Under the pieces are notes generated by a model that did no database searches, was not told the DNA's origin, and saw only the letters and a program-made list of their open reading frames with translations. DNA of 64,000 bases from Gaertneriomyces semiglobifer. Taxonomy: Eukaryota; Chytridiomycota; Chytridiomycetes; Spizellomycetales; Spizellomycetaceae. Made by a program: the position numbers and the translations under genes. The DNA lies in contig JAHLKF010000015.1 in assembly GCA_025558075.1 (NCBI GenBank), positions 186,001 through 250,000 of the forward strand. The letters run 5' to 3'. Numbering within the stretch: position 1 is the stretch's first letter; the number at the start of each line of letters is the position of its first letter. Shown one piece after another: positions 1-64,000 of this stretch.

Positions 1-333
1 TCCATTAAATCCAAAGATACTGAAGTGTACATAATTGGTCTCGGCTCGGGCTTTTTGGAAGAAAGGATGAAAATAAGCTGCGAGCTGTGGGATACTGGTG
101 TTAAAGCGGAGTACATGCTCAAGAAGAAGCCTAGAAGCCTTCAGCAGCAGTTTGAGGTCTGTGATCGGGAGCAAATTCCTCTTGCCGTCATTGTCGGTGG
201 GAAGGAAATAGAAGCGGGGGTGGTTAAGATTAGACGAATGGGCCGCGAGTGGGCCGACCACGTGGAGAAGGAAGTAGAGGTACCGAGGTCGGGGTTAGCG
301 CAGAAGATCAAAGAAATTCTAGCAACTTTATGA
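1..333 (+). CDS. HTS1: Histidyl-tRNA synthetase, C-terminal part (partial at window edge)
   Basis: The reading frame is open from base 1 to a TGA at 331-333, so only the last ~110 codons are present and the 5' part lies outside the window. The visible protein matches the anticodon-binding domain at the C-terminus of class II histidyl-tRNA synthetases: an ELWDTGVKAEYMLKKKPR segment followed by REQIPLAVIVGGKEIEAGVV and a closing short helix (LAQKIKEIL). In the family this domain recognises tRNA-His during charging with histidine. The same fold occurs in GCN2 and other class IIa synthetases, but the conserved spacing best fits HisRS. In fungi one gene often serves both cytosol and mitochondria through alternative starts; that part cannot be seen here. 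Confidence 0.85.
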   Translation, partial: SIKSKDTEVYIIGLGSGFLEERMKISCELWDTGVKAEYMLKKKPRSLQQQFEVCDREQIPLAVIVGGKEIEAGVVKIRRMGREWADHVEKEVEVPRSGLAQKIKEILATL

Positions 334-655
334 ATAGTCAGCTGTAGAACTAATGTAGCACTTTGAAGCGGATACGTGTAGGGGTTGCAAACGGGTTGCA
401 AGCATTTTGCATCTTGCCGTTTTCCCTCCGCCTTCAAGTCCTGCGGAAAGCACATACCATACAATAATAGCGTGCTTGCCCCGAAGGATCAATTTTCGGA
501 AGCTGATATGATGTAGGATGGTTTCCGTACCAAAACGGTAAAGAGACCTGTTGAACGGAAGCTGATGGTACAGTTTATTTCAAAAATGAGCGAAACTCGC
601 GGCAAGTAGGGAATGGTGCCAAAAATTCCATTATGCCCAGGCCAAGAAGGAAGAT
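334..655. other. Intergenic, HTS1 to phosphoesterase
   Basis: About 320 bases without a convincing exon. It holds the HTS1 3' UTR and the upstream region of the phosphoesterase gene. No recognisable RNA gene or repeat was seen. Confidence 0.5.
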
Positions 656-1891
656 ATGCCCAGTGTTGCCCGTATCCTTATTACAGCGGATGTCCATTCC
701 AAGATCGACAATGTGCACCGCATTGCTATGCGGCTGCAGCAAAAACGCATAAAGTACGTGGATCACTTTGGATGACCGAACGTAGAAGCCTGGCCTGACA
801 CTCTGACACAGACCTGATCTTGCCATATTATGCGGAGATCTTGTCAACGCCAATCATGACTATGAGGACATATGCATACCATCTGCCAGACCGCAGCCAT
901 CATTAAGCAAGTCTTTTCAAGATGCTGCCGATGCGTTGGCAAAAATGAGAAAACGTCAGGAAGAGGCAGAGTTTTTGGAAGTGTTGAGAGCACTCAAAGG
1001 AATAACCAAGAACGTTTTTTACATTCCAGGTGAGAATGAGTGACAATTTTTTGTCTGTGCACAGTAGGAGAACTGAGCCCGCATGGTCGAACAGGAAATC
1101 ATGATCCCGCAGAAGCGTTCCCTGACAAGTTCCCAGCGGTTGCATTGAAAGCTTCGACCATACGACCTAAACAGTCAACGCAGAGTGACGACCTTATCCC
1201 TGGACCTCTGTGGCAGCGTATGCAACAGTTGACCGGAGCGATCAACTTTCATCGAAGGGTAGTTCGACTCGCACCGAACCTGTTGATGTCTGGCCTAGGT
1301 GGATCCCCTCCTCAGACGTTGTATGACCAACCGGACAAAGTAGCACATAAAGGATATCCGTACACCGACCAAGAATTGACTCGCATGCTTGACACGTTAT
1401 TACGTCCGAAAAAGGGACGGCCGCTGATGCTACTACCCAACTTGCCGGATATAATAACAGTCAATAAACGCTCAAACTTGATACAATCTAACAACGAACC
1501 CGATTGGCAGATATTGGTCACTCACTGTGGGCCTGCCGGACTCGGGACAACTGACGTCAACAGAACCCCGCACATTCCTGACACCCGGCTTGAAACTGGC
1601 AGTCGCGGGTTTCGGAAAGTCTTATCTTCTCCGGAGTACCAATCACCACTTGCGACCGAGAACTCCTCTGTCACGCCTGCTGAAAATATTGACCGGCCGG
1701 TCAACGTCTTGTTTAATATCCACGGACATTCGCATTTTTCTCACGGGGTCTCCCATCTCGGAAGGATACCCATCATTAATCCCGGGCCGTTGAAAGACGG
1801 GAGATATGCCATTGCAACAATAGAACATGTTTTGGGAATGAGCATGCAGATGGAATGGAAGCTGGTTGGTGTAGAGTTTTGGAAATTATAA
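656..1891 (+). CDS. Calcineurin-like metallophosphoesterase
   Basis: Three exons (656-753, 812-1029, 1095-1891) join in frame to a ~370-residue protein with all metallophosphoesterase blocks in order. These are an N-terminal D-x-H motif (ILITADVHSK), GDLVN about residue 37, GNHDP about 107 (split by intron 2), VTHCGPAG mid-protein, and a C-terminal HGHSHFSHG followed by IINPGPLKDGRYAI. These residues bind the two metal ions in the family, so it should be an active phosphatase, phosphodiesterase or nuclease. The substrate cannot be told. The start was chosen because MPSVARILITADVH puts the first motif at the extreme N-terminus. No signal peptide or membrane segment is visible, suggesting a soluble cytosolic enzyme. 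Confidence 0.82.
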
Positions 1892-2242
1892 ACTATCTCG
1901 AACGCAGAGTCGAATCTCAAAGCATATACGTTGGAGTAAAGATAATCGCGGAAGACATCCGCACCACAGAAGCGGACAGAGGGCCTATTTGTCTGATGCT
2001 AGAAAGAATGCAGCACTATCTCAATCGATGCGGTGGACTTGGTTGCATTTCAAAAAATGAACGAATGTAACATATGCCTATGCCATTGGGCGAAGTATAC
2101 CAACTATCATCCCACCAATGCGGCGAGTTTCTGATCACATCCAATTTTACGCTGCTGCCGGCGGAATCAGCCCTTCCATTTCCAGGAAGCTACCAATGCT
2201 TGGTTAACATGCTGTGCACGAGGGGCATCAGAGCAGCTCCAC
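1892..2242. other. Convergent intergenic region
   Basis: About 350 bases between the convergent phosphoesterase and DNAI3 stop codons. Short ORFs here show no recognisable domain. Probably 3' UTRs only. Confidence 0.45.
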
Positions 2243-5200
2243 TTACTTTCGCTCCAATTTCATGTACTCTAGCTCTGCACGTTCATCCTGATCTTCCGGC
2301 AGTCCCGTTTGAGCCGCAGAAGGCGGACGTGGGCCGCCTGTCACGGGTGGTCCAGATGGTGTGCCGTCCGTCACTTTTGTCGCTTTCTGATATTTCAGTG
2401 TGTCAGTTCCGTTCCTCGCTTGCGCCCAAATAAAAAAACAAGAAGTCACATACACCAGCGGCCGCCTCCATTGCTGCTTGTTCAAACCTTGCACGTTCCT
2501 TGGCGCGGAAGTCTCTCCGTTCACGAACGTACGCTAGTCGGCGAACTTCGCGCTCAAAGAAACTAGCGACAAATGATTTCTGGGAGATGGATTGTTCACC
2601 CAGAAGTATCATGTAACATGCAAGCATTTAAATCCAACCTCATTTCGCGCTGGTCTCGTCAAGTTTCGTGGGACCTCCAAAATGTGAAGGGTACCCTCGT
2701 CGTCACCAACGGCAATGAACTGATTATGTGATGCAGAATGCCCTAAAGGCTCAAGTCAGCTTATGCGATATTTACAGCCAAGGAAAACATGATATATCAC
2801 CCACCGGGGTATTGTCGAACAGCAAGATACGAAATAGCGCTTCCTGATACGTTCTGAACTGACGATGCTGAGTGGGATCTATTGTTGATCATTAACATAG
2901 GTGCCATCTTGCATTGACTCAAATGGTTATACCTATCCAGCAAATCCCATACTTCAATGGTTCCGTCGTACTTCGAAATGTAGAATACCCCAGGGCGGGT
3001 TGGGCTCCACCTTCCACAAACGACTGAGGCTGAAGATGGTGCACTAGATAGGAGCGGGCCAGCCTACAATGCCTTTTAGGTCAGCAAAGCGCAACTGGAC
3101 GTTCGACTACACTTTCCCACCAGAACATCCTCTTTCCACACGTGAAAAGACCAGCCTCCAGTGCTCAAGATAACGTCAGGGAAGAAAGGTGATCGTTGTA
3201 AATCGCTCATGGCACCAAAATGATAGCTGAGTGATTGTTCAACTCGGGAAGCTATGTTCGGTTATTAACCGTTGCAAACCTGAAACGGTTCGCATTCTCT
3301 CACCTTTCTCCTCACCAGCCTTTTCCGCTATCCAGTCGGCGTATATTAAATCACCTTCTTCAGTGGCGGAGAAAAACTTCGAACTGAACTCTGGTGGCTT
3401 TTTCTCGCTGCTTGGGGTATCTAGTGGGAAAAGATTGGCTTTGGTAGTCACAATCCATTGCCTCACCATGCACCCACCAACGTCAGCTCTATCTGATGCC
3501 AATCTCCGTATATTTACTTTCGTAAGACTGTAATCAAACGTATTATCCATAGCGCTTAAAGGCACCTGTAGCACACAGTATATAGTTATCTATGTAAGAG
3601 CATGGACTACAAACACCCGTACTTACCCGTAAGAATGGTCTCCACACTAGATCGAGACTTTTCCAATCCTTCTTGTAACGGGTGTCCCAAAATGCCATTT
3701 GTCCGTCTAATGACGAGGTGACAAGTTGTTTATGACCCATATCGCCTTTGTCCACCAGCTCGCCGTTGTGACCGAGCTTAGTCCCGAAAGAAAGGCAAAC
3801 TAAGTTCATCATCTCCGCCCAGTAGCAACATGTACGAATTCACTAACCTCCATGTTGCGCGGAAGCCATTGAAGATCAGTAATGCTACCGCGATGACTGG
3901 CTTCGATTGAGGACACCGCAACCCAATGAATTGACGGGGTTTCGCTGACACGCTCCTGTTGTTGATCCCTAGACCCCGAGGTAGCTGACGCAGAGCTCGT
4001 AGTATTTGTTCTATCCTCTAGCGCCGCGCGATTACCCCCCGTTCTCCGGCTCACTTTTAGTTTGTCGTGATACTCCGCAATGTCCCATATGACAATTTGG
4101 CCATTGACGCATCCTCCAGCAATAATGTTGGGTTCAAGTGGGTTGAATTGAAAGCACTGGACATCCTCTGGCGCCTCCAATATGAGTTGTGGATGGATGG
4201 GATCGTGGAAGTTCCACACCAATATTAATGACTTCCGAGATCGGAAGAGGAGGCCTCGAGCTATTCGTTCATCATAACCAAATCGCTCTGTGCAAGACAC
4301 GGCAACCACTCCACGAAGCGTAGGATGCCAGTCAACGCACGACAAGCATTTGTCTTTGCTGTGCCTCAAATCTGTGAAGGACTGGTATTCCTGCAGATAC
4401 GTGTGCGAGCCCTGTTCCAAGGTTGCCTCTTCCTCTCCCATCTCCTGATAATCGTCTTGAAAGATATCCACGATACTGTTCTGCTGAATTGCCTTTTCAA
4501 AGCGCAAAGTAACTTCGCGGATGAAGTCTGCCATTTCGTCTGAGCTTAGTATCTCTTGTTTTGCTTCTGGTAACAAATCAATAGGCTCATATTGCGCGGA
4601 GAAGTTTAACGGTCGATACCACGTTGTCTGTGACGACGTCTCTACCAGCGGAGGAACGGCCTGAATTCCCATTGATAGCTCAGCTCGCGCCAGATCATAG
4701 TTAGCATCTTTGAAAGACTTGCATTCCCAGTACGACTCATTTGCTTCATGGTCTGCAAAATGGCAAGGCTTTCCAAAATGTCGGCGGCGCCGGGTCGCTT
4801 TAACGCTTATCTATGCACGATTTAGGTTGAATAATGCTTCGCATCGAGCCACTTCCAGATACATACCAGGTCACGAGTTGGGACATACTTCTCCGCCTCT
4901 ATTTCCTTGTCGCTGCCTAGAGACTCCCATTTTCGCGAAACGGGCTTTGGGATTTCACTTATAACGTTTTCCACTGGTTGCTCTTCAATAACAGGCTGTT
5001 CGCATAACACGCCGAAGATCAGAGATGCTCTCAGCTTTCCAATAAGACAGAACCTCGGCCTACATGGAGTATCTCATCCATAGCATCTGTCGTGATGCAC
5101 AGGAAAAAGTTTTGACCGTACTTGAATTCGGCATCGTAATGCAACAGTAGCTCCTCGCCCGGGAAATCCTGAAGTCAACATAAGTCAGCCCGATTTTCTC

Positions 5201-5720
5201 ACTCAAAGCGATTCCTTTCAACAATGATACAAACCAAAATAACCTGCTTCGCTGGGTAAAAATCGCCTATTGCTAATCGCGCTTGCAAATCACTGAGCAG
5301 GTCCGCCTTTGGAATCAGCTTTATTGGCTTTTCCGCAGTCACATCCTCTCCAGCTCGCACTTTAAACAGCTCCTGTGTCATGCTTGTAAGAAAGAGTGGC
5401 ATTATACCGGGAGGTGGAGGCTTCGGGCCTGATTCAGTAGCATCTGAATGCTCATCCTCAGACAACCGCGCCGCTGATGCAGCACTATCCGCATTGGCCG
5501 AGTCCCGTAATCGCAAAGACGAAGCCTTTTTAGCGGACTTTCCGGCTCGAAGATCTGCTCCAGAAGCAGCTTGAAGTGATGCTCTTGATGTGACTCGGGA
5601 AGAAGACTTGGATGCGAGGCCACGAGAAGCAGCGCGCGAGGCGGTTGTCCCCGGCTTGCTTCCAGCCACAGACTTGTTAGAACCCGTCCTAGCGGCCCCA
5701 CGTAATGGTTGCTCCGACAT
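2243..5720 (-). CDS. DNAI3: Axonemal dynein intermediate chain, DNAI3/WDR63 type
   Basis: Multi-exon gene read from an ATG at 5720 to a stop at 2243. A low-complexity Ser/Ala/Arg N-terminus leads into a diagnostic block (PLFLTSMTQELFKVRAGEDV, then KLIPKADLLSDL), as in WDR63/DNAI3. Next come a linker (KWESLGSDKEIE) and a WD40 half with EYQSFTDL, CVDWHPTLRGVVAVS, IIAGGCVNGQIVIWDI, FFSATEEGDLIYADW and GVFYISKYDGTIEVWDLLDRY. A charged C-terminal coil (FEREVRRLAYVRERRDFRAK) ends the protein. Introns are clear at several joints, for example 2387-2453 with a GTATGT donor. The family is part of inner-arm dynein in motile flagella, so the gene implies a flagellated life stage. It is divergent from TRAPPC6 with ~210 bases between starts. 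Confidence 0.9.
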
Positions 5721-5931
5721 AAGTTATCTGACGAATTAGCAAACTGACCGCAGCTTCCCTGCGAATCCGTACTTTTTTCCAGAACGCATCGCTCGCGTTT
5801 GTTGAACTGGGTTGACATACGCGTTATGGATTACGTGAGCGCCATCCTCGGCGGTTCCCCAGTTCGATGCTAAAGGCTTTCGATGTTCACAATTGCTAGA
5901 TCGTGGCAGGTCGATAACTAACGAACCAAGA

Positions 5932-6694
5932 ATGGCAGGCGCAGCAGGACAGGACGAGAAGCGTTTGGTCGCCGAGTCAGCTATGGATTTTCTTGTTGTT
6001 GAGATGGTTCATCTCATGCATCATAATCTACAAGAAGGCGAAAGTGATAATGAAGCCGCATATTTCAAACTGGAGAACCTAGGCTACCGGGTAGGAATGG
6101 CCATGATTGAAAGGTGAGGATGCTGCGATCGTAGTTCTGGCGGTACGTGAGACATGAGACTCATCAACGTAGATTGACAAAGGAGCGACCGCGTTTCCTT
6201 GACCAGCTGGACGTCGTCAAGTTCATTTGCAAAGAATATTGGATCTCGTTATTCAAGAAGCAGATAGATAACCTGAAAACGAACCATAGGGTAGGCTCGG
6301 TGTCTTATCGCGCCACTCGCGGGTCTTATGTGTCATTAACGATGCAATCGCTCTTAGGGAGTATACGTATTGACTGACAACAACTTCCGCTGGTTTCTGC
6401 GAATGTCAACCGACAACGCTGATATCAGCAAGCAAGCTTTTCCGGTACAGGCTGCTTAAAATAGAGTTCCGCAGTTTTGCAAGAAGTGCTAATGCTGTCC
6501 TCCATGCTAGTACTTGGCATACCCTTGCGGCCTGATTCGCGGCGCGTTGGCGAACCTTGGAGTTCCAAGTGTTGTCATCGCAGAAGTTTCAAGCATACCG
6601 CAATGTAAGTGGTAACAAGCTTTCACCTTGGATAAACGCGGTTCACTGATCCCTCGCTCCAGGCACCTTTCAAATAAAGCTATCTTCCGCTTAG
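5932..6694 (+). CDS. TRAPPC6: TRAPP complex subunit 6 (Trs33)
   Basis: Five exons (5932-6113, 6173-6290, 6358-6444, 6511-6604, 6663-6694) join to a 170-residue protein, the normal size for Trs33/TRAPPC6. Conserved features in order are [74 protein letters not shown] and the C-terminal TFQIKL. The subunit is a small core component of the TRAPP tethering complex, which activates the Rab GTPase Ypt1/Rab1 at the Golgi. The ATG at 5932 is the first ATG in frame. Every splice keeps frame with GT-AG ends. Confidence 0.93.
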
Positions 6695-6882
6695 CACGAA
6701 CCAGTGGTTAACCGTAATTTGCAAAAGAAGATGCATTTGCGCCCGTGCAACCACCCATGCACCGCTACGCTACGTATGAGTAAACACTCCTATCTTGGGG
6801 AAAATTCTGCGTAATCACAATCACGGCCATCTCTTAATGGCGAGAGCCCTATCAGAGCTACCTCGGGCGAACCGCAGGGGCG

Positions 6883-8555
6883 TCAATCGTCCGGTTCCGC
6901 AGCCAGTAATCGGTCTATCTGATCTCGGATGAATGCTTTCCTGTGTGTTAGTGAGGTCTGGAACACATGTTCCAGCTTTGAACGAACTTTTTTGATAGTC
7001 ATCTGCTCGAGACTTTCCCCTGGAAGCAGTAGACCTATTAGGGTCACGCGGGGAAATAGAATACAGCACCCTTCATACCGTTCAATATTCGCGCGATTTC
7101 CACAAATAAGGCCTCGTCTGTAGGCTCAGCGGGCGACTTTTCATCTGGATGCGATAGTGGGGCAAACTTTGGTGCCTGCCCGTTCACTGCAGCCTCTGCG
7201 GGGCATCCACGTGTCATAACTGGAGACATCACCCTAAAAGCATCCAGTGGCACCGAAAATGGTGTGTTCGGCGCAAGCTGCAGAGACTGTAGATAAAGAA
7301 AATAGTTGAGACCGCAGCTTCGCGTCTTGTACCAGAGACTATACGTGCTCACCTGTAGCGGTTGTCCATGCACCACAGGATACCATTCACCCGCTTCACA
7401 CGTCGTGCTCACTTCAACGGGGATGAAGGGAACTGGTACCCCGGGAGTACGCATACCGTGGCCGGTCGTAACAGAAGCATATGCTGGTTGAGAGATCACC
7501 GGTGCTCCTGGGGAGGAATTGCGTACTCTTCTCTTGGACACTGTTGATCTTGGTGTTGATTTCTGAAAGTTCCAAAGCTCGTGAGATACATATTAACAAG
7601 TTGCCCGCGAGTAGCAGGCAGACCTTGGGTGTTTGAGCGCGACCAGTTTTGGTAGACTCGAAAGATGGGTTCATGAGAAAACCAAAAATTCTGTCAATAA
7701 GTGGCTCCTGTGCAACATGCGCTTATTAGGGCGTAGAGCGGGGCAATACGGTTGACAGCGACCAACCTTATTTGATATGGACGATTCTAGATCCAGGACT
7801 TTGGCAAGCTCCCTGAGGCCCTTGACCTGCCATCTGCCAAGTTTGCTCAATACGTAGTCACGCTCTTTCTGTAGTTGGAATTCTTTTAAGTAAGATAAGA
7901 TGGGAAGGGCTGTGCTTGACATCAACGGCCAATCGTACATCAGATTTGAAATTGAAGCCGTTGAATCGTAAGAGGTCGGCTTTCGGTTGCTTATTCTACG
8001 ATTGCCATAGTGTGAATACAAAAGATATGTGGTAAGACTTAAACAAAGCACATTAAACACACCGATACCCGGCCAAAGACCAGTGCATGGAAACCTCTTA
8101 ATACATCGCTTTCGAGATCCATCTTCAGGATGGCATTGTGGACTAAGGCATAGCAGTTAGAGCGTGTTGGCTACGAGCACGAGCAACTTTAGCTGAAAAT
8201 CAGCATACTTTGAGAGATCTCCTCCAAGGGAGTTCCTTTACCCTGTATGAAATGTGGGCCTGATCAACCAAACAGATGGGGCAGCAGTAGATAAAGTCGC
8301 TCGTACATCAGGCAATTGTATGGTTTTCACGGTCGCTTTCTCAGTTGCTGGCGAGACGAACTTTTCGACTTGCTTTCTTTCACGGCGGGGACGCTCTTGT
8401 AGCGTTGGAGAGAGCTTCCGCTCCTTTATCCGTCTATCGCTGGTCTCGTCGGCATTCTCCTTCTGCAACGCGTCTTCACTCTCAACACTATGCTTCCGCT
8501 TTGACAGCTTCTGTTCGTATTGCACGCCATCATCGTCACCTGTAGTGCTTTCCAT
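6883..8555 (-). CDS. DEK: DEK-family chromatin protein
   Basis: Multi-exon minus-strand gene from ATG 8555 to TGA 6883. The N-terminus is charged and ends in RPRRERKQVEKFVSP. The next exons, joined in frame, give GKGTPLEEISQIHNAILKMD, then LRGFHALVFGRQPKADLLRF and NGFNF, matching the DEK core upstream of the SAP-like fold. This continues with VKGLRELAKVLDLESS and PLIDRIFGFLMNP. A Ser/Pro linker leads to a C-terminal DEK-C domain (TMKKVRSKLEHVFQTSLTHR, then KAFIRDQIDRLL). DEK proteins bind DNA, constrain supercoils and act as histone chaperones in the nucleus. Both halves of the family architecture are present. One intron uses a GTTGGT donor and another an ordinary GTGAGC. Intron joints were deduced by eye. 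Confidence 0.85.
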
Positions 8556-9293
8556 TCTGGGTTTTCCAAAGCATCGGACACTCTAATATTTATTAGTCCT
8601 CAAAACAATTTGCAGAAATGCTCACTCGTCAACCGCGTAGGCACACGGTCAATTGTCCGCTGTCCGGACACACAGTGGAGACAGGATGAACAATAATCGG
8701 TCCTCAGAAGATAATTACTTTGGCAGCAGGGTAATGTGGGGTTCAAATGGCGGTTGTCAAGATACTTATGCGGGTTCCAAGTCCGGGTTCAGGGACAACT
8801 TTCACTTTATCATGTGCATTAAAACTGAAACGATACTGCTTCATGTAGTTTTTCCTATGGTTACTACACCTAAAAATGCTCTGCCAAAGACGCTCTGCAT
8901 GATGCTTTGAAAATTGCACCTAGTATTGCTTCTTATAGAGCAGCGTGATAATAAAGGAGCAAAGGCAAACACTGTTGGCTATTTCGCGTTCGATGATCAA
9001 CAAACGAGTGGTCGTGGAGCACTCCTTCTCCGACTGCTTCCCCAACTACTCTTCCTCCAGTTCCAGCTCCAACTAGATCTAGAGGCGGCAGCGATGCCCC
9101 GCGGTGCGGATCAAGGAATTTTGACTCTTCGTTCGCACGTCGCCGATTGTCTGCTATGTCTCGCCAGGAATTCACGTGACCGCGACGTTGTGAAATGCGA
9201 ACTTGCACTCACCACAAGTTCACACGAATAGCGTATCCGCATATGAGAGACCGTTGAAAACGACTAAGACGACCACGACAAACGAGGTGCACA
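8556..9293. other. Divergent intergenic region, DEK / CWC15
   Basis: About 740 bases between divergent starts. ORFs at 8653-8910 and 8914-9231 (plus) and 8933-9208 (minus) have no recognisable domain and overlap each other, so no gene is called. A TCACGTGA palindrome lies at 9172-9179. Confidence 0.45.
9172..9179. promoter_or_regulatory. TCACGTGA palindrome (E-box) upstream of CWC15
   Basis: A perfect 8-base palindrome with the CACGTG E-box core, 115 bases before the CWC15 start. In fungi this core is bound by bHLH factors such as Cbf1. Binding here is inferred only. Confidence 0.35.
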
Positions 9294-9983
9294 ATGACTA
9301 CTGCTGCCAGACCAACATGGAATCCCGCCATGGGAGGGTTTTCCCTCCGTGATACCGGAGCAGCTCCCATCCACATCATTAGCAGTCGAGACCTGGCATC
9401 ACAAATGAAAATGAAAATGCGCCAACCAGGACAAAATGCCCCAGAAGACCTGGATGAGCTGAGCATGAAGGAACGCTTGGACAAAAAAGAACGAGAACAT
9501 TTTATGAAAAACAAGGGTCTGGCGTCGGGTTCATCAGCCGGGGAGGATATTCAAGACGAAAATGAGGAGCATCAGAGGAAACGATTACGAATAGACGACT
9601 TTAAAATGGATGTGGACGATGCAGACGACTCAGAGGACGATGATTCATCGGATAGTGAGGACGACGAAGACGAAGAAGATGATGAAGCCGAGTTAATGAG
9701 GGAATTGGAAAAAATTCGAAAAGAGCGAGCAGACGAAAAGCGACGCCAAGAAGAAGAACAATTGCGAGAGCAAGAGCTTCAACGAGAGGACGAAGCTCTG
9801 ACAGGGAATCCTCTTCTGCAACCTTCCACATCTACAAATTTTGCTGTGAAACGACGATGGGATGACGACGTTGTTTTTAAAAACCAAGCCAAAGGTGTTG
9901 ACGAAAATCCCAAAAAGAGGTTCATCAATGATTTACTACGCAGTGATTTCCATAGAAAGTTCATGAGTAGATACGTCAGATAA
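9294..9983 (+). CDS. CWC15: Pre-mRNA splicing factor CWC15
   Basis: Single-exon 229-residue protein with the full Cwf15/Cwc15 layout. The N-terminus MTTAARPTWNPAMGG is followed by an Arg/Lys and acidic middle with long Asp/Glu/Ser runs, a charged coiled coil (LEKIRKERADEKRRQEEEQL), and a C-terminus with RRWDDDVVFKNQAKG and the signature KKRFINDLLRSDFHRKFMSR. The protein belongs to the NineTeen-associated complex and sits in the catalytic spliceosome. It is one of few genes in the window without introns. Length and both conserved ends agree with the family. Confidence 0.97.
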   Translation: MTTAARPTWNPAMGGFSLRDTGAAPIHIISSRDLASQMKMKMRQPGQNAPEDLDELSMKERLDKKEREHFMKNKGLASGSSAGEDIQDENEEHQRKRLRIDDFKMDVDDADDSEDDDSSDSEDDEDEEDDEAELMRELEKIRKERADEKRRQEEEQLREQELQREDEALTGNPLLQPSTSTNFAVKRRWDDDVVFKNQAKGVDENPKKRFINDLLRSDFHRKFMSRYVR

Positions 9984-10089
9984 TATCATTAACTTGCAAC
10001 GTTCATGATCATGGTATATTGGCTAAGTATTTACATTCCATAAGTCATAATTCATAGTGGCCAGCACACGACTAAATACGGCATCTAAA

Positions 10090-12241
10090 CTATTTGTGTG
10101 TAGTAATCTCTTCAATTTCCCACGCGGGCTTCTTATCTTCATCACTGCTTTTACGATGAACTGCGGGTGGAGGAAGGGTTTCCTCGGAGTCCGCCCGAGA
10201 ACGACGACGCAGAACAGACGTTAAGAGCGACATGCCCAACGAGGACGCGATCCCAATCGCCACCGCAATTGCGAGAATGAGCGTCCAGAGCCACCAGTAG
10301 CGTCGCGACGCACTCACGCCAATAGTGACAATACCAGTTATAACCTGAAGGGGCAACCCAAACCGGAAGTAGTCCATGAATTTATAACCTCCTGGAGCGT
10401 AAACCATGAGGTTGCACTGATATCCGATCGGCGTGGCAAAATCCGCAGATCCTGCCATCATTAGGATCAAGAGGTAGGGATAGAACTCAAGACCCTGCTT
10501 GGTGCAGGCAGCATCAATGATTGGGAAAACGACGGCAACGGCAGCATTGTTGGTGAGGATGGCATTGAGAATAACCGTCAGGACATAGACACAAATCATC
10601 AGCCCAATGTCTCCCGTGGGTTTGGAGGCCGCAATCAGTCCGTCCGCAATCATATTTGCTGCGCCTGATTTCGACATCGCATTTCCAAGTCCGAAAGACG
10701 CGGCGACAACAATAAGAACCTCCCAACTGAGAGAGTTGCGAGCTTCCTCCGGGGTAACGGCCTTGATGAGAAGCATAGCAGCGGTCGCAACAATGGCGCA
10801 GACAAGAAGACTGATGTTCGCAACTGTCGATACAACAATGGCAGAAATCAGAAAGGAGGCAGTGAGACCAGCTGTGATATAACTCCTTGGAGGCGGGATC
10901 TTCTTCATTTGACGAATCATCGAGAACGTCTTGTGGTCAGGAAGGTTGGAGGTAAGGAAGGTGTCCGGTGCAATCAAAAGCAGCACATCGCCAGCTTCTA
11001 AAATCGTTTGCCCCAAAGCTTGATGAAGTCGTTCACCGTCTCGGTGCACGGCGATGATTGCAGCATTGTATTTGGTTCGGAATTTGAGGTCCGCAACCTT
11101 TTCACCGACCAGCGGCGATTTGTTAGCGATGATGACCTCGAAAATGGTGTTTTCGTGCTTAATCCTCCTTAAATCAATTTCCTGTTCCTCATCCGGAATA
11201 ATTGTGATACCCTTGATATTCCTTAGAATGTCCATCGCATCCACTCGGCCGCCAAAGTAGAGAATGTCCCCTTCACCTAGAATCGTGTCTGGCGCCGGAG
11301 CAGGAATGACATGACCGTCGCGGTCAATTTGAACCAAAAAGATGTCTCTCAATTTCCTTAGCTTCGCAGCCGCAATGGTCTTTCCAGCGATACTAGATCC
11401 GACCTTCGCCAAGAACAGGAATTCGCGCGGGTTCAAGATGGTGTCGTTAACAGCAATGCGATTCGGAAGGAGACGTGTGGGACCAACATGTGCCACATAC
11501 AAGGCGCCAGCAAGGAAAGCGGGCATTCCAACTACCCCGAGGGCGAAAAGACCAAAGGTCTCATTGTTGATCTCATCCGGACGCATTTTTTTGGCGAGGG
11601 AAAATGCCACTAGATTTGTGGATGTCCCAATCAGCGTGCAGGTTCCTCCGAAGATGGCGGCATACGACAGCGGAAGCATCAGCTTAGATGGTGAGATTTT
11701 GAGCTTCGCAGCTGTTTCTTGTAATACCGGAATAAACATGGCGACAATTGGAGTGTTGTTGAGAAACGCTGACAAGGCTCCGATGGGAATGAAGAGCTTG
11801 TAAAGGACCAAACTTGTACTGGGCTTTTGGCCTTTTGGGCTGTAGGTGAGCAACCAACGGACTGGTTCCAAACATCCAGTACTTGCAACGGCGGCAGCTA
11901 AGGTGAGAAAATGCCGAAAACGGTGAGAAAATGAGGGACAAAGTATAGGCACATGCTGTTCACTTACAAGTTGCGAACAACACCATGACCGTTAACATTC
12001 CTTCATTTGCAAAACCTTCGGTGGCAGACTATGGGTGTCACATAGTGGTTAGATGGTCGCGCTCTCAAAGTCCACAGGCGAGTATACTAGTGCGCGTTAC
12101 CTTGACGTCTATGATTCCCAGGACAACAAATGTGAACACCGTGCCCAACATGGTAAAATCCACTGGGAATATCTCAAAAGCCATGATGGCAAGGGAAACC
12201 ATCAGCCAGCAAATGACGAAGATTGACTCCCACGACGCCAT
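10090..12241 (-). CDS. SLC13/SAC1-type anion transporter with two RCK_C (TrkA-C) domains
   Basis: Three exons (12241-12101, 12028-11968, 11897-10090) join to ~669 residues. The N-terminal exon encodes MASWESIFVICWLMVSLAIM and further hydrophobic segments. The membrane part contains NNTPIVAMFIPVL and GGTCTLIGTSTN, typical of the ArsB/NhaD and DASS superfamily. Two tandem RCK_C regulatory domains follow near residues 245-310 and 330-400, for example GEGDILYFGG. A second membrane half repeats the signature (NAILTNNAAVAVVFPI, SADFATPIGYQCNLMVYAPG). The tail is hydrophilic. This architecture matches SAC1/SLT-like sulfate transporters of algae and related SLC13-like carriers. Substrate is inferred, with sulfate or another divalent anion most likely. 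It sits in the plasma membrane or an organelle membrane. Confidence 0.85.
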
Positions 12242-12938
12242 TGTGAAGGTTCGTCCAGCGGTGAAGTGATTGAAGATTCAATATGAGATATCACCAAGGA
12301 AGGACGCAATGGAGAAGTTGCTGGCTGGCTGAACTGAAAGTGGGGAGAGTGGAGCGAAGGGGATGCCCTTCTTATAGAAAATGGAATTATCAGCGGTTCC
12401 GTCCCTCACAATCCCATTCGCAAGAATCTGATAGAATAAGAGGGGGCAAGAGATGGCCGAGATGGAATTGCGCACTACGCAGCAGAGACTAAAAAGCGAG
12501 CGAGGAGCAGGGCAAACCTCCGCAAAGTCGTGGTGCCGCGGTAGGACCTATATACACACGCAGTCGATGCGAAAGTCCAGAACCGTCCTCATAACAATGC
12601 AGCCTACGGCTCAGGGATGTGGCGACATCCGCTTCCATTCCCACGCCTCTTCATCAATTTCAACCTTAACAGCTTATTTTCATGATTCATGGCGATCTCG
12701 CGCGCAATCGAAGAAGCGTCGCGCAATGTTCAGACTTTGAAGGCGACATCTGGTCACGTGGAAGATTAGATGCTTTCACGTGGTAGAAAGGGCACGTGAG
12801 ACACGTTGTACTTACTGATAAATGGAATGACAATGTCGTTATGGATCACTGCGGGACGAGAGGTTGTTTAGTGCAGATCGACCGGGCGGGAGACGACTTT
12901 TGCATGCCAGCAGGGGGTAGCGAGCTAGCGAAGTTAGC
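12242..12938. other. Divergent promoter region, transporter / SAM50
   Basis: About 700 bases between divergent starts with no supported exon. It holds three CACGTG hexamers within 44 bases, listed separately. Confidence 0.45.
12755..12798. promoter_or_regulatory. Cluster of three CACGTG E-boxes
   Basis: CACGTG occurs at 12755-12760, 12777-12782 and 12793-12798, about 140-185 bases before the SAM50 ATG. The spacing (22 and 16 bases) is tight for a 6-base word. Such a cluster suggests binding of bHLH factors, for example Cbf1-like. Function is inferred. Confidence 0.4.
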
Positions 12939-14804
12939 ATGGGGCAAACAGTGGATGCGGATGGCGCCGGGTTGCCAGCTCGCGATCAGAGCTCGCTGTC
13001 GGCAGAGCAATTGAGACGTGCTCAGGATGAATCTAACCGCCTATCAGAATTGGTACGTTCATTGGCTGCCTATAATCATCTTGACAGAAAACTCATTTTG
13101 TTTACAGATAGTTAATTCGCAATCACGTTCGCTCCGTGTATCCCGGCTGATTATCAATGGAGCTCAGTACACCCGTCCAGCGGTCGTGGAATACCTTGTA
13201 CAGCCAATCCTCAAGTCGGAGAACCTCGGGGATGTCATTGTTGAAAGCCGTGAAGCTGTGGGCCGCTTACGCAGATTGGGCATCTTTAAGGATGTGTCTG
13301 TCAAGTTAGATGCTGGTGTAGAGGGTGGAGAGACTTTGGATGTGGTTATCAATTTGGAAGAAGGTCCTCGGATCTATGCCAGAACTGGTGCAGATTTCTC
13401 TAACTACGATACAAGCACGGTAAGCTTCAAAAGAATTCCTATTTGATCATTGGCCTGGCTGTCCCCTTCCTGAGTCTGATTTTCTGTAAAACTCTTCTTC
13501 ACCAGAACATTACTGCAAAAATTTCCAATGCATTTGGTGCTGGGGAGACTATCCAAGGCCACGCATCATATGCTCTCCAGCCGAACGTCGCGTTGAACGA
13601 AAGTGCTGCCGAGTTCGCAAGCCAAACGGGCAGCTACTTTCAACTTCTCGTCAGTAAACCATTACTTCCAGCACCAAAGTTCCGACGACCAAATCGCGCA
13701 GATCCTGATGCCGCAATTGAAGTGTCCGCCCACAGCACCAACAAAAACATGTCGTTATACATGTCGCACGAGGAAGAGGCGAAAGGAGCTGCGGCACGCT
13801 ACAAGGTGCCTGTTTTTCTCTGTAACATGTCAGTAGAGCTTGTACTGATCTTCGATTCAGTTAGTGGATCCTTTCCGAGGAACACACGAGTTCACCTACG
13901 ACCTTTCGTGGCGAACAGTTCATAACGTTGCTCCTACGGCCTCTTTTAGTATCCGACAGGACGCTGGTGACACACTTAAGTCTTCAATTGGGTACACCTA
14001 TGTGAAGGACCACCGTGACGACCCTATGCTCCCGACACAAGGTAGTTACATAAAGATTAAGGAGGAGGTAGCCGGATTGGGTGGAGACACTAGATTTATC
14101 AAAGGAGAGGGCGAAGGCCAATGGGCCTGGAAACTTGGAAATGGATTCGTGAGTGACTAATCGCGTGTACGTACCCGAGAGTCTGCTTCTGATACTCCCA
14201 TCGATCTAGTCAATTGCCACATCTCTGCGAGGTGGTCTTTTGCTCCCAATATTCGGGTCACGTACACGTGTTAATGACCGCTTTGTTCTCGGGGGACCTA
14301 ACACCCTGAGAGGATTCAGACAAAGTGGTGTGGGGCCAATGGATGGAGGTAATGCTCGGCCATGATACAGTCCTCGTATATTGAGAAATGCTTTGATTAA
14401 CCATGATATTTTTGCAGAGGATGCCGTAGGAGGCGATGCCTACTGGGCTTCGGGGCTGAGCCTTTTCACTCCATTACCATACCTTGTAGATAAACCGCTG
14501 AAAGGTCACTTCTTTTTAAATGCGGGATCCCTTGCAGGCCTCTATCATGGTAAGTGATCCATCTTCGTTGTCCCTTTTATAAAATGTGAAATTCTCAAAT
14601 CATCCGATCCGCATAGCCCGAACTCCACGACCTTCTGACGATCGACATCCGTTACTGCAACCTTCAGTATCGACAGGATTAGGTCTCGCAGTTCGATTCA
14701 GCATCTTGCGCTTGGAGGTCAATTATTGTTTACCATTAGTAGCTGGTCTAACAGACAAACTGAAGCGAGGATGGGGATTTGGTGTGGGCGTCGAATATAT
14801 GTGA
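12939..14804 (+). CDS. SAM50: Mitochondrial outer-membrane beta-barrel assembly protein SAM50 (Omp85/BamA family)
   Basis: Seven exons (12939-13052, 13108-13419, 13506-13805, 13861-14148, 14210-14348, 14418-14549, 14617-14804) join in frame to 490 residues, close to fungal Sam50 length. An N-terminal POTRA-like domain ([39 protein letters not shown]) precedes an Omp85 barrel. The barrel shows [33 protein letters not shown], and [19 protein letters not shown], which carries the family LRGF motif. The last strand, [11 protein letters not shown], ends in a hydrophobic barrel terminus. The protein inserts beta-barrel precursors such as porin and Tom40 into the mitochondrial outer membrane. No cleavable presequence is expected or seen. 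Confidence 0.95.
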
Positions 14805-15257
14805 TTTGTAGTTTTGCATAGACCTCAAGACTGTCATGACTTTGAAAACTAAATCCATCAGAGCCATTATTGCCTTCATGCTCTAGTTACCAGTGAAGTT
14901 GAACGCAGTCTAAAGGACACGCATATCATGGTCTATGGCATACTTGTCTTCAGACCACGAAAGCCTCACCTGATAAATACAATTCTCGCCTCTGCCAAAC
15001 ATGTGAGGGACGCATCATATCGTAGTACGGTATGTCTTTAGCCAACGTCTACAGCAGAGAAGAACCCGCTGAGCGCGGAGGTATGTCAATAACCAGTAAA
15101 GCAACAAGCATCAATTTACGCCTTTATCATCGAAATATATTTGCTTCGAACTGCGATAACATGAACCTAGGGGCCAAGCAAGCACGCGTGAGCGACTGTT
15201 GCCTCGCCAGAGCAACACACATTGAGAAAAAACGACAACAGAACCGGTGGTCTCATT
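14805..15257. other. Convergent intergenic region, SAM50 / RBM39
   Basis: About 450 bases with only short non-matching ORFs. Nothing recognised beyond probable 3' UTRs. Confidence 0.45.
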
Positions 15258-17268
15258 TTAGAGATAAGAAGCTTCCGGAAAACGTCCGTGGTAAGACACA
15301 TCGGGAACATAAGCTGCCTCAATCTACATGAAGAAGTACAGGTCGTAAGAAAACGAAACTGTGACACGCTTGACGACGAATGCTTACCCGCTTGCCGGCA
15401 AAGAAACGTCCATTCAAAGCCTGAACTGCCTTCTCTGCTTCGGGTATGGTGTTGTATTTTAGATAAATCCGTCCATCCTGCCCATTCGAAATTTGGTAAG
15501 TAAGAGTTCCTAAAATTGCACTCATCATACTCACAATGTTTTCCGTGTCGATGCCGACGTGTAACAGCTTGCCATACTTGGTACATTCAGACTCGATATC
15601 CTCCTTCAATTCACCATCCCAGTTGTCTTCGTCTTGTATTTCCAAAAGGTTGAACATATTCTTGAGTAATACATTTCGAGTAGGTAAGACCATGGGTTTT
15701 GTAGGAGCAGATGCCGATCCAAGTATATCCTCACGGGCCAGCTTGGTCATCAGCTCCATTCTAGAAACGTTATTCATGCTGAGCCCAACATCGCCGTCTT
15801 CAAGTGCATACGCAGATGCACCAGTGGCGGTTTTATCACTGATATGGCCCACTTTTATCTACATGTGATAAATGCATGAGCGGCTGCTGTGCTTGCAAAA
15901 ACCCGACAGTAAAACCCACCGGACGGCCCATGATTTCGAAGCCATTCATCTGTTCGAGGGCTTGCTTAGCATCACTCGGGTTTCTGTACTGTACAAAAGC
16001 AAACCCTCGTGACCGGCCAGTTTCAGGATCTTTGTGAAGCTGGATCTGATCGATGGTACCAAACGGCTGAAACACCGTGCGAAGATCGTCTTCGGTCAAA
16101 CTAAAATGCAGAGAGCCTACATACAGCCGGTTGAAACTCAGTTCCGCACGGCTACCACAGAAAAAATTACTATCACGTCAAACAATTAGTAGTGAAATGA
16201 GGAATGCTTACGCTGCTGCTTCTGCCTCGGCGGCTAGACGGTTTTTCTCCGCTTCCGTATGCTGCACCATAATAGGAATTCCTAGCAGCTTCGTCCCAGC
16301 CATGAGAATGGCCTTCTCGACAGATTCCTCCTCGTAAAACTCCACGTATCCCACCCTGTTGACACTCAAGATCAGACACGTATTAGACATATTAAATATC
16401 AAAAAGTACGTACCCTTTCGATCGTCTAGAATTGCGGTCGGCAATGATACGGGCATCGCGGACTCTGCCAGCTGGGGCGAAAAAGTCAAAGAGTTCCTTT
16501 GTTCTCAATCGCGCAGCTAATTGGGATACGAAAACTGTACGCTTGTCCCTCTCAAATTCAGATAGCTGAGGAGATGGAGACCGGTCATGGCTAACAGGAG
16601 GGATGAGAACAAGCGAAAGATGCATATAGCAGACACGACAAATATCACCTTCCATCACGGTATCCGATGCTGTAAGCCCTGCCGTCAGACCTCTTGCGCC
16701 TATGACTGTCTCTTGCGGGACTACGTCGGCGTTCGTGCCTACTGCCACGGCGATGAGGGGAGGATGATCTTGAGCGAGATCGTGATCGAGACCTACTCCT
16801 CCGGCGGCGATCCCTACGATCACGGTCGTAAGAGCGAGACCTCGACCGACTCTTTCGTCTGCTACTGCGTCTCTTACGGTCTCTATCGCGGTCAGGAGAA
16901 CGAGAACGGGAGCGTGCTCTTTCTGATCGTGGGCGGTCCCTATCCTTTTCCCTGATGCGGTCGGCGGAGTCTCGACGCCGTTCATGGTGGTCGCGATCTT
17001 CTTCTATATCCCTATTACGTGGCTTAATTCTAGATTCTACGGGAGGCGAAGCAGGTGAAGGTGAGTGGTTGCGATGAACTTTCTCCGCATGTGCAGGAGG
17101 CACTGGGCTAGGTTCTTCACGACGATCACTGGACGGTACATGTTTCGGTTGCTACATTTAAGGAAACGCTGATTAGCTTGGTCCACTTCTAACCGGCAAT
17201 CTTTGCTAATGAGCGTATACCTCTTTGCGGAAAGGGGCCTCCAAGAGCTGTTCAACGTCCAAATCCAT
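15258..17268 (-). CDS. RBM39: RNA-binding splicing factor of the RBM39/CAPER (Rsd1) family
   Basis: Multi-exon gene from ATG 17268 ([16 protein letters not shown]) to TAA 15258. An N-terminal arginine/serine domain carries dense RS and RD dipeptides. RRM1 follows ([33 protein letters not shown]), then RRM2 ([29 protein letters not shown]) and a linker. The C-terminal UHM-type RRM3 is [41 protein letters not shown]. The last short exon ends in [19 protein letters not shown], matching the family's YVP...YH..FP ending. These proteins are U2AF-related nuclear splicing factors and, in animals, transcription coactivators. The gene is complete by domain order; exact joints near 16.4-16.6 kb were not all verified. 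Confidence 0.92.
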
Positions 17269-18062
17269 GACCATTTGATGAGCACAAAACGAAATACAGT
17301 CCAAGCTCTACTGCCTGTAATTCAGCACAGCAAACGTCGTACTTTACACGCTTCTCAACAAAACCTCCGTCCGCTGCTATGAAGTATGGCCTCTCTCCTG
17401 CTGAGTCTTGTCTTGAAGTCTTGGGACTTTCGTTAAAGAGGCTGCAATGTTCGAGTGGAGCTCTTGCACTCATTCATGGGTGGCACAGCCATGTAAATTA
17501 AGTATCATGACTGTGCCATACTCATACATGGCGATCCGTCGACGGAGACGAAAATGGACGACGCAAATTGCCCAGTGAGACTCGAAACGCAGCCAACGAG
17601 CCGAACCATCGCCATTACAGGATTGAGAGGGAGGGCAAGTGCTCATAGAATTCATCGACTGCAATTAAGGAGCTTGCGGAATACATGGCATTCTAACGGC
17701 GACATATCTGAATGGTTATTAGTGGAAGCGTGCGAAGGCCGCCGAACTCCTGCAGCGCAACTCAATTGTGGATAGATAACCCTGGGGCTCTTCAATAGCC
17801 GAGTACACCAATTCAAGCTCGGTTTCTTAGGATGAAAGGCCGCGGTGTGTTCATTTGTTACCTTTCGCGTTCTCAGCAACATTGTTGCCATAGCAACACC
17901 CCTTCCCACAACTTCAAACCAAAATGCATTATACAACATCCACTCATTTACCACTTTTCGGAGAGGCATTCCGGGCTAACAGCGTCGGTCGTCACAGCAG
18001 GACGTGCTATGTAACGGTTGGGCTTTGTTCGTTAGCAACTTAGTGGCCTGCCAGTGTTCGCT
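17269..18062. other. Divergent intergenic region, RBM39 / DPH3
   Basis: Roughly 800 bases. ORFs at 17252-17473 and 17652-17969 (minus) and 17554-17775 (plus) have no recognisable domains and mutually overlap. No RNA gene was recognised. Confidence 0.4.
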
Positions 18063-18402
18063 ATGACCTCCTTTTACGATGAAGTCGAGATTGAAGACAT
18101 GGACTACGACGCAGAGACACAAACATATTATTACCCATGTCCGTGCGGCGACAAATTCCAAATAACGGAGGTATGTTCAGTTCAAAGATTGTTTACCGAA
18201 CGTTACCGTATTCTGTAGCCCATGTAGGGTCTCACCTTCTGACTATTTTGGAATTGTTTAGGAAGAGATCAAAGACGGTGAAGAGATTGCAAGGTGCCCG
18301 TCGTGTTCACTGATTATTCGAGTGATATATGATCCGGAGGACTACGCCGATGGAGCAGGCGACACGATTGATTTTGGGGGAACCGCTGTCGCTGTAGCAT
18401 GA
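18063..18402 (+). CDS. DPH3: Diphthamide biosynthesis protein 3 (DPH3/KTI11)
   Basis: A small two-exon gene (18063-18170, 18262-18402) encoding 82 residues, the expected DPH3 length. It starts [16 protein letters not shown] and then shows the CSL zinc finger. The first pair is [13 protein letters not shown] at the end of exon 1; the second is [16 protein letters not shown] in exon 2. All four metal-binding cysteines are present. DPH3 supplies electrons to the iron-sulfur enzyme Dph1-Dph2 for diphthamide formation on EF-2 and, as Kti11, supports Elongator-dependent tRNA modification. Neither exon is long enough for a simple ORF scan, so this gene is easily missed. Confidence 0.96.
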
Positions 18403-18661
18403 GGTGCTTCGGGTTACCGCTATCGCTGAGGTCTTATTTATGTTCGCGGAGATGGAAGGGTATATCATCAAGCGGACCACATTAGTGTTCGCCTTTTCCC
18501 TGTAGCATATAGAATTTTACATTTTTGGTGCATAATTAGCATTGCAGAGCTTACCGTCCAGCGGTTGAAAGATCGTGCACGTCTTGGTTCCGCTGCTAGC
18601 TGTGCGCCTACACTAACTGCGTGGACACCGTTTTTGACCTTGACAATACTCCGATTCAATC

Positions 18662-19579
18662 ATGCCTGGTACGGTCATTGCCTCTTCGCTCCCACCCGCA
18701 CTGCAATCTGCAGTTGATGTGTTGGATCGCTCAGTTCTGGTTCCGCTTGTGGGCCGGAAATGCGCACACACCATCACCTCGTCCATTTCACGCCTGTCCA
18801 TCAATCCGGCAGACCCGCAAACAGTAGCATGCGCCAAGCTACTCGTCAGCAAGATCTTGGGTCTTGGCATCGTACTGGGTGGCTCGATCCTTAAGGTTCC
18901 TCAGATCCTCAAGATCGTCGGAGCAGGAAGTGTAGAAGGATTGAGTTTCATCGGGAACCTCCTCGAGACCATTGCGTACAGTATTAGCCTGGCCTATAAC
19001 TGGAGGAGCGGCAACCCATGGTCGACGTTTGGAGAGAGTAAGTGTCACCTCGTTTGAGAAAGCACCACATAATTCTTGACTAACTCGCCGTGGCGATTGA
19101 CAGTGGGCTTTATAACCATGCAGGATGTCTTCATCCTGTTCCTCATACTTGGCTACAGCAAGAACGTCGTGGGAATGTGTATCCTTGCGATCGCTTACTC
19201 TGCCTTCGCTTACGCTCTGGCTACCCCAGAGATCCTCGACCATCAGATGCTCGTCACCCTTCAGTGGTCAACCGTGCTTCTTGGCATTTTCAGCAAGCTA
19301 CCTCAGATAATGTCGAACTTTCTCGCAAGCTCTACTGGCCAGCTCTCTGCTATCACGGTCTTTTTGCAGTTCGCTGGCAGTGCGGCCCGCGTGTTCACTA
19401 CCTTGCAGGAAGTTGATGATCAGGTGCTCCTCATCAGTAACCTCGTTGCCAGTGCGTTGAACGGAGTTTTGGTTCTTCAAATGCTGGCATATTGGTCCAC
19501 GTCAAAACCTGCGCCAAAGTTGGGACACGTTCCAAAGAAAGGTTCAGGGCAGAAAAAGAAAAGCCCGAAAGCGCTATGA
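18662..19579 (+). CDS. MPDU1: Mannose-P-dolichol utilization defect 1 homolog, PQ-loop protein
   Basis: Two exons (18662-19037, 19104-19579) give 283 residues with seven hydrophobic stretches. Two PQ-loop motifs are visible: LGGSILKVPQILKIVGAGS about residue 75 and LGIFSKLPQIMSNF in the second half. The segment VEGLSFIGNLLETIAYSISL is typical of MPDU1/Lec35. In animals MPDU1 is needed for use of dolichol-phosphate mannose and glucose in ER glycosylation. The C-terminus is lysine-rich (KKGSGQKKKSPK), compatible with ER retention. No other PQ-loop family, such as cystinosin, fits as well. It ends 168 bases from the convergent EF-Tu stop. Confidence 0.93.
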
Positions 19580-19747
19580 AGCTGATATGGCGAAAAGTTG
19601 ATGACTATGCAATAGCTAGACTCCAAGAATACGAAAGATGTTATTGACAGAAACGCATAAATACATGAATACAGTGGAAAATGTGCCCCAAAAAGAGCTG
19701 AGGTTGACCGCGTGCAGCCGTCTAGTACCGCAATTAAAGGTGTAAGT

Positions 19748-21299
19748 CTATTCGAGAACCTTGGTGACGATACCTTAAAATCAACAGGGACCGTTAGCAT
19801 AAATCACCGCTAGAGATAATTTCAAATAAAAATTACCTGTCCCAACAGTCTTTCCTCCCTCTCGGACGGTGAAGCGTAAACCCTCGTCCACAGCGACTGG
19901 CGCAGCCAGCTCCAGCAGAAGTTCCAAGTTGTCACCAGGGCTGATCATTTTTCCTTCATTGCGGTTAGCAGTACCAGTCTCGGTGTCGGGCCACTTAAGA
20001 GTGGCTGTTACGTCCAGCGTACGTGCGTATAATTGAGGTTTGTAGTTTTCGTGGAACGGGGTGTGGCGGCCACCTTCTTCCTTGGTGAGAATGTACATTT
20101 GAGCCATGAACTTCTGGTGCGGGGTAATCGTGCCAGGCTTGGCGATGACCATTCCACGACGTAACTGATCACGCTTGAGACCACGCAACAAGAGACCAGC
20201 ATTGTCACCAGCTTCGGCACGGTCAAGTTCCTTGTGGAACATTTCAACTCCAGTAATGGTAGTCTTGAGAGTCTCACCGTAACCGACAAGCTCAACTTCA
20301 GCACCTTTGGTGATGAAGCCTCTCTCGACACTGCCAGTGGCGACCGTACCACGACCAGCGATCGAGAATACATCCTCGATTGGCATCAAGAAGGGCTTCT
20401 CAAGGTCACGAATCGGGGTAGGAATGTATTCATCAACAGCCTCCATCAATTTCTGGATGGCCTTCTCACCAATTTCAGGCTCGCGTCCTTCCAAAGCGCA
20501 CAAAGCAGAACCAGCGACAATTGGCACCTCCTCGCCATTGAAGCCGTACTCAGACAACAAATCGCGCATTTCCATCTCAACCAATTCCAACATCTCTTTG
20601 TCATCCACAGCGTCGACCTTGTTGATGAACACAACCAAGCGCTCGACACCGACTTGCTTGGCGAGAAGCAAGTGCTCACGAGTCTGAGGCATTTGGCCGT
20701 CAGTGGCAGACACGAGAATGATGGCACCATCCTGCGAATCACGAATGTACTCCAGTCAGGTTCAAGAAAAAATACTTCACAATGTGGAGCTCTCTTACCA
20801 TTTGAGCAGCACCAGTGATCATGTTCTTAATGTAATCGGCGTGTCCAGGGCAGTCAACGTGAGCGTAGTGACGGTTGGCAGTTTCATATTCGACGTGGGT
20901 ACTGGAGATGGTGATACCACGGGCACGCTCCTCGGGTGCCTTGTCGATGGACGCATAGTCGCGGAAATCAGCTCCACCGTGCTGAGCAAGAACCTTGGTG
21001 ATGGCAGCAGTCAACGTCGTCTTTCCGTGGTCAACGTGTCCAATGGTACCAATGTTAACGTGGGGCTTCTCACGGTTGAAAGTGGCCATCGACCGGCGGA
21101 AAACCAAAGACGATCTTGATAACCTTTGAACCGGCAGGCCGCGGGTTGAGCAAGACACAGACGCTGCCACGTTTGTTCTGAAACCCCTGGTTAGCACACT
21201 AGAGAGCATGGCGGCATGAGGTGCCGTTGAGAGGCGGGAGCATGGCTCAACGACCGAGCCGGCCCTTCTGAAAGTGGAAAGCAATGCACGACCAGACAT
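19748..21299 (-). CDS. TUF1: Mitochondrial elongation factor Tu
   Basis: Read from ATG 21299 to TAG 19748. A presequence of about 70 residues, rich in Arg/Ser/Ala ([27 protein letters not shown]), precedes the EF-Tu body beginning [20 protein letters not shown]. GTPase motifs G1 (GHVDHGKT), G2 ([13 protein letters not shown]), G3 (DCPGHADY) and G4 (NKVD) are intact. Domains 2 and 3 follow ([39 protein letters not shown]), and the last exon supplies GIVTKVLE. The factor brings aminoacyl-tRNA to mitochondrial ribosomes. An in-frame TTG at 21389 extends the ORF, but the ATG at 21299 gives a normal targeting peptide. The gene is divergent from CMC2, 288 bases apart. Confidence 0.97.
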
Positions 21300-21587
21300 C
21301 TTGCGGGTTGACGGTGACAGATTGCGGGAGAAAGAGTATGGACACCTGACAATGAGGGAGGTCGTCGTGGCAGCCGACAAATTCTGCAATTCACCCTCGC
21401 TTCTGATCGCTCACCGAGAATAATAAAAGTTGAAGGAACTGGAGAATTGTGGTGTCGTTGAATTTTTGTTGCCAGGCAGACACGCGGTCGTTGGATACCA
21501 CTGACTGTTAACAGTTAATACGAATAGTGGGGGATCGTTGAAAGCTCGAGACGGTGATGATATGGAAGTCGGTACGGGATCACAGAG

Positions 21588-21898
21588 ATGACACTACCGG
21601 TGGCCTGCGAGGGCCTGAGCGACCAGTTCAAGGCTTGTATTAGCGGTCAGACATTTTGGGGGAGACTCCTTGGACGATGTGATCCAGCACTTAAAGAGTT
21701 TGAACAGTGCCTGAAGAGAGAGGTTGGTATGCGCTTTTCTGCAGGAGGCAGTTGTATTACGTGTGATTATGCCTATTGTTTAACGATATTGAACAGTACA
21801 TACGCAAGAAGAGGCAAAGTCTGAAAGACTCGCGAGCCAAACGGAAACAGTGGGAGGAAGCCAACGACGAACTGGGCATACCCAATCCCGCCAGATAA
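21588..21898 (+). CDS. CMC2: Cytochrome c oxidase biogenesis factor CMC2-like, twin CX9C protein
   Basis: Two exons (21588-21722, 21797-21898) encode 78 residues. A twin CX9C signature is exact: CEGLSDQFKAC, then CDPALKEFEQC, separated by a GRLLGR-containing loop. A basic C-terminal helix follows (YIRKKRQSLKDSRAKRKQWE). This layout fits Cmc1/Cmc2-type proteins of the intermembrane space, imported by Mia40 and involved in complex IV assembly. CMC2 is chosen over CMC1 on length and the KECL-like second motif; the exact paralog is uncertain. The intron donor is GTTGGT. Mitochondrial EF-Tu lies divergently upstream, so the two may share a promoter. Confidence 0.85.
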
Positions 21899-22021
21899 AT
21901 TCGACGAGGAATAATCTTTTGCAAGGTCTCCCAATGCCTATCACGCTCTGCATGAAATCGTATAGAGGTTCGCGAGGGCTCAAACCCCACTGTACATAAT
22001 ATTGCTCTGATTGATCATCGC

Positions 22022-24822
22022 TCACATGAAGTCTGCTGCCGATGGCCTCACTCTCGTCCGCGCGGGTGGTGAGCTCGATGTCCTACTGCGCTGCACGTCT
22101 GCTATTATTGCTGGCTTCTCCAGCCATACTTCTTCTTCACTGTCTGATGAGCCATCATCGAGCCTGCTGCCCCGCTTGCGTTTCCGATCGCCCTCATGGT
22201 CGTCGCTTCTCCGCCTCTTTTTCTTTTTCTTCTCCTTTTTGCTCTTTTTCTCTTTTCGTCGGTGTCGGTCGCCAGACGATTTGCGCCGAGAGCGGTTTTC
22301 AGAGTCCGAGTCATCGGAGGACCTTGGGCGCCCTTCACCTTGACGTTCCTCTGCCACATTTTGTGAGGCTTCGGGTGCGTGACGGGACACTAATTCCACA
22401 ACAGGATCTTCTGCGTCATCATGTCGCTGATGCGCCGGTGTAACACTTGCATTATGCGCAAGTCCTGGCTCACCTATTGAAGCGCTGGGGTCGTTCGACG
22501 CCATATCCTTCCCTCGTTCTTCCTTCTTACGGAAGATGGGTCGAAACGTGGGCGGAGGCAACTTTTCTACCATTGCCGCTGAGGTCGAAATGGGAAGCGC
22601 CTTGCCGCGGTCGTCCTTCTTCCGGAACACCGGGCGCAAAGCACCTAGAGTGGAGCTATGACTGTCAACACTATTACTCGTCGGCACGGATATCTGTGTT
22701 GCAGCTGGAGGCACCGGCGTGGCATCCTCTTCGCGCTCGCTGTCACTCGACTCCTCGTCTGAGTCGGCGAATATAGCCTTAAAAATATCCATTGGAGGTC
22801 GCTCATACTTCTCGACAGGGGCATCAGCATGTGCGCTCTCAGGTGGAAGCGAGCCACTCGACGCGCCGACGGGGTCACTTCCATCCATCGTATTGGAAGG
22901 CACGGTTTCGTTCGGTACAGGGTTTTTGTCCGTCCGCTGTGCCGCGAGCCGGTCTCTTTCGAACATCAGCTCATCCATAGTCCGCTGATTGAGCACCTCT
23001 TTTTCCTTCCTACGCTCGTCTTGAGGCCGCGGTCTTGCCTGGGACCGCTCCTCTTCGTCCGCATCCCCTTTGCGCTTCTTTTTGCTCTCATATGGGTCTG
23101 CAACATTGAAACGTTTGCAAAGCAGTTTGTCTGGTCGCCAATCGACGCGACTGCGGGTCAGGCGGCCGTACATGTTCAGTTGCGCTGCATCTACTGCAAC
23201 CTTTGCCTCTTCTTTTTCTAGCTTTTCTTCATGCGGTTGCTGGGAAGCAGACGTAAACCTTGACGCCATCATGGTGGAGAGTGGTTTAAAGATCTGCGCT
23301 GCTTTCGAAAACTCCAACAACTCATGCGCAGCTTCCTGGGCGCTTAGACCTTTCGGTGAAGCTGGTGCCGCTCCAAGACCAGCCTTGGCTTCAAGAAACG
23401 CCTGATATCGCCGCTGCTTGGCAGGCTCGTTTCCAAACGGCATGAAACCTTTGAGTGCTGCCAACGCGGTGTTCACGTCCACAGGAGGAGCTTCGGGAGA
23501 AGGTTTCGGCTCGTCAGGTACTTTTGATTTGTTTGCCCTTTGTACAAAGTCATGCAACCTATCCTGCTCCTTTAAGGATAAGTAAGAAAATACCGAGCGA
23601 GCTGGCGCTTTGAGCGCTTCTTCCTCTAGTATATCCCGGCGCTGATCCGCTGTAAGATGCACTTGGCGACCGCCAGCCCCCAGAGTCGCAATTGCAGTTG
23701 GTACTGTGCGGTCAAAATGGTGCTCCGGGACAAAGTCTGCTGGAACGGGCGGGCAGGTGTAAAACTTGGTCTCCGGCAAGCCTACTTTCGCAAGCACGAA
23801 ACCTGGGAGAGGTGGCCTGCCGTCATTGCATAGATTGTTTAAAACGTCTCGTGAAGAGCGCGATGGGTGCTCCAATTGTGGGTCGCTCCTTCTAAGTCTT
23901 TTGAAACGCGTGGAAAAGTCCTCCTCGTCATCGTGAATGATGGTATCATACTTGCTGGTGGTAGATGCGTAAACGTCCAGATCTTCATCCTCATCCTCGA
24001 ATACACCAACGCCAATTCCACCCTTAGGCTTTCCCGGCGTAGAGGTTGAGGAGGCAGAACCGGGCCCTTTCGCAGCTGCGAATTCATGGGCGTTGCGGAA
24101 CGGGTCATACCCTAAACCGTATGTATTGGTCTTGGCTTTCAGAACCGTCGCTACCGTGTCTTTTGGGGCAAAAGTGTACTGTTCCGCGTGGATATCATAA
24201 TCATCTAACGCATAGGTCCTTTGAGTGTACGTGGACATTGTGCACAAGCTGCGGGCGAAGTCCTACCATCATGCTTTCGTTTTCTTTTTGCTCGAGGGCC
24301 TACACCATGACCTTCTCTCCAACCCATTTGTCGCAAAAGCTTTATGCCAATGGAGTCTCGGGCAGGGCCTATAAGATCTTCTACCAATTTACCCTGTAGG
24401 CCCCCTATTGCCGCAGTATCTTCACTGATCGCTTTAGCAGCCGCTTGCTTCCTGGCCAGTTCTCGTTCAGTCCCACCAAGAATATCAAACTCTTCCGTCG
24501 GGCGTACGGAATTATCAACGTCTCCAAGATCTTCTTCATCCATAAAGTCCTCCGGTCGAGCGGCACGATACGTCGACCGTGAGCTTCGGCTGGAAACGAA
24601 ATTTGACGGAGTCCATCCTTCCTTGGAGCCTACGGTGTTGAAATAACCAGCGGAAAACCCGCCGGTAAAAGCGCCGTGGAAGCGTTTCCGTCCTTGCTCA
24701 TCGCGCGGCTCTTGTAGATGAACGGGGAGGTATTTATTCCGCTCTTTCGCTTTAACCTGCGAGACATCCGCAGGTTGCGGGGTTCCGAACGTTACAAAGG
24801 TATCGCTGCTACCGTCCGCCAT
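22022..24822 (-). CDS. GPATCH1: G-patch domain protein GPATCH1 (TGH-like)
   Basis: Two exons (24822-24267, 24204-22022) join to 912 residues. The splice removes a 62-base intron ending GCGTTAG and gives RKHDDDYDIHAEQYTFAPKD. The N-terminus has FVTFGTPQPADVSQVKAKER and FHGAFTGGFSAGYFNTVGSK. The DUF1604-type region is followed by the G-patch (GIKLLRQMGWREGHGVGP), the APKDTV and YGLGYDPF blocks, and GVGVFEDEDEDLDVYAS. The C-terminal half is charged with repeats PTFRPIFRKKEERGK and an RS-like, lysine-rich tail. GPATCH1 is a G-patch cofactor of an RNA helicase in the spliceosome. The gene stops only 124 bases from the CMC2 stop. Confidence 0.92.
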
Positions 24823-25505
24823 ATCCGGCGCTTTTCAAAGATGCGTAGTGAAATCTCCATACTGAGGATGGTAAAAAGGATTGTCAGAGTTGTTGATCTG
24901 GAATATCTTTAACGCGCTGGGGTTAAGCAACCCTACTTTTACGGAGCTTGTCAATAAGCGACTGTTATTATATGACACTGTTGGAAGATGGACAAAGCAG
25001 ATCTACGTGCGTCGCTTTTGGAATGGAAGAGCTGATACATATAGGTGTGAGAGACGTCTATAATGATTTAGGAACTATCAATGATGGCTGGTGTGGCAGT
25101 TTTTGCCATTTTGCGTTGTGCAGACAGAAAGATGCCAACCAACGTGGTTGTTGGTTGGGTCATGTATTATCATCACAATCCATAGCAGTCGCAATTTTGA
25201 AATCTGTGGGGTCGGACTACTACATATACCCAATGGTGCCAGGAGAAGGTCATCAATGCGCATAGCTGCGGGAGATTGGAATGATCTGGTTGCCACATGT
25301 GTGACCAGCAACCGTGCCCGGATGGATGGTCAACGCCGGTGGGCGAGAACATCGAATGAACCGCAGCAAAAACCCGCGCGCACCTTTTAGATATCTTGTT
25401 CCGCCACGCCCTTTGCTACGTATATATACATGGGATAGAAACTCTATCATGGCTCACGCTACTTTCATGAATGCCGCTCTTCTGCATGAATGATATGTAT
25501 TGCCA
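24823..25505. other. Intergenic, HOM2 3' side / GPATCH1 5' side
   Basis: About 680 bases. Only short ORFs without known domains. It must include the GPATCH1 promoter. No RNA gene seen. Confidence 0.45.
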
Positions 25506-26594
25506 CTATTGGAGGAGCCCTTTTGCTACCGCGACTTCAGCATTCATAATGCTACTACCGGCTGCCCCGAGGATCGTGTTGTGTGATAGCAAGGTAAATT
25601 TCACGTCGAAAATGTTGCACTTGCGGATGCGGCCTACTGCAACGGCGTTACCCCTTCCAACCATGATGTCCATACGGGGTTGCGGCCTATCATCTTGTGA
25701 CATGACCACAATCGCCTGTTCTGGCGCTGACGGTGCTTTCAACTTTTGGGCATCAGACACGTATGATCGCAGGACTTCAGTAATCTGTTCCAACGATGGT
25801 GCTGGTCTCCTTGCAAATTCCACCATTACACTCTCAGTGTGTCCATCAATCACCGGTACTCGATTACAACTGGCAGACACTTTCATGTCGTTTGACATGG
25901 CAAATCCAGACGCCTGGTCATTCACTACCCCCAGAATCTTAGCACATTCTATCTCGAGCTTCTCCTCCTCTCCGGAAATATATGGCACTACATTTCCCAA
26001 TATATCGAGACTGGGTACACCGGGGTAGCCGGCCCCCGAGATTGCCTGCATAGTGGTGACAGCGACCCGAGACAAGGGCCCAAAAGCATCTTGTAATGCT
26101 TTCAAGGGTACTACTAAGCCGGTGGTAGAGCAGTTGGCGTTGGTGACAAGAAAGCCTTTGCTCAGACCGTGCACTCTCCGTTGGTGAGCAAGGACGTCCA
26201 GATGAGATGTGTTCACTAGCGGCACAACCAATGGTACAATCGGATCCATCCGGTGATTTTTGGCATTTGAGAACACGGCAAAGTCGGCTTTGAGAAACGC
26301 GGTTTCAATGTCACCGGCAACATCCGAATCCAGACCAGAAAAAACCACTCTGCAATCCTTGAAATTCTGCGGTTCGCACAGCTGTACGGTAAGAGAGGCA
26401 ACCTCAGCGGGAATGACACTGCTCTGCTTCCAAGACCTGGAAGCGGCCTGCGCATAGGACTTCCCTGCTGAGCGCGCGGACGCCCCTACGGCGCTTACAT
26501 AGAAATAAGGATGGTCTTCCAAAAGTTGAATAAACCGTTGCCCCACGGTGCCCGTAGCGCCCAGAATGCCTACTGGAATCTTTTGCTGTACCAT
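25506..26594 (-). CDS. HOM2: Aspartate-semialdehyde dehydrogenase
   Basis: Intron-free 362-residue ORF matching fungal Hom2. It has an N-terminal NADPH-binding loop (VGILGATGTVGQRF), a phosphate-binding region (SNAKNHRMD), the catalytic cysteine in TNANCSTTGLVVPLK, and the conserved ISGAGYPGVPSLDI and CNRVPVIDGHTE motifs with a substrate-binding histidine. The enzyme converts aspartyl-4-phosphate to aspartate semialdehyde, the branch point to threonine, methionine and, by the diaminopimelate route, lysine. It is cytosolic. A TCACGTGA palindrome sits about 200 bases upstream, the sequence bound by Cbf1 at methionine-pathway genes of yeast. Confidence 0.97.
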   Translation of the reverse strand: MVQQKIPVGILGATGTVGQRFIQLLEDHPYFYVSAVGASARSAGKSYAQAASRSWKQSSVIPAEVASLTVQLCEPQNFKDCRVVFSGLDSDVAGDIETAFLKADFAVFSNAKNHRMDPIVPLVVPLVNTSHLDVLAHQRRVHGLSKGFLVTNANCSTTGLVVPLKALQDAFGPLSRVAVTTMQAISGAGYPGVPSLDILGNVVPYISGEEEKLEIECAKILGVVNDQASGFAMSNDMKVSASCNRVPVIDGHTESVMVEFARRPAPSLEQITEVLRSYVSDAQKLKAPSAPEQAIVVMSQDDRPQPRMDIMVGRGNAVAVGRIRKCNIFDVKFTLLSHNTILGAAGSSIMNAEVAVAKGLLQ

Positions 26595-26794
26595 TCTGTC
26601 CTTCCCTATAGTCCAGTCCTACGAGGTAACGGCGGCGATGAAGTTTAGCAGATGTGGTTTCTCCTATGTGAGCAGAGGCCTTTTGACTTTTGAAGAGGGC
26701 TGTATTCTTTTAATCGGATTGATCGCATCTGTGAGTCACATTCGCTGAGGTAATCTTCAAAGGCACAGTCATCAACAAGATTAGGTTTGTTAAA

Positions 26795-26802
26795 TCACGT
26801 GA
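26795..26802. promoter_or_regulatory. TCACGTGA palindrome upstream of HOM2
   Basis: A perfect TCACGTGA about 200 bases upstream of the HOM2 start on the minus strand. This is the preferred Cbf1 site in yeasts. Cbf1 regulates sulfur amino-acid genes, which would fit HOM2. Regulation is inferred. Confidence 0.4.
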
Positions 26803-27149
26803 TTCTATTATTGTTGCGTGTCCACGAAATGCGAGTCCATAAAAGGGCGACTCGCTCAACTCTCCCTCAGTCGAGGATCCAGCATCGATGTAGAGCACTA
26901 CTAACTGCCATACCTTGTCGACACCCTTGTAACCAACGTGATGGTGCTTGTGTCTGTCGTGCCCTCTGCCTCTCCATGACTTGACTCCATTGAAACCAGC
27001 AGACAGGTGGGCTTCGACTTTCCAAGGAGTCATCCTCATGTTTCTTCGTGTCTAGGCTCTTTCGCATTGGCACTGGCCAGGGAATCAGTAGACCAGAATG
27101 GGGCAGCTCATCTCCCATTTGCTTCCGGGAGAAAGCACTCTGTCGGTTT

Positions 27150-27243
27150 CTTTTGGGGCGACGGTTTTGCAAATCCTTTAGCGACGAAGCTGCGGGCTTG
27201 CGCTTCGTTTGGGGCAAATACCGCTGTGACAAATCCTTTGGCT
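27150..27243 (+). repeat. Imperfect direct repeat
   Basis: Two copies share TTTGGGGC and CAAATCCTTT in the same order: first at about 27152-27182, second at about 27208-27243, with a different spacer (10 against 14 bases). It looks like a diverged local duplication in non-coding DNA. Confidence 0.35.
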
Positions 27244-28423
27244 AAATGAAAGTGGGTTCTTGACCGGGCGACGGAGCTGGGTTTGAGTCTGCGAAATAGC
27301 CTCGCACCATCTGGGAAATCGCTGGTTCCAGAAGCATGATTGGGGGAAAACTTTATACTCGTTTCATTTGGAGTGGCGGTCTAGTGCAACCCGTCTGGGC
27401 CGGTCTGGCGCTAGTTGGAACCGTGAATAAGTTGCAAGGCCGTTGCGTTAGATGTGCAGTGCATTCAGGCACATGGTGCGCCGAGTTGCTGTCAGGCGTG
27501 AAGACGAGCGCATACCGGATATGTGAACTCGTAATTCACATTCACGTTTACGTATAAGGATCTTGTTCTGGGGTAGCGGGAAGTGGCCGTCTTTCTTGAA
27601 GAAAGCATGTAGGAGTACTACTGAGTAGCAACCATTGCAGGAAGCGAGAGGCTGAAGATGATGCCAGCTCTTTGTAATTCATGATCGCCCATCTCTCCAG
27701 AGACTAGTCCAACTGCGGTGTTCGGACTTTGCGGACCACTTACTACGCTTGAATTTGAAAGGCGAAAGTGAATGAGCAGCGTTGTTCGATGGAGGCATTA
27801 ATGTTGGGCGTTGCATTCCAAAGCCCCTTTTTTCCTCGCCGTCCCTTTCTCAGGGCTATCCATGTAAGCCATATCACTACCGGCATATACCATACCATAG
27901 CAATCGGGATGCATACGCCATGTTTATACCGTTATGATGCACGTACTATGTGTGTGTGCATGGTCCATTCAAGAGAAGTAGGCGCAAGTGAGCGAGAATG
28001 TATGCAACGACCATCACAATTGCGTCTTTACAAATCTCGGCAAAAGTGAACAGAAAATCAGAACTACAACTCGCCGTTTGTTAACTAACCATAACCTACT
28101 GCTACTACTGTTCATCTTAACCTTCTGCCAACTGCATGCAGCGGAGGATAGGAGGCTCCTGACTCAGGATTGACAGCATCGTCCGTTGTTAACTGCTCAG
28201 CTTGTTGCATTGAGACAGAGCCGGCTATTATATACATGCTGCACTCATACTAGCTACCTGGCCCAGCGAAGGCAGCAACTACGCAAACACAGTCCTGTCA
28301 TATTTATGTAGGTAGAGAGGGCGGTCTGGAAACCTTACAGTGTGCCGAATTCTAAAGGCCCTTCTCCCAGTCTGACAAACCCGCCTTTGATCCCCCGCGT
28401 TCGCTGTGAACTCAAAATTCGCA

Positions 28424-29649
28424 ATGCTGCAAGTGTCCCAACCACCAGCTGCCACGACGGCTATTCCTGGGACATATTCAGCCTCACAGTCATTCTTCTA
28501 CTCTTCGGCTCCTCACCGTCGTCACGCAACGGTCGCTACTAGTCTAAGCCTAATGCGACCGGTGCCCAGCAAACAAGGTGTTTGTCGCCCCACCTGTAAC
28601 ACCTCGGAATTTGCAGAAGACTTGTCTCTCTTCAAGCGTATTGGCATATTTGCCCACAAGCTATTTACCCTGTATCCCGATCCCAATCCCAAGAGAGAGG
28701 TCTTTGTAGACGAGCTAGCAACTCTGATTAGCGCCGTTGATTTATCTCACTTGCGCCTCAAGGTACTCCTATTCTTCAGCATCTACTACCTAGACCCTCC
28801 CTTCTGACTTTCCGACTTTTTCCTTTACAGCCTGCACAATATCCTGTGGAGTACTATCCTATTTACGAATCAGCAACATGTACCATGTGCATCTTTGTCC
28901 TTCGAAAAGGAACAACTATGCCGATCCATGACCACCCGAGAATGACGGTTTTCAGCAGAATTGTAAGCGGCGAGATGCATGTGCGTACTTACAGTATCGA
29001 AAACGGCGGTGATGGCTTGCCTGCACCGACAACCATTACAGATCCAACAGTTGGCTCACCACGGCGCGCCTTTCCTGCGACAGCGGGAATGAATCGCGTG
29101 GTGTCAGCTACGATGCCAGAGTCCTTGCTCATCATCCGACCGGATAGAGGCCCCAACATTCACTCGTTCACTGCCGTTTCGGATGAAGTAGTACTGCTCG
29201 ACATCATAGGCCCACCATACAACGATGGGGACCGGCCGTGCACGTATTTCCGGGAGAACATCCCTCAAGATGGCTTACCTCCGTTTCAAACGAAGGCCGC
29301 AACCAATGGCACATACAATGGAACATCAACACCTTCAGGCGTGCCCTTACCCAGACGAAGTAAAAAAAAGCAACGAAGTAATAAGAAGAGAAGCAAATCC
29401 GGAAGTTCATCCACATCTGGTTCGTCCACGCCGGAAGAGTTTCCGATACCATCACCCGGTCCGCCCTCAAGTGAAGATTTGGCAACTTTATTGAATCGAC
29501 TTGACACGAGTGGCGTTGAGAAAATGTGTTGGCTTGTGGAAGATAGTGCTGTCAACTATGAGTGTGTGGAGCGGCCATACGAGGGCGAAACAGTTGCAGA
29601 TGTGGAACGATTTTTGCGGGTGGATATACCATTAGAGTCTACCCGGTAA
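28424..29649 (+). CDS. ADO: Thiol dioxygenase of the ADO / plant cysteine oxidase family
   Basis: Two exons (28424-28762, 28831-29649) give 385 residues, longer than animal ADO (~270). The second exon holds the cupin core. TMPIHDHPRMTVFSRIVSGE carries the two iron-binding histidines of the HxH motif, NIHSFTAVSDEVVLLDI the third, and GPPYNDGDRPCTYFREN the conserved Pro-Pro-Tyr. These enzymes add O2 to cysteamine or to N-terminal cysteine of proteins, which makes them oxygen sensors in plants and animals. The first ~45 residues are rich in Ser/Ala/His with few acids and could be a targeting sequence. A basic Ser-rich segment (RRSKKKQRSNKKRSKSG) interrupts the C-terminal part before the last conserved block. 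Confidence 0.88.
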
Positions 29650-29738
29650 TGTTTAGGAGAAATCTTGTATATAAGACTAATATCTTGGGACGCTTGGAAT
29701 GCGTTACATCTTGGAATGACTACGGGACTAGCATCGTA

Positions 29739-32409
29739 CTACTCCTCTTTCAACACTTCGTTGATACCCTTTAATGCTAAGCCGTAAAGAATCACCTCTT
29801 CTTCATTGTCATCACGCGCCCATCTGACACGACCACCCATGCTACCTGCGCCAACGTCGATACCTACCATGCCTAGATACCGCCTTTTCAAATCGTACGA
29901 CAACCTGTGACGTCTCTCTTCTGCTTTGTCGCCTAGTAGCTTTTTGGATGCTTCCGAAATGAGATAGCGGCCCAGAAAGTAAAGATGCTCGGCAATGATG
30001 ACTGTAACGACGAGCTTTGGGAAACGACCCACGCATTGCTGGGAAGCCGGAACAGTAGTGTCCCACTTGTAATATAGCGATACTAACGAGGACGCAATGA
30101 CCGAGCTCAGCCAGCTCATGACTTTCTGTTGGGTAGCACTGAATGAGGATTGTGTGGACGTGAAGTAAATGCACGCTGTTCTTACCATGATGTTGAACCA
30201 CGGGCCAATGTTATCTGCTCGCTGGGGAACGGGACGTCTTCACATGCACGGGACTGAGTGCGGGGTTCTCTTGGCAAGATTGCAAACGGACAACATACCT
30301 GGTAGCTCTGCATATTTTGAAGGCGTCTGCGCGCAACTCTAGGAAGTTGTTCAAAAGGCAAGCCAGTGGCGCCAAAGGCCAAGCCACCGAAAATAACACA
30401 ACATAACCGAACTGTGCGAAAGTCTTCAACAAATGGATGTAAAGACGAGCGAGACGACATGTTCCCATACGCACCTGAATGGCAAGTTCTGAATAGTCCA
30501 TTTCAACGTCATAGTCGGGTCTCTCAAACTCTTCTCTGACGTGCCTCACATATTTCTCATCGGGTGTCTCCTGGACTCGGGCTTTTTTCGATTTACTAAT
30601 ACCATGCATGACGGACGTCGCTTTCGTGGTTCCCATTGGTACCGCAAGTTCTGAAATCGCATTGACGACCTGGCCAGTGGTGATGAAATATACCAGTCGG
30701 TGTCGCAGAGCCTCTGGTCCAATGGAAAAGGAGAGGCTCGAAATATAACCACGAGAATGGAATAGCGTTCCCAAGGCGTCGGAAACTGGAATGATCAGGA
30801 AGGACTCGGCGAATAGGGCAAAAAATGCCGCGAGGGCGTTGAAAAAGAAGAGCTTCTTGGTAAAGTATGAGGCAAACTGGGAATCCGTCACAGGGTTCTC
30901 CATGTTTGTTAAACGGTGGGCGAGAGAGGTGTAGTAAGAATGAAACATGGGAATACAAGCACCGTAGATCATGGTTGGAACGAAGCCCTACAAAAGGCAA
31001 TATAAGTGTCAAGTTGGGCGACACTACCGCGGCCGAGACTTACCAAGTATTGCTTCCATGGACCGTCGTAGTACTCTTTAAAGAAAACCTCGGTACTGAC
31101 AATTACGGAAAAAATACCGCCTAGCACCACAATCATGGCGATGGTAATAGGAAGAGTTACCAGTCCTTGGAAAAGCCATCGCTTCCATTCAGGGTAAAAT
31201 GGCGCTCTCTCGTCGGTAACAGGATCGACCAATATTTTGGAAGGCCGGAACTCTGAACGGACCTTTTCGATTTTCGAATAATTCCGTGTTCCCCATCTGA
31301 GCGAGTAATACGCGGCTGCTTGAGTCCACAGCGCGGTGACAACAATCGACCAAATGACCTAATTAATGAAGCGTTATGCAATTGAAGAAAACAGAAATAT
31401 GAGAATCGTCCGTCTTACCGTCGCGATGCTGTAGATCGGTGAAAATTCGTTGCCCCACATATACGTGCAGATGCCAATTATAGAGAGCGGAACCAACCAT
31501 GCGAGGTAGAACCGTAAAAATGCAAAATAGTACGCCACCTAACAAATTACGGTTACTTCTCAAACCAGTGCGTCGTAAATCAACCCGGCAAATATACCTT
31601 CTCGCCAGCGTAGTCGCGAATAGTATCAAGATCATGTTCGGTCAGGAACCATTTCTTTGCCCAAGTCTTCACCCATTTCTGCAACAACAATTGCATTGGT
31701 GGCATGTACATTTAAGAAAGCCAAAAGAATATGCGCCTTACATTTGCGATTTCGCGATCGTGCGGGGCGAACAACGCTTCCACATATTTACCGCCAACAG
31801 CTCCAGTTTTGCCAACGTTGCTTTCGTCCATTGTCAATCCTGCTCCTCCTTCATATGTAGGAGTCGTCAGCAGGTCATAAACCAGCCGCAGTCGTTCGGC
31901 GCCAGACATGCGCGGCAGCTCAATGCCACCACTCTTAGTAGATGCCGGCAATTTTGGTGGCTCCAAGGCAGACGAGCCCGACTCGTTCAACCAGTCCAAC
32001 ACCCTGACAATGGCAAGCCAGAGACCAATCAGTATCATAATTGTGATGGTTTCGTACAGTCCTTTGCGCATTACCTAGATCGATAGATTTCTCTTGCCAA
32101 GATCTCATCAGGACAGTGCACGAAAATTGCCAGACGTTCGGGTTTTCCGGCTTTGCCATTTTTCCACTGTTGGATCTGAAAGCGAAGCCCTACTCCAAGC
32201 AATCTTGAAATGATGTCGTCCCATGCCTTACGGGTGTCCGCGCGCCCTTGCGCAAAAGCGGTCTCGTCGGCGCTAGAGCGAGTGTGCTTCTGTGGCGCCT
32301 TTGATAGACATGCCCGGAATACAATCACCCAGTCAGTCGCCGACAGCGGGAAGGATTTATCTCCTGTTGTCGCGTGCGCCGACGATGGCTCGTTTGTGAT
32401 CTGGGCCAT
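29739..32409 (-). CDS. Anoctamin/TMEM16 family membrane protein
   Basis: Multi-exon gene from ATG 32409 to stop 29739. The cytosolic N-terminus has ATDWVIVFRACLS and a ferredoxin-like part ending EILAREIYRSR. The transmembrane half starts with KWFLTEHDLDTIRDYAGEK, then GEKVAYYFAFLRFYLAWLVP. The family signature FGYVVLFSVAWPLAPLACLL is followed by NNFLELRADAFKI. A last hydrophobic helix (LVVTVIIAEHLYFLGRYLI) and a charged tail end the protein. Fungal relatives are calcium-activated phospholipid scramblases or ER-plasma-membrane tethers like yeast Ist2; which applies here cannot be decided. At least six introns are evident between the segments at 30.2, 30.5, 31.0, 31.4, 31.6 and 32.1 kb. Confidence 0.9.
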
Positions 32410-33373
32410 CAATACTGTTCTATATTTTTTTGCGCGAGGAAAGTTCACTTTCACGAACGCCGGAAATTCACAGGTCTTGCTGTAGGCTGCCCAGTGTTTT
32501 GAGCCAGCTATCTCACCGTATGCTGGCTTACTATATGCGTATTGAAAAAGCAAGCCGCTGTGACAACGTCACATTTACCAGTGGACGAAACGGGAGAAAG
32601 GCTGTGAGGATTTCATGGCAGTTACGCGTGCCTCCGACCAGCATCGGCTCTCAACCAACGCTAGTGGAAACGCATCAGCTGTATAAAGCCGAAATGCAGG
32701 GTTATTCGAGTCCCGCCGAGGGACTTCATCAAACCAGATTGGTGAACAGATCGTCGACCTGCGCCGTCGGGGGAAGGACGCCTCTCAAATCCACACGCAC
32801 GTTCACAATGGCACGATCAAGTACCCAATACAAAAACATGTGAGAAACACAACAGCGCAGACATGATAACAGCACGGCACTTTTGGCCTTTAGCCTCGTC
32901 ACTTGGGGCAAAAGGTCTTCCGTCAATCCCGCAGGACTCCATGAACAGCTTGGTAGATGTTAATGGGTGAATGAAATCAGCCTTTTGTAACAGAAATCTG
33001 ACGGATAATGCTGAGCACTGAATTCCAAGCAGTAGAGTTTTCGCACTAATATGAATCAAAGAGTATTTCTCTTCCTTTGACGGAAGCGCCGAGGAGGCCT
33101 CAGTTCAACGTGAATTCGCTGTCTTAGCCTGTCTAACGATCACTCACGTGACATTATGTTGAGATATGGATAACACAATGTTATCAATTGTCGGTTGGTT
33201 TGCTTCCACTCCGCCAACACAGATCCCAACTGGTCGCCAGAACTGCTGCTGGTGAACCACTTCGGCAACATCAAAGGACGTATTAAGGCTCCTATTAGAC
33301 AATTTTATTTTGGCATTTGCATCAGGATTCTGGAATTTACGCAGTTACTCACGTGGCAGAAGCACTTCTACTG
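32410..33373. other. Divergent intergenic region, anoctamin / SAMHD1-like
   Basis: About 960 bases. Minus-strand ORFs at 32729-32926 and 32817-33059 overlap each other and match nothing known. A TCACGTGA palindrome is at 33144-33151, and a further CACGTG lies at 33350-33355, 18 bases before the SAMHD1-like ATG. Confidence 0.45.
33144..33151. promoter_or_regulatory. TCACGTGA palindrome upstream of the SAMHD1-like gene
   Basis: Perfect palindrome about 220 bases before the plus-strand start at 33374. It is the third intergenic copy of this octamer in the window. A regulatory role is inferred. Confidence 0.35.
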
Positions 33374-35254
33374 ATGAAAAGAACGTTGTCATCGCTGGAG
33401 CCTGAAATGGATTTCCTGGAGGACGACAGCTATTCCTCACGGACCCCTCCGCTTCCGGGACGGCCTTTACCATACTCCAAAGTGCTTAATGATCCTATAC
33501 ATGGCCATATTGAATTGGATGAGGTGTGCATGCATGTCATTGACACCCCCCAGTTTCAACGGTTACGGGATTTGAAGCAACTTGGTTCGGCCTATTTCGT
33601 TTTCCCAGGTCAGTAAAATTCATTCCTGGAATTTCGCTCGCCGCCAAGTTTCACGTCTCACGCGCCATGCTACGCAGGGGCTGCGAATAACAGATTTGAA
33701 CATTGTATTGGTGTGTGCCACTTAGCGGGTGTCCTGGTCGAGCATTTACGAAAAGTACAACCTGAGCTCGGGATTACCGACAACGACGTCAAATGTGTGA
33801 AACTTGCTGGTCTCTGTCACGATTTAGGACATGGCCCTTTTTCTCACGTCTTTGATAACGAATTCATGAAGCAAGCGAGGCCAGGTCTGCACTGGACTCA
33901 TGAGAAAGCATCCGAAGACCTTCTGCAGTACCTGGTGGACGACAACGAGCATGTAAATATCAACTCTGAAGAAATTAGATTCATAAAGGATCTTATTCAC
34001 GGAGCCCCGCGTGGTGATTATCCTCAAGCGAAGAAGCTGTTCCTATTTGACATTGTGGCCAACCAACGGAACTCTGTCGACGTGGACAAGTTTGATTATA
34101 TTCAGCGTGACTGTCACAATGTGGGCATCAAAACAAGCCTTGACGCACGACGCCTAATGACTTTTGCTCGGGTCATTGACGACCAGATATGCTTCAATCA
34201 GAAAGAGGCGTACAACCTATACGAAATGTTTCATACCCGATTTTCATTGTTCAAGCGCGTGTACACCCATAAAGTGGGGAAAGCGGTCGAATACATGCTC
34301 AGTGAGGCGTTGCTGGCTGCCGATGCTCCTCTGGGCCTGTCTGCAAGCGTGGACGACATGCGGCAATACATGTTCTTAACTGACAGTATATTGAAGGAAA
34401 TCGAGCGGAGTTCAGATCCACAATTGGAAAAGTCCCGCGCCATTATCAAGCGCATCCGGAAGAGAGACCTCTACAGATTTGTGGATCAGATCTTGGTCCC
34501 ATTACATCTTGCTACCGAGATCAAGGCGTCCATTACCGCCGACGCCATTGTAGCTTGTCAGGAGGCCGAGGACCATTTGATTGCAGATGATGTCATTGTG
34601 GAATGGCTGAAATTAGGATACGCCATGAAGGATCGCAATCCGGTGGACAACATTGGGTTTTTCAGCAAGTGGCATCCGGATGTGAAGTTTCACGTGCCAA
34701 AAGAGCATGTGAGCTCCTTTATTCCGAATGACTTTGAAGAGATCACGCTGAGAGTATATGCTCGAAACAATGATAAGCGCCAGAGAATACAACAAGCGTT
34801 CAGAAAGCTGGTGAAACAGATGAACGAAAAGTTTGGGGTAGAGGTGGTTCTCGAGGCTGGTGTTGGTGTGTATGGCGACTACAACGCGGGACATTTCGCC
34901 TTTCCCACAGCTCCGACCCCAAGCAGGCAGGTGCCGCCGCAAGAACAACGCACGCCCACCCAGTCACCGTATAAGGCAACACCGCGGAATATTATTGGGT
35001 TTGCATCGCCACTGCCGCCTGTTCGGTTTAGCCCGGATCACCGCAGTTTGCCCAACGTGGTAAGTCCAATCCACTCTGCACAGACGAGCCCAATCAGGCC
35101 TATGCGCTTAGAGCCGAGTGAGGCAACGTTACTGCCGCCAAATTACACTGAGATATCAAGCCCAGCTAGAAAGCGAGTACGGGAGGATGGCCACTTGTCA
35201 AGTGATTTGTTGACGGCCTCTGTAGCACAGCTGAAGAAAACCAGGACAATGTAG
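33374..35254 (+). CDS. SAMHD1: SAMHD1-like HD-domain dNTP triphosphohydrolase
   Basis: Two exons (33374-33608, 33678-35254) join to 603 residues. After a short N-terminus comes the conserved start [11 protein letters not shown], then [16 protein letters not shown], the first metal histidine in [15 protein letters not shown], the HD pair in [18 protein letters not shown], and the metal aspartate in [15 protein letters not shown]. Downstream regions keep [20 protein letters not shown] and [12 protein letters not shown]. Family members cleave dNTPs to nucleosides plus triphosphate and set nucleotide pools. The SAM domain of animal SAMHD1 is absent; only about 35 residues precede the catalytic domain. 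The last ~120 residues are Pro/Ser-rich with many S/T-P sites and a basic PARKRVRED stretch that may be a nuclear signal. Confidence 0.93.
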
Positions 35255-35383
35255 AGTTGCCGTCGTAGTCACGTTGTATTAGTGAGCTTCCATGTTAGCG
35301 AGAGTAGAAATCATCAATAGACCCACGTAGAATTACTCTGTCCGAAACGTTGGAGATTCATATTCACACACCACTGTACATTC

Positions 35384-35878
35384 CTAGGAACCCTCGCCAA
35401 AGATCTTTTGCACGCGCTTGAGAACAGAGTCCTGCAGCAGCAACGACAGGATTAGTACACCACGCCATCATTCCATACAAATTCTGGGCGCGAACCTTTG
35501 ATGGATCATATGGTTTATCCTTTGATGGTATCTCTAGTACGGTGGGAAATGCCTGGTGATAATCATCTAGAACATGTCTGATTTCGTCCGCTACTTGTTG
35601 TGTAATCAGGATGATGGCAATATCTTTACGCTGTGTATACTCCAAAAATGTTGCTTCTATTGTCGGTAAGGGCGTTTTCGCATCTACAACAAGAAAGTTT
35701 GCTTTCTGTTTCGAATCCATATGCCCTATTCCCGCAAGGAGCAGGCCAGTCACTGAATCCTACAACACCATCCAGGTTTAGCTCAACTGATTCTGGCCGC
35801 AAATACTTTAACACAGTACTTGTATACCTCATCGCCCATAGCGGCAATCAACGTTCTGTCTTTCTGTAATTGGGCCAT
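35384..35878 (-). CDS. VMA7: V-type proton ATPase subunit F
   Basis: Three exons (35878-35828, 35759-35496, 35431-35384) give 120 residues, the standard Vma7 length. The protein runs [86 protein letters not shown] and a C-terminal helix [15 protein letters not shown]. Subunit F is part of the central stalk of the V1 sector that couples ATP hydrolysis to rotation. The second intron begins GTTCGC, an unusual donor. Convergent with the SAMHD1-like gene (129 bases apart) and divergent from uL10m (241 bases). Confidence 0.96.
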
Positions 35879-36119
35879 ATGAAACTTCTCGCTCCACTCT
35901 TAAAATGATGTCGATCGGTGTGTTCTGTGATTCTCGACTGCTGCAAAAGACTCTTAAGGCCTGCATTGACGTGCATAAGTGAGCTTCACCAACCATCACG
36001 CGTATTGCCATAACAACAAAGTCTTATCACTAAGACGCTGGATCTGACTTTTTGGGAGTTTTGACCGGCGAGGCTTTGACTGGTCGATTTTAACAACTCC
36101 GAGACCACCTGTTGCAACA

Positions 36120-36992
36120 ATGAGCATAAGAATGTAAGTCTTCCGCTTTTATGTCAAGATGATTATCGTTGATGGCCGATAACTCATCGGTTCGGCTAGA
36201 TTTCAACAATGCTCTCGGCTCGCACCGAGAGTGGCTTCGCCGATGCTGGGCCTCCGAGCATGTAAGGCTTTGCGCGGCTACACACAAGGAATTGATCCTT
36301 CGATGCTTACGATTTACCTTTTGTTAGATGCAACTGCGAACGGCCAGCTTTCAATAGAGCGTGCACGGGAAGTTTTGGCAAAACCGAAGCTGACGCGGCG
36401 AGGCAACCCGGTGGATGTGCGCCGTCTGTTTCTTTTCGAACTCTACCAGGAAGTTCTGTCATCTCGAGCATTATTTGTTATGCAGAACAACAACATGACA
36501 GCAAAGGAGTACCATCATTTTAAGAATGAGCTGGGCCAAAAGGGATTCAAGGTCCTCACCATCAGGAACGGCGTCTTTGGTGCGGTCGTACGACAGAGGT
36601 CCCAAGACTTGCGGGCAGATGGACAGAGTGATAAAAGCGTAAAAGGACTGAACACCCTGCTTGTGGGACCAACAGTTGTGGCTTTCTCAAATTCATCAGA
36701 CGAGCAACACCCGACCTTGACCAAAGATTTCGCCCAGATAGTAAAGAAATATCAGAAGCTGCTGGTCGTGGGTGCCAAATTCGACGGCGGTGTGATGACG
36801 GCAGATATTCTGAAAACGGTTACGGATCTACCGCCAATGTCTCAACTACGAGCGGAATTGGTTGGCGTTTTGAGTCAGCCTGCACAAAGCCTCGTTGGAT
36901 TGTTGCAAAGAACGCCAATGGGCTTGTTGATGTCTCTGCAGCAACATCAAAGCAATTTGGACTCGGATGGCACTAAGGAGAAGGCAGAATAG
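36120..36992 (+). CDS. MRPL10: Mitochondrial ribosomal protein uL10m
   Basis: A 14-base first coding exon (36120-36133) is joined to one long exon (36200-36992), giving 268 residues. The junction creates MSIRIFQQCSRLAPRVASPM, an arginine-rich amphipathic presequence. The body shows ALFVMQNNNMTAKEYHHF, GFKVLTIRNGVFG, LLVGPTVVAFSN and LLVVGAKFDGGVMTADILK, and ends with LRAELVGVLSQPAQSLVGLL, as in L10/P0-type proteins that carry the L7/L12 stalk. The intron is bounded by GTAAG and CTAG. Without the tiny exon an annotation would wrongly start at an internal ATG near 36240 and lose the targeting peptide. Confidence 0.88.
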
Positions 36993-37280
36993 ATCGACAC
37001 ATTACAAAACATGGATTAATTTAGCTGTTTCATATTCGAATTGTAAACATGGTGTGGGCCGTAGCTCTCATGGTGATGCCAGCAAATACTTGACTGGGCA
37101 TACCAAAAACAATCCAGGACGACACTTTTGCAAAGCCCTTTGCACATTCCGCTCATCAATCAATAACGTCCTATAACAACGATTTTTGTATTCGATAAAG
37201 GAACTAGATCCTGTAAAGTTCTCCAGGTTGTGGACTGCCAACAGTCTACAATCCGGAAATCGCTCATTTATCAAAGAATC

Positions 37281-38287
37281 ATGAACAGAGTTCTCTCAAC
37301 GGTGAGGCTCTGTCGAGCGCAAACAAGTTCGAGACTGAGAAACCAACAAACATGTCCGCTTCAACCTTCGCTCCCACTGTCCTGTCCATCTCGACACTTC
37401 TCGAGCTCGTCAATGTGCGCGACAGCTGCAGTCCACTCAAACGTCCAGTCTCCGAAGAACCATGCTAGCTTTACATCCGTTGATCCTCAGGAAGTTGCAA
37501 AGTTTGCGGCGGCATCACAAGAATGGTGGAATCCTACGGGGGAATTTGAGATGCTTCACAGAATGAATCCTGTTCGCGTCGGGTACATTGCTGAGATTGT
37601 AAGTTCGTTGCGGCATAAGGCGAACCATGGGCGCGTACTTCAAGGAATGGACGTTCTCGACATTGGCTGTGGTGGTGGACTTCTCAGCGAGGTAGGGATC
37701 GCGCGCTGCTGAGAACGCTTCCAAACCGAGCTGCTTCCAACCTGATACTGCCTTAGTCCCTAGCACGTTTGGGAGCGAGTGTCACAGGTGCCGATGCAGC
37801 TGCTGAAAACATTGCAATGGCGACACACCATGCCTCGCTGGACCCGTCGCTAACATCCGACCTTCTACGGTACACTCACACTACGGCAGAAGCCCTCGCG
37901 CAAACCGGGGCCAAATTCGACATGATAACAGCACTGGAGATTATTGAACATGTATCAAACCCAGGAGAATTTGTTAAGACTCTCTCCTCGCTCCTCAAGC
38001 CCAATGGGATCTTGTTTGTCTCCACCATGAACCGTACACAGTTGAGTTATCTTCTCACCATCTTTCTTGCGGAGAGAGTGCTGCGCTGGGTACCCAATGG
38101 TACGCATGATTGGGAAAAGTACGTTAAGCCGGAAGAGCTAGTAGCTTGGATGGGAAACGCCGGCTGTCGAGTATGGGATCAGAAGGGATTGGCGTTCAAT
38201 CCTTTACTCAATAGTTGGAAACTCGTGGACCCTGCTATGGGTGGATTGGAGGTTAATTACATATTGACGGCCGTGAAATCAAGATGA
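37281..38287 (+). CDS. COQ3: Ubiquinone biosynthesis O-methyltransferase COQ3
   Basis: Two exons (37281-37691, 37757-38287) encode 313 residues. A presequence of about 60 residues, rich in Arg and Ser and poor in acids (MNRVLSTVRLCRAQTSSRLR, SRHFSSSSM), indicates mitochondrial import. The methyltransferase core follows: VDPQEVAKFAAASQEWWNP, HRMNPVRVGYI, the SAM-binding motif VLDIGCGGGLLSE, MITALEIIEHV, LLKPNGILFVSTMNRT and the conserved GTHDWEKYVKPEEL near the end. The enzyme makes both O-methylations of coenzyme Q head-group synthesis on the inner membrane. The intron splits the gene exactly after motif I. Confidence 0.96.
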
Positions 38288-38915
38288 AGAGGTGGGGAGG
38301 GACATTTGGTACGTTCGCACTTCGCAGGCAGGAAGAGTCAGAAATGGACTTTACCTACACCATGTCACCATTTGGTCTATATTACGGCTTCAATGGCGTC
38401 GGGGCGGCCTGCTCATTCGTAGTATACATAGTCATTAAAATGCATTACTTAAATATTGATGCCCCGCGCTGTCGCCCCACTTCACCGGGGATCATGTACG
38501 CGGTGAACTCAATAAGGTACATCTTGCCACCGGTGGAGCATCTGTCCCTTGTCTGCCCTCCCTAACAACACGCAACCAGCTGTCTGATGCTTTCACTTGA
38601 TCACTTCTTGATTGGATATACGTGAACCCCTCTACTTTATTCGTCCAATTTCATCTAGCGCTGGAATCACTGTCCCACTTGCCCGCTCCATATCTTGGGA
38701 AACACTCCTTTCTCACTACAAAATGCATCCACAATTCGACTACAGAAAGTATTGCTGCGTCGCGCTGCTTTGGGCTGTTGTACTCTCTTCAATCTCTTAG
38801 GGTCCCATGTCTTCGTTCGAACGACTGTACTCGTCAGTCTGCTGATAAGTGATTGACAAGTGGGGTTCGGAACTGTTCCAGTCGGGCACATGAGCCAAGT
38901 CAAAATTTGGGCCAT
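38288..38915. other. Convergent intergenic region, COQ3 / NF-YC
   Basis: About 630 bases. ORF 38284-38565 overlaps the COQ3 stop and has no known domain. Nothing else recognised. Confidence 0.45.
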
Positions 38916-39859
38916 TTATACCTGCGGGTATGGTTCAAAGGCGGAGTTCCTGTCAACCGATGCAGGCTGAGATGCGCCAGTTGGTGAGCCATAGGGGTGA
39001 GACTGCCCATTTCATTTGAAGTTAGCAATGTGCTCGCTGGTGGAAAAATCGTGCTTTTCCCTCCGACATACCTTCGTTGACGTAGGAAGCGGCTTGTTGA
39101 CATCTTCTCGCGGAACTATATCAATGAGGACTGGTTCCAACAAATGTTAATGATACGTGGCTCATCTCCAAAGCAACCATTCCAAAGGTACTTACAGTCA
39201 TACATATCGGCCTTGCTGACAGCGGTTGCAACGTCACTTTTTTGTAAAGTTCGTCGTTTATGCTCCTCCGTATGTATCCAGGCACGCATGGTCAGTTCCA
39301 AAATGAAGATCTCGCAGGCCTTAGAGAAAAGCATTGGAGCTTCTGCACTAATCATCTAAAAGAACGAGGAAGGATTCTGGGTGAGCTACAGCATCTTTGA
39401 GCTTTAAGGAGAAACCAATTCATCGTACCATGCACTGAAAAAGCAGGTCAGTTAGCGGAAGAGGCACACGAGGTACGGCAAGCATTAACAACGTCATGCA
39501 CCTTTACGTCTTCGTCAGTTTTCATGACTTTCTTCACGCGGGCCAACGGCAACTGATGGAACTTGAAATCCAGAGGGCCCGTTTCGATATCATGGATTTG
39601 TTGCTGTGCATCGAACGGAACGAATCAGTGTTCGTCCAAGATTGACCCATGTGCCGCTTCGCAAATCTCATCCACTATAAGCCCTCACCTGCCAAAACGC
39701 TTGCATAATCTCCTGGACCTGTTGGTTAGGGCCGGACGGAGTGAACGAGTCTGTATTTGCAGGTTCTGACAAAGCGGTAGTGATTTTCAATGCTTGCTGC
39801 TGGGTCACAGATAACGACCCTTGCGAAAGCTGGCTTTGCTCGTGCTGCCGGTCACCCAT
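38916..39859 (-). CDS. HAP5: CCAAT-binding factor subunit C (NF-YC/HAP5)
   Basis: Multi-exon gene from ATG 39859 to TAA 38916. The N-terminus [18 protein letters not shown] is Gln/Ser-rich. The histone-fold core is assembled from exons: [73 protein letters not shown] and [13 protein letters not shown], then [14 protein letters not shown]. This is the near-invariant NF-YC core that pairs with NF-YB. With HAP2/HAP3 homologs it forms the CCAAT-box factor controlling respiration and other genes. The final exon ([12 protein letters not shown] onward) is the likeliest ending, but the last splice is less certain than the core. Confidence 0.94.
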
Positions 39860-40181
39860 TTCGTCTGACTAGTTCAGCAGAAGTTTTGTACTGTGGGGTA
39901 TGCGGTGGTGGTCCACTGTTGGGAGTCAAGGTTGAGGTTTATGGAACAGACGCGGTCTTGCAGATGAACCTCTTTTTAGACTTTTTTCAAGAGCTGCAAA
40001 GCGCAGCGCATTGTTGCGGCCCAACCTGTAGAACAACAGTAAACAACTCTGCTGGTCTTGAGCAAAGGATTTTCTTGTTGGCAATTACTCTTGAGCGTAC
40101 ATTTCGACCCCTGTCCTGAGCTCGCAGCCTTTCGCTAGTCAGACAACAACACCGACTCCACTTTCTAATATCATTACAACT
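39860..40181. other. Divergent promoter region, NF-YC / GDT1
   Basis: About 320 bases between divergent starts. ORF 39790-40119 overlaps the NF-YC first exon antisense and has no support as a gene. No motif stands out. Confidence 0.4.
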
Positions 40182-41078
40182 ATGGCCGCTGGGGAGACGC
40201 TGACCCCACCGAAGGATGACCTTCAGGTGCGACAGAGCTTCTGGTTCAGGAGAAAGTCTGGACGGGTCATTAACCATATATCCTTGTGCAGGCGCTCATC
40301 ATGAGCTTCTCCGTCATTTTGGTGTCTGAAATTGGTGATAAGACATTCTTCATAGCTGCGATCATGGCAATGAAGAATTCCCGCATGCTGATATTCTCTG
40401 CTGCGATGGGCGCTCTCTTTGTGATGACAGTGCTTTCCGCGCTGGTGGGACACGTTGCCCCACTACTCTTGTCAAAGTACTACACGCAGCTCTTGGTGTC
40501 CATCCTGTTCTTAGTCTTTGGAGTCCGCATGCTGAAAGATGCGTACTCGATGACCGGAAATGAAGGACAAGAAGAAATGCAGGAAGTCGCCGCAGAGCTG
40601 GACTCGAAGGAGGCTGAATTGAAAGCAGACCTATTGGAATCTGGCGGAACATCGACATCTGCCGAACATCAGCCCTTTTGGAAGAGAACAGCGATGGGGA
40701 CGAAGAATCTTGCCCAACTGCTTTTCTCGCCTGTGTGGTTGGAAGCCTTTGTGCTTACTTTCCTAGCAGAGTGGGGCGACCGGAGTCAAATTGCCACAGT
40801 TGCTCTTGCTGGAGCAGAGGATTTCTGGCCGGTAACTATCGGCAGTCTGTGTGGACATGCCGTTTGCTCTTCAGTCGCCGTGATTGGCGGGCGCATGGTA
40901 CGGTTGCTTACCGTTTTGTTGCGTGGCTAGAGCTCATCACTCCACTTTTATTCAGCTTGCTGCTCGTATCAGTGTCAAGACGGTGACAGTACTCGGTGGT
41001 GTGCTATTTATAATATTCGGCTTCCTTGCGTTCTATGAAGTCGTCGTCTATGAGGGACCTAAGACAGAGCGACGATAA
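40182..41078 (+). CDS. GDT1: GDT1/TMEM165 family cation transporter (UPF0016)
   Basis: Three exons (40182-40226, 40292-40897, 40956-41078) give 257 residues. Both halves of the duplicated family are present, each with its E-x-G-D-K/R-S/T signature: SEIGDKTFFIAAIMAM about residue 25 and AEWGDRSQIATVALAG about residue 165. Six hydrophobic segments are visible, with an acidic loop between the halves (EELDSK-like region). These proteins move Mn2+ and Ca2+ into the Golgi in exchange for protons and support glycosylation. The first exon encodes only 15 residues and no clear signal peptide, so the N-terminus begins almost directly at membrane segment one. Confidence 0.95.
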
Positions 41079-41393
41079 TTGCTGAATTGCAGATGTACAT
41101 AATATTCGTCAATTAACTAGACATTGGGCATCAGTTCCTCCATGCCTCAGACCCTTGTGCTACGCCAGTTTGGGCACGGCTACAATCGAAGAACAGACTG
41201 CCTTTCTGATGCACTGGAATCGACCGCTTGCGCAAAAGCTTCTCTGAAGCTGGAGTTGGTCGGATCAATCTCTAAGCACATTCTCAAACATTCAGACGCC
41301 GCACGTCGATCATCCTTTTGCAAGAATTCTTGTCCGACGACGCTGAGGAGGGATATTTAGTTACTTATTGCAAGCCGTGCCATGCCGTGCTGG
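41079..41393. other. Convergent intergenic region, GDT1 / CFAP70
   Basis: About 315 bases holding two 3' ends. The ORF at 41124-41360 has no known domain. Confidence 0.4.
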
Positions 41394-44300
41394 TTACCTA
41401 AGCACTCCAGCATTTTTAACACCCAAACGAAGCGCTTGGCCTATGCATTGATTTGCCTCGAATTGCCGGTTCAGCTTCAAGTTGAGGAGGGCTAGGTATG
41501 CCCATACATCAGCGTGGCGATTATTCAAAACATTGGCTTCCTATGAGAAACATTAACACGCGCTCCAATTGGTAGTCCTTCATAATGGACCACTGACCGC
41601 AAGGGCGTCTTCAGCTTCATCGTAGTTGTGCATCACCAAACAGGCTCTCCCAACCCCCAGCCATGACGCGGACGTTGGTGATACAGAGCTTGCGCGCAAA
41701 AACATACTTTTGGCCATTCTGGCCATGTTCCCATCGAGCCGCCCGTCAGCGTTTGCCTTGTTCAAGTATATCGTACCCAAACGCACGTAAACAAGGGCAA
41801 TGTTGATTGGCTCTGGTGTTACGAATCAGACAAGAGGCCGGGTCGATGCAATGACGCACTGCCTTCCCACTTACCCTGCGACAACGAGAGCACGGTCTCG
41901 TATGACATCTGTGCCTGCTCCCACTGTTGGCGGATATATTGCAGATGACCTATTTCCAGATGAGACATAATGAGACGCTGTCGACAGTTAAACAAACAAA
42001 TCCTGCAAATGCTCACCTATGGAAGCCCAAACGTTCGGCTCATCCTGATGGATTTTCAATGCATCACTCAAGTGCTCCTCCGCCAGCTTGAAATTAGACC
42101 TTTGAAGTTCCAGTTTACTCAATAAGAGGTACGGAGCCACTCGAGGTTGTGTGTTGAGGATTTCCTGTGCAAAGACGTTCGTATGAGTATGATTGCTGAA
42201 TTCAAACGTAACATGTAGCGATAAGTACCTGTGAGAGTGCACGCTCTGCAAGTTGACCGGCATGAACGTGTATTAGAAACTCAGCCAACGACATGTATAT
42301 CGATGATGCGTCTGATAAATAGCTCCATCAGCTCAACGAAGTCATGGTGAAAAGCACAATGAAATCTGTTATCTCACCAGGTGGTAAGGTCGCTTTCTGC
42401 AATCGTGTGGCTTCTGTAATGAGATTTTCGCTCTCTTCTTCTTCTCCAATAACATCGTAATAAAGGCCCTATCATGCTGATGAGCAAAGGATTGTACTCG
42501 CGCGTAACATAATTGACGTTACAAGAAGCGTGAGTCCAAGAATATATCTCGGTTGGAGTTCGACTGCTGTGACTAGGTACACCCGAGCCTCTTCGAACCG
42601 TTCGTAGATGCAGCAAAACGCCCCATACGCCAAAAGACTTGGAATATGCTTGGGATTGGTAGACAGGATTTGTCGTAGACATTCTTCACCCTTGGCTGCC
42701 ATATTATTTCGTAGCGCAAAACAAGCATAGTCAAACCTGCATGGTATTTGAATTTTAGGTCAGTGATTCAATATATAATGCAGTTAGTGCGATTTTCCCA
42801 CCAAGCTTGAGTGCTATCTTCGAATTTGGCAATTCTCTGTTGGTGGTAGCTGGCGGCCAATTCAGGCAGCATGTCTTGCTCAGCATCATCGGCATGCTGT
42901 TTCATAGTAGCGAAGTCCGCTGCCGTCTGAACGTGTGCATCAGTGAACGCTGATTCTTTGTGTTGTATGATCTAAAGTTGTTGATGTTAGTTTCTGCCAC
43001 ATATCCAAGCGCCCCAAAAGGCTCAACGTACGTTGTTGATCTGCTCGTGCATCTTGTCCACAAGGTAGACGTACACTTCCGACATAAACAACTGTAGCTC
43101 TTGTTTTGAGGCAAAAGGAGTTTTGTGCCGAAAGCGCTACGTTCGGTTAAAACTAAATGGCGAGATAACACACAAACGTCGCGAGCTTACCTCGCGGACA
43201 ATCTCCACGACAGATGTTTTCAGCTGCTCCTTCAAGCTAAAGTACGTGCCACTCTTGTTGAGATGGAAAAAGAATCGCTTTCTTCTCTGAGCGTGCAAAT
43301 TGTCAGCACACTTGCAGGCAGCAATCAGCGCTAGATTGTTTATCTCCACCTGTTGTTCGCCCGTAGCATCTGTCGAAACAACTGCCCCCTTCGAGTCCTC
43401 TTCCCCAGCGAAGATTCCTTCGTATTCCTTTACTAAGCGCTTCACTATCTCTTGAAGTTGTGCGGCATAGTTTGAGTCAGCACGCTTCGAGCGCTTCTCG
43501 AATATCATCTGCGCGGGCATAACTCTGCGGGGGATGAAATCGGTAACGGATTTGGTTATCTGAAGTGCGTCGAGGTTAGACCGAGTGCGATCCCTGCAAT
43601 CAAACATTGAAGAAGTACCGGCTGAAGTTTTTTCTTATCTAGAAGTGGACGCTCGACGACAAACTCAAGGCCTAAAGTGGTTCCAAGGTTCTTGTACAGG
43701 TGAGGGTCATATGCTACAAACGGATTGAGTCTTCGGTATATGGAGAGAGAAAACGTCGATGAAGCTTACCTTTGCCCTTCTTTGTCTGTGCTTGCTGACT
43801 GTCCAAAGTCATTGTGGAGCTGGCGACTGCAGTGTTTCTGGCGTGTAGGGCGGTCATCCCGTCAGAGGGTTGGCTGCCAGGACTGTCATATCCTTCGGCT
43901 GGCCATCGACCTATAACCTCCTTTCGTTAAGGGCTTCTCCTTGCTTGAATGCAATAACAACGGTCTGAACCTTTCATGCCCATAACCCGTGGGAACAGAA
44001 GTGAAGATAAATCAATCGTCACCCTGGCACGATACCGGCTCAAGAGGGTGTCCACAACATGCCCAAAGCGCGGCTGCAGTTCTCGGGTAAACTAAAAGAC
44101 GGCGGCTAAGTGTTCGAACCAGGCTGCGTTGAGCGCAATTTGGGTTTACGCACTTCCATTTCCAACGGTTGCTTCGCGCGAACTCGTTCACGCAACCGAA
44201 CCAGTGCCTCGGTCGGCAACCATACAAGATGTTGCCTGCTCCACGAGATCTTTTTCACATTTTCTCCCGCAATAACTCGTTCAACTCTCTCCGGCGTTGA

Positions 44301-45572
44301 TGGGATGGCCACTATTGGCTGCGTTTCCCCTTCCGCACTGAGACCGCTTGTCTTTACTTCGTCATTCAAACCACCAGCTACTGCGCCTTGAAAAGCTGTC
44401 CCGGGTTTAGGTAACATAATGGGTTGGGGCGCAGTCAGTGTAGGGTCTGTAATTGTGCATGTCAGACTCAGCGTGCCGGTGTGTGTGCCAGCAAGATCCC
44501 AAACCACACCATACCAGTGAGAACAGGGGCATCGCTTGTAACCAGAGTGCCGCCACGGATAGAGATCAGACGATCTGTCGTCGTTTCTGCAGGCATGCTG
44601 AAATTCAACGTGTAGATGTACATATCTACGAGGGGAACAATGAGAAATCAGGCTGTTGCGAAGCACGTACAACTTCCGTTATGCTTACTGGAATTGATAT
44701 CTTTCTCATTGCCTTCCTTCAGAGTCCACTCATCCGGAACTGGAAGAAAGTCATCCACTTTGAAAGTCATGAACGTGCCATTGTCCACCGTTTCTGGCGG
44801 TATTAAGTGTTTAGACAACGAAACTTCTACGTCAAGTTCAGGAACCGCTCTGTTGGGATCATCATCTTTTCCCAGTAAGCGAGGATTCACATAGTTGATA
44901 GGCACAGTTGTCCGAAAGGAGAGTGGCGGCGGTGGAGGTATCTCATCCGGATTATTTGGATCTCGTGGTTGGTATTTAAGAAACGGAGAGAATAGCCTTA
45001 ATTCGCCTTCACCCAGCACGGCCGTCTTTTCTTTTGGTAATGACTCTATCAATGTAATATGTAGTCTATCATTGGCAAACGTATCTATAAGCGCCTGAAA
45101 CACCCGACGTTGAGAGTTAGTGTCGTTGCTAAACGCGCTTAACAGTCACCCAAAGTTGATGATGATACCTCATCAATATGAAAGGCTTGTTCATGTAAGT
45201 ATTCAAACTGCGGATTTGCATTGTCGGTTACTACCGAAGACTGTGACAGTTGCGTGAGCGGCCAAGATGGGGTGGAGCAGCGGTCATCAGAGAGTTGCTC
45301 TTTACCTCTTTGTAGTCGAAGTCTGCGAACTGCACGCGTACAAAAGAGCTGACCCGATCTCCTTTTGCACCCTTAATGCCCTTAGCACCAATAACCTTGA
45401 CCGTAAGAACTAAGTCACCGGTAGCGTGGTCCGCTGGAGAACCCTCCTCCTTCGCAACCGCCTCACTCTTTGACGACAAATTTATCTTGCTCAACGAGCC
45501 CATACTCGGCCTACGACTAGCGCGGCCACTCCCGCTTGGCTTGCTTTTGAGTTTTGCTGTTCGGTCAGTCAT
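41394..45572 (-). CDS. CFAP70: Cilia- and flagella-associated protein 70 (C2 plus TPR)
   Basis: Long multi-exon gene from ATG 45572 to TAA 41394. A basic N-terminus is followed by a C2-like domain (LVLTVKVIGAKGIKGAKGDR, VRVQFADFDYKEV). The middle region includes PEIDEV-type Pro-rich text and SWSRQHLVWLPTEALVRL. A helical block then matches CFAP70 strongly: LNKSGTYFSLKEQLKTSVVE. The C-terminal third is TPR repeats, for example KGEECLRQILSTNPKHIPSL, YERFEEARVYLVTAVELQP and EANVLNNRHADVWAYLALLN. CFAP70 is an outer-dynein-arm-associated axonemal protein in algae and animals. Together with DNAI3 it indicates motile zoospores. More than ten introns are likely; not all joints were resolved. Confidence 0.85.
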
Positions 45573-45702
45573 GGTGATGATTGGTCCTGGCTCTCAAATT
45601 CTCTTAATGTCCAATGCGCTCCATCTTGAGGGATTAGAGGAAGCGCGACAGCTCTATGATGACATAAGCACGCGGAGTTATGTAATAGCATGTTTTGACG
45701 CG

Positions 45703-47114
45703 TTACTTCTTCCTCGTCTTGGCCACAGCAATGAGAATAACACAACTACCAATAATCAGACTACCTATCAGACTCCAAATGCTCGGTTGTACGTCCCAAA
45801 TAATCCACTCTGCCAGGAATGCCACCAGAACTTGCACGTAATTCATGCTGCTCGCCTTGCCGGCCGTTTCCCGTTGCAAACTCTTGCACAAGAAAAGCTG
45901 TCCACTGAATGCAGACACGGCCACCAAACACAGGAACATATACGTGAGAGGGCTTTGTGGTACAATCCAAGGGGTCGGCGACGGTAAAATCATTGTCAGG
46001 AAGAGCGAGCATGGGAGCGACACCAGCGAGAACATCGACAGAATATGCATCGGTGTAGCTCGACCAGCCAGATAGCGAACAATAATGTAGACCAAAGCAC
46101 CAAAGCCTGCGCCTGCAAGCCCAAGAAGGACACCCAGCGGACGACCCGATGGATCTTCAGTTTCCGCTACTGGCTCAGTCAAGACGATTGTAGCGTTTGC
46201 AAAGATATCAAATGAAGTCTTATCCGCATCAGTGATCTCGGATGGGCCACCACTGATCAAATCATCTGGCGTAGTTTGGGTAATGCGCGCGGCAAAGCGG
46301 TCGAAAAGGAAAGACGGTCGTGCAATGCAAATCACGCCGACCATGGACAGAAAACCGGTCACTCCGTCCAAAACCTACGCCCACAGTAAGACTCTAGAGT
46401 CTTGAGCTATGATTCAAACAAGCCACTTACTTCATAAGGCTCTTTCAATATAAATCGCGCCAAAATGGCCGTAAAGATCGGCGATAAAAAGCTCAAGACA
46501 GTCGCGTCGGCCAGAGTTAAAACGGACAGGGCGTACCAGCCGCAAGTCAGTCCGGCAAAGCCCACAAGTCCCCGCAAGACCATGAGGCCACGCACTTCCT
46601 TAGGTCCAAAAGCAATGTTTTCGTAACCCCATTTGAACATGCAGGATGTAACCATTACGTAGACAAGAAGGCTTCTAACAAAGATGATCTCCATAGTTGG
46701 TAGCTTTTCCGCAGACAGCGACATGGCCTTTACGCTCACACTCATGCAGCAAAATGACAAGCTTGCAAAGACCATGTAAATGAGACCCAAATTGGTGTCG
46801 ACGAATTTGCGGAATCCTGTCGGCTCCTCGGCAGTATCACCTTGTGCAGGTGCTGTTCCCGTGGCATCGCAGAGAGTGTCGACGGAGGTGTCGGTGCCCA
46901 CAAGTTGAGCAGTATCCTTGATGAGATCCAAGTCATCCGTTACATCCGTTTTTGAGCCCCCTTCAATATCTACCACATCGTGCCTGGTAGCTGGGCCCGG
47001 AGGACGATACAGGCGTGCAGCCCTGGCGTTCGGTGCAATAGACTGCCGCCGGCTGCCTGCCGTATCTAACAAATCCAACTGAGAGACAACAATTAAATCC
47101 GCGGTTGAGTCCAT
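45703..47114 (-). CDS. EamA/DMT-superfamily membrane transporter (SLC35G-like)
   Basis: Two exons (47114-46431, 46374-45703) give 451 residues. A hydrophilic, acidic N-terminus of about 105 residues precedes ten hydrophobic segments in two EamA repeats. Repeat 1 includes IYMVFASLSFCCMSVSVKAM, FVRSLLVYVMV and SVLTLADATVLSFLSPIFTA followed by LKEPYE. Repeat 2 includes GVLLGLAGAGFGALVYIIVR, AVSAFSGQLFLCKSLQRE and EWIIWDVQPSIWSLIGSLII. The pattern fits SLC35G1-like members of the drug/metabolite transporter superfamily. Substrate cannot be inferred. A loop with ITQTTPDDLISGGPSEIT separates the repeats. Only 130 bases separate its stop from the CFAP70 start on the same strand. Confidence 0.87.
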
Positions 47115-47522
47115 TATAAACTATTGCGACGATTCCGAAAGTACTGGTGGTTCCAGCAACAAGAACCACATTTTTGATTCGATTGACTGAACCGACGTGT
47201 GGTAAGCCCATTCATGCGTTATTCTCCGAAGGGTCTATAATCAATGAAACGCCATGCCATGAAGCGACCATTAGGCAGATCAGATAGAGAAAGGATCGGT
47301 TACAAAACTATTCGCCGCAAAGGAACAGGACATGAAAATTGTAATGAATATATATCCATCGTGAGGGCCAGCCCCCACGACAGTTACTTATATACATAAT
47401 GGAGCCGCTTCAAGCCATCGAAGAGCTACGTAACAGTTTACCATCTAATCCTCGGCATCAGCGGCCAAGTTTCTGCGTCACACGGTCACGTATTGCCATC
47501 GGCTTGTGTTGGATGACCATCA
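47115..47522. other. Intergenic, transporter 5' side
   Basis: About 410 bases between the EamA gene start and the end of the secreted-protein gene. No gene or repeat recognised. Confidence 0.4.
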
Positions 47523-47966
47523 CTAGGCGGCTATGATGGTCGGAGCGGGAGCACGGGCGGTTACCACTTCCACGCCACCTGTAGGTGCGGGCGCTTCCCC
47601 CTGGGGGGCTGGAGTAGCGGCGGGCGTACCACTCGGCGTCACCGTAGCTGTAGCAGTGGCAGTAGCCGCTCCTCCGTTTTCATCATCACTATCATTGCCA
47701 GACTCATTGCCATCATCTTCGTCTCCAGAGTCGTTGCCATCATTTTCGTCTCCAGAGTCATTGCCGGCGTCCGTTGCAGTTGCCGCGGGGGGAGCGGTGG
47801 CAGTTGACGCAGCAGTTGCAGCAGGCGTTGCGATGACCTCACCAGCAGTAGTGGGCGTTCCCTGTTGTCGTCTGTTCAAAGCCAAAGGTGCTGCTGTGAC
47901 AGCCTGTGTAAAGACAGACAGGGCAACAAATGCAATGGAAGCGATGACTAGCAGATAGAACTTCAT
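47523..47966 (-). CDS. Small secreted acidic repeat protein, function unknown
   Basis: Single-exon 147-residue ORF with a clear signal peptide: MKFYLLVIASIAFVALSVFT, then QAVTAAP, with likely cleavage near residue 25. A dibasic NRRQQ follows about residue 32 and could be a Kex2-type processing site. The mature part is low complexity: an Ala/Thr/Pro stretch, an Asp/Glu/Asn/Ser block built from a nine-residue unit (NDSGDEDDG and variants), and another Ala/Thr/Pro tail. The Thr/Ser/Pro-rich ends look suited to O-glycosylation. No cysteine and no known domain are seen. It could be a cell-wall or extracellular protein. The opposite strand also has a long ORF, but the signal peptide favours this strand. 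Confidence 0.65.
   Translation of the reverse strand: MKFYLLVIASIAFVALSVFTQAVTAAPLALNRRQQGTPTTAGEVIATPAATAASTATAPPAATATDAGNDSGDENDGNDSGDEDDGNESGNDSDDENGGAATATATATVTPSGTPAATPAPQGEAPAPTGGVEVVTARAPAPTIIAA
47704..47765 (-). repeat. 27-base tandem repeat inside the secreted-protein gene
   Basis: Two near-identical 27-base units (47704-47730 and 47731-47757) plus a partial third differ at two positions. Each encodes nine acidic residues, so copy-number change would keep frame. Confidence 0.7.
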
Positions 47967-48950
47967 GATGTGAGAGCTGAGTTTTTGAACGAGTGTTTCC
48001 TTTTTTCAGTCCGGTCGGGTTAAAACGTTGGAGGTGACTGAGTTGGCGCTTGATACCTTGGATTGTAGCGTTGGTTTCTCCATCATCGCTTTTATATACG
48101 GCTTTCACAGCGTTGGGCTGACGCTGTTCATTAATATGTGATAGATTGGTTCACCACGAACCCAGGCCTCGCAGCGTGTTTTACTTTTTGTTTGAGAATA
48201 TTATAACCTGGGGCGTTATGCAAACCTAATTTCAACAAACCGCCGAACGATACCGACTTTAACTGTATTGCACTTCATTTCAGCCCGGCGAACTGATATA
48301 TGGGGCCTGCTTCGTGCCATCATTTGATTCAACCTTAAATTATTACGTTACTGCCATTTCCGAAACATGCCTGTCTGCCACCGTTTTCCTTTGATTGTTT
48401 ATGATTACTGTAGGATGATGGACTTTTGCAGGAGAAGACTGTCACCTTTTGCAATTAGCATGTTGTTCACGAGTCGCTAGGTATCGATGCAACTCAAAAA
48501 GATGGTTCATCACCAAGCGTCAAGTCCCACCAAAGTGCTTTTAACGCAGTGGCCATTCTGTTATATCAGGTGTTTCTGTCATTCAGTTAAACAGGAACGC
48601 AAAGCAGGCTCATGCGCCCTTGCCTGTGCGTAAACAGTTAACGGCAATGAACTAAACAATCTGCTACATTCGTCCAACGTCGTCACAGAGTTAAATCATG
48701 CTAACCCGCTGTGCAGAGCTTTTCCATAGTTCATGCACGGCTACGCCTTGAATAAGCAGGTGAGATGCAGAATGCTGATACCAGTACCAGCGTTGGACTC
48801 AGAATCAACGAATCTTCATTCAACGGGATGAACTGTGAACCAGTCGAGACTTCCTCAGAGCTTCAGTCCATGTTCCGCGCGTTCTCAAACGTTGAGCCCA
48901 ACATACTATGTGAAATTTCAACTGCCCATACATGCCTCTTCCTGCAATAA
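47967..48950. other. Divergent intergenic region, secreted protein / TFB2
   Basis: Nearly 1 kb, relatively AT-rich, with no ORF that matches a family. It probably contains promoters of both neighbours. No RNA gene recognised. Confidence 0.45.
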
Positions 48951-51097
48951 ATGTCTTGGGAACCGACAACTACAATCAAGGTATCCAGGCCTCATTGATT
49001 AGGGCAGAATAGCTCTGTATATCTACTAGATAGCTGTGGCTAATCTCCGGGCTTTTTCCAATCCAGAGCAGCATCAGAGAGTATCTTGAGGCACTCCCTA
49101 AACAAACGTTTGACCGGCTTTATGCACAACCAGCAACATGTCTTGCTTCCCTGCGGTGAGCTTCGAGAGATCTGCATGGAGCGAACCAACCGGCGTATGT
49201 GCTAACCATACGTTGTAGACTTCTTTCGCCCATCGCCAAGCACATTGTGATTCGCTTGCTTTACACAGACAGACCAACAGCCAAAGCGGATGTTGAGTCT
49301 TGGTGCTTTCCAGAGCACCGAAGGTCAGTGTTCAGTGGATTGAACCACAAGTTGCCGAAGATGGTTGGCGTGCTAAATCCGCTTAATTGTAGTGCCGTGA
49401 TAGACGGCCTCAAGGCACTCTACCGCATGCACATTTTCAGCGAAACTAAGGGGCATGTGCAAATGAATCCAGTATTTCAACAGAACTTGCATAACGCTTT
49501 GGTGGGCGGGTAAGTCCAACCACTTGTTTTCCCCATGCAAAACCAACATCGAGCGTCCGCAGAGGGGAACACTCCAGTTTCGGCGTGTCGGTAGAAGTTC
49601 CTGATAAACACCATGTTGATGTCGCTTTTCTGGACAAGTATGCGTCAGAAGCATGGGAATCAGTGTTACATTATTTGGTGGGCACGTTCTCCGCCTCGGA
49701 AAAACGACCCAGAGCAGTGGGCAAATTGCTGGTTGCTTCAGGATTACAAGAGGAAGCTGATCCACGGTAGGCTCCATTGGCAACCCCATGTTTTGTGTAG
49801 CACGCAACTAATAGGAGTTCATAGCAACCCAACATCTCCCAACATTACCAGTAAAGGATTTCAGTTCCTCCTTCAGAATGTTAATGTCCAGCTGTGGTCG
49901 CTGTTACTACAATATCTGGACCTGGCTGAGGTCAGAAGCATGGTTAGATGTGGCCGCTTGGAACTTTGGCTGAACATCTCTATGTAGCGAGAATTAAAGC
50001 TGGATATAGTTGAGGTCCTGAACTTCCTCTTCCAAGTGGGCAGTCTTGAATTGGGCCAAGTGGGTGCCGCATGCACTTCTGTGGTTTTGTGATACTTGGA
50101 GCTAAATTGTCTAGTCTTATTCAACGGATGCATTGACGGAGAGCCAGAAAATTGTCCTCGAAGATCTGCGATGGGTCGGACTTTTCTATGAACGGAAGGT
50201 ACAGTGTGCCCACCGTGGTTAGAGACACTGGTTCATGTATTCACAGATTTCGCGCTCAGAAAAAGTCAAATCGATTCTACCCAACGAGGATGGCGACCTC
50301 CCTAATATCAGGGGCCGCGATCGCGTCCCGCAAACCAGATGAAGCTCAAGGGTATATCATCCTGGAAACAAACTTCCGAATGTACTCCTACACAGGTATA
50401 ATACGGTCGTACAATGTGCTTGTCGTTTCACTGCTGATGCTCTGCTGCGATGCGTCAGATTCTCCGTTGCAAATAGCGATTTTGGATTTGTTTACTACCT
50501 TACAGGCTCGTTTTCAAAACATGGTAGTCGGAAGTATAACGAGGGACTCAATCCGAGATGCGCTAGATAAAGGAATCACAGCAGATCAAGTGCGCCTGTC
50601 CCTGTTACTTGGATGCAATCGGATTCGTGCTAACAAAGTTTAACAGATCATCACGTACCTTACGGCTCATGCTCATCCTGAAATGAAGAAACAGGTATTC
50701 GCGTACCACTGACTCTTGGCGACTGCTCGATATTAACTGATATGATCAGTCGCCGATATTACCTGCAACGGTTGTCGACCAGATACGACTATGGGAGATG
50801 GAACGGAATCGGTTACGAGTGTCCAGAGGTGCGCTTAGTGTTTTGCGTTTGCACGGAGTCACGTTGCTTCATTAACGATTCGTTACCCCGACAGGCCACC
50901 TTTATAGTGATTTCCCTGATTCGGGGCAGTTTCGCAATGTTGTGGAATACGCGGAGCCTTTTGGGTACGTCCTGTGGAAAAGCGTGAAAAAGCGCTTGCT
51001 GGTTGTTTCAGAAGAAGGACATGAGGCCGTGAAGTCATACTTGCGCCGAATCAATGGTCAATCCAATGATCGGCAAAGGGCAGCGCCCAGTAGATGA
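48951..51097 (+). CDS. TFB2: TFIIH core subunit 4 (TFB2/p52)
   Basis: Multi-exon gene. A 30-base first exon ([10 protein letters not shown]) joins [20 protein letters not shown] and [10 protein letters not shown]. Then come [79 protein letters not shown], the [11 protein letters not shown] and [13 protein letters not shown] blocks, [29 protein letters not shown] and the C-terminal [20 protein letters not shown]. It ends with [20 protein letters not shown] near the stop at 51095. This is the complete order of Tfb2/p52, which anchors and stimulates the XPB helicase in transcription initiation and nucleotide excision repair. The protein ends 39 bases from the convergent APC6 stop. Confidence 0.93.
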
Positions 51098-51136
51098 ACG
51101 GCGCAGGTAGCTATTATGTATTTAATATATGCACCG

Positions 51137-53790
51137 TTAGCCTTCTTCGTCAATTTCCATTTCCACGCTTGTATCAATATCGACCCCCGCAAGTCGTCTT
51201 TCGAAGGCGTCCACCCGTGACGTGGCCCCCGGCACTTCCCCAAAGTTCAACAATCTCCTAGGTGTAGGTAACGCAAAGCTGTGGCTCTCTGGTGTCGAGT
51301 ATATACCTGCATCCATAGACGTATCGCTTGGTGTCATGGCCAAGGATAACGGAGGCTTAGTAATTCGGGATCTCCCAATATCCGGGGCGTTCTCCTGCGG
51401 TGCAAGCGATGGCTGTTCCTCCACCTCTAATCGCAGTTGGGGTACATCGCCTGGCCACTTGTCCGGATCATCATACGTCCATGGCAAGTCTTCCATTAGG
51501 CTATGAACCAAATCTTGACACACAACGTCATCTGGATTGTAACTCAAGGCCTATGACATGAGTATCAGACCTGCTTGATCATGATTAACAAATTGTACCA
51601 TCGCTTACCAGCTGATACCACTCGAGTGCTTGAGATAGATCGTTTTCTGCGTGTGCCATGAAACCCAATAGAGCGTATGCATCCGCTAGCTGATGATTCA
51701 TTTTGATGACTTCATGTGCATATTTCCTGGCGGAGTCAAAGTCACTGTAATCAGACACTCGTTAGGCTAAACATGTTGTTTACGCGCCATGCAACCATTC
51801 CTGTCCCACCCGCTCCGTCTGTAAGCTTGTGCTAGATTGAAGAGTATGGTTTCCCACCCACTTCGACCCATTTCCGCGTTTTTGGCTAGGTCAACAGCTC
51901 GCAGAAGCACTTGCGCTGCCTTAGCCGGTTCTCCTCGTCGCATATGAAGGACGCCCAATTCGTTGGCAATCATCGGGTCATCATCACACAGCGCTTCCGC
52001 TTGCTGCAGGTAATCCTGCGCCACCTCGAAATTATTTATCGACGATTGGTGCATACCAAGGTAGAGCAAGGGTTGATGCATGCTGCAATGAATTGGTGAC
52101 TGTAAGCCCCTGGACAACAACGGCTGAGCCAATGACTTACCCACCCATTGAACAGCTTCATGGACGTAGAATACGCGGAAATTGCTTGATCAGTCTCACC
52201 CTCTGCTGCGAATGAATGGGCGAAACCCATCCATGCCGGCCCAAAGCTATTATCGATTCCGGTGCTCTTACTGCAAATGTATGTAAGACGCGACTCTCCA
52301 CAGCAACTGAGCGAGAGCTTGTTGTACCTGAAGTACCTCCTCGCTTCGATGTTCTTGTCGATGAGTAGGTAATATGCACCAACTGCATACCACGTGCACG
52401 CCTTCTCCGGAAAGGCATCCACCAAAATATGAGCGAAGTAAAATAGTTGAGCCTTTAGTCCTAGCTCCGACAGACACGAGACGTGGAGCGGTACGCATCG
52501 TAAGTTGTATGGATCTTGCTTGACGAGACTGCAGAAGCAATGGTTGCATGAGTGGCCCGCGCGGCTGTGCAAGATAGACCAGATGAACTCACGAAGAGGT
52601 AATGTTGTAACACTGCTTGTATTTACACTGCTTAAACAGCGCCTCGGCTCGGCGAAGTAATATGTCGTGATTGCCGCAAAGCTTGTAGTTAGATTCAAGG
52701 GCGGCCACACTCTGCTCGTCGAACTGGGTAACGCATTTTTAACGGTGGCCGGCAGGGCTATGGAGCGTGAACATTCATACCTTCTTCAAACTCGAGCAAT
52801 AGATATTTCTCATAAAGTCTTCCTGTACCCCACATATCTGGAAGTCCACAGTGCGCACAAATTCTTCTTCTGTAAGTACACGGGTGGGTAACGATGCTGA
52901 TCGGATCCTTGAGGTACGCATAGTCCATACCTTCTTGACGGCTCATGACGTGGTTGTCAATGAGCCAATGAAAGGCCTCCACGCATCGAGGATCGTGCAT
53001 AACAGCCTTCTTCATGCAGTTATGTGCTTTTCGCATGTCTCCTAGCCGACTCTGAACAACTCCGCGGAGGTAGTAAACTGAAGCGTCTAGCTAAGGTTCC
53101 ACGCAACTTAGAGCACATTCCACTTATAAAGCTCCATCAAGCGAGAACCCACCTTTATTGAGCATTCATCATCATGTCCTCCGACACTCTTCGATGCGAC
53201 CACTGCCCATTCGCTCTCATTCAACAGTAGAGATGCTTGCTCCCACTTTCCCAAACGCACGCATGCAAACGCAGCCATGAATCGACAGCGCACACTGCTC
53301 TCCATAATTTGGTCATTGTGTGTCAACAGCGTCTCGGCGCGAGCGTATTGTCCGGAAGCGACGTATGTCTTTGCCTGCCAGTAGTAGTCCGCGGGGTCAC
53401 CTATCAATGGAGTCGACGGCGTTCACTATGCAGCAGTCGTACAGGCAGGGGAACTTTGGAAAGTATACCTGAGATGGTCAAGGCTTTATCCCCCCAAAAG
53501 GCGGCAGTGTCCCATAACTGCAGCTCATAGGCGTCACTCCTCCACTGACGCAAGTTCTTCACCAGATCTAGGCCGGTTCGTGTGCCATCATTTGTACTTC
53601 GATCTCTATCACCGTTGGTAGTGTTATGTGTGGCTTTCTGCGAAGCACTTGGGCGCCTCGTTGCGTTGGGTATAGGAGCCGGTCCGCCGGCAGCAGATGC
53701 GGCTGCAGCACTACTCCGAGTGGTTCTCGATGACCGGGCAGCAGATGGATGTGCCGATCTGGAGTTTACTGTAGGCTTGTGCGATGTCAT
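51137..53790 (-). CDS. CDC16: Anaphase-promoting complex subunit 6 (CDC16)
   Basis: Multi-exon gene from ATG 53790 to stop 51137. The N-terminus is Ser/Ala/Arg-rich with TRRPSASQK-like segments. TPR repeats then follow throughout: LQLWDTAAFWGDKALTISG, DPADYYWQAKTYVASGQYAR, CRFMAAFACVRLGKWEQASL, KAVMHDPRCVEAFHWLIDNH, FPEKACTWYAVGAYYLLIDK, FGPAWMGFAHSFAAEGETDQ and GMHQSSINNFEVAQDYLQQA. The C-terminus is acidic and disordered with PLSLAMTPSDTSMD. CDC16 is a scaffold TPR subunit of the APC/C ubiquitin ligase that drives anaphase and mitotic exit. The TPR series with the missed-loop spacing matches CDC16 better than CDC23 or CDC27. Joints between exons were followed by frame only. Confidence 0.9.
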
Positions 53791-54516
53791 GGATTTATGT
53801 GCTATTCACCAACAGAGCGAGCAATCGACTCGACATTGATCTAAGGCACGCTGCGACAAGCGACAGCAACTTGCAATTATAAAACGTGGAACGGATAGAT
53901 ATCCACAGAGATTCTTTAATCACTTTCAAACTTATTACAATCAGCGTTCACCCTGCACAGAAGTTGATGTTCGGGAGGAAATAGGTGATGATGAAATAGA
54001 CCAAAAACAAAAGGAAATGCACACAACAGGATCCGAACACTTCGGATCAAGTGTCCACACTCTTAATGAACTAAGCAAAAACACCTTGGAATGACATAAA
54101 AGTCGAGGACAAGGTCGCAACATCGACCGCACTACGTACGTTCCATACCCCCCATACTCTAGATCTAGCCGCATACGTATCTGGCTCAAAGGAATCATGA
54201 TGGGGATGTTTCCAAACCTATTTTAAGAGTGTAAGTCGGAGTTGCAAGCGACACGCGCTGTCGAAATGTTTGCACAGTCATGCTACCCGCAGAACAGCTC
54301 TGTACTTTTTACCTCACACAAACTCCTCCGTTTACCGAGTAGTAATTAATCACCTGCTTGTCCTCCATACTGAATCTGGCTTCCCGAAAGCATCTGGGCC
54401 TTTGCCCACAGCAGCATTTCTACGTATTGCTCTACTTTGCTCTCGTTGATTGCAGCACGCGTGTCACAGTAGCTTGAACGAACGACTATCGCGCAAGACT
54501 CGCTTGAAGCATCAGC
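53791..54516. other. Divergent intergenic region, CDC16 / GCN5
   Basis: About 725 bases with short unrecognised ORFs (53941-54198 and 54346-54540 minus). It should hold both promoters. Confidence 0.4.
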
Positions 54517-56795
54517 ATGTCCATGGATCAGAAGGTACATGGTTCACTTGGAACCGAATCTATAGGTGTTGGCTAGTTGGTTTGATGATACCCTTAACTA
54601 ATCTTTTGGTCACTCTCGTAGGATCATTCTTCCAGCTCAAGAAACGCGGGCGCGCTCATTGATTCTTCCAAACCAAACACATCCCACGCATCTCCTTCCT
54701 CAATATCATCCACGTCAAGTGTTAGAACACTCAAGCGTTCGAGAAGCCCGTCCACTCACAGAACTCCCACCGCTTCAAATTCGTCGGACGAAGATGATGA
54801 ACCACCGCTGTCGAAGCGAAAAAGAGTCGGGACGCTTTATACTGACAATAACGACAATCCGCCTCGAAGTCACAATAGTCACAGCAACGGTACCCCCACG
54901 ATGATGTCTCCGCCTGCCAGCGTCGATCATGTCAGCAATGCGAATAATACCGACGACATACCGCAACAGGAAACGGGTGAGGTAGAAGTACAAAGCGGCA
55001 CGAGGACCCTTGCCAATCAAAACACTGGAGTCACTGGATCTGATTCGAATGCTTCCACATCTGGTGATACTGAGGCACTGTCCAGTGGCAGACTACCCAG
55101 TCCGTTAGTAGCCCCTGCTGTTTTAGCGGAAAACGCTCAAGAGTCCACAGCGGATCTGCTTGGCCATAAGTTTCCGGAAGTAAGGTATCTGCGGCGTTAA
55201 TAAGGTTGCGACGCTAGCGACTAATTCGTACACTTAGGTTCGCATAGCCAAGTATAAGCGAGTCCTTCATGAAGAACAAACTGGCCTTGTTAAGTTCCAA
55301 CTTGCGCACAATGACGGAGCCAAAGGAAATTTGATACTACTTTCAAAATTAAAACAAGTCATCCAAGCACAATTGCCGAAGATGCCGCGAGAATATATTT
55401 CTCGAATAGTGTACTCGCGGTAAGCTTAGTTGCGTTATGATGGTATACCCTTGATTCTCACTAAAGCATCGACTTAGAGAGCATTATAGCTATGTTATAG
55501 TCCGGGATACTGGTGAGGTCATCGCTGGGATAACGTTCCGGCCGTTCGTCGAGCGAAAGTTCGCGGAGATTGTCTTCTTGGCGGTGCTTTCGGACTTTCA
55601 GACTGGGGTATGTATGTCGAACCGCTTGCTTTATTGAACGCAAGCGATAACCCGCTGCTTTCTGCTTTAGGGTTATGGTGCTCGTTTAATCGCCCATTTC
55701 AAAGATTATGTACGACAACAGTTTGGTATCGAGCATCTCTTGACCTATGCCGACAATTTTGCAATCGGCTTTTTCAAGAAACAGGTACATTGCTGTGTCG
55801 GTTGCTGTTGGAACTCATATTCGCTTGCTCAGAGTATTGCTTGTGCGATGATAGGGATTTACATCAGAAATCACCCTCGACAAAGCAATATGGGTTGGAT
55901 ATATCAAAGATTACGAGGGCGCAACCCTTTTACAATGCACGTTCTTGCCGAAAGTACAGTACCTGCAAATCTACAGTTACTATGCCGAACATCGCAAGGT
56001 ATGTGAAGTGCTGAGTTAGCTTGCTGAGCGACTCCAGGGGCTTAGTTGGATATGCAACGTGCAGGCAGTGCTACAGCGAATACGAGAAGGGCTTCGATCG
56101 CATGTTGTACATCCTGGAATAGAGGCTTTTCGAGAAGAAGGTGCTGCTGTTGATCCATCGACGATTCCCGGTCTACGTAAGTCTCCCGGTTGTGGCGATT
56201 GATGAAGCGATGAGCTCTGACGTGCTGATGTTTTCTGAAAGTGGAAGCGGGTTGGACTCCAGAAATGGAGGAAAAGTAAGAGGTTACGTTTCGATTGGAT
56301 TGTCATCGGTCACTCACTATTTTCTGAGTAGGGGCTACATGGATGGCGACCCGAAGACACCTCTATATCATATGCTTGTCCAACTCTTGACAGAGCTAAG
56401 AGAGAGCCCACACTCGTGGCCGTTTCTTGAACCGGTGGCTGGAGTACCCGACTACTATGAGATTATCAAGCAGCCGATGGGTTGGTTTGATGGGTTAGGC
56501 GACTGCTTCAAGCCACTGGCCTAATGATGGTTTTCACATGTAGATCTGCGAACAATGGGAGAGCGACTTGCTGATGATAAGTATCAGACAGCGGAGGATT
56601 TTGAAGCAGATTTTTCTTTGATCGTGAAGAACTGCAAGATATATAACGACGACGGCACACAATATGTCCGATGGTAGGTTCTCACTTTCAAAGCTTCTAC
56701 AGTAAATCTTGGCCTTAAGGTTCAAACATAGTGCCAACCGGCTAGAGAAATTCTTCAGAGAGCGCTTAAAAGCGTTAATGTTGTTATATGAATAA
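54517..56795 (+). CDS. GCN5: Histone acetyltransferase GCN5
   Basis: Multi-exon gene. An 18-base coding exon (54517-54534, MSMDQK) joins a long Ser/Thr/Pro-rich N-terminus from 54622. The GNAT catalytic domain begins [18 protein letters not shown], includes [20 protein letters not shown] with the catalytic Glu and the Q-x-x-G-x-G acetyl-CoA loop, and continues [31 protein letters not shown] bromodomain ends the protein ([51 protein letters not shown]) with the acetyl-lysine-binding Asn. GCN5 is the acetyltransferase of SAGA and ADA complexes. The long animal PCAF-homology region is absent, as in yeast. A possible AATAAA signal overlaps the stop. Confidence 0.95.
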
Positions 56796-57025
56796 AGAGC
56801 TGGCGCCACCCTCGTAGATAAAGGTTGAGTACAAACAGCTGTTGCTTATCACCCGCCGTCGAACAGCACGACGATGCAACGACGAGTGCGATTCCTCTAG
56901 CTCGGGACGATAATAAACCTCAGCCAGGTCATTGATGGGCCCTGGATGTAAACATCCGTTGGTAATTTAAATAAATACGCCGGAACCCCAAATTGTCCGG
57001 ATCTTGCGACGGCGGGTACCGCACA

Positions 57026-57864
57026 CTAAAGGTTGACGGGTGCCACCTTCTCGATCGTGTCTCGCCCCTCCACGATGTCAGTGTTCTGACCAGGTTTAAC
57101 AAAATAAACGTTCCGCGGCATTTTTCCACTTTTGAACATTTCCTCCACAGAATCAACATTGGCGTACGGGTCCCGGGGGTTCAAATTATCAGTCCTCGTT
57201 TTTGACCATAAAACTTTGAGAAGATCGCCAACTGTTAGAACATTCGTGACATCCAAGGACGTGAAATGACGTCCGGTCGCCTCAACTGTCGCTTTCATGA
57301 TCTAAAGTGCTGAAGTTGGCCAAGGCCAGGACACGTCTTGCAAGGGAGTATGCCCGACAACTAACCTTAAATTTAAGAGAAGGGTCGGCAAAGTGAACGT
57401 CCTTCCATTGACCGGGTTGGGAACACGTAACATGGCGCTCCACAACTCCCTGTACCGCTACATCAAGCAAATCTGGTGCTATCCACTTTCGGTGTCGTAT
57501 TTGTCTAACGCTGCAAGTTAGTTCGCGATCAGCGACCGGCAACCAAATTTCTGTTTGCTGCAATCGAAACCAACCCGTGTGATTCTTCATCTTCCCCCGC
57601 GGCATCTTCAGCCAAACCGAGCACACCCACACCGCCCGCACCCTCGATACTCTCCCCGTTCTTCAAGCTTTCCAATGCGTTTGATACTGATGCTGAGGTG
57701 TGTAGAGCGCTGATTGCTGATGCTCGGTTCAACGATGCAAGAACTCTGGCAGTGGGGGAGAGAGGTGTCGGTGTTGGTCGGAGGAAGGAGGCGGATGACG
57801 GCTTGGATGCCGCACGACGAGCAGCGCGCGCGGAGAGGTGAGTAGCTTGGCGAATGAAGCGCAT
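57026..57864 (-). CDS. MRPL50: Mitochondrial ribosomal protein mL50
   Basis: Three exons from ATG 57864 to stop 57026. The first exon (57864-57575) encodes a long Arg/Ala/Ser targeting peptide (MRFIRQATHLSARAARRAAS) and a linker. The second contributes VRQIRHRKWIAPDLLDVAVQ, then GQWKDVHFADPSLKFK, and the third IMKATVEATGRHFTSLDVTN and VLTVGDLLKVLWSK. The WKD, L..KFK and GR..S...N..TVGDL elements fit the Ribosomal_L50 family, which has a carrier-protein-like fold. The introns use GTTGGT and GTTAGT donors, and the first contains a textbook ACTAAC branch site. Length is ~230 residues. The family call rests on these short motifs, so it is less certain than other calls. Confidence 0.7.
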
Positions 57865-58252
57865 GACAGGCAGGCAAACAATGTAGATAATAGCCGGCTG
57901 CTGTACGGTGAGGAGGAGTAGTCGCTGCAGATGGGGGGATGTTCTAGCGCAAAGGCCTGTTGCTAAGGGCTACTTTTGCCCTCCGTCAATTTTGGATGCG
58001 ATAACAAGAAAGTGCCCACAAAACCTTTATTGATACTTGTATGACTGTGCCACGCGTCATGACATTGAAGAGTTCCGCATTCTGGCTAACAGATGAACGT
58101 GTCCGCTAAAGGCCGTCAGCGTTCTACGATCTGGGTGCAGCGGGACTTGAACTCACGAACGTCTCCAAGCATCAAGCGAGCTCGAAAGCTTTGTTCCTAC
58201 GTGATTCTGCTGTTCTGGTTTGCTTCCGAGTCGAATCTCAGCTGGGGCGATC
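57865..58252. other. Divergent intergenic region, mL50 / YIF1
   Basis: About 390 bases. The minus strand at ~58132-58160 resembles a tRNA T-arm (GAGTTCAAGTCCC), but no matching acceptor stem or cloverleaf could be built. Confidence 0.4.
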
Positions 58253-59971
58253 ATGTATAAAAACAATCCGCCAACACCATCGTGGTCTCCTCCTCCCATC
58301 CAAGCACCTGTTCCACAACATCCTCAGCGTCCGGGTGCTAATATGCCGGAGTTTGCAACTAACTCTCAAGCATCATCGCACGCAGGGTCGCCTGCACCTG
58401 TTAGGCCTGGAATGGCGTACAACATGAGTGGTGGACCGTACGGTGGTGGAGCGACTGGTTCTTTTGGCGGACCGGCAATGGCTTCCAGCAGTAATGTCGC
58501 CGCACCGGGGCCTGCAATTGCTTTTTCCCAGCAACCACATCAGCGACACCCACAACAACCCGCGCGACCGCCTCAACAAGCTTTCGGGTCACAGGCATAT
58601 ACACCGACTCCGGCTTCCGTGCAATCAAAAAGTTACTACGGCAACGCGCCCGCTGGACCTTTCAACCAGTTTCAGCCTCAGCAACAGCAACCATCACAGC
58701 AACCCTACGCGCCATATCCCGCACAACAGTCGCAGGCGCCTCAACCGCAAGAGCAGGGATACTTCGGAACTACATTCATCAACGAGTTCCAATCTACGGC
58801 AGCAGGGCAGCTGGGCATGCAACTAGGCAGATCTACGTTCCAGCAAGTACAAGCTGGTGTCAACCAAAACGTTGGTCGTGTCGTTCCCTTCGTGCCGTTA
58901 ACGTTCACTGATGTCGCCTTACTCTCAGATAAACCGCTGGATCAACGTTCCTCATCTAAAGTACTATTTCAACGTCAGCAACTCGTACGTTCTAACAAAA
59001 TTGCGGTTGCTGCTGTTCCCGTTTCGTCATCAGGTAAGGATTGGTGGATGAAAGTTTCGCGGAAAAATAATGTCTCACGCCGGAATGTAGTCATGGACGC
59101 GGCTGGTACGAAGATCAGAGCAAAACGGGCAGATGGAGGGGTATAAACCTCCGCGGGAGGATCTCAATGCCCCAGATCTGTACATTCCAGGTATGTTGTT
59201 TCTTTGTGGCTTCATGTTCTGAAGGTACGCCATGTCGGACGTAATACTCACTAGCTTGCCCATCAACGTAGTGATGTCATTCGTTACATATATCCTTTTG
59301 GTAGGAGTACGTATGGGTCTCGCCGGCGCAAATAAGGGCAGTGAACCAGGTAGCACTTCACCAAAGAGGTAGAGTTCCTTCACCCCGGATGGCCGTGAAA
59401 TGCCGCTTGCAATGCTGATGCTCCACTGTAGTTTCTCACCTGATGTGCTGGGACTCACTGGGACCACCGCTTCAGTTATCATTTTGCTTCAGCTTATGGT
59501 GCTGAAAGTTGGGTTTTATCTGTTCGGTGTGTCCACCGAAGCTGTCAGTGTGGGCTTACTTGATTTGCTGGCGTATTGCGGCTATGGATTCATTGGGTGA
59601 GTCTTCTTTGACTTTAATAACTCCTTTGCTTGTAGGTACTATGCAGGCTGACGGACGTTCGCTAATCTCTATCCCCATAGAGTGAACGCGACCAGCGTGG
59701 TCAAGATTTTTTCTAGCGATTCATTCTGGGCTGTGTATGGGATGTTCTCTTATACCATGATATGCCTCGCCTTTTTCACGGTAATGGTGTTTAAGAAAGC
59801 GATACTGGATAAAAGAACTAACATATCCGCTCCTTCTAGTTGCGAACTCTGCGGTACGTCATCCTTCCTGAAGGCTATAATCCTATTGATGCGTCCACAC
59901 GACAACGCCGTATACAATTCTTGTTCTTCGTGGTTTTAGTGCAGATTTTGTCTGCATGGCTTTTAGTATAG
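58253..59971 (+). CDS. YIF1: YIF1 family Golgi/ER membrane protein
   Basis: Multi-exon gene from ATG 58253 to TAG 59971. A Pro/Gln/Ser-rich cytosolic N-terminus of about 150 residues leads to FGTTFINEFQSTAAGQLGMQ. Later exons give VPHLKYYFNVSNSYVL, LRLLLFPF, the conserved DLNAPDLYIPV and MSFVTYILLVGVRMGLAG, DVLGLTGTTASVIILLQLMV and a final exon joined after CLAFFT to LRTLRYVILPEGYNP and RRIQFLFFVVLVQILSAWLL. Five hydrophobic segments and the DLYIP motif are hallmarks of Yif1, which works with Yip1 in ER-to-Golgi vesicle transport and Rab binding. The last intron contains an ACTAAC branch site. Confidence 0.92.
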
Positions 59972-60116
59972 CCTCAATGGAGCCTACCAAACCAATTTAC
60001 GCCAGCGTTTGGGCTCGACATTTTCCAAACATGGTCACGCACCAGCATGGTGAAAGGCTTAACGCCACGGAATTTAGCTCACGCGGTATCATTGCACACC
60101 TCACAATCAAAAGTCT

Positions 60117-61124
60117 CTAAACGTTCATTGATCTTGGTCCCAGTACGTCTTCATCGACAGTGCGTGGGTACGCTACATCTGGCCGATGGTTGGCTGCCAG
60201 AAGAATCAAAGCAGCAGCCGCCTGAACGGTGTCGTTCAGTTGTGGAGACGGCGGGCTAGATAGCACTCGAGACGGGGGTATATCTGGGGTATGCATGTGA
60301 CGGGTATCTGCGGTGTCCGTTTGATCTTTAGGGGTTCCGTTCTGTGATATCGTCCGCAAAACCGGGAAATGGTAGTAACGTCAGGACTACGCTCGAATTA
60401 TCAAATAGCACATGTTTGAACACTCACCTGTCTCTCTTGCCCTTTAACGTCCACTGAAGCGGAGCCGGCAGGTTCGCCTTTAATGGACGCCCGTCTTCTA
60501 TGCTTTGTGCCATCATTCAGTAGAGACGTTGCGCCTCCGTCGACGACCTCCTCTTTCCCATCCTTATCCACCCATACCCAGCCTTGCATAGTCCATCTCC
60601 ACTTCCCTCCTCCTTCACTTCGTCTAGGTTGCCGCCGTCTCTCTTTCAGTTGGGAACTGTTGGAGACGCTGGAGCGCCTGCCGGTAGGTAGTCTACCGTT
60701 GGCCGAGGAAGATCGGCTGGCGCTGATCTTACTATGCTCCCGCCCAGTTCCTAAGCTTGCAACAGACCCTCTCCGCCTGCGCTGCCGCATGAAAGTCTCA
60801 TCCTGGTGGCAAAAGATGAGTCGATCGGACAGCAATCTTGATGGTATACTGCGCGTCCAGAGACGGTTGAAATGTGTAGCAGTACAGGTAACTCACCAAC
60901 TCCTGCGAGCCAGTCCTTTTCTGCTTCCTACCAGCGGAAGAGATGGAATATTTGGCTGTGTCTATTGGAGCGGTTGGGTGTGGACCAGCCTTTACGGGGG
61001 CGGTATCATCCCCCCAAGCTTCAGCGTCCACGTCCGAGAGAGATGAATCACTGAAGCTGATTCCATCGTATGCGTCCTTAGCCACGGCTGCTGCCGAGCT
61101 TGCAGACGCTGCATCTTGAGCCAT
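60117..61124 (-). CDS. Unrecognised basic protein with three PKA-type sites
   Basis: Three exons (61124-60897, 60802-60428, 60341-60117) keep frame and give 275 residues. The N-terminus is Ala/Ser/Asp-rich (KDAYDGISFSDSSLSDVDAE). The middle exon is strongly basic and Ser-rich and contains three consensus PKA sites: RRRRGSV, GRRSSV and RRRASI. Between the second and third site lies a tryptophan-rich element, GGKWRWTMQGWVWVDKDGKE, the only part that looks folded. The C-terminus is Pro/Thr-rich and ends with a hydrophobic helix-like VQAAAALILLAAN. No known domain was recognised. No signal peptide is seen, so it is probably cytosolic or nuclear. It is a likely phosphoprotein; function unknown. 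Confidence 0.65.
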
Positions 61125-61377
61125 CGAGGTGCCAGTTCAAAGTCCTGCTTGAACTTAGATTGTGTTCAGCAACGCGTGAGAAACCGAGACCATGACCTGC
61201 ACCACTGCCAAAGAATCCATGATACTGCCAGACAGTATTGATGACATAAAAGTACAGGATTTTTTTTAAAAGTATGAACAGTAGCTAGTGAGACTGCCAT
61301 TAGTACTGGTCTCCGCCGAACCCACGAGGCGCAACGGTCAGAGCCATCAACAGGAGCCTATACTTCGGCACCTAAAT

Positions 61378-63601
61378 CTAGTTTTCCAGAATGACCCGGC
61401 TGGTTGACTTTCCGGCCAGCAAATCAGGGCTCTTCGCTCTGCTAATACTATCTCCGCGACTCATACTAGCCTCTCGGCTACCCCTTTGATCCAAACCTGA
61501 TCCAGATCGCCGCATTCCTTGAGTGTGGTGTTGCTGGAGCGAAAACAGTTCTCGCTGCCTCTCCAGCAACTTTGATAAGATTTGCTGGGTGTCCCGCAAT
61601 CGTTCTTCGAGGGCTAGTCGACCAGCCAGGGATTGTTGGGAACTGGCAAACATTTTGTTGCCAATCCACTTAGCAAGTCTTCCAGAGCTTAGTTTGTCGA
61701 GTCCGTTCTCATGCGAATTCGTATCCTCTTTGTCTTTTCCCAGTTTCGAATTGAGGTCTTCCAAGCTCCTTTGCGCCTCCGCAATGAGAGCCTCTAATTC
61801 TTCTGCCGTAGTACTGTCGAGCTGGTCCGACGCAAGACGCCGTTTGGCTGCAACAGGGTCTGATGATACATATTGGGGAGAAAGGGTAGGTAATGTCGCG
61901 GGAGATCGTCCCGGGAGTTGGGTGTATGGGCGATGTGCACACCCAATGTAGATCTGAAGAACACATATGATTAGACACTGAACACCGTAAAGGCTTAATG
62001 ATCTCATGCTCAAACCTGGCGAGGACGGAAAATCTTGAACTCTGGATCATCCAAACTCTCCAAGCAATGTGCTAAAAAGCCGACAGCCCTAGGTACAGTC
62101 ATCAGAACTGGAAACATATCTTCAGGAAACCCAACGGTGTGAAAGACGATGGCTGTCCAATAATCGCTGTTGGCATAAAGAGACCGCTGCGTGAACCATT
62201 CGTCCGCATGAACTGCCTCCTCAACTTGTATCGCCAACTCGGATATATCATCCCTTCCCATCAGTTCAAAAAGTTCAAATGCGAGCGTACGGATCACATG
62301 AACACGCGGGTCGCCTCGCTTGTATATGCGATGTCCGAATCCCATTAGTCGCAGCGGACGAGAAAGCTTGGAAGCAGAATCAGAAGCAGAACCACCGAAC
62401 TTGACTTTGGTGTTGCCAAGTTTGGACGCATCTGTTTCCTTCCTCTTTACCATTGACAAAAATAGCTGTATCTTTTCCGGTTTAGCGATGGTTTGCAGCA
62501 TGTGAATGACAGCGCTAGCTTTACGTTCGCCGAACAAAGCACCTGCGGCCCCCGACAGAGCAGTATACGGATCCACTCCAGAGGATGTAAGGTGGCGCAT
62601 AAGGACCGTAGAGCAGGCCGATCCGTTCTCAGCTAAGACGATGAACATTTTGTCCAAGATCTTGATCAATCGCGGGTCCGGCCGATAGTCGTCTTCGTTG
62701 AGACGATCCATCATGTAAAGCAGATTCTCAGCATAGGACGAGCACTTGGGCATGGGGTGATTGTAAGGACGACCTAGGCGGTGGTTATAACAGTTTGCGG
62801 CAATCGTGGCGACTTTACCGATGATACGGTTAATGGCTCTATTGCGTGCTTTTCGGACGCTTTGCATCTTTTCTGCTTCTTCTTCGGTGGGTTCGCGACC
62901 GGCAGGGACTTTCGGCATCAAATAAAGATCGACACCATGAAGGGCAGGGTTTGCTTCTGGATGAAAGGTACTGAGCGACGCAATAGTGGCGATGAGCATG
63001 CCGTGAGGGTGAGCATCGAAGCGGAAGGTCGACATCTGTTTCTCTAGTTCAGAATGCAAGTACGTGTGCCTCATAATCGCGTTCGTCCAGTTCTCCAGTT
63101 CGGCTGCGTCTGGTAAGCGGCCATAGATAATCAAGAACGCTGTTTCCAAGAAGTTCCCACGTTCAACAAGTTCTTCAACATCATATCCGCGGTAGTAAAG
63201 TTTCTCGGCTTCAACATCGATGTGCGACACTTTTGAACGGCAGACGGTGGTATTTTTGTAACCAGGATCGTACAGACGGAGTGGTACCAAATCGTCGGGC
63301 AACTCTGCGGGCGGGCAAGTTGGCTTGAGCTTAAGTTGGGTGAACACGGTTCCTGGAATGGTTTTAGATTTTGGGTCGATCGGGATCTTTATGGTTTTCC
63401 CAGAGCGAGGGTCGTGTACGGTCAAGTAGTTGCTGTACATATTCGTACGAGACAGATGGGGGGGAGAGAGAAACAGAACGAAACGGATGCACAGGCAATC
63501 ATTAGATATTGGCACTCTCTCAATAGATACGCTGCGAGACGCTGAACTTACTTGTCCACGTCGCCCGCGACGACAGGCGTTTGAACGCTTTCCGTCGCCA
63601 T
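61378..63601 (-). CDS. Citrate synthase homolog, likely inactive, with long C-terminal extension
   Basis: Three exons (63601-63552, 63432-62016, 61953-61378) give 680 residues, against about 470-510 for usual citrate synthases of this class. The N-terminus MATESVQTPVVAGDVD shows no obvious mitochondrial presequence. The family framework is intact: RLYDPGYKNTTVCRSKVSHI, RGYDVEELVERGNFLETAFL, DAHPHGMLIATIASLSTFHP, NRIIGKVATIAANCYNHRLG, MGFGHRIYKRGDPR, NSDYW and LDDPEFKIFRPRQIYIG. However, the first active-site histidine region, normally LHADHE, reads VLAENG (residues ~282-287), and the second, normally GPLHGGAN, reads GERKASAV (~319-326). The Asp of NSDYW (~440) is kept. A 175-residue tail with heptad-like LEERLRDTQQILSKLLERQ follows. 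Best read as a citrate synthase-fold pseudoenzyme; active alternatives cannot be excluded. Confidence 0.85.
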
Positions 63602-63908
63602 CTTGCAGTGGATTTCCAGTTTAGCGGGCTATTCACAATCGCTGTTTGCTCCACCTCTCTCTCCTCTCTCTCCTTCTCGCTGGCCAGCAACAGGAAATAC
63701 TATAGGAGGCAATGTCGAGAAGCGCTGGGTGTACATGCAAGCGCTAATAATGGTTGTCCTGGCTAACAACACGCGAGGTCACCTGTGACCTTTGATCTTC
63801 AGAGGCTTTTTACGCTACGCATCTCGGCCATCCATACCAAATATACCTTGTTACGCTTTTTCCTGTGAGCAACAAATAGCTCACGCAAACGCCTGAATCA
63901 GCTACAGA
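63602..63908. other. Divergent promoter region at window end
   Basis: About 307 bases between the citrate synthase homolog and the partial gene at 63909. No gene or distinctive motif seen. Confidence 0.4.
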
Positions 63909-64000
63909 ATGACCACCACTGTGGGCCGTCAACGCTCTTTGCAAGCGATTGGGGAGAGCTACGAATCGTTACGCGAGAAGTTCACCAATGCAGGCCAAGG
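63909..64000 (+). CDS. Start of an unidentified gene, cut by window edge
   Basis: An ATG at 63909 opens a frame that runs to the end of the window, 30 codons. It begins MTTTVGRQRSLQAIGESYES and continues with a short helical stretch. No family can be assigned from this fragment. The position after a ~300-base gap divergent from the previous gene fits a true start, but this could be chance. Confidence 0.35.
   Translation, partial: MTTTVGRQRSLQAIGESYESLREKFTNAGQ

What the first reader, a model, noticed from the sequence alone, without database searches (positions are those of the whole stretch)
61378..63601. Citrate synthase homolog lacking both catalytic histidines
The protein keeps the family framework from end to end, including the GFGHR..K..DPR region, the active-site aspartate (NSDYW) and the RPRQIYIG ending. 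Both histidine motifs are lost: the LHADHE position reads VLAENG and the GPLHGGAN position reads GERKASAV. In characterised citrate synthases these two histidines and the aspartate form the catalytic triad. The frame is uninterrupted and the flanks are conserved, so this does not look like decay or a sequencing error. An insertion of about 25 residues (GSASDSASKLSR region) just before MGFGHR is also unusual. I infer a retained non-catalytic or altered-activity paralog.
Basis: partly seen in the sequence, partly recalled or inferred. Interest (0 to 1): 0.78.

Follow-up and report, generated by a model that had tools for sequence, protein, structure and literature searches.

The report
Rebuilt citrate synthase relative of chytrids
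Swimming-spore fungi carry an extra, altered copy of the metabolic enzyme citrate synthase in which the site that handles acetyl-CoA has been changed in the same way in the copies examined, which suggests an old protein that no longer makes citrate and has taken up another job.

Summary
It is not decay. Three protein searches listed 168 different proteins: 49 read GERK where citrate synthases read GPxHGGAN, the other 119 keep that histidine, and none is in between. The 42 named ones come from 41 chytrid and blastoclad species. In 39 of 39 aligned members the acetyl-CoA-activating histidine (E. coli H264) is lysine; H226 and F383 are also lost (0 of 39 each). H305, D362, R314, R387 and R407 are kept in 38 or 39 of 39. 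So the oxaloacetate half of the pocket is kept and the acetyl-CoA half changed. The genome also holds two canonical non-mitochondrial citrate synthases and a mitochondrial-type one. Most likely this is a conserved citrate synthase relative that no longer forms citrate, still binds a dicarboxylate, and acts as a regulator or scaffold. That function is inferred; activity, ligand and expression are untested.

The parts
63552..63601 (-). exon 1: start codon and MATESVQTPVVAGDVD(N); absent from the NCBI protein model (P0001 starts inside what I call intron 1 and exon 2)
   Evidence: GT-AG intron, phase fits; N-terminus resembles ortholog P0002. No transcript seen
62016..63432 (-). exon 2: citrate-synthase domain up to ...RPRQ
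   Evidence: PF00285 match 5e-89 in P0001; ORF of 536 aa; spliced
61378..61953 (-). exon 3: IYIG..., end of the citrate-synthase domain, C-terminal tail and stop
   Evidence: aligns with orthologs
62634..62636 (-). Leu283 at the position of E. coli GltA H226
   Evidence: L 35, I 2, M 1, N 1 of 39 family; H 105 of 105 canonical; place checked
62625..62627 (-). Asn286 at the position of GltA H229 (His in 27 of 39 family members)
62520..62531 (-). GERK (318-321); Lys321 at the position of catalytic GltA H264, followed by a 3-residue deletion
   Evidence: K 39 of 39 family; H 105 of 105 canonical; place checked
62355..62435 (-). insertion (about residues 350-376, TDASKLGNTKVKFGGSASDSASKLSR region) before MGFGHR
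   Evidence: length varies across the family (36-77 residues from the H264 to the H305 position)
62331..62333 (-). His384, position of GltA H305 (triad), retained
   Evidence: H 39 of 39
62304..62306 (-). Arg393, position of GltA R314, retained
   Evidence: R 38 of 39, 1 gap
62163..62165 (-). Asp440, position of GltA D362 (triad), retained
   Evidence: D 38, E 1 of 39
62100..62102 (-). Met461 at the position of GltA F383
   Evidence: F in 0 of 39 family, 105 of 105 canonical
62088..62090 (-). Arg465, position of GltA R387, retained
   Evidence: R 39 of 39
62025..62027 (-). Arg486, position of GltA R407, retained
   Evidence: R 39 of 39
61381..61908 (-). C-terminal tail (about residues 505-680), predicted partly helical, mostly variable in sequence
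   Evidence: helices 524-552 and 584-623 of P0001, low confidence; 3 of 175 columns at least 90% conserved
61390..61428 (-). terminal motif PDLLAGKSTSRVI (residues 665-677)
   Evidence: pattern found in 29 of 38 non-blastoclad members

Best explanation
A conserved family of citrate-synthase-like proteins of zoosporic fungi, related to the non-mitochondrial citrate synthase of eukaryotes. Shown by sequence: an intact citrate-synthase domain; the acetyl-CoA side of the active site altered in one uniform way (H264 to Lys within GERK, three residues deleted, H226 and F383 lost, an insertion before GFGHR); H305, D362 and three arginines kept; no peroxisomal signal by pattern; a long added tail with a conserved end motif in most chytrid members. 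Inferred: it no longer condenses acetyl-CoA with oxaloacetate, still binds oxaloacetate or a similar dicarboxylate, assembles as dimers or rings of dimers like its relatives, and acts in the cytosol as a ligand-responsive regulator or scaffold with the tail as its contact to partners.
Against: No activity, ligand, location, expression or interaction was measured. H305 and D362 are kept, so some chemistry is possible, and an invariant lysine looks like a working residue rather than a dead one. This species has Asn where 27 of 39 have His (H229), so oxaloacetate binding may be weaker here. The tail is poorly predicted (block means of pLDDT 30-73) and mostly variable: 3 of 175 of its columns are at least 90% conserved, against 145 of 445 in the core; three of 39 members have little of it (68, 112 and 118 residues after the R407 position). 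The cytosol claim rests on a pattern test with N-termini taken as annotated.
Confidence: 0.58

Rival explanations
1. A working enzyme with changed chemistry: the invariant lysine takes the place of H264 and, with H305, D362 and the arginines, acts on oxaloacetate or a related keto acid (cleavage, decarboxylation, or condensation with another partner).
For: Glu and Lys of GERK stand in 39 of 39, Arg in all 34 rows of A1; the H305, R387 and R407 positions hold in 39 of 39, D362 and R314 in 38. The residue two after D362 is Trp in 97% of the family and Tyr in 100 of 105 canonical rows.
Against: F383, which packs on the acetyl group, varies freely (M, T, L, Q and others). I know of no characterised member with lysine at H264 (recalled, no call).
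Confidence: 0.19
2. A structural protein: a citrate-synthase body used as a building block for filaments or a scaffold, joined through the tail, with the pocket kept for stability only.
For: Tetrahymena Cit1 is described as a filament-forming citrate synthase (PMC6941865, passage); citrate synthases change assembly often (PMC11615384, passages); the tail is predicted partly helical.
Against: Three arginines kept in 38-39 of 39 members over two phyla argue for a ligand. The tail is mostly variable. No filament evidence.
Confidence: 0.15
3. Still a citrate synthase of low activity, or a regulatory subunit that mixes with the canonical copies.
For: Same fold and about 38-43% identity to the Arabidopsis enzyme; canonical copies exist in the genome.
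Against: H264, H226 and F383 are each lost in 39 of 39 aligned members; no peroxisomal signal by pattern, whereas canonical C2 and its Spizellomyces ortholog P0124 have a PTS2-like start (C2 read by eye).
Confidence: 0.06
4. Pseudogene, gene-model error or assembly error.
For: None found.
Against: 49 proteins with the same change, from many genomes.
Confidence: 0.02

Closest known systems
Eukaryotic non-mitochondrial (glyoxysomal/peroxisomal) citrate synthase, e.g. Arabidopsis CSY3 (9x0i, 9xau, 9xdg) and pineapple nmCS (8qzp)
   Different: Lysine for H264, loss of H226 and F383, 3-residue deletion, insertion, long tail, no peroxisomal signal by pattern
Caulobacter CitA, citrate synthase with a cell-cycle role that does not need catalysis (PMC7083601, abstract and passages seen)
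   Same: A citrate-synthase body that can act without forming citrate (here only proposed)
   Different: CitA is an active enzyme; inactive variants were engineered at H303, which by the paper's numbering matches the GFGH histidine. Here that histidine is kept and H264 is lost by nature
Tetrahymena Cit1, filament-forming citrate synthase (PMC6941865, passage seen)
   Same: Citrate synthase with a non-metabolic use in a eukaryote
   Different: No filament shown here; a ciliate, unrelated lineage

Membership tests
citrate synthase superfamily (PF00285 fold) | Pfam domain above cut-off and citrate-synthase fold | tested here: met
citrate synthase (enzyme) | catalytic triad H264, H305, D362 | tested here: not met
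   K at H264 in 39 of 39; H305 kept in 39 of 39; D362 kept in 38 of 39
citrate synthase (enzyme) | acetyl-contacting F383 | tested here: not met
   F in 0 of 39 family, 105 of 105 canonical
citrate synthase (enzyme) | substrate arginines R314, R387, R407 (role recalled) | tested here: met
   38 (one gap), 39 and 39 of 39
citrate synthase (enzyme) | NCBIfam equivalog cut-off | tested here: not met
   best NF004126 323.9 bits v. 505; TIGR01798 301.2 v. 485.15. Models are for bacterial and archaeal proteins and the canonical fungal copies were not run as a control, so this row weighs little
citrate synthase (enzyme) | forms citrate from acetyl-CoA and oxaloacetate | not testable with these tools
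   needs an assay
peroxisomal non-mitochondrial citrate synthase | PTS1 or PTS2 signal | tested here: not met
   0 of 43 family and not in the 680-aa model; 47 and 8 of 117 canonical by loose patterns; stricter PTS2 pattern 0 of 43 and 45. Pattern test only
regulatory citrate synthase like CitA | biological role independent of catalysis | not testable with these tools
   needs genetics
filament-forming citrate synthase like Tetrahymena Cit1 | assembles into filaments | not testable with these tools
   needs microscopy

The most novel reading that the evidence does not exclude
Zoosporic fungi turned a glyoxylate-cycle type of citrate synthase into a receptor for oxaloacetate or a similar acid: the acetyl-CoA half of the pocket became a fixed Glu-Arg-Lys site, the carboxylate half was kept, and an added tail passes the signal on. 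The gene serves the swimming or settling stage and disappeared on the branch on which terrestrial fungi lost the flagellum.
Probability: 0.2. Interest if true: 0.78.

Novelty: new variant of a known kind. Interest (0 to 1): 0.56.

Why it matters
Citrate synthase is a central enzyme with a very fixed active site: 105 of 105 canonical rows here have every one of the nine residues checked. A family that changed the acetyl-CoA half in one uniform way and kept it so across two phyla gives a clean natural test of how a core enzyme becomes something else. Public records name members 'citrate synthase', 'citrate synthase-like protein' or 'hypothetical protein', so metabolic models of chytrids may count a false citrate synthase. 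If it is a metabolite receptor, it would open a way into carbon sensing in zoospores.

Tried and rejected
Decay, assembly or gene-model error: rejected on 49 proteins with the same change. Only citrate synthase in the genome: rejected; C2 and C4 hold canonical non-mitochondrial types with HADHE, GPxHGGAN and NVDFYS, C18 a mitochondrial type. C26 I take for ATP-citrate lyase only from its 1064-residue frame and partial match; not tested further. Histidine supplied by a neighbour: the only candidate seen in the alignment is the H229 position, which is Asn here and His in 27 of 39.

Circularity: I sorted the family by the letters GERK and the canonical set by GxxHGG, so GERK in the family and His at H264 in the canonical rows are true by choice of rows. 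Not by choice: that each of the 168 falls into one of the two sets, that the two sets part on the tree, and the states at H226, H229, H305, R314, D362, F383, R387 and R407, the insertion and the tail.

Flagellum link: the named members are chytrids or blastoclads, and two non-flagellated Zoopagomycota (Dispira P0104, Tieghemiomyces P0136; placement recalled) appear in the listings only with canonical copies. But this rests on one loss event (flagellum losses: PMC8371127, abstract and passages), and no listed name is from Allomyces, Rozella, aphelids, Olpidium, Neocallimastigomycota or Monoblepharidomycetes, which are mostly flagellated (recalled). The listings were capped and some names cut or missing, so absence cannot be told from missing data; the link stays a lead.

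Literature: ten searches brought up no title or abstract describing this family in the open-access library held; some searches were for active-site numbering and only 31 helped (one found none). One search showed only an 'ATP citrate synthase' entry in the main text of a Batrachochytrium proteomics paper. No structure coordinates were listed in the Python box, so the pocket was judged from alignment, not geometry. The tree root is a midpoint, so the age and direction of the duplication are not claimed. Codon-level selection was not tested. The notebook holds three checkpoint entries.

Rows dropped: alignment A1 used 34 of the 42 members known. The tree used 35 of 43 (dropped by choice P0121, P0009, P0025, P0030, P0054, P0047; by length P0052, P0055) and 28 of 119 canonical plus G. 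semiglobifer C2, C4 and the second half of plant double protein P0026. Residue counts used 39 of 43 (dropped P0052, P0054, P0055, P0121) and 105 of 119 (length limits). The six members entered only the motif count.

Full report
Gene. The finding lies on the minus strand. Two GT-AG introns (63433-63551, 119 bases; 61954-62015, 62 bases) join three exons into 680 residues, from the ATG at 63601 to the stop ending at 61378. Database protein P0001, 'citrate synthase-like protein [Gaertneriomyces semiglobifer]', 666 aa, is identical from residue 18 of my model to the end; it lacks exon 1, which the start of ortholog P0002 supports. The species is a spizellomycetalean chytrid. No transcript was seen.

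Other copies. The genome (20.9 Mb, 66 contigs) has ten PF00285 matches at five places. C2 is an ordinary non-mitochondrial citrate synthase, 86% identical over its main piece to Spizellomyces punctatus P0124; C4 is a second, 64% over its main piece; both have HADHE, GPxHGGAN and NVDFYS. C18 is of the mitochondrial type (GPLHGLAN, GYGHAVLRKTDPR, NVDAHSG). C26 was not examined further. So the gene is an extra copy, not the only citrate synthase. C4 and the finding share an intron right after RPKQ/RPRQ (read by eye).

Family. A search with the protein (5765 hits, best 120 listed), one with a 34-row alignment (967 hits, best 120 listed) and one with the changed region of the Catenaria member (44 hits, all listed) gave 168 different listed proteins. 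Of the 162 from the first two, 43 have GERK and 119 keep a GxxHGG motif (two of the 119 fell outside the pattern and were read by eye); the six new ones all have GERK. Total 49 of 168. Named members: 42 proteins of 41 species, five proteins in Blastocladiomycota and the rest in Chytridiomycota; I looked up four species and placed the others from memory. Members listed are 41-59% identical to the finding, apart from its own record. The sorting is by GERK itself, so its conservation alone proves nothing; the points below do not depend on it.

Tree. With 35 family and 31 canonical rows, one branch with support 100/100 separates the two, found in 100% of 200 bootstrap trees. Within the family the five blastoclads (100/99) and the other 30 rows (100/98) part. 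That fits inheritance by descent from at least the common ancestor of the two phyla. The root is a midpoint, so I do not claim when the copy arose. Branches are longer in the family than between the canonical C2 and P0124.

Active site. I fetched E. coli K-12 gltA to fix the numbering. Without Met, HADHE holds H226 and H229, GPxHGG H264, GFGH H305, DPR R314, NVDFY D362, MAR R387, ARPRQ R407. In 39 family rows: H226 is L 35, I 2, M 1, N 1; H229 is H 27, N 8, Q 2, S 1, G 1; H264 is K 39; H305 is H 39; R314 is R 38 (one gap); D362 is D 38, E 1; F383 is M 17, T 11, L 5 and others, never F; R387 and R407 are R 39. In 105 canonical rows each of these nine is invariant. Of 126 columns at least 97% conserved in canonical rows, 77 keep the same residue in at least 90% of the family. 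Published passages: H264 is called an active residue and D362 catalytic, residues 267-297 move when acetyl-CoA binds, and F383 contacts the acetyl group (PMC11167817); H306 counted with Met, the GFGH histidine, is needed for oxaloacetate binding and activity (PMC7083601). That R314, R387, R407 and H229 hold oxaloacetate is recalled. The pattern is one-sided: the acetyl-CoA half changed, the oxaloacetate half largely kept.

Insertion and tail. From the H264 to the H305 position the family has 36-77 residues (63 here) against 39 in 104 of 105 canonical rows. After R407 it has 68-275 residues, median 195, against 33-101 in the 14 of 105 canonical values printed. The tail is mostly variable: 3 of 175 tail columns of the finding are at least 90% conserved, against 145 of 445 in the core. 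Its end is the exception: a pattern like PDLLAGSxSPRVI is found in 29 of 38 non-blastoclad members, and four of five blastoclads carry a motif like HISDxVDLxxF instead. Non-mitochondrial citrate synthases also have an elongated C-terminus, which in pineapple joins dimers (PMC11615384).

Location. A loose PTS2-like pattern occurs near the start of 47 of 117 canonical proteins and a PTS1-like end in 8, but in 0 of 43 family proteins and not in the 680-aa model; a stricter PTS2 pattern gives 45 and 0. This hints at the cytosol by pattern only, and more than half of the canonical proteins show no signal either.

Interpretation. The uniform lysine, the kept arginines and the loss of F383 fit a protein that no longer joins acetyl-CoA to oxaloacetate but still uses its carboxylate pocket. 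Regulation by a citrate synthase without catalysis is known in Caulobacter, and a filament-forming one in Tetrahymena. I prefer a ligand-responsive regulator or scaffold (0.58), with a new enzyme (0.19) and a structural protein (0.15) as rivals. Nothing here shows activity, ligand, expression or location.

Novelty. Ten searches of the held library brought up no paper describing the family; I judged by listings and read passages of seven papers only, and most subscription journals are not held. Dead enzymes and moonlighting citrate synthases are known kinds; this conserved, uniformly changed family is a new variant.

Noticed in passing
window 63909-64000 (+), L013:3910-5500: A UDP-sugar pyrophosphorylase gene (PF01704, 148.4 bits), probably UDP-N-acetylglucosamine pyrophosphorylase by appearance, starts head to head with the finding about 300 bases away. 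Whether the pair is conserved was not checked.
   Followed up: partly
P0021 and P0029 (Podochytrium sp. JEL0797, contigs both of 127345 bases): Two family members with nearby locus tags, a likely local duplication; both keep GERK.
   Followed up: no
P0121 (Phlyctochytrium planicorne, 1278 aa): Family member joined to a PF00926 domain in the database record; possibly a gene-model fusion.
   Followed up: no
P0026 (Eruca vesicaria, 911 aa): Plant double-length citrate synthase whose first half reads FILLAEHEMN (H226 lost) but keeps GPLHGG: loss of one of the same residues in a plant.
   Followed up: no
G000:C4, L010: A second canonical citrate synthase that falls outside the other fungal copies in the tree and shares the intron after RPRQ with the finding.
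   Followed up: partly
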